From NCBI GenBank assembly GCA_015039365.1, contig WION01000026.1:1-64000 (forward strand): a DNA stretch of 64,000 bases, given 5' to 3'. The stretch is from Amanita rubescens. Taxonomy: Eukaryota; Basidiomycota; Agaricomycetes; Agaricales; Amanitaceae. Positions 1 to 64,000 of the stretch are shown here, one piece after another. Under the pieces are notes generated by a model, which saw only the letters and a list, made by a program, of their open reading frames with translations, ran no database searches and was not told the DNA's origin. A program made the position numbers and the translations under genes. Position 1 is the first letter of the stretch; every line of letters starts with the position of its first letter.

Positions 1-2
1 CA

Positions 3-831
3 CCCGCAGGCGCGCCAGCCACTAGGTTTTCTGACGCAAATGCGCGTCCAGCCTCTGTCGGCGAGGAGAGCCAGCCACCTCGGAGTCGCGCCTCTGCTTT
101 CTCTACTAGTTCTCATGACAACGCTACCATAACCGAGTCTCAGCCCGCCGCCGACCGTACGCCGTCTCTAGCCAACGATATGAGTAAACTGCCTCCTTGG
201 TTAACGAATACGGGGATGGTTTCGTATCTCCGTCACCGTGTATCCCGAGAAAGCCTATGGCAGGAACTCATAACGACATTGCTGAGGTTTGAAGCACTCA
301 ATCCGGTTACTGGGGTATGCCGCTCATTATATCATGTCTTTCTTGTTCCACTGACGGCGTTTTTAGAAGTTGCCAACGACATCGCGTCCAGACGAAGTGC
401 AGGCATGGATTAGAAATAAGAAGAAGGACGTGCCCCCGACGGTCGATGCACAGTCATACGGAGCCACATTTATGGAGTGGTGGAAAGCCCTTCAACCCTC
501 CTGGCGCACTCGCGACAACGGTGTTCTCAGCTACAAGGTTCCTGCTGACGAGAACTGGTCTGTCCTCGGCAAGGGTGGCTCTGCTGGGATCTACACCGTT
601 GTTGTAGCGCTATCATGGTGGATGGTTGCCAGTTCACCAGCAGACTCTGACTCAACATCGCCGGTGTGGGCTGCTGTCTATGACGTCCAGTGGGTTATTA
701 ATCAGATTGTTATGAAGACCATCTCTACTGGAAAAGGGAAGAAACGCACCGGTAATGAGGGTGATCATGAGGCTGCAACTGCCATATCCAAAAGGTATTG
801 TCCAAGGCTTCTTGTTGTGATTATTTATTAA
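3..831 (+). CDS. Partial multi-copy Agaricomycete hypothetical protein
   Basis: The reading frame is already open at the left edge, so the 5' end is missing. Exon 1 runs to about 314, where GGG is followed by GTATGC. A 52-bp intron ends in TTTTAG at 366. Exon 2 resumes in frame at 367 with KLPTTSRPDEVQAW. The conserved part is the block around GATFMEWWKALQPSWR and a following hydrophobic stretch (GIYTVVVALSWWMVA). I know this W-rich block from large families of hypothetical proteins spread through mushroom genomes, usually near repeats; no biochemical role is established. Another donor (GTATTG) near 794 may end exon 2, so the stop at 831 is uncertain. The N-terminal part is S/T/P-rich and probably disordered. 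The next 1 kb contains only repeats, so the gene is probably a dispersed family member and not a housekeeping gene. Confidence 0.5.
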
Positions 832-1302
832 TGTTCATGCCAGACGTCGTGTAAGTTAGGCTGATCCGTAACTACACCATTTGCGTATATGTTACTAGTT
901 ACATACATTATCACATGTTAGTTAATACGTAGTAGGTGGTACAGTTATGTACTTTAATCAGGTGTTACTATGCCTGCTCCATTGGTGGGTTCCTCCTTAC
1001 CAATGGTTTGAATTGTTGAGGCAAAGATTCAAGACTTCTGTTATAAATTTGTGTTGTCTTTGTGTGAAATTGATTAACATGCCTAATGTTGGTACTATGG
1101 GGAAGTGATAGCTTCAACTCAACCTTCAATTGATTAGCTGCTAATCATAGCTATACATATTTTAGGATTGGTGTCAGATGTTACTTTCTGTCATACTTGC
1201 CACATAGGCATACAAAAAGGTGTCCCTGGTGTACCTTATTTTGCCTTAGTTGGAATCTGGCTATTTTCCAAAAAAGGTAATTATTCCAGGAATAAAATTG
1301 GC
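832..1302. other. AT-rich spacer, no gene seen
   Basis: AT-rich sequence with no long open frame and no recognisable RNA gene. It leads into the 34-bp minisatellite without a sharp boundary. Confidence 0.5.
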
Positions 1303-1935
1303 CATGAAATTGCCCAGGCAAAGCAATGAAATCGGCTATGAAATCCCCCAGGCAAAGCAATGAAATCGGCTATGAAATCCCCCAGGCAAAGCAATGAAAT
1401 CGGCTATGAAATCCCCCAGGCAAAGCAATGAAATCGGCTATGAAATTGGCCAGGCAAAGCAATGAAATTGGCTATGAAATCCCCCAGGCAAAGCAATGAA
1501 ATTGGCTATGAAATCCCCCAGGCAAAGCAATGAAATCGGCTATGAAATTGGCCAGGCAAAGCAATGAAATCGCCTATGAAATTGGCCAGGCAAAGCAATG
1601 AAATTGGCTATGAAATCCCCCAGGCAAAGCAATGAAATTGGCTATGAAATCCCCCAGGCAAAGCAATGAAATTGGCTATGAAATCCCCCAGGCAAAGCAA
1701 TGAAATCGCCTATGAAATTGGCCAGGCAAAGCAATGAAATCGCCTATGAAATTGGCCAGGCAAAGCAATGAAATCGCCTATGAAATTGGCCAGGCAAAGC
1801 AATGAAATCGCCTATGAAATTGGCCAGGCAAAGCAATGAAATCGCCTATGAAATCCCCCAGGCAAAGCAATGAGATTGCCTATGAAAAGCAATGAAATCG
1901 GCTATGAAATTCCCCAGGCAAAGCACATGAAATCG
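1303..1935. repeat. 34-bp minisatellite, about 18 copies
   Basis: A 34-bp unit (core GGCAAAGCAATGAAATCGGC followed by TATGAAATCCCCCA) repeats in tandem. Unit-length shifts are exact, for example AAGCAATG at 1321 and again at 1355. Three variant blocks alternate: CGGC with CCCCC, CGCC with TTGGCC, and TTGGC with CCCCC. The last copies are degenerate (AAGCACATG near 1929). Thirty-four is not a multiple of three, so no single reading frame could run through the array. Confidence 0.9.
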
Positions 1936-2040
1936 CCTTCTCATGAGCTCGTGGCAGCCCGTTACGATCGGTGGCACATTTTGCCACAGTTTTATCACAA
2001 TTAGTGCAGCCACGAGTCGCATGAAGAGACCCCTCCTCCC

Positions 2041-2920
2041 ACTTATCTGGATGCTATAACGCAGCCACCGCCCACACCATTTGAACAAATTCCTGAACAA
2101 TGCGTTTCTACTACGTCGCCTGTTACTAGTATCGATTCTGCCCAACTCGAACAAGGTGAACCTTCCCCGCTACGAGGAACAAATACTCGCCCTCCGGGCA
2201 ACTGCTTCACTACTACTACTACCGGACCTCCACCATCACGACGAAACCTTGGAAACCGCCGAGGCCAATCCACACGAGGACAGTCGACACTGTGACGACC
2301 CGTCACCACTATGACCGCCTCAAATATACAAGAAGAGTGACCGACTCTTCAAGAACGACTTACTGATAACCGCCGCCACCGCCGTCATCCCTGGCAAGGA
2401 AATGAAGACTCTTACACCTACGACAGCGATGCCAAACACAATCGTGACACGTAGTCACAAGTAGATTCAATATTCGGTGAATATTGGACTTCGTATGTAG
2501 GAGAAGGGCTATGTTACAAACGTACGTCATGGCCTATCTTTTTCTTTATCTTATCATCTATGTCATCCCTCCTACGTCATTGATTGCATATGCGTTCCTT
2601 CTGGAACATTCGTCGTTTATCATATGCTATACTATTTTATCACATGCATGTCGATTATCACATGCAACTGTTTCGTTATCACATGCATTCCTACTTACTA
2701 TATTTGCGTATATACCTTGTACTATATAAACTACGCAAATATACGACTAGACCTCAGTCTAGTTTTAACAGTCAAAATCTGTCTCGTTATCGTCTAAGCT
2801 CCCTTGAGGACTTATCCGATAACACTCTTATTCCTTGAACGTTCTTAAGTGCCGGAACTCCCTTGAGGAACCTACAGTACCTGATAGGCTTGACTTATCA
2901 GTGAACGAACAAACGTAACA
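2041..2920 (+). mobile_element. 3' end of an LTR retrotransposon with its LTR
   Basis: A candidate LTR spans 2512-2920 (409 bp). It starts TGTTAC and ends GTAACA, the TG...CA form with short inverted ends. A purine run AGGAGAAGGG at 2499-2508 sits just upstream, where a polypurine tract should be. A TATA box (ACTATATAAA, 2721-2730) lies about 210 bp inside. The 470 bp before it is proline/threonine-rich in translation (TYLDAITQPPPTPFEQIPEQ), like a degraded gag-type tail, but stops interrupt it. No second LTR, protease, reverse transcriptase or integrase was found, so this is a truncated copy. No target duplication could be confirmed because the 5' end is missing. Confidence 0.5.
2721..2730 (+). 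promoter_or_regulatory. TATA box inside the LTR
   Basis: ACTATATAAA inside the candidate LTR, followed by sequence suited to an R region. It is the probable core promoter of the retrotransposon. Confidence 0.4.
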
Positions 2921-3194
2921 AATTCAGTATGTCATTGTTCTCTTGATTATGGAGTTACCGTGACATATGTGAGTTTACTTTGCCACATGCTTTTAGTGTG
3001 GATGTTTAGTAGGCTGGTTATCATTATGCTGCTACTAAACAACTACTCACCACCATGTGATCAGTGATCACCAGATAACCAACATAACCAACAACTCCGA
3101 ATCTCTGCTCCCAGTTCTGAGTCCTCCCCTAGTTGAAACTTGACTTCAATACATACATAGTAGCCACAAATCCTCATAACACATAGGTGATTGA

Positions 3195-3225
3195 TGGCCA
3201 CTGTTGCCAGCAACAACAGTGGCCA
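3195..3225. repeat. 12-bp perfect hairpin
   Basis: TGGCCACTGTTG at 3195-3206 is the exact reverse complement of CAACAGTGGCCA at 3214-3225, with a 7-nt loop. It stands alone in an otherwise featureless stretch (2921-3455) with no gene. Function unknown. Confidence 0.5.
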
Positions 3226-3455
3226 CATTGTGTAAATTGATCATGACACAACCACTGGATTTGAGTCATACCAAGTGGCAATCTCTACACTGCAACTGCA
3301 CAGAGCCCACTTTTGGCATGCAGGCAGAGTTGATCATGTTGGCCTTGACCCATAGGTGACTACATACATCCACTACTGACTTCTGCTACCATTGAACCAC
3401 CAGCAACCCCAACTTCCTACTCAACAGACCAAACTATGTACACTGACTATCACCA

Positions 3456-3474
3456 CATCAGGGAAACGTCATAT
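3456..3474 (+). repeat. Left terminal inverted repeat of the Plavaka element
   Basis: CATCAGGGAAACGTCATAT, an exact inverted match to the right end. It is followed by subterminal CTTTGG/CTTTGA/CTTTAG repeats to about 3600. Confidence 0.8.
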
Positions 3475-3746
3475 TTTGATTTGGGCCCTTTGGGGTGCTT
3501 TAGCTTTGGGTGTGGTGGCTTTGAATACTTTAGTACTTTGACTTGGCAGCCTTTGAGTATTTTAGCTTTGGAGGTCAGAATTTTGTGAACTTTGAGTCTT
3601 TGACTTTCCAACTCTCAGCCTTCTTTAGATGTTCCCAGCCCTGCTTGGCCTGAAAGCCAGGGCTTGGGCTTGTAAAAAGCACAGGCTGAGCCATGAGCCC
3701 AAGCTTTAGCCTTGGCCCAGCAGCCAGGCCTGTAGTGGCTGTGCTG

Positions 3747-3829
3747 CTCTCTTTATCTCTCTTTATCTCTCTTTATCTCTCTTTATCTCTCTTTATCTCT
3801 CTTTATCTCTCTTTATCTCTCTTTATCTT
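3747..3829. repeat. 10-bp microsatellite, 8 copies
   Basis: TCTCTTTATC repeats about eight times without error in the left subterminal region of the Plavaka element, between the terminal repeats and the transposase stop codon. It is pyrimidine-rich on this strand. It probably expanded by replication slippage. Confidence 0.9.
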
Positions 3830-3880
3830 GCTCTCTCAAATACTGCAATTTAGCTACAAAATTATGTATGTTAACAGAGT

Positions 3881-6800
3881 TTAAAAAATACTTTCATGCG
3901 AGTGGTAATCAATGAATTTGTTCACAAAGAAAGCACGAAATGAATCTAAACTGTCTGTGTGTTTCATATGGTAAGGAAGAAAATTTTCACCTGCAATTCC
4001 GACAAGGTGCGCAGCTCGAAATATTGCATCAAGATGTATCACCGACATAGAGCGTTCCCCGTCTGCATTAAAATCAGGCTCAACTTGCCACATGCCACTG
4101 TCAGGACATGGCTCGTTGCCAATCTGAGAAAACCATGCAACAAGTGCACATGGTATAGAACGCCTCTTATATCGTATCTTGAAAATAAGACGGACTTGCG
4201 CAACATATAGTCCCCGAAATCCTGGTAAATCGGGGTTTTGCTCAACGAAAACACAATCGCGACGCTCTGGACCTTTGCGCCATGATTCTGTTGACCGTAT
4301 ACGTTCATGATACATCCCACCGACACCAGAAATATCGCTCGGGGCACGGAACGTAGCGATGGCTGATGGGTAGACGAGAATATTTTCAGAATATGTTGGA
4401 CATAGCTCAATCGGCACGTCCTCAATCGGCATATCCGATTCAGGGTGTTCTCGTTCATACAGAAATCTTGAAATGTGCTCATGTAGCGGGAGATTCAAAT
4501 GTTCGGCAAGATCGTTGATATTACGTGGGTACGCGTGAACTGTAATACCATAAATGATTTGCAAACCTTCATAATAGTTATGACTCACTAGCTTTGCGAG
4601 CCAACGAAATCTCACTGACGATGTCTTGATCTTCTACTGGGCCTCCGTCATCGTCGTCGTCGTCAGGCAATTTCGGAGGTGGCGCATTTTGAAATCCTGA
4701 GCCGTGCAGCATCCCGCGCGCTGTGAAGTTGACACGGGCGCCTCCTATTTTATCCAATCGCTGATTGATAACGAGTATCTCTGAGAGCGGCTCATTGCGA
4801 CTGCTGCGCTTATATGGTCCCTTGATTGCATCAATATGCCTCGATTCGGTAATTGATGAACACAGGCCATTTGGGGCGCCGAATTCCATGACAAGTTCCC
4901 GGTAATGTGTAAGGGAGTGCTGACGAGGAAGGTTGAAATTTTCTCGGACCCCTTCTTCAATGAAAACTTCCCGCGCTTCATGATATTTGGCCAGCAGCTC
5001 GTTGAGTCGATCCAAGTCATCGTCATCTAGCACTGAGCGTCGTACGTAGTAGCAGAACTCGGTAAAGTATCGGATGGCTTGAACCATGCGTGGTGGTACA
5101 AGTCCAGAAATTGCGGGTAGATATACCTGGAGAAACGACTGAACGGCACAACGCATCTGAAAGATCTTATACACACCTTCATGAACGCCTTTGAATCTTT
5201 ACCTGTCCATTGTTTGAACCCTCTCCCTTCCTTAAACCGTCGTAGACCGGGAAAATGAGGAGCGGCTGCGACTCTGAAGTAGATTGATTACTAAAACAGT
5301 AATTTGGGAAGAGGACTACGTACCGCCGGTCTATTTCTGCCAAAAGTGCATTAGCGTCAGCCGGATACGCTATGCGGATGTATTGTCCGACCCAGGTCAC
5401 TAAGTGGTCTTTGAATACTCCTTTGATAAGCTGGTGAAGTATATCGGGTGATAGCAACTCGTGGATATCGGCACGTGGAAAATGAGCGGTAAATGGCTGT
5501 ATGGTAGATTGGATAAACACTCTGAATAAAAGGTGAAAGTAATCGTACCATTATTCCGTTTACAATTCCATAATTTGTCCATAAATTGCAAGTGGAGAGT
5601 GCTTCACGCAAGGCCACAGTGTGTTGATGACTTCGCCGTCCTCTGGGTCCATCCATGTTGTCGTTATGTGCTGTACATCTATACCAGTGTACAGTTAAGG
5701 CTGATAAACAGAGAATTCAAACACTGCTCACCGGGCGCACCATCCTTGCACGATACAAGCAAGCTGTACTTGTTCCGGATAGTCTCCGATATACGGCCCA
5801 AGACCAAAGATCACCCGACGGTAATGACCGTCTGCAAACTGCAATAGTGCTGCAGAGTCCGGTCCAGGACCGGTCCGGGACTGGTTAAAGACCGGAGTAG
5901 GACTGATAAAAGACTGGACCGCAGCTCAGTCTTTTTCGGTCCTGTCTCAGTCCCGGTCCTGGTCTTTCACTTTCTCAAGATCCTGAGGACTGGCCGAGAC
6001 CGGTCAGGACCGGTCCCGACTGATCTTATCATGCAAGTCTCTCCCTCGTGCTCAGCTCTCCACACAGTCACGTATCACTGCATTTTCACTTAGTATCGGG
6101 CAGCGATGAGATCTACATCGCGCTGACCAAAGAAACAAGCTATTTGTAGCATTCTGAGCCTATTGAGCCTCGCTTCAGATATGTGATGTGTGACGTGACC
6201 TCTCTTTGGTGATCTGTTATGCTCTCTTTACTATCTCTTTGGCATGGCTCTAGCAGCCTTGTACGACGTCCAGCACTGGTCCCCACACCTTCAACATATT
6301 CCTGACACATTCCCAACGTACTCCTGATGATTATGAGACAATATCAAAGCATTTACGACAGTTCTAGCTCAATGCCAATGATTTTGACGCTTTTTCGACG
6401 CTTTTCATCGTTTTCGTGTTTCCCGCTGATGTGCCCATCGCAAGGCTTCGCTCTTCGACGAGTCTCACCTGATTACATGTCTCAACATCCCCTATGAGCG
6501 GTTTGACTCCTTAGTGCCTCCAGCTTTGTTTAAACATTATATATGACTGAGTATGGTATAAGTAAGCACCAGACTTGGTCTTCAAGTTGCCAAGACTGCT
6601 GAAGACCGGTCAGGACCAGTCTGGACCGGTCTGAGACCGCATTCAGTCCGAGACTGGTCAGGACCGGTCCAAGACCGATCCAGGACTGCAGTCCAGTCCT
6701 ACATCGGTCTCGGTCCTGTCCTGTGCTCTTTTGTGCTCACGGTCTTCGGTCCTGTCTTTGGTCCTGCCCTCCAGGGCCAAAAGACTGGACAGGACCGGAC

Positions 6801-8222
6801 TCTGCAGCACTAAACTGCAAAACTGTCGGTTTAGTCATTGAAGGTAAAAGCAGTTCGAGTATTTGGCGAAGCGATTCATGGAAGAGGTGGCGCCGAAACT
6901 TGCGGAATTCGTCGGAGTCTTCGTGTTCTCTGTCCGCTATGAGTATGTTAGTTTTACGAAGCAATTACAGGAAATTTAACTCACTTTTTGGAATAGCTAG
7001 AAAGCCGATTAACGAAACCCCATTGCGATGCCCACGTCGAACATTATTATGTATGAGACCATTTGATAGATAAAATGGATGGTAATCGTTTTGGCCTGTC
7101 GCTACCGAGACCGTTGTCTTGTCACTGCCAGCGACAGTAGGACAAAATGTTGCGCCGTGATTTCCCGTGTCTTCAGCAAGGATGTCCTAAAAGGAGATAA
7201 ATGAGCCAACTTCGGCAAAATTGTAAAGTTTACGAACGGCTTGACGCCAAGCCCATCTACCCGACATGAAATCTTCGTACCGACGAGTTCCGTTCGCATC
7301 TGAGATTATTTTTGGAGCAAAGTCCATTTCGGTTGCGAAATCTCGATTTGAGAGCTGTCGGCTCAAGACTTTGAGAGGATCGCGGTACCATATGTCATAT
7401 TTCCTATGCTTCCACGGCGCATCATTCTCCTCGTTTATTTCGCCGTTGTAAGATACAGTGAAAGATTCCCAGGGAACGTCGCCATGGGTAATTGCGTCGA
7501 TTGTTGCGTACAAGTGTTCTGCATTGATGAAGGGCGGCTCTGCATCCGGATCATACTGTTCAGTGAGTTTTCGCGCTAGTATTTGCATTAGGTCATTTAT
7601 TTCGGTCTTTGACATTTGCGCGCGCTTGTAAAGTAGCTCGGCCATCTCAAAGTCTGCTCGGTCAGCAAATGGATAGAAATCGTCGGGATCAGGATCCTCC
7701 CAGGGTGGAGGGGGTGACCCATCTGGAAGAAATTCCCCTTGAGCATTGCAAGGGCGACCTGCCAGCGTCTTGTATCAGCGCACGTATTTCGTTAGTAATG
7801 AAAGTAGGAAACTCACCATTGATCTGGGGATGGAATTCGACATTCCATTTACGTCCCATAGATTCATTGGCAGTTGCTTCTCGATTTGATGAACAGCGCC
7901 TTAAATTCCGAGGTGCCGATGCCAGATCATCGTCATGCTTGGGGTCCGGCTGAGCATCACCCCAACCTCGGAAATCATCTGTGCCACCAAAATAATAATC
8001 TTCATCGTCACTATGCTGCGGTTGGGGAGGAGGGGGGGAAGGGGAATGTATCCAATCATCCGGGCTGGTTACAGTTGAAGGCTGACGCTGGATCGGTTGC
8101 GGTACTCGTTTACAAGTGTTCAAATGGCACTTCATGCCTGAAGTACTCAAAAAAAACTTGCCGCACCCATTATGACATGGGATATTTCGTGGATGGAATT
8201 GTTTGCGACGGAGGGGAGGCAT
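3881..8222 (-). pseudogene. Plavaka transposase, interrupted by a hAT insertion
   Basis: Read on the minus strand. The start ATG at 8222 (MPPLRRKQFHPRN) is followed by a Cys/His zinc finger (CHNGCGKFF...MKCHLNTC). Next is the block MAELLYKRAQMSKTEINDLM...LKVLSRQLSNRDF (7645-7340). Then come DSDEFRKFRRHLFHESLRQI (near 6920), GHYRRVIFGLGPYIGDYPEQ (near 5800), DIHELLSPDILHQLIKGVFKDHL (5520-5400), QSFLQVYLPAISGLVPPRMV and the C-terminal FRAFFVNKFIDYHSHESIF, with its stop at 3881. This block order is what I know from Plavaka transposases of Agaricomycetes. Several short introns separate the blocks, for example GTGAGCAG after QGWCAR. The 968-bp hAT element at 5845 splits the frame between LQF and ADGHYRR. 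Ignoring the insertion and one target duplication, the two halves meet in frame, so the gene was probably functional until recently. An alternative upstream start is at 8282. Confidence 0.85.
5837..6820. mobile_element. Non-autonomous hAT element with target duplications
   Basis: The element itself is 5845-6812 (968 bp). Its left end TAGTGCTGCAGAG... (5845-5865) is perfectly inverted at 6792-6812 (21 bp). The flanks AACTGCAA at 5837-5844 and AACTGCAA at 6813-6820 form an exact 8-bp target site duplication. Eight-bp duplications and ends of the form YARNG are hallmarks of the hAT superfamily. Both subterminal zones (about 5860-6020 and 6600-6800) are packed with GGACCGGTCC-like palindromic motifs, probably transposase-binding sites. 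No long open frame lies inside, so mobility would need a transposase supplied in trans. The perfect ends and duplication imply a young insertion. Confidence 0.92.
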
Positions 8223-8291
8223 ATTGACAGGTGCGTGACCGATTTCATCACAAAGTCCAACTCGCGTTGAACTTCTTTCCAAACTTCCATC

Positions 8292-10583
8292 ATGCCTCTG
8301 CCCTTCATCCCCCTACCATCGGATCGCGTCACAAGGGCGTCGAATAAGGATAAACATCCTGGTGACATCGACAAGCCTCAACCACGTCGTACACATGCTG
8401 AAGTTGAAGAATCCCGTCGTCAGGAAGAAGAAAAGGCAAGAAAAGAAGAAGAAGAACGTACTAAGCGCATGGAAACGGTTGCTGCAATCGAAGATGCCCA
8501 GCGACGTGAAGATGAGCGTCGCGAGTCTGAACGACGCAGAGAAGCAGATGCACGCAAGAAGGCTAAGGCTGCTGGTTGAGCTCACTATATGCGCAGTTTT
8601 TGTTGTCTGCTTACCTTTTCGCCATCTCCTTCAGCGTCCAAGAACTCTTCACGGGATGACGCAGATGAGGCTGGTACGTCACAGCCATCACTGATTGTTT
8701 ATCGCTGCATTCTCACGACCCATGATTATCAGCGACATCAACGGCGCGTGCATACAAGGACCGTAACACCTCCAATCACGACTCCGATGCAGAGAATATC
8801 GACCACGATGAGTGTATGACATCCAAGAGGCAGTTACAGAAAAGAAACCGTCAATATAGGGTCAACGGTATGTCATTTACATCATATGCTTCAGTTTTTA
8901 CTTACGCAGAGCATCAGAGTTGTCAAAAGACTCGTTTGATGACTCAGGCGACTCAGGCGACGAATATGTCGCTTCAGAAGAAGACGAAGCGGCCAAGCGC
9001 AAGAAGAAGAAGACGGCTGCACGGGAAGAGATTAATAAACTCAGGAAAACGCAGCCAGGACTTGGTACACCAGAACTCAGGACGACTGAACCCAAAACTA
9101 CTCACGTTACCAAGGAGGGGAATGCGTAAGTCAGTTCCATGATATAATCATTCATTTTCTGACTCGGGGGGCCGTACGCTTAAATAAGGAAAAGCAAGAG
9201 CAAGAAACAAGTATCACCGGCTCCTTCTGGCCTGATACCTGGATGGGATAAGAAAAAACCATTGAAAAAACGCCCCTGCGCTCGGCCTACTGATGATGAC
9301 GAGAACGCTGAAGATAATAACGACGTGGTCAAATTTGGCGGATACGTGGATGATGATGAGTCAGACGAAGTTGAGATCAAGGCAGCGAAGGTTGAAAGAA
9401 CAAAGAGATCGAAAGATGAAAATGTAATGTATCAAATTCTAGCTTTTGGCCTTTCTGATCCCCCGCATTATCATTGCAGATGACGAAGATCGAGGCAAAT
9501 CCAGCTGCGCCGAAACCTATGGCCGATGGTCTTCCGGCGGGCGTCAAGAACTGGTCCCTCAAGTACTTGCCTGATGATATCCGAAGAGATTTTGAAGAAG
9601 TCGTGGCTCCCCGCATGCGCAAAAAGATCGGTTCGCTTCCTCCATGGGAATCGCTTGAAATTACCAATATTCAAGCTATTGTTGATGATGTGTATGGTAA
9701 AGGGACTCACGTCGTGACGAAGAACAGTTTCTGGGTTCGCTTGGTACGTAACTCATACTCAATGCACGAGATGACCTGAAATATTATTCAAGGCTAACGC
9801 TCGTGTGAATACTTGGCGCCGTGGTTTTGTTGAAGCGGCAAAATCCAGCATCGAAATCCTCTTCGCGGATTACCCAGACCATTTCAGCTCAACGGAGACG
9901 AAAGGCACGACCGTTCAGTTCTGGTTGACAAAAACACACGATGAAGAGACGTTTGTATACCAGTGGAGAGAATACGACAGCGAAAATAGAAAGAGAAAGG
10001 TACGATCTTTATCTTCCATATAGCTCGCTAAGAACAAACGCAGGGATTTTTGGCTGCACCGTGTATTGCTGACACTCTCGGCGCTGGCCATTTTGCGAAG
10101 CTCCCAGAAACGCTGATTGATTTTAGTGAGGAAAAGCCGGTGGGCGCTCTAGTCCTCGCCGCACAGGCTGTAAGCTATCTCACTCTATTTCAATACTTCA
10201 GTGATGTGCTGTTGCCATAGGTTGAGCACGTCCTTCAACAATATACTACTGGAAAATTCGTAAAGTCGGCAAAAGAATTCTCGGCAGAGAACTACGCCAA
10301 CAAGGAACACCACGTCGTCGAGCCTGGTCAACACCGTAGACTGTACAAGAAAGTTGTAACCCACGTTACTACCACCATGACCGACAGCATCGAAGAGTTT
10401 TCGGAAACTCATTGGAAGGTAATCCTCGACGATGCCTACAAGCATTATAAGAAGCTCGAAAAGAAGAACGGTGGGAAGAAGAAGGAGAAGATGTTGAAGA
10501 GGACGATACCGGACGACGTTGTCGTTGTTGAAGATGCATCTTGTAAACGGCGACGCTTTGTCGCAAGAGATGACTCAGAATGA
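8292..10583 (+). CDS. Plavaka accessory protein of unknown function
   Basis: A multi-exon gene that starts only 70 bp from the transposase start, on the other strand. Exon 1 (MPLPFIPLPSDRV...) is a long charged helix of E/K/R residues (HAEVEESRRQEEEKARKEEE). The middle exons are acidic and lysine-rich (DSFDDSGDSGDEYVASEEDE; KKSKSKKQ; DDDENAEDNNDV). From about 9480 a folded domain begins: GLPAGVKNWSLKYLPDDIRR, ITNIQAIVDDVYGKGTHVV, ANARVNTWRRGFVEAA, ETFVYQWREYDS, PVGALVLAAQAVEHVLQQY, FSAENYANK, then a coiled tail ending in a KRRRF basic cluster. I know close relatives of this domain beside Plavaka-type genes in other Agaricomycetes, but know of no assigned activity. No nuclease or DNA-binding motif is obvious. 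Possible roles are a DNA-binding or targeting subunit, or a regulator. Introns are read from in-frame continuity; exact junctions are not all fixed. Confidence 0.65.
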
Positions 10584-10913
10584 TGACGTGTCAGATTGAT
10601 AATGGTATGAAGTTAACAATCCAACTGTTTCATTTTGTCGCGTCGAAATGTACTTATTGCAGACGCTCGCAGATAGTACCATCGCCACATTGCTCTATTC
10701 TACTGTTCAAGAACGTTTCAAGCCTGCCTGCAAGTTACGCATTTGAATCATCGTCGCTAGTATATCCGAGGCCGTCCTTCACTGTCGCTTTCACAAGATC
10801 AATATCATTATCCATGAAGTCTTTTTTATCCCATTCAAGAGTATTCGTCAAGCTCTCTCGTCTGTCCCATTCAAAATATTGCTGTTGTGGTGGACGATAC
10901 TTACTCAGAATTC

Positions 10914-11677
10914 TTGTAGTTTCCACTATTGCTACATCGTACTGCGAACGTTCAAGAATGTCGGCATCTTTTGCTCTCGGTGTCTTTCGCGTTCGTCTTT
11001 TTGCTCTCGGCATCTTTCGGGCTCGTCTTGTACTCTCGGCGTCTTTCGGGCTCATTGTCTTCTTCATCTTCTCTACTGGACGTCTTTCACACCCAGCGCT
11101 CGCCGGTGTCTCCCGTGGTCGGTGTCTTTAACGTCGTCTTTCATGCTCGTCATGGCATTGTTACCTATTACATCTTGCAAGTCGTGTTTGTGCCATCACT
11201 ATCACACCAGTCCTTCTTTGTCAATAGCCTAGTTTTACTATAGTTTGTGGTGCAATAAAAATGTGGTATTCGTACAAAGAAAGCCTCGATCTGAATTGTA
11301 GTTTCCACTATTGCTACATCGTACTGCGAACGTTCAAGAATGTCGGCGTCTTTTGCTCTCGGTGTCTTTCGCGTTCGTCTTTTTGCTCTCGGCATCTTTC
11401 GGGCTCGTCTTGTACTCTTGGCGTCTTTCGGGCTCATTGTCTTCTTCATCTTCTCTACTGGACGTCTTTCGCACCCAGCGCTCGCCGGTGTCTCCCGTGG
11501 TCGGTGTCTTTAACGTCGTCTTTCATGCTCGTCATGGCATTGTTACCTATTACATCTTGCAAGTCGTGTTTGTGCCATCACTATCACACCAGTCCTTCTT
11601 TGTCAATAGCCTAGTTTTACTATAGTTTGTGGTGCAATAAAAATGTGGTATTCGTACAAAGAAAGCCTCGATCTGAA
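10914..11677. repeat. 382-bp tandem duplication, two copies
   Basis: TTGTAGTTTCCACTATTGC starts at 10914 and again at 11296. The two 382-bp copies (10914-11295 and 11296-11677) are nearly identical, including inner runs of CTCGGCGTCTTTCGGGCTCG-like short repeats. They lie inside the right arm of the Plavaka element, downstream of the accessory gene. The near-identity shows the duplication is recent. Confidence 0.9.
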
Positions 11678-11831
11678 GTACCCAAAGGCCTTTGAATGCT
11701 TTGAAAGGTAAAAAATGTGCTTTGAAAGGTATCAAAGGGGAAATGACCTTTCTTTGAAAGGCCGTAAAGCACTTTGAGTACTTTGGGACACTTTGGGTAC
11801 TTTTCAAAGTACCCAAAGGCCCCAAATCCAG

Positions 11832-11850
11832 ATATGACGTTTCCCTGATG
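11832..11850 (-). repeat. Right terminal inverted repeat of the Plavaka element
   Basis: An exact inverted copy of 3456-3474, preceded by CTTTG-rich subterminal repeats from about 11670. Confidence 0.8.
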
Positions 11851-12640
11851 CAGAAACCCTGACTGAATTGTGTTGGGTTGTGGCTTTGCAAGTGGTCATG
11901 GCACAAATGGTGATGGTGACACCAGAAGACAAAAAGCACTCTGGCTTATCATAATTCTTGCATGTTGTTGATGACATGAAGTTTTGGCATTTTTAATTAT
12001 TTTTTTTGCAGGCTTGTCAATTTTCTCAGACTTGTGTCTGAAAAAAGTATTTTGCCAAATATCTCAAGTTTGGCTTTATTTGGTCCCCAAATCCCTACAT
12101 GCCCTAGATCACATGATTTTTCTGCATTTTTAAAGTATTTTTGAGATTTTATTGCAAGCATAAATATCACCAAACAATACCACCAAACTCATACCTTCAA
12201 AAAATGCTGTCAAATGATGCCCATATTGTTCATTTTGTGGCAAACAAACATAAACTATGTATATTGTCCATTTTTTTTACCAAACATACAAACAAATTTA
12301 AACAAACACCGATATTAGTGCTACACAATTTTTGGGTATTTTCCAACATTTTTTCAGCGCTGTTTCTGGAGGTATGTAAACATCTATTAAACTTTTCAAT
12401 TCTTGTTCAAACTCATGTTTGGCATTGTTTGGCTTTACAATACCTATTTATGGCCAGAATCATGTTGATTTTCTGGCCATAATTTTTTATTACCTTGAAA
12501 AGACATCTTTTTGAGATTTATGTGTTTTTTTTTTACCGGCCGTCGTAAACATTTCCAAAATAATGCCAAACAAATATGGGGACCGCCGGCCATCGCGTGA
12601 TTTTTCCGCCTTTTTTTTAAAGAATTTTTCCCCCGAAAAG
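11851..12640. other. AT-rich spacer with poly-T runs, no gene seen
   Basis: Very AT-rich, with many T runs and no supported coding region. Composition changes abruptly to GC-rich at about 12640, which marks the start of the next element. Confidence 0.5.
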
Positions 12641-12644
12641 CAAA

Positions 12645-13586
12645 GTGAATGGCCCAAAAACCGCTCCGGCGGGAGTCCCATGGGGGCCTCGCCGCCCTTC
12701 GACAGCTAAGAGGGGTACATTCCTAGGTGAGATGTCTCGGTTAGCCGCGCTCTGTAGTAAATACGAATATTATCAGGATGCCATGAACGATCTACAGGGA
12801 TTGTACAGGGCGCGCGGTTATCCTACCGCATTAACTTCCACTTGGTTGAGAAATAATTTATCCAACAAATGGGAAAACCGATATGAATCCACTGCCATTA
12901 CGGCGGAGGTTGAGGAAAAGGCCACCTTTGTTGTCCTTAAGTCGGAATTTAATCCGGTATTGAATTATTTCAACGCTAAAGAACTTGGAGATACTATCGT
13001 ATCAGAGTGGCGGCAGGCCATGGAGATGTGGACTGCCGATAAAATTCCCAGCTGTTATACAGAGGACTGGGATAATTTTGGTCATCTTTGGATGAAGGAA
13101 GAATTAGAGCAGGGTAGTCAATACCCGGAGTCGGTCACCTCCCGCAAGGGCGGCACATCTGGTTCCCTGATTCTCCCTGACGTTACCAAACTGAATTCTC
13201 TGATGCGAGCCCGTTGGCTCGTTTCGCGTAGAAGAACAAGAAATTTGTTCGACTTAACGAACTTGTGGAAAAGGATAGTAATTTCCAGCATGGATAAAAA
13301 CCTGTTTGATGATGTCAATAGGTATGGACCAATTTTCGACGAAGGAGCAGTATTCGTCGACGATGAGGAACCCGCACCAAGCCTAAAACGTTTGGCTCCG
13401 GGGGACAGTGAAATGCCCCCTGCGAAGAAGTCTCGCCCTCGTGGTGAGTTAGCCCCTTCTTCTGCGCGTGTACCTAGTGGGTGGACTCGAACCGGCGTCT
13501 CTGACGTCGTAGTAGGTCCTTCTGCCCCACGTGGTTTTATAACCCATTGGTTGTCCAAGAATGTAAATGACAAGGCCCCACGATAA
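12645..13586 (+). CDS. Probable C-terminal part of a Penelope-like retroelement protein
   Basis: An uninterrupted 313-codon frame. Near its start it has LAALCSKYEYYQDAMNDLQG, then LYRARGYPTALTSTWLRNNL. A helix ending in (N/R)GYP followed by a W-rich segment resembles the thumb region of Penelope-like reverse transcriptases. Later blocks (FNPVLNYFNAKELGDTIVSEW; LMRARWLVSRRRTRNLFDLTNLWKR) are ones I recall from repeated fungal proteins but cannot assign. No catalytic YADD palm and no GIY-YIG endonuclease are present, so this would be a 5'-truncated copy or only the tail ORF. CCCTAAA tracts and a hammerhead ribozyme downstream fit the endonuclease-lacking, telomere-associated Penelope group (Athena/Coprina type). 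The tail is S/P-rich with a basic PPAKKSRPRG motif. The protein alone would not prove the assignment. Confidence 0.45.
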   Translation: MNGPKTAPAGVPWGPRRPSTAKRGTFLGEMSRLAALCSKYEYYQDAMNDLQGLYRARGYPTALTSTWLRNNLSNKWENRYESTAITAEVEEKATFVVLKSEFNPVLNYFNAKELGDTIVSEWRQAMEMWTADKIPSCYTEDWDNFGHLWMKEELEQGSQYPESVTSRKGGTSGSLILPDVTKLNSLMRARWLVSRRRTRNLFDLTNLWKRIVISSMDKNLFDDVNRYGPIFDEGAVFVDDEEPAPSLKRLAPGDSEMPPAKKSRPRGELAPSSARVPSGWTRTGVSDVVVGPSAPRGFITHWLSKNVNDKAPR

Positions 13587-14086
13587 GTATTGCCTCATCG
13601 TCGTTTTTATCATTTTAACATGCGTCTTTAGAACAACAAATAACGAAACAGTTAAATCTTTGTCTCACGTCGGAGACAAGGTCGATCTTTAAAGGTTGTG
13701 ACAAGGGAAGGATACCGACAAAAGGCGCTCCTAAACCCTAAACCCGTACGTTGATAATTCTAAGTTAAAAACTACAAGACACTGATTTAACATGCTTAAT
13801 CGCAATACGAACTGTAATAGTAACACCCTAAAACCCTAAATCCCTAAACGGGAACGGGTCCTATGTGAGCTATAAATATATCATCTAGAACGTTCCAGGC
13901 CAGTCTAGGCCGGCCCGGAGCGATGATGTCACTGATTGCTTTAAAATAGATTTGGAGCATTCCAGACCATCGGTTTCACGGACCGATCACGGACCCAGGT
14001 AAGTTTATATTTACTTCTCTCCCACGTCGGTGGGAAATGTTTGTAAGTCATTCTTCCATATGGAGCTCTTTACCTCAGCATTCCGC

Positions 14087-14189
14087 GGATTCACCGCGGT
14101 CTCACGCGGAGGTTTAGGGCAAGCTTACCACAGTTCAGTTTCGCTATTGTTACCTTACCCCTCATTGGCCCGCACACCGCGGGAATGCT
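14087..14189 (+). other. Long-range stem upstream of the ribozyme
   Basis: AGCATTCCGCGG (14087-14098) pairs with CCGCGGGAATGCT (14177-14189), with one bulged base, and encloses about 78 nt. If transcribed, it forms a strong stem ending 38 nt before the hammerhead core. Its role is unknown; it may insulate or help fold the ribozyme. Confidence 0.5.
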
Positions 14190-14227
14190 TAGTCACTAGA
14201 GGGACAGGTTTTGTATATATTCGACTT

Positions 14228-14278
14228 GAGGGATCTGATGAGACTCAGTCGAAACCGTCATCCCAACGGTCATCCCTC
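14228..14278 (+). ncRNA. Type I hammerhead ribozyme
   Basis: Every conserved part is present and in order. Stem I 5' strand is GAGGGAT (14228-14234). The core CTGATGA follows (14235-14241). Stem II is GAC-TCA-GTC (14242-14250). GAAA is at 14251-14254. Stem III is CCGT with a 7-nt loop and ACGG (14255-14269). The cleavage triplet GTC ends at 14271. Stem I 3' strand is ATCCCTC (14272-14278), a perfect 7-bp match to the 5' strand. The A15.1-U16.1 pair and C17 are correct. Stem I is open, as in type I hammerheads of Penelope-like elements and other eukaryotic retroelements. Cleavage is predicted between 14271 and 14272. Stem II is only 3 bp and stem III short, as in many retroelement copies, so the ribozyme may cleave slowly or work best in dimeric RNA. 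Confidence 0.9.
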
Positions 14279-14435
14279 TGGTCTCTTCTGCTGTCCAGCA
14301 TCGCAACCAACGCTCGCTTCGCTCGCTCGGTTGCTCCGCCCACCCTAAACCCTAAACCCTGACAAAAAAGGAAAGGGGCGACGATGACGTCGCGATCGCG
14401 ACCAAAAATAGATCGCGCACCCGAAAACGCGCCTC

Positions 14436-14486
14436 GGCCCTTCGGGCCCGGGGCGCCGCACCATGCCCTCGCTTCGCGAGGGCATG
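14436..14486. repeat. Two GC-rich hairpins with TTC loops
   Basis: GGCCC-TTC-GGGCC at 14436-14448 and CATGCCCTCGC-TTC-GCGAGGGCATG at 14462-14486, the second with 11 perfect base pairs. They lie just beyond the last telomere-like tract, where GC-rich sequence ends. They may be terminal structures of the retroelement. Confidence 0.7.
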
Positions 14487-14674
14487 ATGCTCAGGAATCG
14501 GCGTATTGTGGCCTTACATCCTCGGCCACTGCATTTGAACTCGTGGGCGCAGCGTCCATTTAATTCAATGATTTTCGGAGTCGGCTGGAAGAACGCATAT
14601 ACAGGTGAGCGCCATTCCCTTTGTAAACGTTCTATACGACCGGAAGTTAATACAATTTTCAGCTATGCAGGACT

Positions 14675-15049
14675 TCAAATAAACTCACTAAGCTCTTCCT
14701 CAGGTGTCTCGTCGACGGGCACGGGGCAATTGGAGGTGCCTGTTGCATTGTTGGTATCATCCACTTCCTCAAGTTGTTCAGTTTCGTCGGTACCGCTTAT
14801 GTTGCCAGGAGTTGCATGAGGTGTAGGGTTGACAGGGGTAGCTGCGAGTGAGGTGTTGGGGGGTGTCGTCGTGGGCGAAGCATCGACAGGTGCTGGTGCA
14901 TCTTTGTCTGTACGTGCACGCTGTCTAGGGATATCATGATTCCCTTCCTGAGATGACAACGACAGGGGGCGTTTTCTGGAGCTGGCTATGGCACCATTAG
15001 CCTTTTCCATCAACTTTGGGATGCGTTTGCCGGTGGTGTCTGGAAGCAT
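14675..15049 (-). CDS. Short S/T/P-rich hypothetical protein
   Basis: A 124-codon frame starting MLPDTTGKRIPKLMEKANGA, with a basic patch (SSRKRPLSL), then threonine/proline-rich sequence and an acidic tail (DETEQLEEVDD; ETPEEELSEFI). Composition suggests a disordered protein or an N-terminal fragment. No domain is recognised. Lying between the retroelement and a fold-back element, it may be repeat-derived. Strand and start are only moderately supported. Confidence 0.3.
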   Translation of the reverse strand: MLPDTTGKRIPKLMEKANGAIASSRKRPLSLSSQEGNHDIPRQRARTDKDAPAPVDASPTTTPPNTSLAATPVNPTPHATPGNISGTDETEQLEEVDDTNNATGTSNCPVPVDETPEEELSEFI

Positions 15050-15374
15050 GGTGTCTGAACGAAGGTATGCTCAAGTAAAGACCGTGAACGACCTTTAATC
15101 TCTTATACTTTCACAGGAACTGACCTGCTAACTCGGTTACCGTTTTGCCAAGGCATACTCAAGATCACTAACATGCGTTTCAGACTAAAGTTCGTATTCA
15201 TTCCTAAGGGCTTGTTTCACCACAATTCTCACTAATCTTTTTTAGTTACAACAGCTAACCGCGCGCTCGCTTCCGTACACCAGAAGAGACTAATTTAGCC
15301 TCAGTAGCAATGGCCAGACTGACTAAAGTAGTATTGGCGGCATTACTGTATACCGTGATCAGCACCCGGCGGCC

Positions 15375-15580
15375 GTACCATACTAGTATTACTAGTACCA
15401 AACATGGGACTCAGCGGGTATAGGTGCGGGTACCTGTGCTCTACCCGAACCCGTGATGCGGGTATGGGTTTGACTGCGGGTCTACAGAGTGTAGACCTGT
15501 ACCCGTACCCTCTAAGCACCCGTACCCGTGACCCGCGCGGGTTTGGCAAACCCGAGCCAATCCCTAGGCATGGAAGATCT
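15375..15580. repeat. Fold-back element of GGGTA/TACCC motifs
   Basis: The centre is GTCTACA-GAG-TGTAGAC near 15479-15495. To the left, GGGTA-type motifs dominate; to the right, TACCC-type motifs. The arms pair imperfectly over about 90 bases each, out to CCAAACATGG on the left and CTAGGCATGG on the right. No coding frame is credible. It resembles a fold-back or MITE-like insertion. Confidence 0.5.
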
Positions 15581-15599
15581 ATGGAGAAATAAAGGAAAT

Positions 15600-18190
15600 A
15601 TATGTAGCAACCTCTCAATCATTTTGATTCAAGTAATTTTGGCAGATCACATGACCCTTCACACCAGCCAGCTGGTGTGAAGGATCATGTGACCATAGAC
15701 TAATTGGCTCACTTAGGCTAAACAACTGCCCAGTCATCATGGCACCTACAGATACCTGAAAGTTTTTGTAATGCAGCTGTGATAATCTGCACACAAGTGA
15801 ACTACACACAAATGAGGAATATATATATGTATAGCAACATCTCAATCATTTTGATTCAAGTAATTTCAGCAGATCACATAGACTAACTGTCTTGTTTAGG
15901 CACCTAAACAATTGTCCAGTCATCATGGCAAGTATGGACACCTGAACTAGTCTTTGTAATGCAGCTGTGATATTGAAGATCTCTGGCACACAAGTGAACT
16001 ACACATAAATGAGGAATGCATATATGTATAGCAACCTCTCAATCATTTGGTTCAAGCAGTTTTGGAGATCACATGACCCTTCACACCAGCTGGCTGGTGT
16101 GAAGGGTCATGTGACATAGACTAACTGTCTTGTTTAGGCACCTGAACAACTGTCCAGTCATCATGGCAAGTATGGACATTTGAAAGGCTTTGTAATGCAG
16201 CTGTGATATTGAAGATCTGCATACAAGTGAACTATACAACATGAATATGTATAGCAACCTCACAATCATTTTGATTCAACTAATTTCAACAGATCACATC
16301 ACCATAGACTAATTGGCTCATTGAAGCACCTAGTGACTTGTTTGAGGCAAAATGATGAGAGATTGCTATATCTTCATTTGTGCAGTGCTTTTGTGTGCAG
16401 ATCTTCAATATCACAGCAGCATTGTGAAGCCTTTCAAGTGTCCATACTTGCCATGATGGCTGGACAATTGTTAGGTGCCTAAACAAGACAGTTAGTCTAT
16501 GTCACATGACCCTTCACACCAGCCAGCTGGTGTGAAGGGTCATGTGATCTCCAAAACTGCTTGAACCAAAATGATTGAGAGGTTGCTATACATATATGCA
16601 TTCCTCATTTATGTGTACTAGTTCACTTGTGTGCAGATCTTCAATATCATAGTCACATTATAAAGCCTTTCAAATGTCCATACATGCCATGATGACTGGG
16701 CACTTGTTTAGGTGCCTAAACAAGACAGTTAGTCTATGTCACATGACCCTTCACACCAGCTGGCTGGTGTGAAGGGTCATGTGATCTCCAAAACTGCTTG
16801 AACCAAAATGATTGAGAGGTTGCTATACATATATGCATTCCTCATTTATGTGTAGTTCACTTGTGTGCAGATCTTCAATATCACAGCTGCATTACAGAGA
16901 CTAGTTCAGGTGTCCATACTTGCCATGATGACTGGACCATTGTTTAGGTGCCTAAACAAGACAGTTAGTCTATGTAATCTGCTGAAATTAGTTGGATCAA
17001 AATGATTGTGAGGTTGCTATACATATTCATGTTTGTATTCTTCAATTGTATGTAGTTCACTTGCATGCAGATCTTCAATATCACAGTCACATTACAAAGC
17101 CTTTCAAATGTCCATACTTGCCATGATGACTGGGCACTTGTTTAGGTGCCTAAGCAAGGCAGTTAGTCTAGGTCACATGACCCTTCACACCAGCCAGCTG
17201 GTATGAAGGGTCATGTGATCTCCAAAACTGCTTGAACCAAAATGATTGAGAGGTTGCTATACATATATGCATTCCTCATTTGTGTGTAGTTCACTTGTGT
17301 GCAGATCTTCAATATCAGTCACATTACAAAGACATTACAAAACCTTTCAAGTGTCCATACTTGCCATGATGACTGGACAATTGTTAGGTGCCTAAACAAG
17401 ACAGTTAGTCTATGTCACATGACCCTTCACACCAGCCAGCTGGTGTGAAGGGTCATGTGATCTCCAAAACTGCTTGAACCAAATGATTGAGAGGTTGCTA
17501 TACATATATGCATTCCTCATTTATGTGTAGTTCACTTGTGTGCCAGAGATCTTCAATATCACAGCTGCATTACAAAGACTAGTTCAGGTGTCCATACTTG
17601 CCATGATGACTGGACAATTGTTTAGGTGCCTAAACAAGACAGTTAGTCTATGTGATCTGCTGAAATTACTTGAATCAAAATGATTGTGAGGTTGCTATAC
17701 ATAGTTCACTTTTGTGCAGATCTTATATCACATCTGCCTCACAAAGCCTTCCAGGTGTCCATACTTGGCATGATGACTGGGCAGTTAGTTGTTTAGGTGT
17801 ATAAACAAGACAGTTAGTCTGTGATCTGCCAAATTGAACTGCTTGAATCAACTTGAATGGGAGGTTCATATTCTTCATTTGTGCAGATCTTCCATACCTT
17901 AGCTCCATTGTGAAGCCTTTCAAATATTTACACTTGCCATAATGACTAGGTAGTTGTTTGTGAACTTAACTGAGCCAGTTAGTCTATGGTCACAGTATAA
18001 TCTGCCAAAATTGCTTGAATCAGAATGAATGAAAATTGCTATTGGTATTTGCATCATTGTGTGCAGATTTTCTTTACCACAGCTGTTATAAAGCCTTTCA
18101 AATCTCCACACTCCTATATTTACCAGGCAGTTGCTTGGGTGTAGACTAGCTGGCTCACTTAGGCACATAAACAGCTTAGTACCAGGTGCA
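15600..18190. repeat. Inverted satellite array, 200-240-bp units
   Basis: Units contain GATCTTCAATATCACAG, CCATACTTGCCATGATGACTGG, GTGCCTAAACAAGACAGTTAG and GAGGTTGCTATACATATATG. From 15600 to about 16340 they run in one orientation; from 16340 to about 18190 in the other. The two halves form a very large inverted repeat centred near 16.34 kb. Unit starts on the right side fall near 16400, 16638, 16871, 17073, 17306 and 17548, so lengths vary by about 40 bp. The variation follows presence or absence of the 44-bp palindrome. Units decay toward 18.2 kb. No coding frame is supported. Confidence 0.9.
15648..17459. repeat. 44-bp palindrome, six copies within the satellite
   Basis: Two 21-bp arms, CACATGACCCTTCACACCAGC and its complement, surround a 2-bp centre. 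Copies lie at 15648-15691, 16070-16113, 16503-16546, 16740-16783, 17174-17217 and 17416-17459. Two copies (15648 and 17174) have one mismatch each. The centre is CA or TG depending on copy. Neighbouring units near 15875, 16290, 16975 and 17655 lack it and read straight through. Confidence 0.9.
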
Positions 18191-19410
18191 TTTGTGCTAA
18201 TTTGTTGCTATGAAAAGTGTGAACACTTCAACTTATTGTACCTCAATGCAACTATGTGATGCTGAATGAGACAAAGGCAGACATATGAAAGAAGGCTTTC
18301 TTTGTATAGCAGAGTAGAAGGTGTACTGCCACAGGTGTCAGCAAATGGATAGTGGTAATGCATTTCCAAATGGAGCCAATTAATTGAAAGCAGACATGAT
18401 GCACTAGCTTCCTGTGTCAATGGAGGTCTTGGGCCCTGGCATGTGGTAACAGCAGCTTTGCAGGAAATCATGCAAGGTATCAGAGCAGAGCCTGTTTACC
18501 CACTCACATGCACGTAATGAAGAATTGCAGCTGCAGGTTGTAATGTGTGATATGTAACTGTCACATCCTCCAAATATGGAAAGTCACCATGAGAGGGCTG
18601 TACTTTGTTTCCCTCATATTACAAGAACTACTCCACCAATTACTTAGCTATTCTAGAGTTGATATCCAATGCATATAAGCTTTCATTTGATGTATTTACT
18701 CTCAGGAAAAAATGGTTCTTTGTTATACATATATAAGTATAAAATTCATATTAATTCTTTGTTGTCAGACCACATAGTACAAATGGTGCTCCATGACAAA
18801 ATGTTGAGAACAGATATACAGTACAGTAGTACAAAAGCAGAAAACTGAATAAGAAAGGCTGAAAGTACTATAGCTAATGAGTTAAACATGAGAAGATACT
18901 AGGGGAAAGTTGACATGCCATCATTGAGTGGAGGTTTTACTAGGATGCACTGAAGATACTATATCAGCAATTCCAGCTCAAAGAAGACAGGGACTGAGTT
19001 ACATAATAAATTGTTAAGAACTATTTTTCTGAATTCAGCACACTCTGTGTCAGATGGCTGATGTTTGATGGTGAACCAATCATTGATGTCCTTTGACCTC
19101 AAGTAGTGATCCACTTCTTGTTCAACCAGTGCATGCTGGGTCTTCAGATAAAGTTTCCAGGCCTTGGTGAAGCCATCAGTGGAATTGCAGCCTTGCTGGA
19201 CAAGCCAGAAGGAATGTTCAAGACAGATGAGGATGGCTGTCCATGTAATAGTAAGAAACTGTAAATATAGGAGAAAGGGTAAAATTAATCAGACCAATAA
19301 AACAATGCAAAGAAGGTGCCTATGTAATTGGGAATACTTGAGTGAAGGGGATGAAAAGAATGAAATGTGATCTTACATTGAATTGAGTGTCCATAAGGCC
19401 CTGAACATGG
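18191..19410. other. AT-rich spacer between two satellites
   Basis: No supported gene. The stretch 18200-18480 still carries weak similarity to satellite motifs. The short frames up to 19380 have no recognisable product. Confidence 0.45.
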
Positions 19411-22255
19411 TTCACCTGTCAGCAATTCAAATTGAGCTAGGAGGCACACAGTCACTCACTGCCTGGATGGGATTTCATGGCAACATGTCAGCAATTCAAA
19501 TTGAGCTAGGAGGCACACAGTCACTCACTGCCTGTATGGGATTTCATGGCAACATGTCAGCAATTCAAATTGAGCTAGGAGGCACACAGTCACTCACTTC
19601 CTGGATGGGATTTCATGGCAACATGTCAGCAATTCAAATTGAGCTAGGAGGCACACAGTCACTCACAAACTGGATGGGATTTCATGGCAACATGTCAGCA
19701 ATTCAAATTGAGCTAGGAGGCACACAGTCACTCACAACCTGGATTGGATTTCATGGCAACATGTCAGCAATTCAAATTGAGCTAGGAGGCACACAGTCAC
19801 TCACTCGCTGGATGGGATTTCATGGCAACATGTCAGCAATTCAAATTGAGCTAGGAGGCACACAGTCACTCACAACCTGGATGGGATTTCATGGCAACAT
19901 GTCAGCAATTCAAATTGAGCTAGGAGGCACACAGTCACTCACTCCCTGGATGGGATTTCATGGCAACATGTCAGCAATTCAAATTGAGCTAGGAGGCACA
20001 CAGTCACTCACTGCCTGGATGGGATTTCATGGCAACATGTCAGCAATTCAAATTGAGCTAGGAGGCACACAGTCACTCACAACCTGGATGGGATTTCATG
20101 GCAACATGTCAGCAATTCAAATTGAGCTAGGAGGCACACAGTCACTCACAAACTGGATGGGATTTCATGGCAACATGTCAGCAATTCAAATTGAGCTAGG
20201 AGGCACACAGTCACTCACAACCTGGATTGGATTTCATGGCAACATGTCAGCAATTCAAATTGAGCTAGGAGGCACACAGTCACTCACTCGCTGGATGGGA
20301 TTTCATGGCAACATGTCAGCAATTCAAATTGAGCTAGGAGGCACACAGTCACTCACTTCCTGGATGGGATTTCATGGCAACATGTCAGCAATTCAAATTG
20401 AGCTAGGAGGCACACAGTCACTCACTCCCTGGATGGGATTTCATGGCAACATGTCAGCAATTCAAATTGAGCTAGGAGGCACACAGTCACTCACTCCCTG
20501 GATGGGATTTCATGGCAACATGTCAGCAATTCAAATTGAGCTAGGAGGCACACAGTCACTCACTGCCTGGATGGGATTTCATGGCAACATGTCAGCAATT
20601 CAAATTGAGCTAGGAGGCACACAGTCACTCACAAACTGGATGGGATTTCATGGCAACATGTCAGCAATTCAAATTGAGCTAGGAGGCACACAGTCACTCA
20701 CAACCTGGATGGGATTTCATGGCAACATGTCAGCAATTCAAATTGAGCTAGGAGGCACACAGTCACTCACTCGCTGGATGGGATTTCATGGCAACATGTC
20801 AGCAATTCAAATTGAGCTAGGAGGCACACAGTCACTCACTCGCTGGATGGGATTTCATGGCAACATGTCAGCAATTCAAATTGAGCTAGGAGGCACACAG
20901 TCACTCACTCGCTGGATGGGATTTCATGGCAACATGTCAGCAATTCAAATTGAGCTAGGAGGCACACAGTCACTCACAAGCTGGATGGGATTTCATGGCA
21001 ACATGTCAGCAATTCAAATTGAGCTAGGAGGCACACAGTCACTCACAAGCTGGATGGGATTTCATGGCAACATGTCAGCAATTCAAATTGAGCTAGGAGG
21101 CACACAGTCACTCACAAGCTGGATGGGATTTCATGGCAACATGTCAGCAATTCAAATTGAGCTAGGAGGCACACAGTCACTCACTTCCTGGATGGGATTT
21201 CATGGCAACATGTCAGCAATTCAAATTGAGCTAGGAGGCACACAGTCACTCACTCGCTGGATGGGATTTCATGGCAACATGTCAGCAATTCAAATTGAGC
21301 TAGGAGGCACACAGTCACTCACTGCCTGGATGGGATTTCATGGCAACATGTCAGCATTCAAATTGAGCTAGGAGGCACACAGTCACTCACTGCCTGGATG
21401 GGATTTCATGGCAACATGTCAGCAATTCAAATTGAGCTAGGAGGCACACAGTCACTCACTCCCTGGATGGGATTTCATGGCAACATGTCAGCAATTCAAA
21501 TTGAGCTAGGAGGCACACAGTCACTCACTGCCTGGATGGGATTTCATGGCAACATGTCAGCATTCAAATTGAGCTAGGAGGCACACAGTCACTCACTGCC
21601 TGGATGGGATTTCATGGCAACATGTCAGCAATTCAAATTGAGCTAGGAGGCACACAGTCACTCACTCCCTGGATGGGATTTCATGGCAACATGTCAGCAA
21701 TTCAAATTGAGCTAGGAGGCACACAGTCACTCACTCCCTGGATGGGATTTCATGGCAACATGTCAGCAATTCAAATTGAGCTAGGAGGCACACAGTCACT
21801 CACTCCCTGGATGGGATTTCATGGCAACATGTCAGCAATTCAAATTGAGCTAGGAGGCACACAGTCACTCACTGCCTGGATGGGATTTCATGGCAACATG
21901 TCAGCAATTCAAATTGAGCTAGGAGGCACACAGTCACTCACTGCCTGGATGGGATTTCATGGCAACATGTCAGCAATTCAAATTGAGCTAGGAGGCACAC
22001 AGTCACTCACTCTCTGGATGGGATTTCATGGCACCATGTCAACATTCAAATTGAGCTAGGAGGCACACAGTCACTCACTCGCTGGATGGGATTTCATGGC
22101 ACCATGTCAACATTCAAATTGAGCTAGGAGGCACACAGTCACTCACTCTCTGGATGGGATTTCATGGCACCATGTCAACATTCAAATTGAGCTAGGAGGC
22201 ACACAGTCACTCACTCTCTGGATGGGATTTCATGGCAACATGTCAGCAATTCACA
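19411..22255 (+). repeat. 69-bp satellite, about 41 copies, single variable triplet
   Basis: The unit encodes, in one plus-strand frame, MSAIQIELGGTQSLT-x-WMGFHGN (23 residues). Twenty-eight units keep this frame open from 19383 to 21371. A 1-bp loss (TCAGCATTC for TCAGCAATTC) then breaks it, and recurs in later copies. Between CTCAC and CTGG each unit carries one of eight triplets: TGC, TTC, TCG, TCC, TCT, AAA, AAC or AAG. Almost nothing else varies; two units have ATTGG for ATGGG and one has GTATGG for GGATGG. The order shows local runs (TCG x3, AAG x3, TCC x3) and a repeated AAA-AAC(ATTGG)-TCG block. The last four or so units carry CACC and AACATTC variants. The long frame may be chance, because 69 is divisible by three. 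Confidence 0.93.
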
Positions 22256-22599
22256 AGTTACCTTCCTATCACTTTGAAATTCTTACATTTGTCCCCTTAT
22301 CATTTGCATAATTAGTATATTGTCAAATTAGCTTAATGTCATACTCACATACTGAACATCCAGGTTAAACTTGGTCACCAATATTTGGTCATGATACTTA
22401 CATCCTGAAACATCTGTGATCACCATCTTCCCTGGCTCAAGTAGAAGTGAACTCTCACATAATCCTTCTCAATTTCAGTCATGGCTCAAGAAAATGCATT
22501 CAATTTGCATGCCTGCCAATAGCAATGTGCAAACCAAGATGCAGCTTTGTAAATCAAGTTATCCTTTGTTCATTTGAGCACTCAAATTTCTACAATTCA

Positions 22600-23855
22600 A
22601 GAAAAAATGTACCACTGTTGAGGTATCCTTAAAGATAAACCTAAAATAGAGAGATAAGTTGAAGAAACAGAAGACAAGTGGATGACAGACTTGTTCACTG
22701 CACATTCAATGCAGACCTCTAGGTTATTCTGTTGGACAGTGACAAACAACATCTTCAGTGCCAAGTCATCAATTGATGCCGCCGTCTGTTTGATTAGTTT
22801 CCCAACTTGTTCCTGATGATTACCTTCATCCTTCTCAATAGCTGGACACACTATAAGTCCCAAGATTGGTTGCTAAAGGAGAAGAGACATACATTCAAAT
22901 TGCACATATGCACAAGGTGAAGACTTATAATGCTTGAGTGGCTCCTCAAACTTCTCCTTCAAGGTAGCACAAGCAACTTCTCTATTCTCCTCTTCTTCTT
23001 TATTTATATCATAGACCTGCGTGATGAGATCATCAAATTTTGTGAAGATTGCCACAACTGGAACTGTTCATTGTCAGTCACAATGAAGAGTTTGGAGATT
23101 TTAAATGATCTTACCATTCCCGCAATATTTCTCATTGAAGAACCTCTGTTCCAATTCCAATAATGGGCGAGATACATCCGGAGTGAAACAAAACCTGAAC
23201 ACATTGTCAGTTGCGCTACATAAAGGAAGGATATAACACACCATATCACATGGATTTGGTCCTTTACTTCAGTTGCTTTCGCCTTCTCCTGTATGAAAGA
23301 GCGTACTTCCTGAAGTTCCTTCTCGCCTCCTGCCTCGAAACCGGGAGAGTCATGGAAGATAAATTGTGGGTTGCTATTGAATGAAAACTCGTCATGGACA
23401 TTATGGATCCCTCGCTACAGAATCAAAGTCAACAACCTGGTTAGAGAAATGCACAAGGATCACCTTCGAGGATGGGTTAATCTGTCGGTGAAGGGGTGAT
23501 GATAGTGCCAGGGTATCAAGGGAAGCGGATATCTTACCTTGCTGTAAACCGGATCCTCCTTTGTATTGCAGACCCGCTTGAGCAGCGTCGTTTTACCAGC
23601 ATTCGCCCTCCCGATGACAAGGATACGGAAGTGGGTGTACTTGGCCCGGAGTTTTGCAGCTTCTACCGGGTCGATCGTCATCGTTGATACAGTGGGTGCT
23701 AGATCAGCTGGACTCGGAGGCACAGCAATGGTTGGAGGTGCCGAATTCGAGAGGCTAGGAGGCGTACCGTTCTGCGATCCCCGTCCGAACATCTTCTTCA
23801 GGCGATTTCGAAATCCCTTGGATTCTTTGGCAGTCTGCAACCGTTGTTCAGCCAT
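22600..23855 (-). CDS. P-loop GTPase (G-domain) protein, possibly damaged 3' end
   Basis: Exon 1 begins MAEQRLQTAKESKGFRNRLK and contains the Walker A motif GRANAGKTTLL, then NTKEDPVYSK and a GTAAGA donor. Exon 2 (from 23414) reads RGIHNVHDEFSFNSNPQFIF and HDSPGFE, the G3 box. Exon 3 (from about 23206) is WFCFTPDVSRPLLELEQRFF. Exon 4 is VPVVAIFTKFDDLITQVYD, with the TKFD G4 box. A last block, LALKMLFVTVQQNNLEVCIE, ends near 22690. Large families of this GTPase type occur in Agaricomycetes; their substrates are unknown. Exons 1-4 join cleanly. After YVQFE only a 20-bp gap (GTATGT...TTTAG) separates it from QPILGLIVCPAIEK, shorter than a normal intron, so the 3' part may be damaged. The gene abuts the satellite on its 3' side. 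Confidence 0.65.
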
Positions 23856-24077
23856 ATCGATGAGGGGAGATAAGAAGAGCTTTAGGGTCTATCTAGTCAC
23901 TTCAGCTTGGAACGCTACTTATGGAAGGCGATCGTTACACGGTTCTCCCACGTCGTCCTTCAAAAATGATAGGCTACCATACCGTCTCACAGACCTTATT
24001 CCCTTCCTTCTGCACTGTTCTCGCGCGAGAACTCAGCAACCCGAGAAAACTTCAGCCAGTCTGGAACTCCCTCGCTC

Positions 24078-24300
24078 ATGTCCAATACGACCTCATTTTC
24101 CTCGGTTCCCAATCTTGTTCTTCCCACGGAAAACCCACCTCTGCTGTCCTTCTTCCTCTCGTCGTCATCGGCGCCATCGTGATCTGGGACATGGTCGAAC
24201 GACGGTGTTTCCTTTGCCACCGACCTCGCCCTTCCACAGATTCTCGTCATACAGCCAGCACTTCTTATGCGCCTGTCCCATCTCTTCTTGCCGTGTAGAG
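24078..24300 (+). pseudogene. Decayed paralogue of the membrane-anchored Crinkler 5' exon
   Basis: The DNA matches the start of the gene at 38945: ATGTC..., then TCTTCCCACGGAAA, then CCGTCCTTCTTCCTCTC-like sequence. The frame gives GKPTSAVLLPLVVIGAIVIW and DMVERRCFLCH, next to AVLLPLLIVIGAAIVIWDKF in the other copy. The start ATG is out of frame with the hydrophobic segment because of an indel, and the Crinkler header that should follow is unrecognisable. It lies divergent to the GTPase gene. Confidence 0.5.
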
Positions 24301-25253
24301 TCACAAAGAAAACTCGGTCATTGAAGCCGACGTCAGCCTTCGTCCGTGGCAAATTGTCTCACTCTCGGTCCAGAAGATATTTGCATCAAGATACGGCATT
24401 TTTTTTAGACTCTCAGGCTCTGAGTGACGCAACAATATTACAGACGGGCGCTCGCTTACGATGGTGCTCCATCCCTTCCGAATCCTCGATGACTTATCAA
24501 TCAAAGGAAGAGGTATGCGGGCTGTTCAGGCTATACGGCCCACGATGGAGACGAACAGAAGGGTCCACTGGCACTTACGAAGGTGCGTTCATCCCTTTCT
24601 GTATCATTCATACCTTGAACGACCCTCTTCCTCAGGCCTCAGATCCTTCATTCAGGCTGCCAACATCCTTGATCCACACCCGGCGCCCATCCACGACCCA
24701 AATGCGACCTCGACGTTTATAAACTTCAGATCAGTGCCCCGATTACAGCCCATCGACAAACGTCAGGTTCTTATTGGGCGTTTTTGCGAGATTCGTGGTG
24801 AAAGACCAATTTTGACGTAACCCCGGATTCCGAAATCATCCGTACGTCAGAATCCAACCTCCTCAACCGCACCGAGTCAGAAACTTGGCGGTGTGCCAAT
24901 CACTTCGTCCAGTTTAACCACCCAACTACCTCACAGCACTACCGCGCGTTCATCATACCCGACTGCTTCACGAGGCCCTCTGCACATGTGAAAGCCGCAG
25001 GTAATTCCACGACCTTTCTCGTTTGACAAACTGATGACTCCCAACAGCAGACTTGGTCAACCTCATTTGGTAAACGATCAAACTTGTAGATAAAGTTTAT
25101 AATATAATGATTCGCCCCAAATGTTAGACGAATACGACGTACATTACCGCAAAGTGCTAGTAAGAATGCTGACGCGATGTCATTTCACGTGACATTTGAG
25201 CGCGGCCATCGCTCGAGAACTGACCTGATTCAAACCACCACGATCTTCTCAAC
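24301..25253. other. No intact gene; contains a duplicated block
   Basis: About 24745-25000 shares an order of motifs (CGATTACAGCCCATC, AAACGTCAGGTT, GATTCCGAAA, CAGAATCCAACC, GTCAGAAAC) with about 36510-36760. Both copies are full of stops in the frames I checked, so the source gene is not recognisable. Confidence 0.5.
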
Positions 25254-28200
25254 ATGCAGCGAATACCTCTATTCGCAGAAGAAGGACGCAGAAGAATAAA
25301 TCTCGGAGGCGCCTCATCCGCTGTCTCGCACGCCACCATCATCGATAGCGCTCGACTGAAACGCCTAGAGCGCCTGGAGCAGAAGCGACGTCACGACAGT
25401 GCGTCCAAGCTGCAAGAATGGTGGAGGGGTGTCATCCAGATAAGGCAACTCAAGAAAGAGCTGAGGGCTCGCTTCGAAGCAGACGTGCTAGGAACCGATG
25501 GCATGAGGTGTCTCGTCTTGCTTGAAAACGACGAAGAAGCGTTGGCTATCTGGTCTCGTGCCGTATTAGCATCAGAATCAGGCAAGTGTGCTTGTTAATT
25601 CTCCATTGTTGCTTTCTGACGTGCTTTGTGCAAGTGACGAACGTGCATCGACCGGTTGAAAGTTGGCTCGTGGTTATGCGAAAGCTAAGCTTGTTCATGC
25701 TACGGTCCATTGCAAAAGCACCACAGTATGTTTTTGTCTTTGAATCCACGTCGTCAACGCTCTTAACGATGCTTGCCAGGTCGAGTCATGCACTAAACCA
25801 CCTTCTCGTATTGAACACCCTATTATCACCGAAACAATTCAGGCAACCCTATGACACACAAATTCCAGAGTACCTTTTCCACAACGGCCTATATTCATTA
25901 ATATCCAAGGCGATTGGAGCAATTGTGAGCATCGTGTTCGTCTTTGTGGTGCCTGCTTACAAATCGCGTAGCCCGTAGAGTCAAAGTCGTCGCCTGCCCT
26001 TCCCATGCTTGTAGAGCTCGTCAAAAACGTTCTGTCCGTCCCGCAGCCACCACAAACATCCCACCCTCAGACCGTCTGTCAAGTCGTCGCAAACCTCCTC
26101 ACAATCCCATTGCTTCCATACCGTCTACCTCTCAAATCCTTAGGCTCCTTTTCTGCAAGCATGCCATTCTCGGATCTCAATGTTTTTTCCCCGCATCTCG
26201 TCACGCCAATCGTAGAATCCCTCGACGAGTCTTCTAGAATTCACCTGCTTTCCAACCTTTTATCATTTGTTCCCCCTCGCTATCCTTCTCTGTCAAAAGA
26301 AGCCGTATCTGCGTATCTGCAACTCCTTACGGCACTCCTCAACTCTCTACCAATATCAACTCTGGATCCATCAGCCGCCGCTCCGCGGAGAGTATCTCAC
26401 GCATCAGAAGGCGATGATTCCGATTCAGAGACCCCCGCTCACGTTCTTGCCATGCTCTCCGCTCCTCATCCTGCATTGGATCCTCGCACGTTGAAGCGTC
26501 TAAGCACTCTTCCAGAGCCGTCTTTCATATCATCATTACTTGGTCTCACGAAAACATATCCATCGATTCAATTGCACTTGATTACCTTTTTACTGGCACT
26601 CAACGCTGTATGGCCGTCGAGGAAGGACCAAGTGCTTGGTGCTGCCGGCATATATGCAAGCGGAGGAGGGTTAGTGAGGGAACTGTACCGCGGGTACATT
26701 AGGAGTTCGCCACTTGGCAGGGACGACAGTCCAGGTTCCATCCTAGATCAAGCAAACGCAGACGCTTGGCCGCCACTCATCTTCCTCGCCGATTTGTACA
26801 ACCAAATGCTGCTGACGATGGGAGATGACGAGTTTTTCGGGACAAACGACATCAGTACTTCGTCCAGAAACCCTCTTTCGCTAGACGAACTCAAGTCGTT
26901 GAGTCGTCGACTGTTGATCATTGCCTTTACACTCTTTCAACGAGAAGGACAGGCCGATTGGCATAAAGGGACTGTCGCGCCCAGCGTGAGATTTACTTGG
27001 GAGAATGTGCGGGAGAAAGTGACCCAGTGCCTCGTTGCGATTCACTCGCGAAAGTACGTCATGTTTGAAATCTTTTCTTTCGATAAAACGATTGACCTTT
27101 TTCATCACAGTTCAAGGAAACCATTCGTTCCTCCGGATCATTGGCTCGTCAGTTCCCAGATTGACATGGACTCATTTATAGAAGCGGCGATGTGAGTCGT
27201 AACACGATTGGTCCGATTCGTTGCTGACGAACTTTCCAAAGCTTCGAGGAACAAAAGCTTATGGATGACTCTAGCCCGATAGCCGGACTTCTCACGAAGC
27301 GGCAAATAGCCGTCATGTCACCGCGCCTCGGAATCCTGAACAACATCCCGTTTGCGATCCCGTTTGAAGTACGGGTGTCGATATTCCGTCATTTTATTGC
27401 CAATGATAAAATGTCCAAGGGAGTGGCCGACCGACATGCGCTGTTCTGGAGGCGGGGAAGAACCAAGATTGCGGTAAGGCGAGGGAGCGTTGCTCAAGAC
27501 GGGTTTGATAAGCTCGCGGATGCAGACTTGAAGATGCCGATTGAGATTTCGTTTATTGATCAATTTGGGCAGGAAGAGTGGGTGCTTGAGTTTTTTTTTT
27601 CGTGGATGTTATGCTAAGCTAATTTAGGGCTGGAATCGACGGAGGAGGGGTGTTTAAAGAGTTTATAACGTCTCTATCGAAAGAAGTGTTCGACACTGAC
27701 CGCGGACTATGGTTAACGAACAAGAAGAACGAGTTGTACCCTAATCCGCATGGTTACGCCATGGAGCGTAAGGCCGATTCAGATAAGCTCTTTCGGGGTC
27801 CCAAGCTAACTCTCTGATAGCCCATAACCTAAATTGGTACCGGTTTATTGGACGAATTCTTGGCAAGGCCATGTACGAGGGTATCCTGGTCGACGTTGCC
27901 TTTGCCGAGTTTTTCCTCGCCAAGTGGCTTGGTAGACAAAGTTTCCTAGACGACCTTGCGTCGCTTGATCCCGAATTGTACAAGGGATTGATCTATCTCA
28001 AGCATTACACCGGGAACCCAGAAGACCTCTCGTTAAATTTTACCATCGTTGATCAAGGTCAGAGAAGGTTCATCTCCTCGGGGTACAGCTTGCCTGGCTT
28101 ACGCGCGTTGCAGAATTCGGCGTTGCCAAAACGATCGAACCCGTCCCTGATGGGAGCAACATACCTGTCACGCGCGAAAACCGACTGCAATACATCCAAC

Positions 28201-28350
28201 TCGTATCGCATTACCGGCTCAGTCGATAGATCCGACTTCAATCTCGAGCCTTTTTCGAGGGTCTTTCTGATATGATCGATGCGAATTGGCTGAGAATGTT
28301 TAACCAACACGAAGTTCAAATTTTGTTGGGAGGGACCAATTCGCCGATTC
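25254..28350 (+). pseudogene. hul5: HUL5-type HECT E3 ubiquitin ligase, truncated
   Basis: The N-terminus MQRIPLFAEEGRRRINLGGA and the IQ-like helix (SASKLQEWWRGVIQIRQLKK) fit HUL5/UBE3C. The middle exon 26005-27195 gives the helical region. The HECT domain follows: KMSKGVADRHALFWRR, IDGGGVFKEFITSLSKEVF, NLNWYRFIGRILGKAMYEGI, DLSLNFTIVDQ, EFGVAKTIEPVPDG and MFNQHEVQILLGGTNSPI. Two lesions are visible. An in-frame TAG at 28227-28229 stands where the family has Gln (LSR-stop-IRLQSRAFFEGL). All homology stops after NSPI, so the last ~100 residues, with the catalytic Cys of the HECT C-lobe, are absent. It could not transfer ubiquitin. Exon 1 appears to end at AG followed by GCAAGT, a GC-AG type intron. 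Introns such as GAGC|GTAAGG...GATAG|CC join correctly, so decay is recent. Confidence 0.8.
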
Positions 28351-28354
28351 CTTT

Positions 28355-29048
28355 GCGATTTGGCCCTACCGACGTCGGGCCAATTGGTCGCACAAGCTTA
28401 TGGAGCATTGCTGTCACTGATTTTGTGGTTGTTTGGGACGATGTTGGGGTCGTTGATTGGGCTTATCAAACGGTCGATGCATAAACATACATTTTTGGCT
28501 TTATCGACGTACGAGGCCCTCAAGCTTTCACCAAGATGGGAGAGTCTCCTCAATTTACGCGAAGGAGGAGGAGGGAGTAACGAAGTCAAGGAGGGTCTAA
28601 ACTCGTTAAGGGCAGTCTCTTCGGAGCTTCCCGGAACTTATCGTGGATATTAAATCGGGTGCGACGTCAAAGAACAATGTCGGTTTGGCAGAATATACAG
28701 GAGTCGTGACGGATTTCACGCAATCGACGGTGACCTACCTCTCCAACCTCCCCATCGTCAAAGGTGCCGTAGGATCCGCACTCCTCTCTCTCGGAGATGG
28801 AAATTGGAAAATGGGAGAAGGCGTGCAAGTTGGGAAAGGTTCCAAGTTGCCGCTAGGCGAGGAAGGTGGGGACGTCGAACAAATCATTTTGGAACATTAC
28901 ATTCACGACGTGATCAACACGACGATCGCTTCCATCACGGCGCTTTCGAAAGCTTCAAGGAGGCCGGCTGTGGCGGGAACGTTTTTGCTCAACAATATTC
29001 ACTACCTCAACGCGCATCTTTTGTCACCGTACTGTCACTACTGGACTT
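28355..29048 (+). pseudogene. EXO70 exocyst subunit, internal fragment
   Basis: The reading LGSLIGLIKRSMHKHTFLAL, STYEALKLSPRWESLLN, then RSFPELIVDIKSGA, AVGSALLSLGDGNWKMGEGV, GDVEQIILEHYIHDVINTT and FLLNNIHYL fits the C-terminal half of fungal Exo70. That protein tethers secretory vesicles at the plasma membrane. The frame shifts between SLRAV and RSFPEL (28600-28625), consistent with loss of about 2 bp. The fragment follows the HUL5 breakpoint directly and stops at ...HLLSPYCHYWT, so it lacks both ends of the gene. It is a displaced piece, not a gene. Confidence 0.7.
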
Positions 29049-29049
29049 G

Positions 29050-30535
29050 ATCATCCTTGCTGGCATCGCGCTCGAGCTCTCGGACCAGCCTCCAAGGATG
29101 TCTAAAATGCAGTCATCAAACGTGTTGGGTGAAAAAAGGCAGAGGTGCGGATTTCCTTTTTCGAAGATCGTTAGAGCCGAGGAACGGAATCGTTCCTTGT
29201 TGTCTGACTACGATGAGCAGCTCGTATCCAGTTCCACCTTCGTCCTACGGAGCCTCGGCTTCGACCCCAAAACAGGCCCGTAACGTAGAACTGGACGACC
29301 GGGAACCACTTTTAGGCGGTGGAGCAAGGCCCGCTAGCCCGGGTGGGATTTACGAACAACCTGCTCCCGGAGAGTTACCGGGGGCTCGGAAGTTTGGTTT
29401 GCCAAAGAAGCTGTTGTTGGAATGTGGTTTTAACGTATACCATTGTTAGGGATGTGATGATGGACGTGGTCGACATGTCCAGTATGGATTTGAGACATGT
29501 TCTTACTATAGTGGGTCACCAGTCAATTAAAGTCTATACGGTTCGCTGATACCTCCTGTTTTTAGCTGGACGGTCTGGTGCTGGCAAAAGCTATTTACTT
29601 CTTCAAGCAGTTGAGTATTGCATGAAAAGCGGTTGGGTTGTCGTCTATATCCCTCGGACAGGAAGCGCGCGTTGGAGGGTCTGATGGGTGAATTGAGGCT
29701 GGGTGTATGTTTGTAACTGAGATCGTATGAATACAGCGTCGACAAGTTGACAAGATTAACAGCTGAACGTTGAATTGAACATCGTCGACAGTAAGTTACG
29801 GAGAAGGAAACGCACCCAACATTAGCACATTAGCACCGCCAAAAAACTTTTCTTCGAAAAACGAGAGGCCCCTGCACGCTCAACCCTGGCCGACCTGATT
29901 AATGTCGGCCTCAAAGACGCTGCTGTTCTTGATGCTCTCATAAACGAGCTTGGCCGTCGAAAAACGTAAGTGCTTCTATCGTCTGAAAGTAGAAATGACT
30001 TGCCTTATAAGGCATCCAGTACTCTTGGCAGTGGACGACTTCCGAGCACTGTACTGCAAGACTGCCTACCGCGATCCATTTTTCAATCCCATCCGTCCGT
30101 ATCACCTATCTATGCCACGCCTGATCATGGAATACGCGTCTGGCGGAAGGACCTTCGTGAGTTTATCCGCATCTCCCTCCGAAGCGCACTTGAGCTGAGA
30201 ATCTGCATACTCACAGGCTAAAGGTAAAGGTGCCGTTTTGGGCGCCATCACTTACTCTGATCCGGCTTATCCGCTACCCCTCAGATTGCGAGAGGCACTT
30301 CAAATACCTTACAATCACCCGCAGAGTCCATATGACAAGTGTTTCCCGACGCTGATAGAGTACACCAATTGAAGGGGTCGAACCCGATACCTGTTCCCGA
30401 GAAGTTGAGCCTGGATGAGGCGGGGTCGTTGTTCGAAGCGTGGAAAGCGGAGCAGGTCATTGCACCTTGTACGTCTGGCGTTCCAGAAGTCGTTTGTAAA
30501 CCGTTATTAACGTCGAGTTTTTCGGCAGGTGTTTA
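29050..30535 (+). pseudogene. RSM23/DAP3 partial copy (copy 1)
   Basis: From about 29050 the sequence matches the 5' end of the intact gene at 56607-58435 read on its own strand (CATCCTTGCTGGCAT, CGCGCTCGAGCTCTCGGAC, GGTGAAAAAAGACAG-type). The match resumes at GAAGTTTGGTTTGCCAAAGA (29389) and continues through HPVLLAVDDF, the DPFFNPIRPYHLSMPRLIME region and IPVPEKLSLDEAGSLFEAWK to about 30535. Stops and frameshifts are frequent, the start ATG is lost and foreign sequence interrupts it at 29213-29388. It is a dead duplicate. Confidence 0.85.
29213..29388 (+). pseudogene. Probable Bax-inhibitor-1 family N-terminal fragment
   Basis: Within the RSM23 copy, 176 bp without a counterpart in the parent encode MSSSYPVPPSSYGASASTPK, DDREPLLGGGARPASPGGIY and EQPAPGELP. 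An LL motif followed by GGIYxQPAPGELP resembles the cytosolic N-terminus of fungal Bax-inhibitor (BXI1/LFG) membrane proteins. Homology ends just before the conserved DDFKY segment would start. Assignment rests on this short motif only. Confidence 0.4.
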
Positions 30536-30895
30536 GCACTCTGGCTCGGGCAAACTTTTGCTACAAGCTCCGGAATTTACGCCCGCAAGATGATGCACAA
30601 CATACTTGCTCGGAAGGCTCATGAGTCAGTAATAGGCCTCGCATCGACTGCGGTTGGGACGGTTAGAAAGTTTGGTTTGCCATGTTGAAAGCTGCAAGGG
30701 ATCGAAGTTCCAGCATGGACTCGGGACATGTTCTTAGTGGGTCGCCATTCAGCCAAAGTCTTTCCGATTCGCTGATACCTCCTGTTTCTAGCTGGACGGT
30801 CCGGTGCTGGAAAAAGCTAGTTACGTCTTCAAGCAGCCGAGTATTGCGCGAAAAGTAATTGGGTTGCGTCTATATCCTTCAGGGTGCGTTCGCTG
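30530..30895 (+). pseudogene. RSM23/DAP3 partial copy (copy 2, 5' part)
   Basis: It begins GTGTTTAGCACTC-GGCTCGGG, matching the parent around 58110, and runs through AAGTTTGGTTTGCC, CTGCAAGGGATCG and CTAGCTGGACGGTCCGGTGCTGGAAAAAGC (the P-loop region). It then ends in ATATCCTTCAGGGTGCG. It follows copy 1 head-to-tail, so the locus holds two overlapping 5' parts and one 3' part of the same gene. Confidence 0.8.
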
Positions 30896-31223
30896 ATACC
30901 CCGAAGGGATTTGGCATACGCACATACATTACATCTTCGGTGGCTTCCCAGTCTCAACAAATCCCACGCTGGGGTTACCTGTGCACCCGCCTAGCCCGGA
31001 CATCACTAAGTGTGTGGCTGGAGAGACATTGAATCACTGTTTCAATTTGTAGCGGGACATAGAACGGTGTCTGATGTGGGAACGTATGGACGTATACAAA
31101 GTATATCAAAATCGGCCCACAAATGAGCATCAGAAGTAAGGAATAATACATGTCTGAACAACGGGTTCATGAGAGATCATACACGAAAAAAGACGAGTTA
31201 ACGACCATAGCCCCATCCCCCAA
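30896..31223. other. No gene seen
   Basis: Between the RSM23 remnant and the next gene. No conserved frame or structured repeat was noticed. Confidence 0.4.
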
Positions 31224-32126
31224 TCAGTGCTTCCTTCTGTGATCTGCTTGGTGATGTACAACGTGTTTCCCGCCTGATGTAACACACATCTTGACACAAT
31301 AAACAATGCATTGCATCAGCTTGCACTTGTCGGGGTTTGCATGATCAGGACAGAAATACCACGAGGTTGGGGTTGCATTGTCGGCCTGCACCAAGGATAA
31401 GTATGTTCCAAAGACAACAGGTTAACATTGACGGCGACGCACAGGTTTGTCAAGCTCAACAAAAATATTAGCACGTCCAACTGTAAACTCGACGTCATGA
31501 GATGCTTTACGTCCACGGACCGTCCGGAGGCCAAGTACTTTCTCCAACTTGAGCGCGAAGAGGAGACTACCTAATTCTTCCACAAAAGCTTTGGGAGCGC
31601 TGCCAATGCTGATGGCCGTGGTCAGAGCATCGTGTGTAAAAAACGTGTACTCGAATGGTGCAATTTGATCTGGCGCTGAGAATATGAATGCTTGCGGGAT
31701 GACTTTGCCTACAGTTCCGTTTTCGATAGCATCAGAACTCCACGGTGTCGAAGTGTTGCCGACTGCCACAAGCTTCTCGTCTGCGTCCATATCAAAGTGA
31801 CGATGAAGCAAGGGTGACGCCAAATCTATAATGGTTAGTAAATAATAAACTTTGGATAGTACTATGCTACCTACTTATCGCACATCGCATGGCGCACAAA
31901 AACATCACGGATGGAAGAGCGGATAAGTTCTTCGCCGTTCAGAGAAGTGACCTGTTTGTATGCATCATCAGGGTCTGCAGAGGGGTGTTAATGTTGTCTG
32001 TGATGGAGTTAGAACGATGAGCAACCGTGGCGAACCTATCAATGCATCGAAGATGAGGTGGTTGTACGCGGAAAGCAGACTTTCTGCACCAACGGGTGAC
32101 GACTCGGAGGGCAACAATTCAGGCAT
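31224..32126 (-). CDS. Hypothetical protein of an Agaricomycete-specific family
   Basis: Exon 1 starts at 32126 with MPELLPSESSPVGAESLLSA and ends near 32036 (donor GTTCGC). Exon 2 reads ADPDDAYKQVTSLNGEELIR and SSIRDVFVRHAMCD. The main exon (to 31430) reads DLASPLLHRHFDMDADEKLV, PQAFIFSAPDQIAPFEYTFF and LGLRTVRGRKASHDVEFTVG. A last exon gives PTSWYFCPD, CKLMQCIVYCVKMC and GGKHVVHHQ, stop at 31224. The tail, with its Cys/His residues and HxVHH ending, recurs in mushroom hypothetical proteins I remember, so the gene is probably real. No activity is known and no signal peptide is seen. The junction between exons 2 and 3 does not keep phase by simple GT-AG choice, so one splice site is mis-set or the gene is damaged. 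Confidence 0.55.
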
Positions 32127-32159
32127 GATAGAAATCGCGAGAGATGAACTGAGGAGTTA

Positions 32160-33240
32160 AGCGTTTGAGAGGTCAGATTTTATGCGTTTACTGCCGGCCA
32201 CATGGGTCACGGGGATATCATAGATAAGGCATTTTCAGCTCTGCTGCATCGAAGAATCTGGTTCTCATGCTAGGTCAGGTTTCGATGTGATCCCAACACT
32301 CTCAGAAGCAGAAGATGTTTCCAATGAGCAGGGAGGACATTTGATAGAACAATCGTTTAATTCCCGGGCCCGTGACCGTACTAGGACGTGGTTCATGTTC
32401 GAAGAGGAATTTCTAAGGCGTGCCGTGTACGTACCCGTACGTCAACTGACAGCAGCGGCGATTTTCCAAAAGATCATCTTGATGGAGATGCAGGAAGAGA
32501 GATTTGAGGAATGGGCATCAATTCTGTTGGTTGCACAGCACAAATCAGCATCATGAAAATTGATTCACGGCACACGAAGACAGTACAAAATAGACGGCGG
32601 TAGTGCACATTGGATTCGAGTGACGAAGGAAGGACAGTGGTTGCTTGAAGCGTGTGTTATCGCGCTACGTGGACTGTCAGGCGACCATGGGGAAGTAACT
32701 TGGGGATAGCTTCGTGGTGGGTATAACTTTCGGAAATGAAATTAATGAAAGGTCAAAGGTAAGTGAGTCAATTGAGCTGATAAGATGACTCGCACGATCA
32801 ACACCGCCTGGTAATACCGCGCAACTGGCACCGATCTGGTCACAACACCACTAGCTATATAGCGTGACCCTGGATAACACATCTGTGAATGGCACAATGC
32901 TTATGCATAAATAAGGAATGTATGGAAGCATGTGCCACTTGGTGTGAGATCAGGAGCGCAGACGTCGACCGAGGTTCAATTGCCGTATTGCCAATGCTAC
33001 ACGGTTCATAAATGGAGAGTTGGACGTCATCACCGTTTCAGACGACTCTCGTTGCATCGTTCCGGGTCAAATAACAGTTGTCAGGTTTCGTACGGGCATC
33101 GTGGATGTTTCATAGCCGCGTTTTCGTTCTTGTCCTTGCAGTTTTGTGTGTGATACTCGAAATTAGCGTCTGTATTCTTGCTCATTTATTTTATCGTAAA
33201 ATCCTCCTACTAGTAACAGTATGATATGATAGCAATGCAT
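32160..33240. other. No supported gene
   Basis: A 90-codon plus frame at 32287-32556 (ARDRTRTWFMFEEEFLRRAV) has no known relative. Nothing else stands out. Confidence 0.35.
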
Positions 33241-33243
33241 TTA

Positions 33244-35078
33244 CTATATTACGGACTTCCGTGTGTTCGTTACAACTCGGTCTCTGGGTAGAAACGACGC
33301 TGCGCATAACGCTATCACCGAGCTACAGACAAAGACAAAGTAGACCAGATATCCACCGAGATACCCTTTGTCTATTGAGAGCGAAAAGAGGGAGTTTGAA
33401 ACTGCTGGACCTAGGGCGCGTAATACACCCGCCACCGACTGATATCTCGCGTTATGGTGTTGAAGTTAAGAAGCCAGGAACAACACACCTGACAAAAACC
33501 AACGATTGTGGCAAGCGATTCACTGTTAGCAGACCGAGTAGCTAAAACCCACATCGCAACTAAAAGCGCGGTCAATAGATAACCGGCGTGTACTAGGACG
33601 ACGCACGACAAGCGAATTGAGCCAAAGCAGAGCAGCAGCTCTGAGAACCCAGAGCAAACAACACTAAAATATTGTTAGAGTTCCCATCTCTCTTCGCGAT
33701 CCAGTTCATCACGGGCCACAATACGAATCGGGGGAGCGATGCTGATGCACCGAGTATGCATACATACCTTGACCCCCATTTGTCATGCATGCGGGGAAAG
33801 ATGAATAGCTGGGATATGCCTATGACGATTGCAGAGAAGGATGAATAGGTGCCGATGGCGCGTGGCGAAAAACCGAGACCGCCGTCCTTGATAGGTGTAG
33901 AGAGATACAGCGCTTCAGTCGACCCGTAGAATCTCTCCACTAGAGATATCGCAGCTAGATTGGTAGCAGCAATAATGACGCCAGGTAGTAAGAGAGATGA
34001 AAGTTCGCTCAGTACTTTCGGCCCCCTCTTCCGTAGATACAAATGGTTCGCTTTCTTGGGATTTCTTTTGGAATGGCTTCACCAGAGTTTCTTTCAAGAA
34101 TATAATTCCCAGCAAGCCATGCAACAAATATTAGAACAGAGCAAACGGCACAGGGTAGGAAGTATGGATATGTCTTGAAGAATTCGCTGGAACCAAATAA
34201 TCCGGGAAATTGCTCGACAGGTCGAGAGAGAGAACCACCAATCTTGGACCCAACCTATTGCAAATATATTCACGCGTGCGCGTCGCCGGTGCAAATAAAA
34301 TGGAACTCACGGTACCCGCAAAGTAATATGATATATCATTGTACGCGAATGCCTGTCCGCGCTCATCAAAGTCTAGCCGCAACCCATAATTGAAACGTAC
34401 TCGGGCAATATCCGCTGGATCAACCATCTCCGCCAACATCCCTCTCGTCAATCCATAAGTCCCATCTAAATACAATATTAGCGATTAGCTATCGCGGCAA
34501 TCTCAAGGAAAAAACTTGCTTACTTAACCCGCCAATCAGAGCTTGCCTATCAAGTAATAGTATGAAAACTTGGGCGATGATTTAAGCATCATACGTACCA
34601 AAACAGTAAAGCAAGGAACGTCGTCGATAGCCCAAAGCCGCAGATGCATACCGCCAAGCCTATGATGCTCGCGAGAAAAACAGGTTTGCGGCCTATATAG
34701 TCGGAAAGCCGACAGAAATAAAACGTTGTTGCTGTTTCAGCAACGTATATCGTAGATGTCTGAAGTTGAGTTTTATTTAGAAGCTCCGAATATATACCAT
34801 ACGACGAGACGCACCAGAAAACCGACGTAATATCCCACGTTCTTCTCTCCCTCTGCTATCCCGATATTTCGAATTAGCTATGAGAAATGATCAGATTGGA
34901 AAGGTTCGCACAATGAGAGTTGGAAAACGTACATCAGGATGAAGGGATTTGTGGCGAGCACCGTCAGATATCCCGCAGTTTGTAATGCGAAGACAGTAGT
35001 GAACTGGAACCATGGAAATGGCGCTTGCACCCGAACTCGCTCTGAGTGTAAGAGAGGGAGTTCCTCATCATCAGTCAT
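33244..35078 (-). CDS. MFS transporter
   Basis: The start at 35078 (MTDDEELPLLHSERVRVQAP) is preferred because it gives the usual short acidic N-tail with a dileucine before TM1 (QFTTVFALQTAGYLTVLATN). Later exons read QLIRNIGIAEGEKNVGYYVG, TTFYFCRLSDYIGRKPVFLA (motif A between TM2 and TM3), RGMLAEMVDPAD, RPVEQFPGLFG, FFKTYPYFLPCAVCSVLIFV, LSSLLLPGVIIAATNLAAIS, LGFSPRAIGTYSSFSAIVIG and finally LGPAVSNSLFSLSIDKGYLG with VSNSLFSLSI typical of TM10-11. This pattern fits the fungal ZIFL/Tpo-like group of 12-TM facilitators, probably proton-coupled export at the plasma or vacuolar membrane; the substrate is unknown. About ten exons with short introns are needed. No lesion was noticed, but not every splice was checked. 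Confidence 0.75.
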
Positions 35079-35339
35079 CGTGGTCAAAGAGGCAAGAGAG
35101 AGGAAAGGCGGGGAAACTGATAACGCATTCTTGCCATTCCTAGGCGTTTGAATCAGATTGGGTGGGTGACAGCATTGTGTCAGGTACATGCCGTTAATCA
35201 CCCTATCCTGGAGTCCTATAAAGGGACTGTTACGACCAATTGATTGGATTGATGCCAGAAATGACATCTCTCGCCGGTGCCGACTCAACTCCTTCCATAT
35301 CAGTCTAACACTGACCAACATCCGTCCTGTGATCAACTA

Positions 35340-38300
35340 TAAGTCGATCACTTGAAGTTATACGAGTCGCGCCCAGAGATAAGTACGTGACATTTGTCTT
35401 ATCAGGCCACGCACGGCGTACGTCATGTATGCGGTTTTGCCAACTTCTTTTTCGTGGACGTAATTCCAACCTCCATTGCTCGAGAATTTGAGTGGACAGC
35501 CGTTGTAAGCTAGCTTGAGCAGCAGCAGTGTGACGATGCGGGAGCGAGAGGTAACGAGAGATTTTGAGCCGGACTGGATCTTCCGGTAGTAGCTACTAGT
35601 ACTTACGACGGGAACGAAAAAAGCACTCGTCGCCTGCCGTGGGAACGACCTTGATCTGGCTTCTTTCCCGGGTCCATGACATCCTCGGCGCTATTGCTAA
35701 CACCTGCAGCTTATGGACACCGAAATGCGCAGAGAGAGCGACTCGATATGCTCCCACTATGGCCATATCACGGACTCAGGTTACCGTTCAGTGCTCTTGT
35801 AAAACACAGACGAGCTCCGAGTCGCCTCAACGACTCCGCCTCCCACCTCTGGTTCAGGTCATCGATGCAGCCGTTCTAGTAGCCGCTCGCACTTTGGATG
35901 GATGCAGCAGAGCCGCATGCAGTACCACCGCCACCACCATCATCAAAGTTGAAGTAGTACACGTACGAAGCAAAAGGGCATAAAAGGTTGTGCTTTTGAT
36001 CGCACAATACCCCAGACCTAGTCTCCTCTAGTAAACGCAACCGTGAGCAATTCGATACCCGTTTCAACGGTTTCAAAACTAACTGACATTCAATACGTAT
36101 GCAACATCAAGCCTTTTGCACGCTTTCCTTTCATCTTGTTACGCAGTTCATGTGATCGCTGCTCCGGACCATACGTTACACCAATAAACCCTCCGACTAC
36201 GATTCCCGGCACAAAAAAAAAACGGAAAAGTTAGTGAGACTCTCATCCCAATTTCCATGTATCTCACTTACGTCACAGGATGTTCTGCGGATTTACGATA
36301 ATTGACTCCTCAAGCTGTATCGATTCAAGTTGGAATCATTTAAGGGTCCAAATGCGAAACCTGAACATGTCTTTATGACAAAGATCAATCTCGTCTTAGG
36401 CCCTAAGGAGAATGCAGCCCTTTCGTCGGCAACCAGTTCCGTGGGTTAGTGGTGTTATACACTTCAACAATCCTTTAACTGTCAAACTCCAAATCAGTGC
36501 CATCTCCCACTCGATTACAGCCCATCAATAAACGTCAGGTTGGATTTTCTTTCGCAAGATTCGCGACTCCTGGCGTAGCCCGGGATTCCGAAACCATTCG
36601 TACCGTCACAATCCAACCTTTTTCTTCCAATTGCTCCCGAGTCTAGTCAGAAACTCGACGGTATGTCATCTCTTCGCTTCTTCGTGTCCAATCTAACCAT
36701 TCCCCTACTAACAGTGACCTTCGTACCGCACGTCCATCACTGTTCTTCATCATACCCCATCTCAAGCAGCCGCCTAGTTCAACGGGTGCGGCACCGAAGC
36801 GGAAACGGGGAAGAGACAAGATGGATGTGGACGGCGCAACGAATAACGATACCAAGTCGAGCGAAGAGGAACAACACCAGAGCAAGAAAGTAATGCGATC
36901 CCCCCGACGGCGCCTACTACTGCGAGCCCTTCCAAGAGTTTACCGAACCTTCGTCCAACGTTGGTTCGTCTCTAACAAAGCGTTCACATTCGCACGTCTC
37001 ACCACGCATTGTGATTTGGGTTGAACGACGCCGAGTCAAAGAAGAACTTGAGTGCTGGTCCGAGATGGTCGACAACTTACAAGCGCATCTCAATCATATC
37101 AGCAGGCTGGAAAAGCATGCCCGTAGCAGACGCGCCCAGATTCATCACTATATAGCCATCACCGCTCGCAACTCGGCATTTTCATTTGGCGTTATCCGTC
37201 CCCCCAGTATGGTTCGTTCTCTCCTTTTACTACGTATGATATCTAATCCACTACTTCAGTTATACACACGCGCCGCGCCTGGGCAGTCTAATGGGGGGAC
37301 GAAGTAATGGATGGGTCGAGAAGGAAGGGAGGACTAACGGGGTAATCCTTGGTGTGGTGTTCATCAACGAGGTTCGTGTTCAATACGCGACTGTTTCGAT
37401 ACAGTACTGACATCCTTCAATAGGCTCATGTTCTTTTTCAGTTCTGAATAGCACGAGTCAGAATCACGAAGTCTTTGATGTGTAATAGCCAGCAACGATA
37501 GCTTATAGAAATCTGCATGTCAAATCTGCGTAAAATGGACATCTTTACATCGCCCAACGCCATATACATAAGTGCATCTCCTAGAAAACAGCTCAAGACG
37601 TGTCATGGAAGTTATTATGTTTATTGCGAAACGAGTATATCTGTCCTCCGACTCCCGTTCTTAACTCGTATCCTTCTTCACCTCGTATTCCATCTCGTTC
37701 TCATCATACACCCTGTTGATCCCTTCTGAAGTTTTTCGGGACGTGATTTCGAAACCCACCCAGACCCCGCAACCCTTACCCGTATGATGTTCGTACCAGC
37801 CGAGTTGACATTGTTAGAATAGCAATAGTATCGCGGCATGGTCGGTGTCGTCGACGGAAGGTTGAAGGGGGCTGTTGACGTTACAGCGGGAAGATGATGA
37901 AGTTCAAGTTCAAATGCCAATCTTCCGAGTCTGCGCCAAGTAATACAACACAAAACTGCCGCCTTACAAGGGATCCACGTCTACACGTTGCGCATGCCAA
38001 GGTCCCTCCATCTGACGCTGGACGATGTGGATGGGTGTGGAGAGCAGTCAAACCAACTTGTATGTGTTCGAGAAGGTGTGATTCCGAACGAGTGAGGGAG
38101 AGAAGGGGAGGTGGATGTAAAGGTCTTCAGCTCTTTCATTCCTCCCAACTAGTAGCTGACCAGCCCCACGTCTCCCCAAGCTCACCAGCTCCCTTTTCCA
38201 CCATCTTGCATTCAGCCGGCACCAGAACTGAGGTTCATGGGGATGGGGTTAGAAGGCCAGTGTCGCTTTGTCGAAGAGGTGATAGACAGTAGAGCATCAT

Positions 38301-38460
38301 AACTATCAGACCAACAACGCGTGAATTGATGCGATAACTTTTTATGCGAGATACTTGCGTCTTGTATACATACAATACCCGCTTCACTGCAGCGATCAGT
38401 ATTCGCCATTTTGTCGCGAAGGCATTCGGCTATGACTAGTGTGTATAATAGGATGTTAAT
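35340..38460. other. Gene-poor stretch with a duplicated, decayed block
   Basis: About 36510-36760 repeats motifs of 24745-25000 in the same order. A plus-strand reading at 36821 (MDVDGATNNDTKSSEEEQHQ) and helical sequence near 37020 (RRRVKEELECWSEMVDNLQA) could be exons of a lost gene. At 35640-35983 a 114-codon frame is of doubtful value. Nothing is firmly assignable. Confidence 0.35.
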
Positions 38461-38463
38461 CCC

Positions 38464-38811
38464 TTAAGAAACTCCATAAGGATCCGCAACTGTTGCATAT
38501 TCTACACCTTTCAGTCGATCATCCCATGCCACCATCTTTTCCTTCACTACTTGATCTTCACGGCGCTCCGAGAATGGCGTGAACTTGGTTTTGGTTTCAT
38601 CATTCCTATGTGCCGCCCTAGTAACCAAAACGACGCGTGGTTGCCCTTTGTAAGAGGCGGCAAGTACGCGATGAGGGACTCCTTGAGATTTCAGCCACTG
38701 ATTGGAACAAAATGTTGTGACGTCCATAGTAGGGATCTCGAATTTGTTACGATCGGCGAATGCGAGGACTTGTTCAAAAGTGAGGATATATCCTCCGACA
38801 AGGTAAACCAT
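38464..38811 (-). CDS. Small hypothetical protein
   Basis: Starting at 38811, MVYLVGGYILTFEQVLAFAD continues for 115 codons to ...GVEYATVADPYGVS. No domain is recognised. It starts 133 bp from the Crinkler gene on the other strand, so the two may share a promoter region. An in-frame ATG 35 codons upstream is less likely, because the extension is low in conserved-looking residues. Confidence 0.45.
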   Translation of the reverse strand: MVYLVGGYILTFEQVLAFADRNKFEIPTMDVTTFCSNQWLKSQGVPHRVLAASYKGQPRVVLVTRAAHRNDETKTKFTPFSERREDQVVKEKMVAWDDRLKGVEYATVADPYGVS

Positions 38812-38944
38812 GGTTGAGGGTGCGTTAACGCTCGTTAAGCGCAGCACTGTTGGGACTGGGTAACTGGGTAGGAGTCTCTGGGACTGAGTCTGGATAGGTA
38901 GTAAAGCGAACCGCAAGTGGCTTACATAACATCGTCATGACAAC

Positions 38945-40992
38945 ATGTCTCTCAACATCTCATCTGTATCCCAATCTCCTTACGGAAAGCTCGCCGCCGC
39001 AGTCCTTCTTCCTCTCCTCATCGTCATTGGTGCCGCAATCGTTATCTGGGACAAGTTTGCCATTCGCACCTTCTTCTGCCTCATCGAAGGCAAGCCCGTG
39101 GCGTTCAAAGTACAAATTTCCGCCAACAAGACGATAGAACGCTTGAAGGAGATCATTTTCGAACAATTCATTGGACTACCGCGCCTGGCAATTAATGACA
39201 TTACCCTATTTAAGGTGACTACAACCCAGAGTTTAGCGTAAACACTCACCTTTCTTTGTTTTTGCAGATCGATATAGATCTTAATGCGCGTCGAGATTCT
39301 GTTAGTCAACTCACAATCAACGAGAATGGTATTCGACTGTATCCCTGGATGCGCGTCTCGCAGTTCTGGCCGAAACAGCCCGCCGATGATAGAGTCCACA
39401 TCTTCGTGAAGCTCCCGGCTGGTGAGTAGAGTGACGCTTTCTTGTCCTTGACTCCTGGTTGCTCACCCTTTCGTTTCCTCGCTCCTTAATCTCGTCACTG
39501 TGTCGAATCTTGTGCCTCCCATCGTTCGCTATTTGCATACCTCTTTTCATTCTAATGCTTTCCCCCTCCGCTCTACTCAACGATATGGTTTCTCGGATTT
39601 GATCTCGTCCGCTTGCTTCTTTTAAATGCCACTCGTCTCTCAATTTGCCGTACCCCTTGTCGCACCATGCCGATTGTTGTTTCCGCGATCTCATCAGCCA
39701 AAATCTCGTCTGAGAAACCTAATACCAGCTCTGTCCCATGTATTCCTGGTGAGCAGATTACATTAGATCCAATGTCCTTGATACAGCATCTCATGACTTT
39801 TCAGAATACTGGAGCCCACGGCGCACTACAGTACGCCGCTTGTATGACATATTAAAGGAAGAAAACCTTGTCTATGCACGTCTCTTGCACTAGTAGACAT
39901 CTTCACGCTCGCTGACCAATGTTTTCCGTAGGTTCGAGGAACTCCAGGTACCGGAAAGACCGCTCTTATGAATTTGCTGCATGCTTTTATTCTCGAACAA
40001 GAACCATCGGCTGTTGTAATTACCCAGACGTCGTGGCCACCTGTAGGGTCAGGCCCGTCACTCGATGAACGTCTCCGGCTAGTGGACCCCACATATCCCC
40101 GGGGCGGGCGCAATGACCTCGCTTACCTCCTTTTCGATGAGGCGCAGGAGTCGTATCAGGACTGAATCTCTTTGGAACGATTTCTTCAAGATGGTCTGTG
40201 GCCGTGCGTACATCTGTTACCACATCATCCTGTTTTGCAGCTATGGCAGCCCATCCTCTCGTCCCGTGCGTCACCGTGTTGGCGCGCCCCTAGTCCTCCG
40301 TGATGCAGCCCGTATCTCACTTGTGGCCCCGAGAGGGATCAGGAGTCAGATGGATTGATTGGTATGTTGTTGAACCGTTCCGAATTTGATGAAGTCGTGT
40401 CGCGGTTCGAATGCCCACTAAATCTGCACTCTGACCTCCTGGACCTGATCTTCAGGTGGACAGTTGGGCATGTAGGCGCTATTATTGAATGTTGCACATC
40501 ATATCATCCCAGGTGAGTCTCCCCAGTGAAAGCCATGTTGTACATGTCTCCTAACCCTATTCCCCAGATAGTATCAGAAACTGAACGTGGAGCAGTTCAC
40601 AGTGGAAATGTTTCATGACGCAAACCCAGCTCATGAACTAGTACAGAAACTCTCTCATGGAGCTTTTGGACTGTGGCCTTCCTACCGTTGAGGATCTCTC
40701 GGCTCAGCCAGACGTGGCAGCGTTATTTAGAGACTTGCTCAAAAACGGCACTATCTATAGAAACGAGTATAAAGATGAAGATGAAGCCCTTCGCAAGTGC
40801 CATCGCAATGGGTGGATCCATGCCGACCTGCCTGCACATGGGATACTTACACGTTACGCATTTCCATCTCCGCTCCATGCCATGTGTGTTTCCTGGATGC
40901 TTGAACCTACAAATGACATGTTCAAGATCACATCCCTCTTCAATCTGACCCTGCCAACATCACTCGACAACGCCAAGCGCAAGGATGACTGA
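38945..40992 (+). pseudogene. Crinkler-type protein with P-loop ATPase, broken
   Basis: MSLNISSVSQSPYGK is followed by a hydrophobic segment (LAAAVLLPLLIVIGAAIVIW), then the Crinkler ubiquitin-like header FFCLIEGKPVAFKVQISANK, IERLKEIIFEQF and ITLFKVDIDLNARRD. After a linker with introns comes VRGTPGTGKTALMNLLHAFI (Walker A), LAYLLFDEAQESYQD (Walker B), ILFCSYGSPSSRPV, the conserved LFRWTVGHVGAIIE and a C-terminal block ending near 40992 (RYAFPSPLHAMCVSWMLEPT). This header plus P-loop ATPase plus distal domain layout is that of Crinkler (CR) proteins of fungi and oomycetes, linked to inter-organism conflict. Lesions: an in-frame TGA at 40163, a frame change near 40340 (before RSEFDEVVSR) and one near 40670 (GLPTVEDL out of frame). 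It appears non-functional. Confidence 0.7.
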
Positions 40993-41431
40993 TTGTTGCC
41001 CTGAGCAAGCTTGGATGGACACGTACCTTGGGGTCGACAACCTTAGTTCACCTGGTTCTCGGACGTCTTTTGCTTCATACATTTTTTCTAGCTAGTCGTG
41101 ATTCGTCGAAGATTTAGATACGAGCCTGTAATTCGTAACTGGTACCTGTGATATGTAACATTCAGGACGAATCTGAGCTGTAGGTTCGGCATCTACACGT
41201 TCACTTCTTCGTCTACCGCCGTGTCATCCTTCTCCCTCCGAGTCTTTTCCCCGGAGGAACAAGGCTGGAGCGCTCTTTGTCCTCCTTCCCAAGTTCTTGA
41301 GCGTCCTTTATATGCCTGGACCATTTAGAATTCCCCCTTGGTCATGGGGTTTGTTTTACCTATCCATCGGATTTAGGTACGTTTCTGGGCACATGTGGTG
41401 TTCTCATCCAAATATGGTTCCCTGTGATATT
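40993..41431. other. Spacer, no gene seen
   Basis: Between the Crinkler remnant and the kinase-like gene; probably contains the 3' region of the latter. Confidence 0.35.
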
Positions 41432-42700
41432 TCAAACATTCGTACAACGTTCACTAGATTCCTGGATCCAATCCTGTGCCATTCCCGGTGAAACCCCCAC
41501 TATATCTAACTGCCTCCTAAACTCCCGCCTGATCTTGTCCCTTCCGTCGTCGTCATGGCGTGCCTCACCAAGTTCCCTGTCAAAGACCAAACGCAGCTTC
41601 GTCTTTTCCCAGTTCTCCCAGCGCTCCACCCTGAATGCGTCCGTATCGCCTGGGGCAAGTGGCTCGATCTCTTCTGTAATCTCTGGACCAAGCAGGAACT
41701 GTGGGTACGGGTCCTCCCAGTGGGGTCGAGTACCGACACACTCCCAGTCGATGATTCCCGTAATCTGGTATGTTGCCGGGTCGACGAGAATATTGCGAAG
41801 AGAAAGGTCGTGATGTTGCAATGCGAAATTACGGGGCTGAGATGGGAAGAGTACAGAGAGAACTGGTTGGAGCTTGTTCAACACCTGTATAATGTCTTCC
41901 GCATCCTCGGCGAGATCCTCGTCAAAGTCGCTATATAGACGAGAATCTGGCGATAGTAGTAGCTTCATGTCTTCCAGCTCCGAAGCAGCTAGTGAAGCGA
42001 TATACTCTGCATCGTTGGAGTACGGTCCGAGATCCCTAGGTACACGCAGTTTGCGCCCCCCGGCAAACATGTAGGGTGTGACGAGAGGACCGAGGACATA
42101 TTTCTCATCCTCCGTGCATAACACACGAACCGCGGCGTTGAATGTATTGATCTCTTCACGGAAATAGAGATTTCCAATCCCAGTGAAGCACCGTAGATCT
42201 CGAAGTTGGCGCACATAGCCCACGACGGACCTCGTCACCTTACTCTTAGTTTCCAGGTCAATGTCACTCCAAGCATCTGCCAGAGCAACCCCTGGGACCT
42301 TTTCCATCAGGGTCCACTCGCAGCCAACCTCATTATCTGAGGTAGAGCTGTGGGCAATGATACGTGGTACTGGAATGGACGTATGTTCCTGTAGGTAGGA
42401 ATGGGTCGCGACCTCACCTGCGGTCTTGAAAAAAGGCTCCACAGGCGCGGTTGCGCGGAATATGTACTGAGGGGAGACGAGAGTGCTACCGTTATTGGAA
42501 ACGGTGATAGCGAACAATTTGTTGAAGGCACCTTCTGCGAAGAAGGTTGCAGAAATGTGATCACTCGCAGAGAGCCGGAGGTGCTTCCTGGCGACTGATT
42601 CGATCGCGGTAACATCAGGAGGCGAGAGCCAGCGCGGAATGGGACCCCAGATGCCAGATTCCCAGATAAATCGGGGCTGGGACATGTAATGAGGTATCAT
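41432..42700 (-). CDS. APH-family phosphotransferase-like protein
   Basis: A single uninterrupted frame of 422 codons. It starts MIPHYMSQPRFIWESGI; a second ATG five codons later is equally possible. The fold is that of aminoglycoside/choline-kinase-like proteins. The nucleotide-lobe stretch TFFAEGAFNKLFAITVSNNG comes first. EWTLMEKVPGVALADAW is the hinge. FALQHHDLSLRNILVDP carries the catalytic HxDxxxxN loop, and ITGIIDWECVGT provides the Mg-binding Asp. All key residues are present, so it is probably active on a small molecule; fungal members of this family rarely act on antibiotics. It starts 170 bp from the Crinkler gene at 42870, divergently. Confidence 0.8.
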   Translation of the reverse strand: MIPHYMSQPRFIWESGIWGPIPRWLSPPDVTAIESVARKHLRLSASDHISATFFAEGAFNKLFAITVSNNGSTLVSPQYIFRATAPVEPFFKTAGEVATHSYLQEHTSIPVPRIIAHSSTSDNEVGCEWTLMEKVPGVALADAWSDIDLETKSKVTRSVVGYVRQLRDLRCFTGIGNLYFREEINTFNAAVRVLCTEDEKYVLGPLVTPYMFAGGRKLRVPRDLGPYSNDAEYIASLAASELEDMKLLLSPDSRLYSDFDEDLAEDAEDIIQVLNKLQPVLSVLFPSQPRNFALQHHDLSLRNILVDPATYQITGIIDWECVGTRPHWEDPYPQFLLGPEITEEIEPLAPGDTDAFRVERWENWEKTKLRLVFDRELGEARHDDDGRDKIRREFRRQLDIVGVSPGMAQDWIQESSERCTNV

Positions 42701-42869
42701 CTAGAGCTGATACTCACCGTCTGTGGGCGTGGAAGATATTGAAGAGACCCGCTGGACCCAGAGCCGGTGTCGAGAAAACGGGTCCGGCACATGTCGATTC
42801 AATCTCCGCCCACGACTCGCACTCTATTGCGATGAGTGGGACTCTAGCCTTCCACTGGTCTTACCCACT

Positions 42870-44112
42870 ATGTCTCCACAAGAATCTCGAACTCTCTGGT
42901 GTTTCCTGGAAGGCGATCGAATACCATACGAAATCTACGACATTCCGATTGTTGAAAACGTCGATCGACTGAAGGCATTGATACATGAGCGGGCAATCAA
43001 AATTCTCTATGACACAGACGCTCGCCATCTGAGGCTTTTGAAGGTCATTTCCTTAATTCCAAGGGCGTGCGCCTTCTGACTTTCTCTTTAAGATCAATGA
43101 GATGGTTCCTATCGATCCAGATCATAGTCTCGCGCAGCGAGTAGCGGACCTGGGTAACATCGACGCGTGTTCTAGACCGTTGAGTTCTGGAGAACAAATG
43201 GGGGAGCTATTTCCCGAACCGCCTTCCCGAAAGCATCTCCAAATTGTGGTTCAATGGCCTGGGATTGTATCGTCTAGTTCGATTAGTGAGTACTGCTGGC
43301 TCATTCAAGTTGTTCATGTATGCGCAGAACTGACAATATTGTTGAACCCACGAAGATCTACCCAGTTAATGCCATGTTTTTTCTGCACTTATCCGTATCT
43401 TAGGAGTTTCTCGTAGCGATACAGTCTCGGCGTTATATCGAAAGTTAAATGAATATCAGTTCACCCAGGTAATTGCACAATATTAGATAGCAGCTCGAAT
43501 CTGTTCTGAATCACCGCCAGGTTCGCGGTACTCCTGGTACCGGAAAGTCCTCGCTTTGCCGGCTACTAGCCCATCATATTCATATGTGTGAGCCGGAAAC
43601 CGGTATAATTAACATTTACCGGGAAGGAAGCTGACATCAACGAGTGGAAAATACCGCTTAAAAGTCGAAACTGGGATGAGAAGAAGCCAGCGGTGTTTAT
43701 TTTCGATGAGGCGCAAGTAAGTTACGTCGATATAGACCTCTGGGACCACTTCTTCAAATGTATACATGAATATCCCCTTGTTCGTGCTATCCTTTTTGCA
43801 AGCTATGGCATTCCTACCACATACATCCCAATCCAAGATACTATAGCTATGGTTATTCCCGATCGCAAAAGGATCACATTACGTGCTATTCGGCATAACG
43901 ACGATCTTCCGGCTGCTGGACTCCTTTTCACTAGAATGGAGTTTAACGATCTGGTCTCTGTGATGTATCCGTCCTCCGAATACGTATTTGATATTTCTTT
44001 CTTCGATAACCTTTTCGATATTACGGAAGGACATGTGGGAGCGATTGTCGACTTTATGCGGATAATCCTCGCTGATAACGTGCGTTGCATTTCTTTCAGA
44101 CTCTGGTGGTGA
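42870..44112 (+). CDS. Crinkler-type protein with P-loop ATPase
   Basis: MSPQESRTLWCFLEGDRIPY opens the Crinkler header, with YDIPIVENVDRLKALIHERA. After an intron (GTCATTTCC...TTTAAG) it continues INEMVPIDPDHSLAQRVADL, LFPEPPSRKHLQIVVQWPG. Two small exons (SDTVSALYRKLNEYQFTQ) lead to VRGTPGTGKSSLCRLLAHHI, the Walker A. The Walker B is AVFIFDEAQVSYVDIDLWDH; then ILFASYG and FDITEGHVGAIVDFMRIILA. The domain order equals that of the gene at 38945, but this copy lacks the membrane segment. The distal part after about 44070 is unclear, and the annotated end (44112) may be an intron read-through. No lesion was seen before that, although exon junctions near 43600-43640 were not resolved. Confidence 0.6.
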
Positions 44113-44726
44113 TCTGACATCGTTTTCAAGTCTTATCGTGAAATCTTACACTTGGAATATGTTTTCGCGATGCGTTGGCCCAGAAGCGTTCCTTGGGAAA
44201 ATGGAACAATCGGAGTTGAGTTGTTCAAGTGGGTGAAGTTTTGTTTTTTGTGTGCCATCTGTTTAACGTCTCGTTCGAATCAGACATTCCCAAACTATAT
44301 CATGTCATGTTCAGTGACGATTATCAAACTGTGTATAATGTTTTCTGTCTTCATTATTATTATCACAATCAATGAACATTTCCTGATGCCGACTTCCGCA
44401 TTCACGTCCACAAATTCTACCTTCCATCATTCTATTTTCCTCCGCTCGGCAGCGAGATTCCGTATCCGCCGATGAAGACGTCGTTTGATGCAGTGCCAAA
44501 GTGGATGGTTAGTGTACGTCGGTGATGGACGTGCCATTCATTGTCAAAAGTGAAAGGTCGGCAAGAATGTCACAGAGGCCCTCGTAAATGTCGTCCGGGG
44601 TGCACCACGTGTGGTCTGTGGATGCCTCACCACGTATTTTGACATATTTGTACACATACGGTATTCACATGCTCGTTTTTGTGTGATTTATAGAAACCTG
44701 AGACGCGCCTCGGTCTTTCTCTCTTC
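44113..44726. other. Possible distal Crinkler exon, then OPI1 upstream region
   Basis: A reading near 44290-44500 (FSDDYQTVYNVFCLHYYYHN, then FPDADFRIHVHKFYLPSFYF) is interrupted by a stop and cannot be assigned. The last 200 bp probably hold the OPI1 promoter. Confidence 0.3.
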
Positions 44727-46709
44727 ATGCCAGTCCCTCCAGACGATAAAAAGCATTCCTCTCACCTCGCAACAGTCGATGAGAATGACGAAAGCGTACG
44801 CATCGCCGTCAGCGCTCTCGGCGACATGCGCAACGCTACTTGTGCGCACCGCTAATTATCCTTTTGCTTCTTCTTTAACCTAGCAACAGCCTCGCGTTCG
44901 ACTTCTTCCTCGCCCGTAGCTCGACGTCCGTCATCACCAATCGTTTTGTCTCCAAGTCTCGTTACAAGAGTGTCACACCTCCCACTTGTCAATTCCGTCC
45001 TGCGGACTTACGAACAAGGCAAAGCTTCGTCTCGCGTGGTCAAGGTAACGTCTGCCCGATATGCTCTAACTTAGCTTATCATTGATGATCTCGAACCTTA
45101 GTACGGCGCTGAGATGATGGAGTCGAGCGTTCGCACTATATCTCGGCCTGTTATTGATCGTCTACCCGTCAATGTCAATCAAATCGATGAATTTGCTTGT
45201 AGACAGCTGGATCGAGTGCGCACTGTTATCTCTTTTTTGTGACCCCGTTAATCGATATACTCTAGTTTGACAGATACCGTCGCGCGTCTTCTTGTGAAAC
45301 AAGCGATAGGCCACCATCTACCGAAATAGCAGATGAAACACGGAGGTCATCTGAATATGCGTCCCCTGATTCGCCCACGTCAACTCTTGCGCAAGTCGGT
45401 GAAGATCGAGCAGACGGAAAAGCAATTACGCACCAAAACGAACCACAATTGGAGAATTCGGAACGGCAGATTGCACAACGCAGTCGATGGCAAGCCGTTT
45501 TATTGGAAGCGGGAGGCCTAAGCGCAGCTTTTAGCGACGAAAACATGAGACGGTTAAAATATTGTTTACACTGCTTACAAGTGCGTCGATTGTCTTATCA
45601 CTTTGTGCTCCCATTGACTCTTTTTGTAGTACGCAACAGCGCAAATCGACGCGCAGATTCTGATTCTTCGCGATTTCATTGCGGGTCTACAACCATTACC
45701 TCATACTGCTTCGTCTTCGCGGCGCACGGACCCGCTTTTTGTGCGGTGCCCCGTGTCACAAGCACATATGCGAACGTTGACTGACGTTCGACGTGATTTG
45801 GTTCAGACTATTCGGCAGGTTGTCGATGTTGTGAGCAAGTATGCAGGGGGAGCGTTACCTGAGCCGGCGCGCACGCGAGTGCGCGGTTTCATATTGAAAC
45901 TTCCACAGAGATGGGCTAGTAAGGTTGGCGTCGGCGTGCCTGCTGTGACAGATGGTTCTGGAGCAGGAGATAGGGAAAGAGAATCTGTGACGACTGCAGC
46001 GTCTGGATCTGGTGCAGTGCGGAGGCCAAACAGGCGAGCGGCATATCGGGAGCGCGGGACGGGTTCAGATTCAAAAGTGTCCAGTCGGGGGCCTTCTCCC
46101 TCTTCGCCTAGATTGGCAAGAAACTCGCAGTCCAGCGATGGGTCTTCAGTGGAACCTGTTGTTTCTGCTGGAGCCGCCGTGTTGGCTGCGCAGAGAATCT
46201 TGACTTTGGCTACGGAGAGTTTGGATATGATGAGGGGTGTAACGGGGGTTATGAAAGATAGCTTGGATAGGGCTGATGCGTATGTGTTGGGTTTATCCCT
46301 GCTCAAAGCGTTTGGCGCTAACGGTGATGTTAGATGGGTTAACCGCCTACGTACGGTTGGAATTCAAAGGAATGAATCTACGGAAGAGACGGCGCCGCAG
46401 GAAGTGGGGGCTGAGCAACCTCACAAGTTTCGGCACCACCGGAGAAGCAGTTCGAGCTTCTCCAACGGAACTTGTGTAGAAGACGAACACTGGGGCGATT
46501 GTTCGTCTGGATTAGCATCCCCTGCGTTGTCTGGGACGTCGACTGCATATTCGTCGACCCCGGGTGGATATATGACGGCGGGAACCGGAGGACCGGGGAC
46601 GCAAAGTCCCAGCGTGCAGCCTCAGATTTTGCCCCTGGGCACAATGAATCTTGGAGAAGTGGACGAAAAGGAAGACTCGGAGGAAATGGAAGTGGATACA
46701 GATACATGA
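44727..46709 (+). CDS. OPI1: Opi1-family transcriptional repressor
   Basis: Starts MPVPPDDKKHSSHLATVDEN, with VRIAVSALGDMRNAT. The splice at T|GTGCGC...CTAG|CA keeps frame into VTRVSHLPLVNSVLRTYEQG and KASSRVVKYGAEMMESSVRT, then PVIDRLPVNVNQIDEFACRQ. Both blocks are signatures of Opi1, which represses phospholipid-synthesis genes and is held at the ER by phosphatidic acid. A middle exon holds SRWQAVLLEAGGLSAAFSDE and NMRRLKYCLHCLQ. After another intron comes YATAQIDAQILILRDFIAGL and a long C-terminal region (TLTDVRRDLVQTIRQVVDVV; ESLDMMRGVTGVMKDSLDRA). The tail is S/T-rich and ends acidic (EEMEVDTDT). The gene looks complete. It is convergent with MMS2. Confidence 0.85.
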
Positions 46710-46979
46710 TCTCTATCTATCTGGTGGATTTCGGGTTCGATCATGGGCGGTGCGGTCGCAGCCCCTGTTTGATATATGGATACATCTCACTCGTTTGGAC
46801 TTTGATACCCAGTGTATTATCTATGGCATCCACAACAATCATACTGTGCTCTGTACTTTACAATTTAGAAAATGGATCCTTCGGGGGGTTGCGGAAGCTT
46901 GCGATTGTTGAATGATGCCATTTCCCTGTTGAGTTGAGGTGTGTGTTAGGAACGAATCACGAACGGAACTGAGAAGGGC

Positions 46980-47442
46980 TTACTTTCTGATCTCCACGAG
47001 CAAGCTTTCAATACTGTTATTTCTTGTCCAGTTGGCAAGGACAGGCAACTTGTGTTGGTCGACCTTTCCGTTTGTCTGATTGACGAACGGCAAGTTGACG
47101 CGGGAGATGAATTGAACATCTGGAGGGACATCAGGGTATCTTTCTCCGCAAGTGATCTTTAAACTATAGATTCTGTTTTCATGTACAGTCTATCGCAAAA
47201 AGTCTTTGTTACGAGTCCAGACCAGTAGTAGTAGAGCGTACGTACGTGTCCTGGACCAATGATAGTCCCGTTCCAGTTACTCATCATGATATCGTCGCCA
47301 TCTTCGAGACCGTACGAGCAAGATCCGTCTCCGATTCCTTTTTCACCTTTTTCAAGTTCTTCTAAGAGACGAAAGTTTCTCGGGACTGTTCAAGAATATT
47401 AGATGAGGATTTATGATAAAATAACAACTCACTCTTCGCCAT
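46980..47442 (-). CDS. MMS2: Ubiquitin-conjugating enzyme variant Mms2
   Basis: The first exon encodes only MAK, followed by GTGAGTTGTT. The next exons give [40 protein letters not shown] and IIGPGH. The last reads [58 protein letters not shown], with the stop at 46980-46982. Where a true E2 has its active Cys (after the HPN-like strand), this protein has HKLPVLANW, as in Mms2/UEV1. The family pairs with Ubc13 to build Lys63-linked ubiquitin chains in error-free DNA damage bypass. Length (about 140 residues) is normal. Its start lies 102 bp from HSE1 on the other strand. Confidence 0.9.
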
Positions 47443-47544
47443 AATCGTGGTTGACGGCGGAGTTCAATGGTTGCGGATGCACAGCCACTGATACAGCACA
47501 GCCGCAGTTGAGGTCCCTTTTTCATTCTCTTTCTCTTGCGAATT
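47443..47544. promoter_or_regulatory. Shared divergent promoter of MMS2 and HSE1
   Basis: Only 102 bp separate the two start codons. No TATA box is obvious. Both transcripts must start within or beside this interval, so the genes are likely to be co-regulated; both handle ubiquitin. Confidence 0.6.
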
Positions 47545-50500
47545 ATGTTTGGTGGAGGATCTGTAAACCCATACGACGATATTGTCGGTAAGTTCAACTA
47601 GTATTACAAAGATGCTTATTTACTGACTCCAGGATAAGGTAAAACCACCGACGAGAATCTCACAAGTGAGAATTGGGAGCTTATCCTCAATCTATGCGAT
47701 AAAGTCTCGGATGAAGGTCAAGAAGGGTCAGTTTCGTCGTAATTCTTCTTGACTGTGTTACTGATCTGTTCTGCGCAACAGGGCCCGCAATGTTATTGCG
47801 GCGATATTGAAACGACTCGCTCATCGGAATCCGAACGTACAGTTGTACGCTCTTGCCTTGACCGAATCCCTTTCAAAGAATTGTGGTGTGGTGATGAATC
47901 GCGAGATCGCTTCGAGGGCGTTTACCCAGGGTTTGGAAAAGCTCATTACGGATCGAGTAAGTTCCGAGTCCTAGAGGAGGAAAAGCCCTCATTGGTCGTT
48001 CAGAACAGCCACGATAAAGTGAAAAAGAGGGCATTGGCGTTGATTGTAACTTGGACTGCGGAATTTGAGAATGATCCTACCTTGGGGATTATGGAAGAGT
48101 GTTTTAATAATCTCAAGGGAAAAGGTCAGGTCTTTGGAATGAACGCTAAAACTCTCTAACCCTCGAATAGGTCACAAGTTTGAAGTGCCTCAAGAACCGC
48201 TGCCACCTTCCGTTGATGACGAGATCAGGAGAAAGGAAGAGGAAGAGCTGCAACGTGTATTAGAGCTCTCTATGCAAGACAAGGGCGGGCGTGGCCAATG
48301 GAGTCAATACTCTCTTGCGGCATCATCCTCATCATCAGCGCCAAGCTCCCAACCTGCCCAATCATCGGCTTCCGCTATTACAGCTACTCGCCCCTCTTCC
48401 TCTTCCCACGTAACAAAGGCACCATCCAGAACGTCCTCCTTGGCGCATAAACAACAACCACCTACCTATCAAGGTGGCTATGCCCCTGCTAGATCCCCAT
48501 CTCCACCCGCAGCGGTGGCCCCCCAATCTTCTCCTCCTCCGCAGCAACAGCAACCGCAACCGCAGCATCGTCAATCGCTTTCTGTACACCAACATTCCTC
48601 TCCCTCCATTGCGTCCCATCAACAACAACAACCTGCTACACCCATCGTCACTTCTACTTCTCCAACCCCTTCTTTGACCGCCGTCTCTTCTTCTGCCTCT
48701 GCCTTGTATGGTACTGGTGTTGCCCCATCCGCAGCCATCGTAACCCGTGTGCGCGCCCTGCACACATTTGAACCAACCGAACCCGGAGAATTAGCTTTTG
48801 AAAAAGGGGACATTATCCGCGTCGTCGATCGCGGATACAAAGATTGGTGGAGAGGTCAGTTGAAAGGCCGAACTGGGATATTTCCCGTCAACTACGTGGT
48901 ACGTGTGTGTCCAGTCTTGGTCCAGCCTTAAGTCTCGGGGCTAATAATGTGGGACAGGAACCGATGCCTGAACCGACTGCGGTAGAGTTGGGTAAAGAAG
49001 CGGAGCAGGAAGCTTCGGTGTTTGCGCAGGCTGTAAACGTTGAAAAGTTGTTGAATATGTTGAGGTCGTTTGATTCTGCCAAGGATAATTTGGCTGATAA
49101 TGAGGAAATTCAAGTATGGAGTTTTTTTCTTCTTCCCAGAGAAGGGTGCTTAACATCTTTGACAGGAACTTTATCGCTCGTGTATGGCGTTGAGGCCCAA
49201 GATTGTCAAGTTGATTGACAAGTACAGTCAGAAACGCGGTGAGTCGAGTTTAAAGATTCGCAGTGTTCAATTGCTTAACAGTATACTACAGCTGACCTTG
49301 TGTCGATGAACGAAACGTTTATCAGAGCTCGGGCGATATTTGACCGAATGATGGAAGAAAGTTTGGCAAAGCACAGTGCTTGTATGCGTCTTTTTTTACA
49401 TCTCCTCCCGCACCACTAAACGTATAACATAGATTACGAACACACCTACCCCTATGGTGGCCCTGATCCCCGCGCCCGCGTAGGCTCTCCCATAGCATCA
49501 GGACCACAACAATACGGCTGGAACCCCTCGCTGTACGATCAATCCGGTTACGGCCCTTATCCTCCTCAAGGTCCACCTTACCCTGCTCAACACGAACCAC
49601 CTGCCCAATATACCTCTCCCATACAGAACCCTGGTTACCCCGCTCAACCTAACCCGCACGACGCGGCTGCATATGCCGCTTCTACCACTCCTGCGCCTGC
49701 GTCGACGCCTGGCGCTGCGTATAACGAACCTTCGACGTATGTTCGAACTCCTCAGGGTCAGGTCCAGGTACACGCGTATTCTCCTCCGGGAACGTATCAT
49801 GCCCCTGCTCAGATGGGCGCTGCTGGTGTACCTTACGGTGCAACTCCGTATCCTGCTCAGGCGGCTGCTCAACCTCAATCGCAGCCAGTTCCGGCTCAAG
49901 CTCAAGCTCAGGCCCAGGTTCATCCCCAGCCGCAGACACAGCCTCAGGTACAGCCGCAACCGCAACCGCAACCGCAGGCTCAAGCGTATCATCAGGAGTA
50001 TCAGACGCAAGAGTATCCGCCTCAGGGAGGACAAGTGCCTTCGCAAGGGTATCATGCGGAGTATCATGGTCATCCTCAGCAGCAGCAGCAGCAACCGGCG
50101 CAGGCTCAGGGAGCGCAAGTGCCGCAAGGGTATCATGCGTCTGAGTACCAGCAACAACAGCAACAACCAGCGCAGGTCCAAGGAGCGCAAGTGCCACAAG
50201 GGTATCATGCAGATTATCAGAGTCTTCCTCAGCAACAACAGCAACCGGCGCAGTCACCCGTTATCCAGACCCTCCAACCAACGATAATCTCTCAACAATC
50301 GGTTTCGCAACATCAACCTCAGGCACAGCCACAGCCTCAAGTCCGACATATGTCCACCGACTCGATCACGGCTGGTCAAGCCGAGGCTCAAGCTCAACAA
50401 CTGGCACAAGGACCAATGGAGACCCAAGATCAACCCCAGGCTCAGCAATCTCAAGCCGCTCAAGGATCTCAGAGCGAAACGTCCGGTCAACAAGCACAAA

Positions 50501-51225
50501 TGCAAGCTGCTGGCCCGCCATATGTGTTTGACCCGCAAACGACGTACTCTGATCCGAACGTCCAAGCTTGGGCACATTACTATGCGCAGGGAGGGAAAGA
50601 CACCGCCGGAGCTGTATACTTTTTCTCAGTTCCGGGTGTCACCGATGGCGCGCCGCAACCTCAGCCTCAGCCAGCGCAAGCACAATCTCAACATTACCAA
50701 AGCCAAAGTCAATACCAACAACACCAATCCAACGCTGGTTCCTCCGCTTCCATCGGCTCTAACGGTGCTCAGGGTGATATCAGCACTTCGAGCAGTCCCG
50801 AACAATCCTTCCAATTACACGCATCAGAACAACAGCAACAAGCTGCGGCTGGCACCAATTATGCCTACTCGGCCGGTGCACAGCCTCTAAGCAAGGCATC
50901 TTATTCGTCTTTGACGAGCGTCACCGCACTGCCCGCGGCTACTGCAGGTACTACCGCGGGACAGATTCAGAATCAAGGTTCTGCAGCTACTCATACCCCT
51001 TCTTGGGTGATCCCAAAGAAGAACGCGGGTTCGGGTTTGAGCACGGCGACGAGTCAGCCAGGGTCGCCAACTTTGCAAGCTACTGCGCCGGCGGTTGGAA
51101 TTGGAGGAGGGTATGGAGCGCCAGATCCTGCTGCTGGCGGCGGCGGTGGTGGTGGTCAACCGTACTATTCGCTGCCTAATCAGTTTGCGACTTTGAGTGT
51201 TGCTGATCAGCAACAGCATCATTAA
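47545..51225 (+). CDS. HSE1: ESCRT-0 subunit HSE1 (STAM-like)
   Basis: MFGGGSVNPYDDIV precedes a VHS domain (KTTDENLTSENWELILNLCD; NVQLYALALTESLSKNCGVV; HDKVKKRALALIVTWTAEFE). A ubiquitin-interacting motif follows (EEEELQRVLELSMQD). An S/P/Q linker leads to the SH3 domain (RVRALHTFEPTEPGELAFEK; WWRGQLKGRTGIFPVNYVE). A GAT-like helical core comes next (NVEKLLNMLRSFDSAKDNLA; ELYRSCMALRPKIVKLIDKY; FIRARAIFDRMMEESLAKHS). A very long P/Q/Y-rich tail of about 580 residues ends at 51225. HSE1 pairs with VPS27 on endosomes and sorts ubiquitinated membrane proteins into multivesicular bodies. The Q/P tail is longer than usual and has HAEYHGHPQQQQ-like repeats. Introns are short, for example after GDDIVG and after NYV. 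The long minus-strand frames over this tail are shadows. Confidence 0.92.
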
Positions 51226-52269
51226 CGGACTTTTTCCCTGTGTAAAAATCGCATGTGACATATATATATATATATTACGCTTCCTGTAGCACTAGATATC
51301 CCTCTTTTTTTATGAATCCGAATGAATACTGGTCCCCATCGATCAAGATATTGAACAAAGGATAGTCCGCTTCTTTCATCTCTTCCCAGCTTTTGGGAGC
51401 AGACGATATATATATATATCGAGAGAGAAGGCATATCGGGATGGATCGCCATCGATGTCCTTCGCCTCTTGTCACTGTTCTATACATTGAAGAGATGAAG
51501 GGGTTGAAGGCACGAAAGGCAGGCTTGTTGTCAAAATGCCAAACAGCGTATAGAGACTAGAGTCGGGTCAAGCTCGAGTGGGCGAGTTACATCCCGAAAG
51601 GGCAAAGCGCAGCCTCCCACCCTACAGGCTGCAGGCCGGTGAAGCTAGAATCACAGGTGTAAAGAAATGACCATGCCCCGGAACTGAGCAGTGACGGCAA
51701 CAGCCTGAGGGGCATTTTGGTTCTCAAACAATAGTATCCGGATGCCGGGAGAGCTTGGCAGTCATAATATCATGTGGGCTAACCGGGATACAAATTCAAT
51801 GTCAAGCGAACAAAGGGTATAGTACTTCATAACCGTTTCTTCGGCATGCTATGAAAATCAAAGTAATGGTTGGGACAAATACAAAGACTTACCGATCGTG
51901 ACACCTCTGCCGACAGCCAGGTTATGCCCGCAGCAGGTGCTGAGCCTCAAGCCATATCCTCTGCCAGCGGCTAGGCTATGCTACCATTACTAGGCGTCGA
52001 GCATGCTACCTCCATCTGAATTCATCACTATTGACCCTATATTAGATAGTTTCCTAGAGAAGTATGGCGAAATTCCATACCAGGAGTAGGATACTTAAAT
52101 GTAGTGACGACGCGTTTCGAGTCTTTCCGAAGTAAACTTGAATCCAAGAGTTGGCGCAGCCTTTTTCCCCTGTGCCAGTGCGACCCACAACCTCCGGGGT
52201 TTACCCGACTTCGTGGCCAAGGCAAAGGAGGTGTGGGGGCGTGTGGGCAGTGTGAGCGAATCAGCTGTG
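51226..52269. other. HSE1 3' region and spacer
   Basis: Two AT dinucleotide tracts lie near 51261-51275 and 51407-51418. Part of 51440-51480 (GATCGCCATCGATGTCCTTC) is repeated near 56218. No gene is supported. Confidence 0.4.
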
Positions 52270-52898
52270 GATGTGTGTGGTGGTTTTACGCAAGGCCTCT
52301 CGCCAGTGTGGCATCTGCCTACGGTGGGGCCACACCGCCCATGTTTGCTCGTTGCGCCTCGCTTGGTGCGCTCTCTGCGCCAACCCGCATAGTTCGGCCG
52401 TTCATTCGCAAGCTGTCCGCCAGGACCCTTCCTCCGACCGTGTTAAGTGTGTCAACTGCCTTGGGCCCCATCCCGCCATCTCCCGGGATTGCCCCTTTTT
52501 CGTCTCTAGATTTGATGAACAAGCGCTTGCTCGCCTGCAAGCTGATCGCCTCAAACGGGTCCGCCAGGCTCGCTCTAGGCGCACAGAAAAGAAAGTCAAC
52601 GCGAAATTCGCCGCCCGTTACGACGACCTGGATTAGCCCGGGTCCCTCATCCTTTCAAGGCCCAACGCTCCTCCCTCTTTTGTATGGTTGGACCAAGCGA
52701 TCACTATGTGCGGTTGCCCTATGCGCCGACGTCGAGTTTAGTTTGAGTTTTTACTTACGGGTTCTTTTCCTTACCACTTCCATGAACGGAAGGTTTTTTC
52801 CCAGAGCATCTGTGTAGTGTACTTGGCAATACACGCTGTCCTTCCCCGCAAGGGGCGGGATATCTTCAAAAAAAAAAAAAAAAAAGATGTGTGTGGTG
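52270..52898 (+). mobile_element. LINE fragment with poly(A) and 13-bp target duplication
   Basis: GATGTGTGTGGTG occurs at 52270-52282 and again at 52886-52898. Between them lies a piece ending in 18 adenines (52868-52885). It encodes RQCGICLRWGHTAHVC and KCVNCLGPHPAISRDCPFF, two CCHC-like zinc knuckles of a LINE ORF1 gag-like protein, with a stop after KFAARYDDLD. No reverse transcriptase follows; the sequence goes from ORF1 to the tail within 230 bp. It is 5'-truncated and internally deleted, or a non-autonomous derivative mobilised in trans. The clean duplication and intact tail indicate a fairly recent insertion. Confidence 0.8.
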
Positions 52899-53407
52899 AG
52901 AGCCGTGACTGTGGGGGTAAGTGTGACCCTGAACGCTATTTCTGTCAAGGTATCCGGTGAACAGAAACTGCGATATGCATGTCCTATCCCATAAGCAAAC
53001 TGTACACCAAAATCAAGTGAGGCAACGCACCTTGAGGAGCTTGTCGGCATAGCTTTGGTACGTTCAGACTGTTGATAGGTTTTCAGATGGCGGTAGGACG
53101 GTGTCACGGCTCTCTTTCTTTGGGACCCGGACTTGGGGGGCGACTTTGGGGCGAAGGTACTGAGCGACCTGAGCGAGCCTGAGCTCAATATTCCTGTTGA
53201 GTCAGGAGTAAGAATCAATCAGTAAAAAAACGCGCTGGGCTTACCTTATACCAAGGCCCAAGCCGCCCCCACGAGGCTACCTCTTTCTCTCCTCCAAATG
53301 GGACATGCTTCCTTTCCTTATACGGTTGAAAACAACATAAACGCACAGCCTCTTACACTGGAGAATAGGTCCACGCTCACCTACTAATTCTTCCTCCCCG
53401 TTGAGCT

Positions 53408-54823
53408 ATGATGCTTTACGTCTGTTGGCTTGGTCTTGTGGCCGCTCCTGTCATCATTGCTCAGAATTCAAGTAAAGTAGCAAACTGCACAGTTAGCCAA
53501 TATCACTGGGTGAGCGCGCGTCTCACATCCCTGCTGCCAGCTCAACACTGACCGGAATAGACATTTAACTCGCTGGGTCAGAGCCCTTGCTACGTCGCTG
53601 ACGCTCTATTGAATCAGTGTGACCCCACTGGGCTGCAAAATTGTCAGATTGAGGTTAGTAATGGCGCTCTCGAGCCACCCTGCACGGGAGAAGGTAGCTC
53701 ACTTTTCCGGTAACCCGATTCAGTTGAGCTAACGGTGGTTCGTCCAGCGGGTACTATAGTGCCTCTTATCTTAGGAGCAACTTCATACGGTCCGCCAGCT
53801 ACCACCAACTCGTGCTTTTGCAATACTGTCTGGTACTCCTTGATCTCGGCGTGTGGTTTTTGTCAGAATGGGACCTGGACCACGTACGTTCGATTTGTAG
53901 TGACGGAATGCGAACTTGACCCATTTATCAGATGGCCAAATTACTCACAATATTGCAACCAAACATATTTGATGCAGTGAGATTAATTGTCAGTGCAATA
54001 TAACACTATTGAAGGAAATCTCTAGGTATCCTAATCCTATCCCTTCAAATACTAGTGTGCCAAGCTGGGCTTATCTGAATGTGACGGTTCGTGTGAATGT
54101 CCCCTTCCAACGAGTAACCGACAAATAAATTTAGGAAACCGACAATACTTTTGACCCTAACACGGCGTCCAGCGTGGCCGGTGCGTCTCACGAGAACTGA
54201 AGCCCGGGCACCGTGATTTTCTTCTTGTACAGTTGGATCTAGTTCGACGGCTTCCGCGTCTTTTACCTCGACGTTGGCCTCAACATCAACATTCGCATCG
54301 TCTACAGCAACCCCCCCTCCCTCTCCGCGTTCATCTAAAACCAACGTTGGCGCAATCACAGGTGGCATCATCGGATGTGTCTTTGGAGGGGTGTTAATCT
54401 CAGCGTTGTTGTTCTGGCTTTACACGAAGCGCAGAGCTTCCCGGCCTGACCCTGGAACGTCGCCTCAGACGAGTGAACACAAGTTAACGAATCCACCTCC
54501 ATCGACTGGGCTTTCAGCTGTTCCCTTGCCTCCTTCATGGACTGATACTACAGCTATACCCTCACCTCCTCCGTTGACCGACTCTCCGATCCCTGTGCGG
54601 CAAGTGTATCAGGATGCTCTTCAAAAAACCTGTGTAAGCATTCGTTGCTGATATTTGACCTGGGATGCTGATATGAATACCGCAGGAGGATCCCGACGAT
54701 ATCCCTACATCCTCTACAATCCCATGCCGGTTCAGAGACGAGGGCCCGCGCGGGCTACTTCCCAACACGGAACATCATTGGGGTCAAGTTGGACAATACT
54801 ATGCTGATATCCCTGAGCTTTGA
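53408..54823 (+). CDS. Secreted/single-pass membrane protein with Cys-rich ectodomain
   Basis: MMLYVCWLGLVAAPVIIAQN is a clear signal peptide. The ectodomain has many Cys and N-glycosylation sites (NCTVSQYHW; QSPCYVADALLNQCDP; CFCNTVWYSLISACGFCQNG; NYSQYCNQTY). After an S/T-rich stalk (ASASFTSTLASTSTFASS), a single transmembrane segment follows (VGAITGGIIGCVFGGVLISA LLFWLY), then the stop-transfer TKRRASR and a P-rich cytosolic tail ending ...GQVGQYYADIPEL (stop 54821-54823). This layout is shared by many uncharacterised mushroom proteins. It may be a cell-surface sensor or wall-linked protein; the ligand is unknown. About seven exons joined by short introns. Confidence 0.75.
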
Positions 54824-55070
54824 GTAGTATTTATGAGGGATAGTATCAGCGAGGTGTAAATAGTATTTCTGTTCATACCCTTCTAAGTTCTAACGAGCCC
54901 ACGTGCGTCGTGCTCAACTCCATGTTCCTCGCCGTCGGAGTAAGCACAGTGCACATGAAACGAAAATAGTCGTATCGCCTCGATGCCGTTCCACCTCACT
55001 GCTCCCAAGATGTTGAGCCCGTCGATACTTTCCCAGCAAACGCACCGAGATCACAACGCAAAATTGGAAC

Positions 55071-56184
55071 ATGCAAATGGATAGGCTTGTAGACGCCTAT
55101 CTAGACTTCCGCTCGAAGATGTTCAGCAAGTTAGCAGCAGCGCAACGGAAGAGACTAGTGCAAATGGTTTGCTAATGATCTCAGTTGTGGATCTCTTTTG
55201 TAAGTTCATTTCAACTTTGTAGTCATATTTGTGAATTCCGAGTTACGTCCGTAGTCAAAACCCGGTCTTTGTTCTCATCCACACCGGATAGGAGGACATA
55301 TGATGGGTTAAGTAATCCTTCCCTAGGTCTGAGACTTTGTCACAGCCTCAACCTATACTTTCTCCTAAGATGTTTTCTTTTTATGCAGCAATTTCCATGC
55401 CCAGTTCGTCAGGCGAGAAGGATGAAGAGAGGCTCAGATTGGACGGAATGGTGATGCGTACGTTAAAGGACATCCCAGAAACAACACGTATCCCCAAGTT
55501 AGCAGAGGCAGCAAAACTGGCGTTGCAGATATCAGTAAATGCTCAGGTGCATTTCCTACGTGATCAAGTTGGTGGTGGCTGACGTGGGTGACAATGTGTT
55601 GAGTAGAGAGCAAAAAGATATAAAATCGACGTAAATGACGTCGCGAGGCAGACGAGAGCATTTGTATATCTGGTTTTCCGTGCGAATCAAAATATGAAAA
55701 AGGATATACCGCGGCGGCTGAAGGATCAGTTCGATCATGTTTTACAGTGAGCCACGTTCATAACCACATGTTAAAGTTAACTGAACGCGCCCGCATAGGG
55801 ATCTTTCCCATATCAACAAATTTGCGAAAGCATGTTCAACGGACGACAAAATCACAAGTTATACCGGAAACGCTCGGATGATGGCGGATCTTGTGGTTCA
55901 TGACCTGGACAGCTTGCGGCGGTCTTTAGTCACATTTGGAGTGAGTACTATCTTGTGGGAGCGGATGTATGGTGTTGAACTAATGTTGACCGCTTAAGTA
56001 TGATAAGGTTATCTGGGATTTGAACGAAATGATCGCAATGGAGAACAAGTATTCAAAGAACTCCACTAGCCCTGGAGGAGCTCCAGTGATGAACGATTGC
56101 TCTGCATCAGATTTAGCATGGGCATCTGGTGTCAAACCTAGGTATGAATATGGTTCGTCAGTCGTCATAGAGCGCCTACCCTAG
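55071..56184 (+). CDS. Hypothetical helical protein
   Basis: Probable exons: MDRLVDAYLDFRSKMFSKLA; TLKDIPETTRIPKLAEAAKL, ALQISVNAQ; REQKDIKSTVNDVARQTRAF, VYLVFRANQNMKKDIPRRLK; LSHINKFAKACSTDDKITSY, MMADLVVHDLDSLRRSLVTF; VIWDLNEMIAMENKYSK, ending at VVIERLP (stop 56182-56184). Sequence is amphipathic and helical with no known domain. Start and first junctions are uncertain. The flanks (54900-55020 and 56350-56460) share a diverged duplicate block, which suggests the gene lies in a duplicated segment. Confidence 0.4.
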
Positions 56185-56606
56185 TTTGCATTTGTTTCCG
56201 AATCAGCCCGGATTGAGATCGCCATCGATGTCCTTCACCTCCTGTCGCTGTTCCATTGAAGACAATTTTTCAGACAAAGACTGTTTGAAGAACACTGACG
56301 CATTCCTTTCATTCCGACAAACATCGCACTGATCTTCCTGGATTGAGTATCCGTTGTCTGCCCTGACATTGAGCTCGTAACCGTCGGAGTAAGCAATTAG
56401 TCTTATCGCCTAGGTGCCATTCCACTTCACTGCTCCCAAGATATTCAGCCCTAGCGTTTCATGACGTGACTTCAATCCTGTTTAAGAAATGTTCTTGATT
56501 GATATGCGGCAGTACCCCGAGTGCTGAGAGCATGTTGCGAGGGCGTTGAAGTAACATGATCCATTTTGACGAGAGTTGGAGATATCATTATTATTATCAA
56601 TAATCA

Positions 56607-58435
56607 TTAAACTGAAAGTGTAGACAATAACCCCCTGACGAACTCCCTTGGATTCCCACCAGATTCCGTATATTTGGAAAGAAAAGTTTCATCGTGAGCC
56701 ACTGTCAAAAGCATAACGTTAATGACGTGGTTACAAATGAATTCCGGAACGCCAGACGTACAAGGTGCGATGACCTGCTCCGCTTTCCACACTTCGAACA
56801 ACGACCCTGCCTCATCCAGGCTCAACTTCTCGGGGACGGGTATTGGGTTCAATCCCTTAGTGTAATCTATCAGCGTCGGGGAACGCTTGTCATATGGGCT
56901 CTGCGGGTGGTCATAAGGTATTTGAAGTGCCTCTCGTAGTTCGAGAGGTAGCGGATATGCCGGATCAGAGTAAGTGATGGCACCTAAAACGGCACCTTTA
57001 GCCTGTATGCGTGCAGATTCTCAGCTCAAGTGCGCGCTTCGGAGGGAGATACGGATAAACTCACGAAGGATCTTCTGCCAGACGCGTATTCCATGATCAG
57101 GCGTGGCATAGACAGGTGATACGGACGGATGGGGTTGAAAAACGGGTCGCGGTAGGCAGTCTTGCAGTACAGTGCTTGGAAGTCGTCCACTGCTAAAAGT
57201 ACCGGATGCCTGAGGGAAAAATAAGGTAAGTCATCTCTACTTTCAGAAAATGGTCGGCAGTTACGTTTTTTGACGGCCAAGCTCGTTTATGAGAGCATCA
57301 AGAACAGCAGGCGCACTTGATACGTCTTTGAGACCGATGTTAATCAGGTCGACCAGGGTGGCGCCTGAGGGAACCTCTCGTTTTTCGAAGAAAAGTTTTT
57401 TGGCGGTGCTTAAGGATGATAATATGCTATTGTTGACAGAAAGCGCGCGTTGGAGGGTTTGATAGGCGAATTGAGGCTGGATGTACGTTTGCGACCTGAG
57501 ATCGTATGAATACGGCGTCGACGAGTTGACAAGATTAACAGCTGAGAGTTGAATTGAACATCGTCGACAGTAAGTTAGGGAGAAGAAAACGCACCCCGAG
57601 GAATATAAACAACAACCCAGCCGCTTTTCGCACAATACTCGACTGCTTGAAGAAGTAAGTAGCTTTTTCCAGCACCAGATCGTCCAGCTAGAAACAGGAG
57701 GTATCAGCGAATTGTGTAGACTTTGGTTGAATGGCGACCCACTAAGAACATGTCTCGAATCCACACTGGAACGATCCCTTGCAGTTTTCAACATGTTCAC
57801 CACGTCCATCGTCACATCCCTAATAACGGTATACGGTCTAGAAAGAACCCGATACTAAGGAAAAAGAGCGTTAAAACCACATCCCAAAACATGAACGGCA
57901 GCAAAAGATACCTCCAACAACAACTTCTTTGGCAAACCAAACTTCCTAACCGGGTCGTTCTCCGAAAACGCAAAGAAAGCCGTTGTCCCGACCGCACCCG
58001 GTGCAAGGACGTCCTATTTATGAACTCATGAGCTTTCCGAGCAAGTGTTTCGTTGTATCGTCTTACGGGCGAAAACGCCGGAGCTTGTAGTAAAAGTTTG
58101 CTCGTATCCACCCGAGCCGGAGTGCTAAACACCTTGTACCGAAAAAACTTCGATTACCATACCGTCCCAGTCTACAGCGCAGAAAAAACGTACCCCAGGC
58201 CCGTCCTTTTGTTTTCTCTTCCTAACTTGCCCCTTGTCGTCCTTTTGAACCTTTGGCGGACCTGCAAGGATTCCATTCCGTCACTCGCTCCTCGAATGAC
58301 CTTCGAATTATCCGCACCTCTGTCTTTTTTCACCCCACGCGTTTGTTGGAGTATGATGGCCGCGTTTTGCACTCGCAGACATCCTTGGAGGCGAGTCCGA
58401 GAGCTCGAGCGCGATATGCCAGCAAGGATGGACAT
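56607..58435 (-). CDS. RSM23: Mitochondrial ribosomal protein mS29 (DAP3/Rsm23)
   Basis: The start at 58435 gives a good mitochondrial presequence, MSILAGISRSSSRTRLQGCL, then QTRGVKK. A 56-bp intron (GTGCGG...TTGCAG) joins in frame to PPKVQKDDKGQVRKRKQKDG. Later exons give VRKFGLPKKLLLE, the P-loop GRSGAGKSYLLLQAVEYCAK, SGWVVVYIPR, SSTPYSYDLRSQTYIQPQFA, HPVLLAVDDFQALYCKTAYR, DPFFNPIRPYHLSMPRLIME and a C-terminus ending FVRGLLSTLSV at 56607. DAP3/Rsm23 is a GTP-binding subunit of the small mitochondrial ribosomal subunit. No lesion was found. This is the source of the broken copies at 29.0-30.9 kb. Confidence 0.85.
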
Positions 58436-58601
58436 TCGCGAGTGACAGTGTGACGATGTGACATTTCTCATCCGCTTCTTATACAAGTCTTTTGCTTCTA
58501 CAGAATTTATATCATACAGGAATACCCAAAACTACGTCGAGAAATCGTCCAGGGAAGGGTTTCGCAAGGTTGTAACCAAGAAATATAGTAAAAAAAGACA
58601 T

Positions 58602-61182
58602 TTACGACGAAGTCTTGACGTGCTTCTTCGCTGTTCCGATCGTCGTATTGTTCACCTATCGTTAAACGGTCAGGAACGTTTCCCAAGGAAGTGAATACAC
58701 CGGACCTTTGTTGCGAACCGCAAGGAGGTCAATGACTCTTGAAGATGCGTGGCGAGTGGGGAGAGATTAAGGACCATCTAACGATAATTAAGAGGATACG
58801 TCAAGATAAGTATATGCAACGCTCACCAGAGTCTTTGAATTACCACTAAGCGAGTTCTGAAGTAAATAAGTAAGCTGCCATCCACTAGTCAGCAAAACAA
58901 CTCTCAGACCATCGATACTTGCTCGCATTACCTTGGAATTCCGATACGGTATATGCTTGTTAGCCGCGTCTCCGCGCTCCCCAAGCGCAGCGATAACATC
59001 TCCCAACGCGCTTAAACTCTTGTTGATATTCTGCGTCTCCCTCACCCTTTCCTTATCCGCAACGACGCCCGGCGCGAAACTGACATTCAACCTCTCGCTA
59101 CCCGCCAGATCGACGAGATTCAGCGACCCCTCGCACCGTTCGCCTGTTCCGCCAATGTAAGAGCTCGTAGAGCTGAAAGGATCGCCGTTCCCGACGTTTC
59201 CGATGCCAACGTTGATACCGATTATACGAAGAGTGAATACGGAATGGGAGCGAGAAGAACGCTCGTTGACAAGCGTAGCTGCTACGCTTCGTCGTGATTG
59301 GGCGAGCGATAACAAAGTTTTGACTTGAGACGATGATGTGAGGGGGACGATGGTTAGATCTGTGACGCGTGTTGCGCCCGTCTTTGGATCATGCTTGATC
59401 TCGTGTTTCTTCTCTATTGTCGAGTTTGCAGGGGCCAAAAGGTCATGTATAGATTCGTTATACTAATAGGTTGGATAAGTCAAAGGACGTCGCGAAATTT
59501 TTGGAATGCATGCGTACAATCTCGAGGAATTGTCCTTCCATCTTGTACTGCCAACCTTTAGTTTTCATAAATTCGGTGACGCGGAAGACCTGCTCCACTG
59601 CTCTCGGAATCATACCAACCGTTGTTTCGGTCTATGAATAACCCTCAATGAGCATCACTCCGAGAAAAGCCGGCGTTTCACTTACCGTGCCGCCTTCCAT
59701 CGTGAAGGATTTGCCAGATCCAGTCTGGCCATATGCAAAGATGCATACGTTATAACCGTCGATACAGCTTTGAGCAAGCTGAGAAATTTCTTCAAAGACT
59801 TCCCCTTGCGTCGATTCTGGTTCGAATACCTATAAAGAAACATTAGAACGGGATGAAATTCAATAACATAAGGGACCTACCCTGTCGAAACCAAAACTGT
59901 ACACTTCTTTCCGTTCTTGACCGGTGGCGCTTTCGCTGGAGGAGTGTAGGACGATTTCTTTGTGATCTCTCCGATCAGGAAAGGTTACATGTGCTTGCAC
60001 CTCCTCCTTTAACCCGTTAAACTCGGCCTGTGTCAACGAGCTCACATCACTTGTTGACGTCAGCGACACGATATCGGAGGGAAGTACAGGCCGGACGCGA
60101 CAAAAAACGCGAATGTTGCCTTTGAGTTCTTGTACCATATTATGCAGCTTCCGCCGCACCATCTCGCTCTCCATCGTCTCCAACTTGAGCGCATCGACCT
60201 CTTTACTGGACGACTCCAACCTAAACCGCAAGTCGGAAACCGTCCGGGAATATTCATCAATCTGCGACTGCAGCGCACCGACTTGCGCCTGCAACGCGGT
60301 ATTTTGTGATGTTAGAGCAATTTGCGCCGTCGCCTGTTGAGCCACGCTGCCCTTGAGCGTAGCCACCTGTCCCCGCTCTCGTTCGAGGTCTCCTCTACAG
60401 ATCCTCAGATCCTCGGTAACCTCGCGAGCTTCCCTCTCCTTCCTCCTCAAATCCATCTCCAGCTCCATAACCTCTTTCCCATGAGCCTTCCTCATCTTAT
60501 CAATTTCATCAGACGCCAACACAAGCTCCCGCCGCTGCGCAAGCTCCTGCGTCTTAGCAGCCGTCAGCTCGCGCGACAAAGTCGAATGACCCGCTTGCAA
60601 CTCGGTCACTTTAGTACGCTCCGCTTCCATATCTGCAGCTAACCGCGCTGAATCGGCCGCCCGGGCAGACTCGAGCATCTCTAACTGCGTCTGTAAATCA
60701 TTGAATCGTTTATCTTGCGCGGCGGGGGCTCGTGTACGTGCAGGACCCGAGACAACCCTTCCCGCTGCTGTTTTGCTCCGAGTATTTGGTCTCACGGTTG
60801 GACGGACTGTGGATGCGGGTGGAGGAGCGCTAGTACCCCGTGGTTGTTTCGCGATTGGCGGCGCAGGTTGCGCCTGTGTCGCGGTCTTGTGTTGCGGTTT
60901 GGGAAGTGAGGAGTTGAGTGCCGTACGCGATGGTTGAAGAGGTCTATTCGGCCGATTGAGTCCAATGGCAGGCAGTTTGCGTGGTTGATCTGAGGCTTCA
61001 ACGCTGTCCTCGTCGTCTGATTGTCTCGACTTGCGTTTCAAGCTTGGATTCGTTGTGACCATGGTTGTTGTTGGTTCGGTTGCTTTTGCTTTTGCTTTAT
61101 GTCTTGTGGTGATGGTGGAGAATAGCGTAGGGGGATAATTCGCCCCTGGAGAAGTTTGTTGACGACGAGGAAGTCTGGACAT
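58602..61182 (-). CDS. KAR3: Kinesin-14 (Kar3-type, C-terminal motor)
   Basis: The start at 61182 ([20 protein letters not shown]) is preferred; an in-frame ATG 26 codons upstream adds an unlikely tail. A basic, disordered N-terminus (microtubule binding) precedes a coiled coil (about residues 170-350). The motor begins [26 protein letters not shown] is spliced to [20 protein letters not shown] and [16 protein letters not shown], the P-loop. Later are [15 protein letters not shown] (switch I), [13 protein letters not shown] (switch II), [17 protein letters not shown] and YRNSK. Two terminal exons gave [24 protein letters not shown] and then [17 protein letters not shown], stop 58602-58604. 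The family moves to microtubule minus ends in spindle and karyogamy. Complete. Confidence 0.9.
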
Positions 61183-61325
61183 TTTCTCAAGCGCGCTCGT
61201 GTGGCTGAGAAAATCGAACCCTGCAACGCGCAGGATCACATGACCGCGTTGATCCAGCACTTGCGCCCACGTCGGACGCGTTCAAAAACCCGTATTGTTG
61301 ACAGTGCCTAATCCCAAATGGAGGT

Positions 61326-62164
61326 GCGCTTGCGTTGCCTTTACAGGGAAGGATCACTGGTCTGGAGCGTCGTGTTTCTGATTTTCTTGTGAAACTCTGA
61401 TTATACGTTTCACTGTCATGTGCGCTGGGCTTATTCGCTTCTTAACAACCTTCTGTTCATCTTATGTCTATCCCCCGATGCTGCATACGTCTGATGTCGC
61501 GACATTCAAAACTTCACTGCATCTTCCGTTCGTCATCTAGTATAGTGAATTTTTCCCCTTTAAATGATCGATAGCGCTGCTTGAAACTTTTGAACGAAGA
61601 ATTATTTATACATCCAGTGAAAGCAAAAACTGTAAGTCGGATTCATTTCCAAGTAAAGGCTAGCCTACATCATTCGGCGCAGGTCATATGCTATGATTGA
61701 CAGATCCGAGGCATTACTTTCCTGTACCTGCCAATCAAGGTTGATCATCATTCAATTCGGAATCGCCTTCACAGAGCGCGGATAATCAATATGATCCGAG
61801 TCGGCAGTGAGCATTCCATCTGGTTACACCGTTTATCGTCAAAGATGATGAATCTCCGCAGATCTAGGGCATCAGTAGCGCCAACATCGCCAACGTAAGT
61901 ACGTGAAGGAATAGCATTTTTCTGGTGGTATTGGTATTCTTCATATAGGAAGAAAGGAAACGAGATGTTGATACTGGGCAAACAAGGTCTGAGACTCAAA
62001 CCTTCTCCAAGCCGTTCTCTTACGCCAAAATTGCTGCCCGCCGTTCCTTTCGCGACCACCGTAGAGAAAAGAAGTGACCTTTCTGATTACCTTCCATTAC
62101 CCTTTACTGATTGACAGATCATCATAGAATGCTGTGCAATCATTGATGACCAGCGGCTCGCTCG
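61326..62164. repeat. Direct repeat, copy 1
   Basis: GCGCTTGCGTTGCCTTTACAG opens a block of about 840 bp. It shares long near-identical stretches with 62502-63405, including GGATCACTGGTCTGGAGCGT, CATGTGCGCTGGGCTTATTC and GGGCATCAGTAGCGCCAAC. It ends CATTGATGACCAGCGGCTCG. No terminal repeats or ORF identify a transposon. Confidence 0.85.
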
Positions 62165-62263
62165 CCATGACAAATCTCATTGGTTATATTTTTGTTCCCT
62201 TCGCTCTGACAATTCGACCTGTATAAATATCAGTGTTCAGCTAGATGTTGAAATTCTACTTAT

Positions 62264-62506
62264 ATGCTATCCAGGCTCGAAGCATTTATCATCGGGGTGA
62301 CCTTGGAGGCAACCCTAGCGGGTGTATATTTCGCCTCATTTCTGCTGTGCCTACGGTGGCTCATCTTTTCAGACGATGGCGGAACCCTGCGCAAAGCTAG
62401 TCATCTCATTACCCTCATCCTCTTTGCTTTCACGGTGACAGCACTCGGCATCGGTCTGCAAAAAGTGTTAACCGTTTCTCATGATGCCTCTGCTATGGTT
62501 AGCGCT
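62264..62506 (+). pseudogene. N-terminal fragment of a multi-pass membrane protein
   Basis: MLSRLEAFIIGVTLEATLAG, VYFASFLLCLRWLIFSDDGG, HLITLILFAFTVTALGIGLQ: two or three hydrophobic helices with the LRWLIF motif common in Agaricomycete 7-TM proteins. The frame runs straight into repeat copy 2 at 62502, where homology stops, so most of the gene is missing. Confidence 0.5.
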
Positions 62507-63405
62507 TGCGTTGCCTTTGCAGGGAGGGATCACTGGTCTGGAGCGTCGTGTTTCTGATTTTCCTGTGAAACTCTGATCAAACGTTTCACTGTCATGTGCG
62601 CTGGGCTTATTCGCTTCTTAACAACCTTTATGTCCATCCCCCGATGCTGCGTACTGATGTCGCCATTAAGCGAGACATTCAAAACTTCACCGCATCTTCC
62701 GTTCGTCATCTAATTTTCCCCTTTAAATGATCGATAGCGCTGCTTGAAACTTTTGAATGAAGAATTATTTATACATCCAGTAAAAGCGAAAACTGTGAGT
62801 CGGATTCATTTCCAAGTAAAGGCTAGCCTACATCGTTCGGCGCAGGTCATATGCTATGATCGACAGATCCAAGGCTTTACTTTCCTGTACCTGCCAATCC
62901 GAAAGCGAGGTTGTGATCCGAGTCGGCAGTGAGCGTTCCATCTGGTTGATTGTTCAAACCTCGTAAATGAAGAACAAACCTTTGATTCACCCCCATGTGT
63001 GTTGGGCCTCTTTGATGCATATCCTTCATTCTGACTCGTTAAACTTTCAGTCCTTTTATTCCTGCCCCCACATAATTCTCAGTCGAAGCTGAGTTTCAGA
63101 GGCGCGGATCTAGGGCATCAGTAGCGCCAACATCGCCAACGTAAGTACGTGAAGGAATAGCATTTTTCTGGTGGTATTGGTATGTTCGAAAAAAGGAAAC
63201 GAGATAGGAATGCGCAGAATGGCGATGAGGATGTGATGTTGATACTGGGCAGACACAAGGTCTGAGACTCAAACTTTCTCCAAGTTGTTCGTGACCACCG
63301 TAGAGAAAAGAAGTGACCTTTCCGATTACCTTCCATTACACTGATTGACAGATCATCATAGAATCATAGAATGCTGTGCAATCATTGATGACCAGCGGCT
63401 CGCTC
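62502..63405. repeat. Direct repeat, copy 2
   Basis: Second copy, offset about 1176 bp from the first at its start. It differs from copy 1 by about 150 bp of unrelated sequence near 62955-63105 and by point changes and small gaps. Its borders coincide with the broken ends of the membrane-protein gene on the left and the lectin-like gene on the right. Confidence 0.85.
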
Positions 63406-63406
63406 C

Positions 63407-63781
63407 TTGAACAACATCACAGGCTGGCAGGTCACTTGCAACGGGAATACTGACGTTTCGCTTAAGAATGTGCGTTATCGATCGGTCACCCCAATTTCTT
63501 TGGGGAGCTCATTTTGGATTCAGAACCTGGCCTCGGATGCCTGTAGGTGGATTTTGAGACCAGTGACTCCGACGTCCTCACCCACACCTGCACCGGCCCG
63601 GCTGATGATGAACGTTAGTCGTGATCCCCTCCCTGCGGGCAATTATCGTATTCGTTCATATAACAGCAAATATCTTCTCACCATGTCAGACGACGCGAAA
63701 AGCTATGTAACGCGTCAGAGGGATAGGCTGCTCGTCATGATGAACAGGCTCGGGAATGCTCGTAGTAGATGTGATGGATAA
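63407..63781 (+). pseudogene. Beta-trefoil (ricin-B-like) fragment
   Basis: Reads NNITGWQVTCNGNTDVSLKN, then DPLPAGNYRIRSYNSKYLLT MSDD. The strand pattern LPxGxYRIRxxxSxxxLT is typical of one repeat of beta-trefoil carbohydrate-binding or protease-inhibitor proteins of mushrooms. The 5' end lies inside repeat copy 2, and the frame ends at 63781. A fragment; ligand and activity cannot be inferred. Confidence 0.35.
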
Positions 63782-64000
63782 CTCTTATTGGGGGTTCAGA
63801 AGTCTTCGGAGACTTCTTAGAGCGTTGTGACCGGGGCTGTAACGTGGCTGAGCTCGAGAGAGTTGCATTATCCTCAATATGTGGGTACAGAGTCGCTACC
63901 TCCTCTTGGAGGTGTCAAAAAGCGTACGGTATGACTCAGTAGTATTTCAGGCCGGGAGTCCCTCCCGGGCTTCGCCCATCTGTAGTCTCTTCATTCCAAC

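Follow-up and report, generated by a model that had tools for sequence, protein, structure and literature searches.

Fungal NLR proteins have repeat domains with high internal conservation, and TAL effectors are built of repeats too; in both, near-identical repeats that differ at few codons make up a recognition segment. These are protein repeats, unlike the array of Amanita rubescens described here, whose constant part would be intron with only the variable codon kept. In micro-exon genes (MEGs) most of the coding region lies in micro-exons separated by long introns. The MEGs of schistosomes have 10-20 exons, the majority of 15 bp, and introns of 0.1-5 kbp, while exon sizes are given as 3-81 bp in the abstract and as 6-81 bp in the introduction of the same source (PMC10526429). 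The parts of that source used here do not portray MEG introns as copies of one another. As in the MEGs described there, variable proteins would arise in the Amanita genes from series of very short exons whose lengths are mostly divisible by three. They differ in their dozens of consecutive one-codon exons, in their short, tandem and near-identical introns and in being fungal P-loop NTPase genes; the gene model has 3-nt exons, introns of 65-66 nt and a G domain encoded by ordinary exons.

Near-identical introns that multiply within a genome are described as introners, also in fungi (PMC9860276, PMC4457414). The Amanita introns share this feature but are tandem, spaced by one codon and apparently gained or lost as intron plus codon. 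Stwintrons are unusual, propagating fungal introns (PMC8469720, PMC12403724). They are nested introns; those of Amanita are serial with a codon in between. The HYP effectors of cyst nematodes shuffle a small repertoire into a hypervariable segment between constant flanks with the frame kept, their variable domain being one exon with motifs of several residues (PMC11228951). A comparison to HYP effectors made in a sequence-only reading of the locus holds as an analogy. It does not extend further, as in the Amanita gene model each residue would have its own exon and homology would be supplied by the intron. No description of tandem one-codon exons was found in the literature, as judged by titles and abstract openings with few subscription papers covered. 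To our knowledge the serial splicing of dozens of 3-nt exons has no tested precedent.

The 69-bp array and its gene model

The array is found in the window, the whole 64,000-nt stretch of A. rubescens DNA that was analysed (contig WION01000026.1). TRF gives a period of 69 with 41.2 copies and 97% matches at 19417-22253. The variable site has 41 triplets of eight kinds which read on the plus strand TGC (10), TCG (7), TCC (7), AAC (5), TTC (3), AAA (3), AAG (3) and TCT (3); the rule noticed earlier, that the first base is T unless the next base is A, is obeyed by all 41. The triplets are separated by 40 spacers: 32 share one 66-mer sequence, three are one base off (two kinds) and five have 65 nt, with base changes as well in three of these five. 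The triplet has a per-site diversity of 0.561 and the 66-nt units have one of 0.0025 (ratio ~220), showing that the confinement of variation to one triplet of near-identical units, reported from the sequence alone, is real and far above chance. The same pattern exists in other arrays of the gene family, with ratios of triplet to intron diversity from 4.4 in the oldest array to >200.

On the minus strand each 69-bp unit has the organization of a canonical 66-nt intron (GTGAGT…GCTGAC…CCAG) and a 3-nt exon. The spacer reads GTGAGTGACTGTGTGCCTCCTAGCTCAATTTGAATTGCTGACATGTTGCCATGAAATCCCATCCAG, 66 nt that comprise a donor, the branch-site-like GCTGAC and an acceptor. Because the triplet is flanked by CCAG and GTGAGT the unit is read as intron plus 3-nt exon; GT-AG ends, a branch-site motif and the short length of fungal introns are present in every unit. 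The window array appears to be a part of a gene that is split into 41 successive one-codon exons. The triplet had been considered residue 16 of a 23-aa repeat peptide whose remaining 66 bases were constant coding sequence. With minus as the coding strand, the triplet would instead be a whole one-codon exon and the 66 bases an intron. Another codon phase, which would read EDEEQQEEE..., is rejected, the downstream exon setting phase 0.

Translation of a 23-aa repeat protein from the plus strand has a negligible probability. This possibility is raised by an open frame of 662 aa (ORF 19383-21371), which is antisense to the GTPase gene with its conserved exons and whose frame is broken by 1-nt deletions. 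At the 26 loci of the family the longest antisense open stretch takes up between 0.23 and 0.99 of the array (<0.9 in 21 of them), and a two-unit piece of the repeat protein has no Pfam match. As for the 1-nt deletions themselves, they would be harmless within an intron.

The features of the gene model are:

18959..23855, minus strand (23855→18959): whole gene model, 53 exons and 52 introns
23538..23855, minus strand: first coding exon, with the P-loop GRANAGKTT
23242..23414, minus strand: G-domain exon (RGIHNVHDEF...FIFHDSPGFE)
23115..23194, minus strand: G-domain exon
22893..23063, minus strand: G-domain exon (VPVVAIFTKFDD...)
22691..22850, minus strand: exon of the G-domain region, donor GTCTGT
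22613..22640, minus strand: exon with the end FIFKDTSTV
22513..22563, minus strand: exon DNLIYKAASWFAHCYWQ, followed by the only GC donor of the model
22402..22413, minus strand: 12-nt exon (MFQD); the alternative is a 3-nt exon GAT with acceptor TTTCAG
22349..22351, minus strand: 3-nt exon TAT, upstream of the array and coding for the Tyr of the DYG that relatives P0107 and P0121 also have
22287..22295, minus strand: 9-nt exon (GTN) directly upstream of the array
19460..22217, minus strand: array of 41 three-nt exons and 40 introns of 65-66 nt, predicted to read RRRRAAGGGAAGAARELLLRRRVFAGGERVFVAGVRVFEAA
19377..19400, minus strand: 24-nt exon GLMDTQFN directly downstream of the array
18959..19258, minus strand: last exon, 99 aa, with the hydrophobic segment LTITWTAILICLEHSFWLV

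The CDS of 1452 nt is one open frame of 483 aa without internal stops. Fifty-one introns are GT-AG and one is GC-AG. With TAT at 22349-22351 added to the 41 array exons, the model has 42 exons of 3 nt. In the spliced protein the array string sits between ...CYWQMFQDYGTN and GLMDTQFNFLTITWTAILICLEHSFW.... This protein matches Pfam MMR_HSR1 (PF01926; E 4.1e-8, 33.8 bits, cut-off 21.9) with the P-loop present, and a PDB sequence search yielded only a weak match, to GTPase Der. The GTPase has 1203 related proteins, and within the best 120 of these 1203 the best matches come from A. rubescens, the named relatives being presumably Agaricales for the most part. The closest annotated copy among the same 120 is P0001, whose model stops before the array. 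A Pfam scan of the genome detected this divergent GTPase family poorly and was left out of the results. The first 85 aa of the last exon have 27 matches in the genome, two of which are pieces of one copy.

Paralogous arrays and the genome-wide class

The 69-bp unit has 646 matches in the genome, distributed over 28 candidate regions; the 22 places listed from these regions are all arrays of the window's gene family. A set of 26 loci was parsed, composed of the window and L009-L033 and including loci found through the last exon, while L034 has no array. Gene-model exons a, b, c, d, f and g have canonical signals in 23 of the 26 loci (missing in L030, L031 and L033), and exon e (AAG) occurs in part of the loci only. 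The last exon is damaged in L021, L023 and L026, and L031 is a copy reduced to few units.

When the largest run of each locus is taken, there are 23 distinct arrays with 535 exons, of which 530 have 3 nt, two have 6, two have 4 and one has 2. The triplets are GGA (164), GCA (77), CGA (68), TTT (66), CTT (63), CAA (33), GTT (18) and GAA (17), followed by the rarer AGA (12), TAT (4), TGG (2) and six singletons, so that nine kinds cover 518 of 530. A-final triplets account for 375 and NTT for 147 of the 530, and intermediates between NNA and NTT kinds are almost absent. Stops are absent from the 530, where column frequencies, taken as independent, would predict 30.3. This is weak evidence, because the columns are not independent and the other two frames are also stop-poor (1/516 and 5/514). 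Internal introns of a length other than 66 nt number 54 of 512. A guarded exon length was not found in the window's family, where 5 of 535 exons are changed and 2.6 are expected from the intron indel rate; three of these five, in L020, L023 and L028, shift the frame.

The units of L030 and L032, two old arrays with diverged introns, were located by their core without requiring GT/AG, and in both arrays changes are rarer at the splice signals than in the rest of the unit. L030 (33 units) has 16 changes in 14 splice-signal positions versus 115 in 52 positions (p 0.008), nine of the 16 affecting the purine of the CTRAC branch motif. L032 (23 units) has 12 changes at splice signals versus 108 elsewhere (p 0.001). 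The gaps between units have 3 nt in 31 of 32 cases in L030 and in 19 of 22 in L032. In L033 a private intron variant is present in 21 units alongside three triplet kinds: homogenisation acted here on introns and spared the codons.

The pattern CAG-NNN-GTGAGT-N40..70-CAG-NNN-GTGAGT is found 3526 times in the whole genome (reversed-pattern control 0) and its GTAAGT version 264 times (control 0). When the first exon has 3 nt, second exons of 2, 4, 5, 6 and 9 nt occur 13, 15, 0, 35 and 9 times, compared to the 3526 of 3 nt (lengths 1, 7 and 8 uncounted; reversed-pattern controls again 0), and both exons have 4 nt at three places. At 2 or 4 nt there are 28 second exons in all, several of them clustered at C408, C749 and C13. 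Some cases inspected by eye are ambiguous, with another AG in the exon: at least 11 of 35 at 6 nt, 3 of 13 at 2 nt and 1 of 9 at 9 nt. Of the 72 changed second-exon lengths 44 are divisible by three, or ~32 of 57 without the ambiguous cases, versus 9 of 54 among the length-changed introns of the window's family. These genome-wide lengths favour a guarded frame only moderately, given that copies are counted more than once and that the 2- and 4-nt cases are clustered. A stronger claim, that other exon lengths are nearly absent, was weakened by the counts at 2 nt (13) and 9 nt (9).

Other arrays are filled by other intron families. In the region C1:98000-111200, the only exons <=15 nt called by a splice caller that has no exon-length rule are 59 of 3 nt and a single one of 12 nt; on the opposite strand it called just one exon <=15 nt, of 11 nt. 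The C1 gene codes for a GTPase of the same superfamily as the window gene, and a G-domain exon matching this superfamily lies upstream of C8. There are 353 candidate places for the superfamily G-domain exon in the genome, 150 of which were scored. Inspection by eye of the 35 six-nt places placed a scored G-domain exon (150 of 353) <=8 kb upstream on the same strand in 26; three of the remaining places are window-family loci and six have no G-domain exon among the 150. At C223 a NACHT domain (PF05729; E 3.3e-13, 50.2 bits, cut-off 26.7) is followed downstream on the same strand by 40 called three-nt exons and one of 6 nt, domain and array presumably forming one gene. The window array is one young case of a class spread over the genome, which lies C-terminally in GTPase genes and, at C223, follows a NACHT (NLR-like) domain.

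Conserved codons in paralogues and similar strings in relatives

The exon lists of C1 and C8, two diverged GTPase paralogues, were read by eye, after which each locus proved to contain the chain once. In this chain of 17 successive exons of one codon (W F E Q G K K E T/A D R E T/I K Y/H D G), identity reaches 48 of 51 bases in the exons and 710 of 959 columns in the introns, gaps counted (Fisher p 0.00068), and 13 of the 16 intron pairs differ in length. The 17-codon chain is absent from a third locus, L039.

Searches with parts of P0107 and P0097 gave 7 and 10 proteins, queries included. Several of these relatives are encoded on contigs of ~1-1.5 kb (~1 kb for P0107 and P0121) and read through the intron sites, and their sequences would most simply be transcripts. 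Both P0107 and P0121 can be aligned to the spliced C-terminus of the Amanita protein, DYG included, and feature strings of A/G/R/F/V and G/L/R at the array site. The proportion of residues that belong to the eight array residues is 32/36 in P0107, 23/29 in P0121, 32/36 in P0097, 20/29 in P0127, 24/28 in P0130 and 17/20 in P0131, for a background of 0.51 and with hand-chosen stretch ends. P0119, P0122, P0128 and P0132 have shorter or different inserts at this site, and in P0010 the site is occupied by a hydrophobic stretch. The 5-kb contig of P0125 has a frame of 488 aa that, judged by eye, resembles the read-through of a similar intron array in another genome. The strongest argument for translation of the codons comes from the conservation between C1 and C8 taken together with the alignment to relatives.

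Turnover of the codon strings and its possible causes

Codon strings were compared between paralogues along with their flanks, taken as 2 kb upstream and 1 kb downstream of the array. Three pairs have identical strings, L009/L010, L018/L026 and L016/L027 (16+32+17 = 65 exons), with flanks that differ by up to 1.6%. The strings of three other pairs are no better than shuffles: L022/L027 (flanks 99.3 and 97.6-98.2% identical), L011/L016 (99.2 and 99.1-99.2%) and L014/L020 (99.2 and 98.6%; 7 versus 26 exons). L013/L025 (flanks 100 and 99.4% identical; 28 versus 20 exons) have the ends in common and different interiors. Whole-string alignment of 21 chosen pairs beats shuffles at p<0.05 in 12, the three identical ones included, and does not in nine. 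Shared blocks are above shuffles at p<=0.005 in 5 of 231 array pairs. Identical neighbours exceed shuffles (p<0.05) in 5 of 21 arrays, namely the window (12 versus 5.3), L011, L019, L020 and L024. These comparisons suggest that units are gained, lost and exchanged as wholes, and they disfavour a point-mutation hot spot or the insertion of introns between fixed codons. The simplest reason for the preservation of codon variety would be selection on the variable segment. Duplication of units would by itself copy the codons along with the introns.

The reading preferred here, to which a probability of about 0.76 is given on sequence grounds, is that the array represents 41 spliceosomal one-codon exons and 40 near-identical introns of a MMR_HSR1 GTPase gene, shuffled in a frame-safe manner, with diversity kept by selection. 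A 3-nt exon is by itself hardly recognisable as an exon, and for this reason the introns are proposed to be removed one after another, each codon joining the chain as both of its flanking introns leave. The spliced output would be a hypervariable string of R/G/A/L/F/V/E/Q, preceded by the DYG motif and followed by the hydrophobic segment of the C-terminus. Since the 66-nt introns on both sides of a codon are identical, whole codon-plus-intron units could be added, dropped or swapped, inside one paralogue or between paralogues, by unequal crossing over, by gene conversion or by slippage. Such exchange would preserve the reading frame, and indels in the introns would do no harm. Introns would be homogenised and codon variety kept, most likely via selection on the variable segment; that codon diversity is under selection, as was put forward before, is plausible though unproven. 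The position of the class in GTPase genes and behind a NACHT domain hints at a role in recognition, of non-self or internal, without proving it.

The array could alternatively be one long intron from the first donor to the last acceptor, an intronic satellite with splice-like motifs whose triplets are untranslated. The outermost donor and acceptor are indeed present, the spliceosome has difficulty in defining 3-nt exons, the L031 copy is reduced to few units, and exon length is no better guarded than intron length in the window's family (5 versus 2.6 expected). Such a satellite would nonetheless not account for one-codon exons of C1 and C8 that are more conserved than their introns, for old arrays that retain splice signals in every unit kind, nor for homologous proteins that have the Y of the adjoining 3-nt exon and an equivalent string; the 530 triplets without a stop argue weakly in the same direction. 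The one-intron explanation is rated as very unlikely.

Two other explanations accept the variable triplet and differ on how it arises. A mutation or editing process aimed at the triplet, like the one proposed for HYP effectors and offered as one option in the sequence-only reading, would explain a triplet diversity that exceeds intron diversity up to ~220-fold (for arrays that permit the ratio) and the many different triplets that follow one identical intron variant. It is at odds with the three closely related pairs, in which 0 of 65 exons differ in spite of the flank differences, with the dominance of nine kinds (518 of 530) and near absence of NNA-NTT intermediates, and with the unit number that varies between copies with alike flanks; repeated mutation at this site is unlikely. 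An invasion by introner-like mobile introns that inserted copies between pre-existing codons, the codons being old and the introns new, would agree with near-identical introns separating different codons, with the different intron families of other arrays and with the occurrence of introners in some fungi (PMC4457414, PMC9860276). Codon number, however, tracks intron number in copies with alike flanks (7 versus 26), the 22 places listed from the 28 candidate regions are all arrays of this one gene family, and the spacing is one codon, so that such an invasion is also improbable.

If the reading as tandem one-codon exons holds, it may extend to the genome level. The chances are even that in A. 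rubescens the C-terminal parts of many immune-type P-loop proteins (GTPases, NACHT) are encoded with one codon per exon, that the introns act as homology cassettes and that single residues are added, lost and exchanged between genes with the frame kept. Alternative inclusion in RNA might perhaps occur too, and would be frame-safe because the exons are in phase 0. If confirmed, this architecture would be at the limit of splicing, with one intron per codon over dozens of codons and thousands of unit pairs in one genome, and would be a system well suited for testing splicing by intron definition. It would also illustrate how introns are gained together with a codon, in arrays of differing age side by side, and provide a simple answer to the frame-safe reshuffling of a hypervariable segment. 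Automatic annotation misses the array, as P0001 ends before it, and similar proteins may be mispredicted in other mushrooms.

Codon endings and a NACHT-associated array

The third base is A in 375 of the 530 codons counted over all arrays of the window's GTPase family, and NTT accounts for 147/530; NAT and NGG codons are used too in other array families. At locus L037/L040 (C223:1459700-1465600) a NACHT domain is followed on the same strand by a one-codon-exon array, whose introns are mostly 68 nt long and whose exons read ...RDYYYETRYETRYEEY...EELYYRRYRYGYDRRTTFNN.

Damaged copies and irregular arrays

In the GTPase gene copy L021, on contig C134, the match in the last exon breaks off early and the remainder of a matching exon is found about 8.6 kb further on along the same strand, at C134:31421 (L034), as if one gene had been split by an insertion. 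The copy L023, at the end of contig C114, carries numerous 1-nt duplications and losses that are perhaps assembly errors, and contributes one of the three frame-shifting exons.

Second exons of 2 and 4 nt, in tandem CAG-exon-GTGAGT unit pairs, cluster in three arrays of the same genome (G000):
C408:20048-22518
C749:2137-4212
C13:581976-583158
These are perhaps decaying arrays, assembly errors or non-coding.

Repeats and neighbouring genes in the window

1291-1887, minisatellite, 34-bp unit, 17.6 copies, 94% matches
7187-7645, minus strand, piece of a Plavaka transposase (PF18759, E 1.4e-30)
15600-18200, beyond the 3' end of the GTPase gene, degenerate repeats with lengths of about 167-242 bp
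41432-42700, minus strand, APH-family kinase-like protein
48185-48931, plus strand, SH3 protein
58788-61260, minus strand, kinesin

The GTRAGT donor is absent from the 34-bp unit of the minisatellite. The degenerate repeats, within which the inverted motifs GGTCATGTGA and CCAGCTGGCTGG occur, look like the remnant of a repeated mobile element. The kinase-like, SH3 and kinesin genes are ordinary neighbours.
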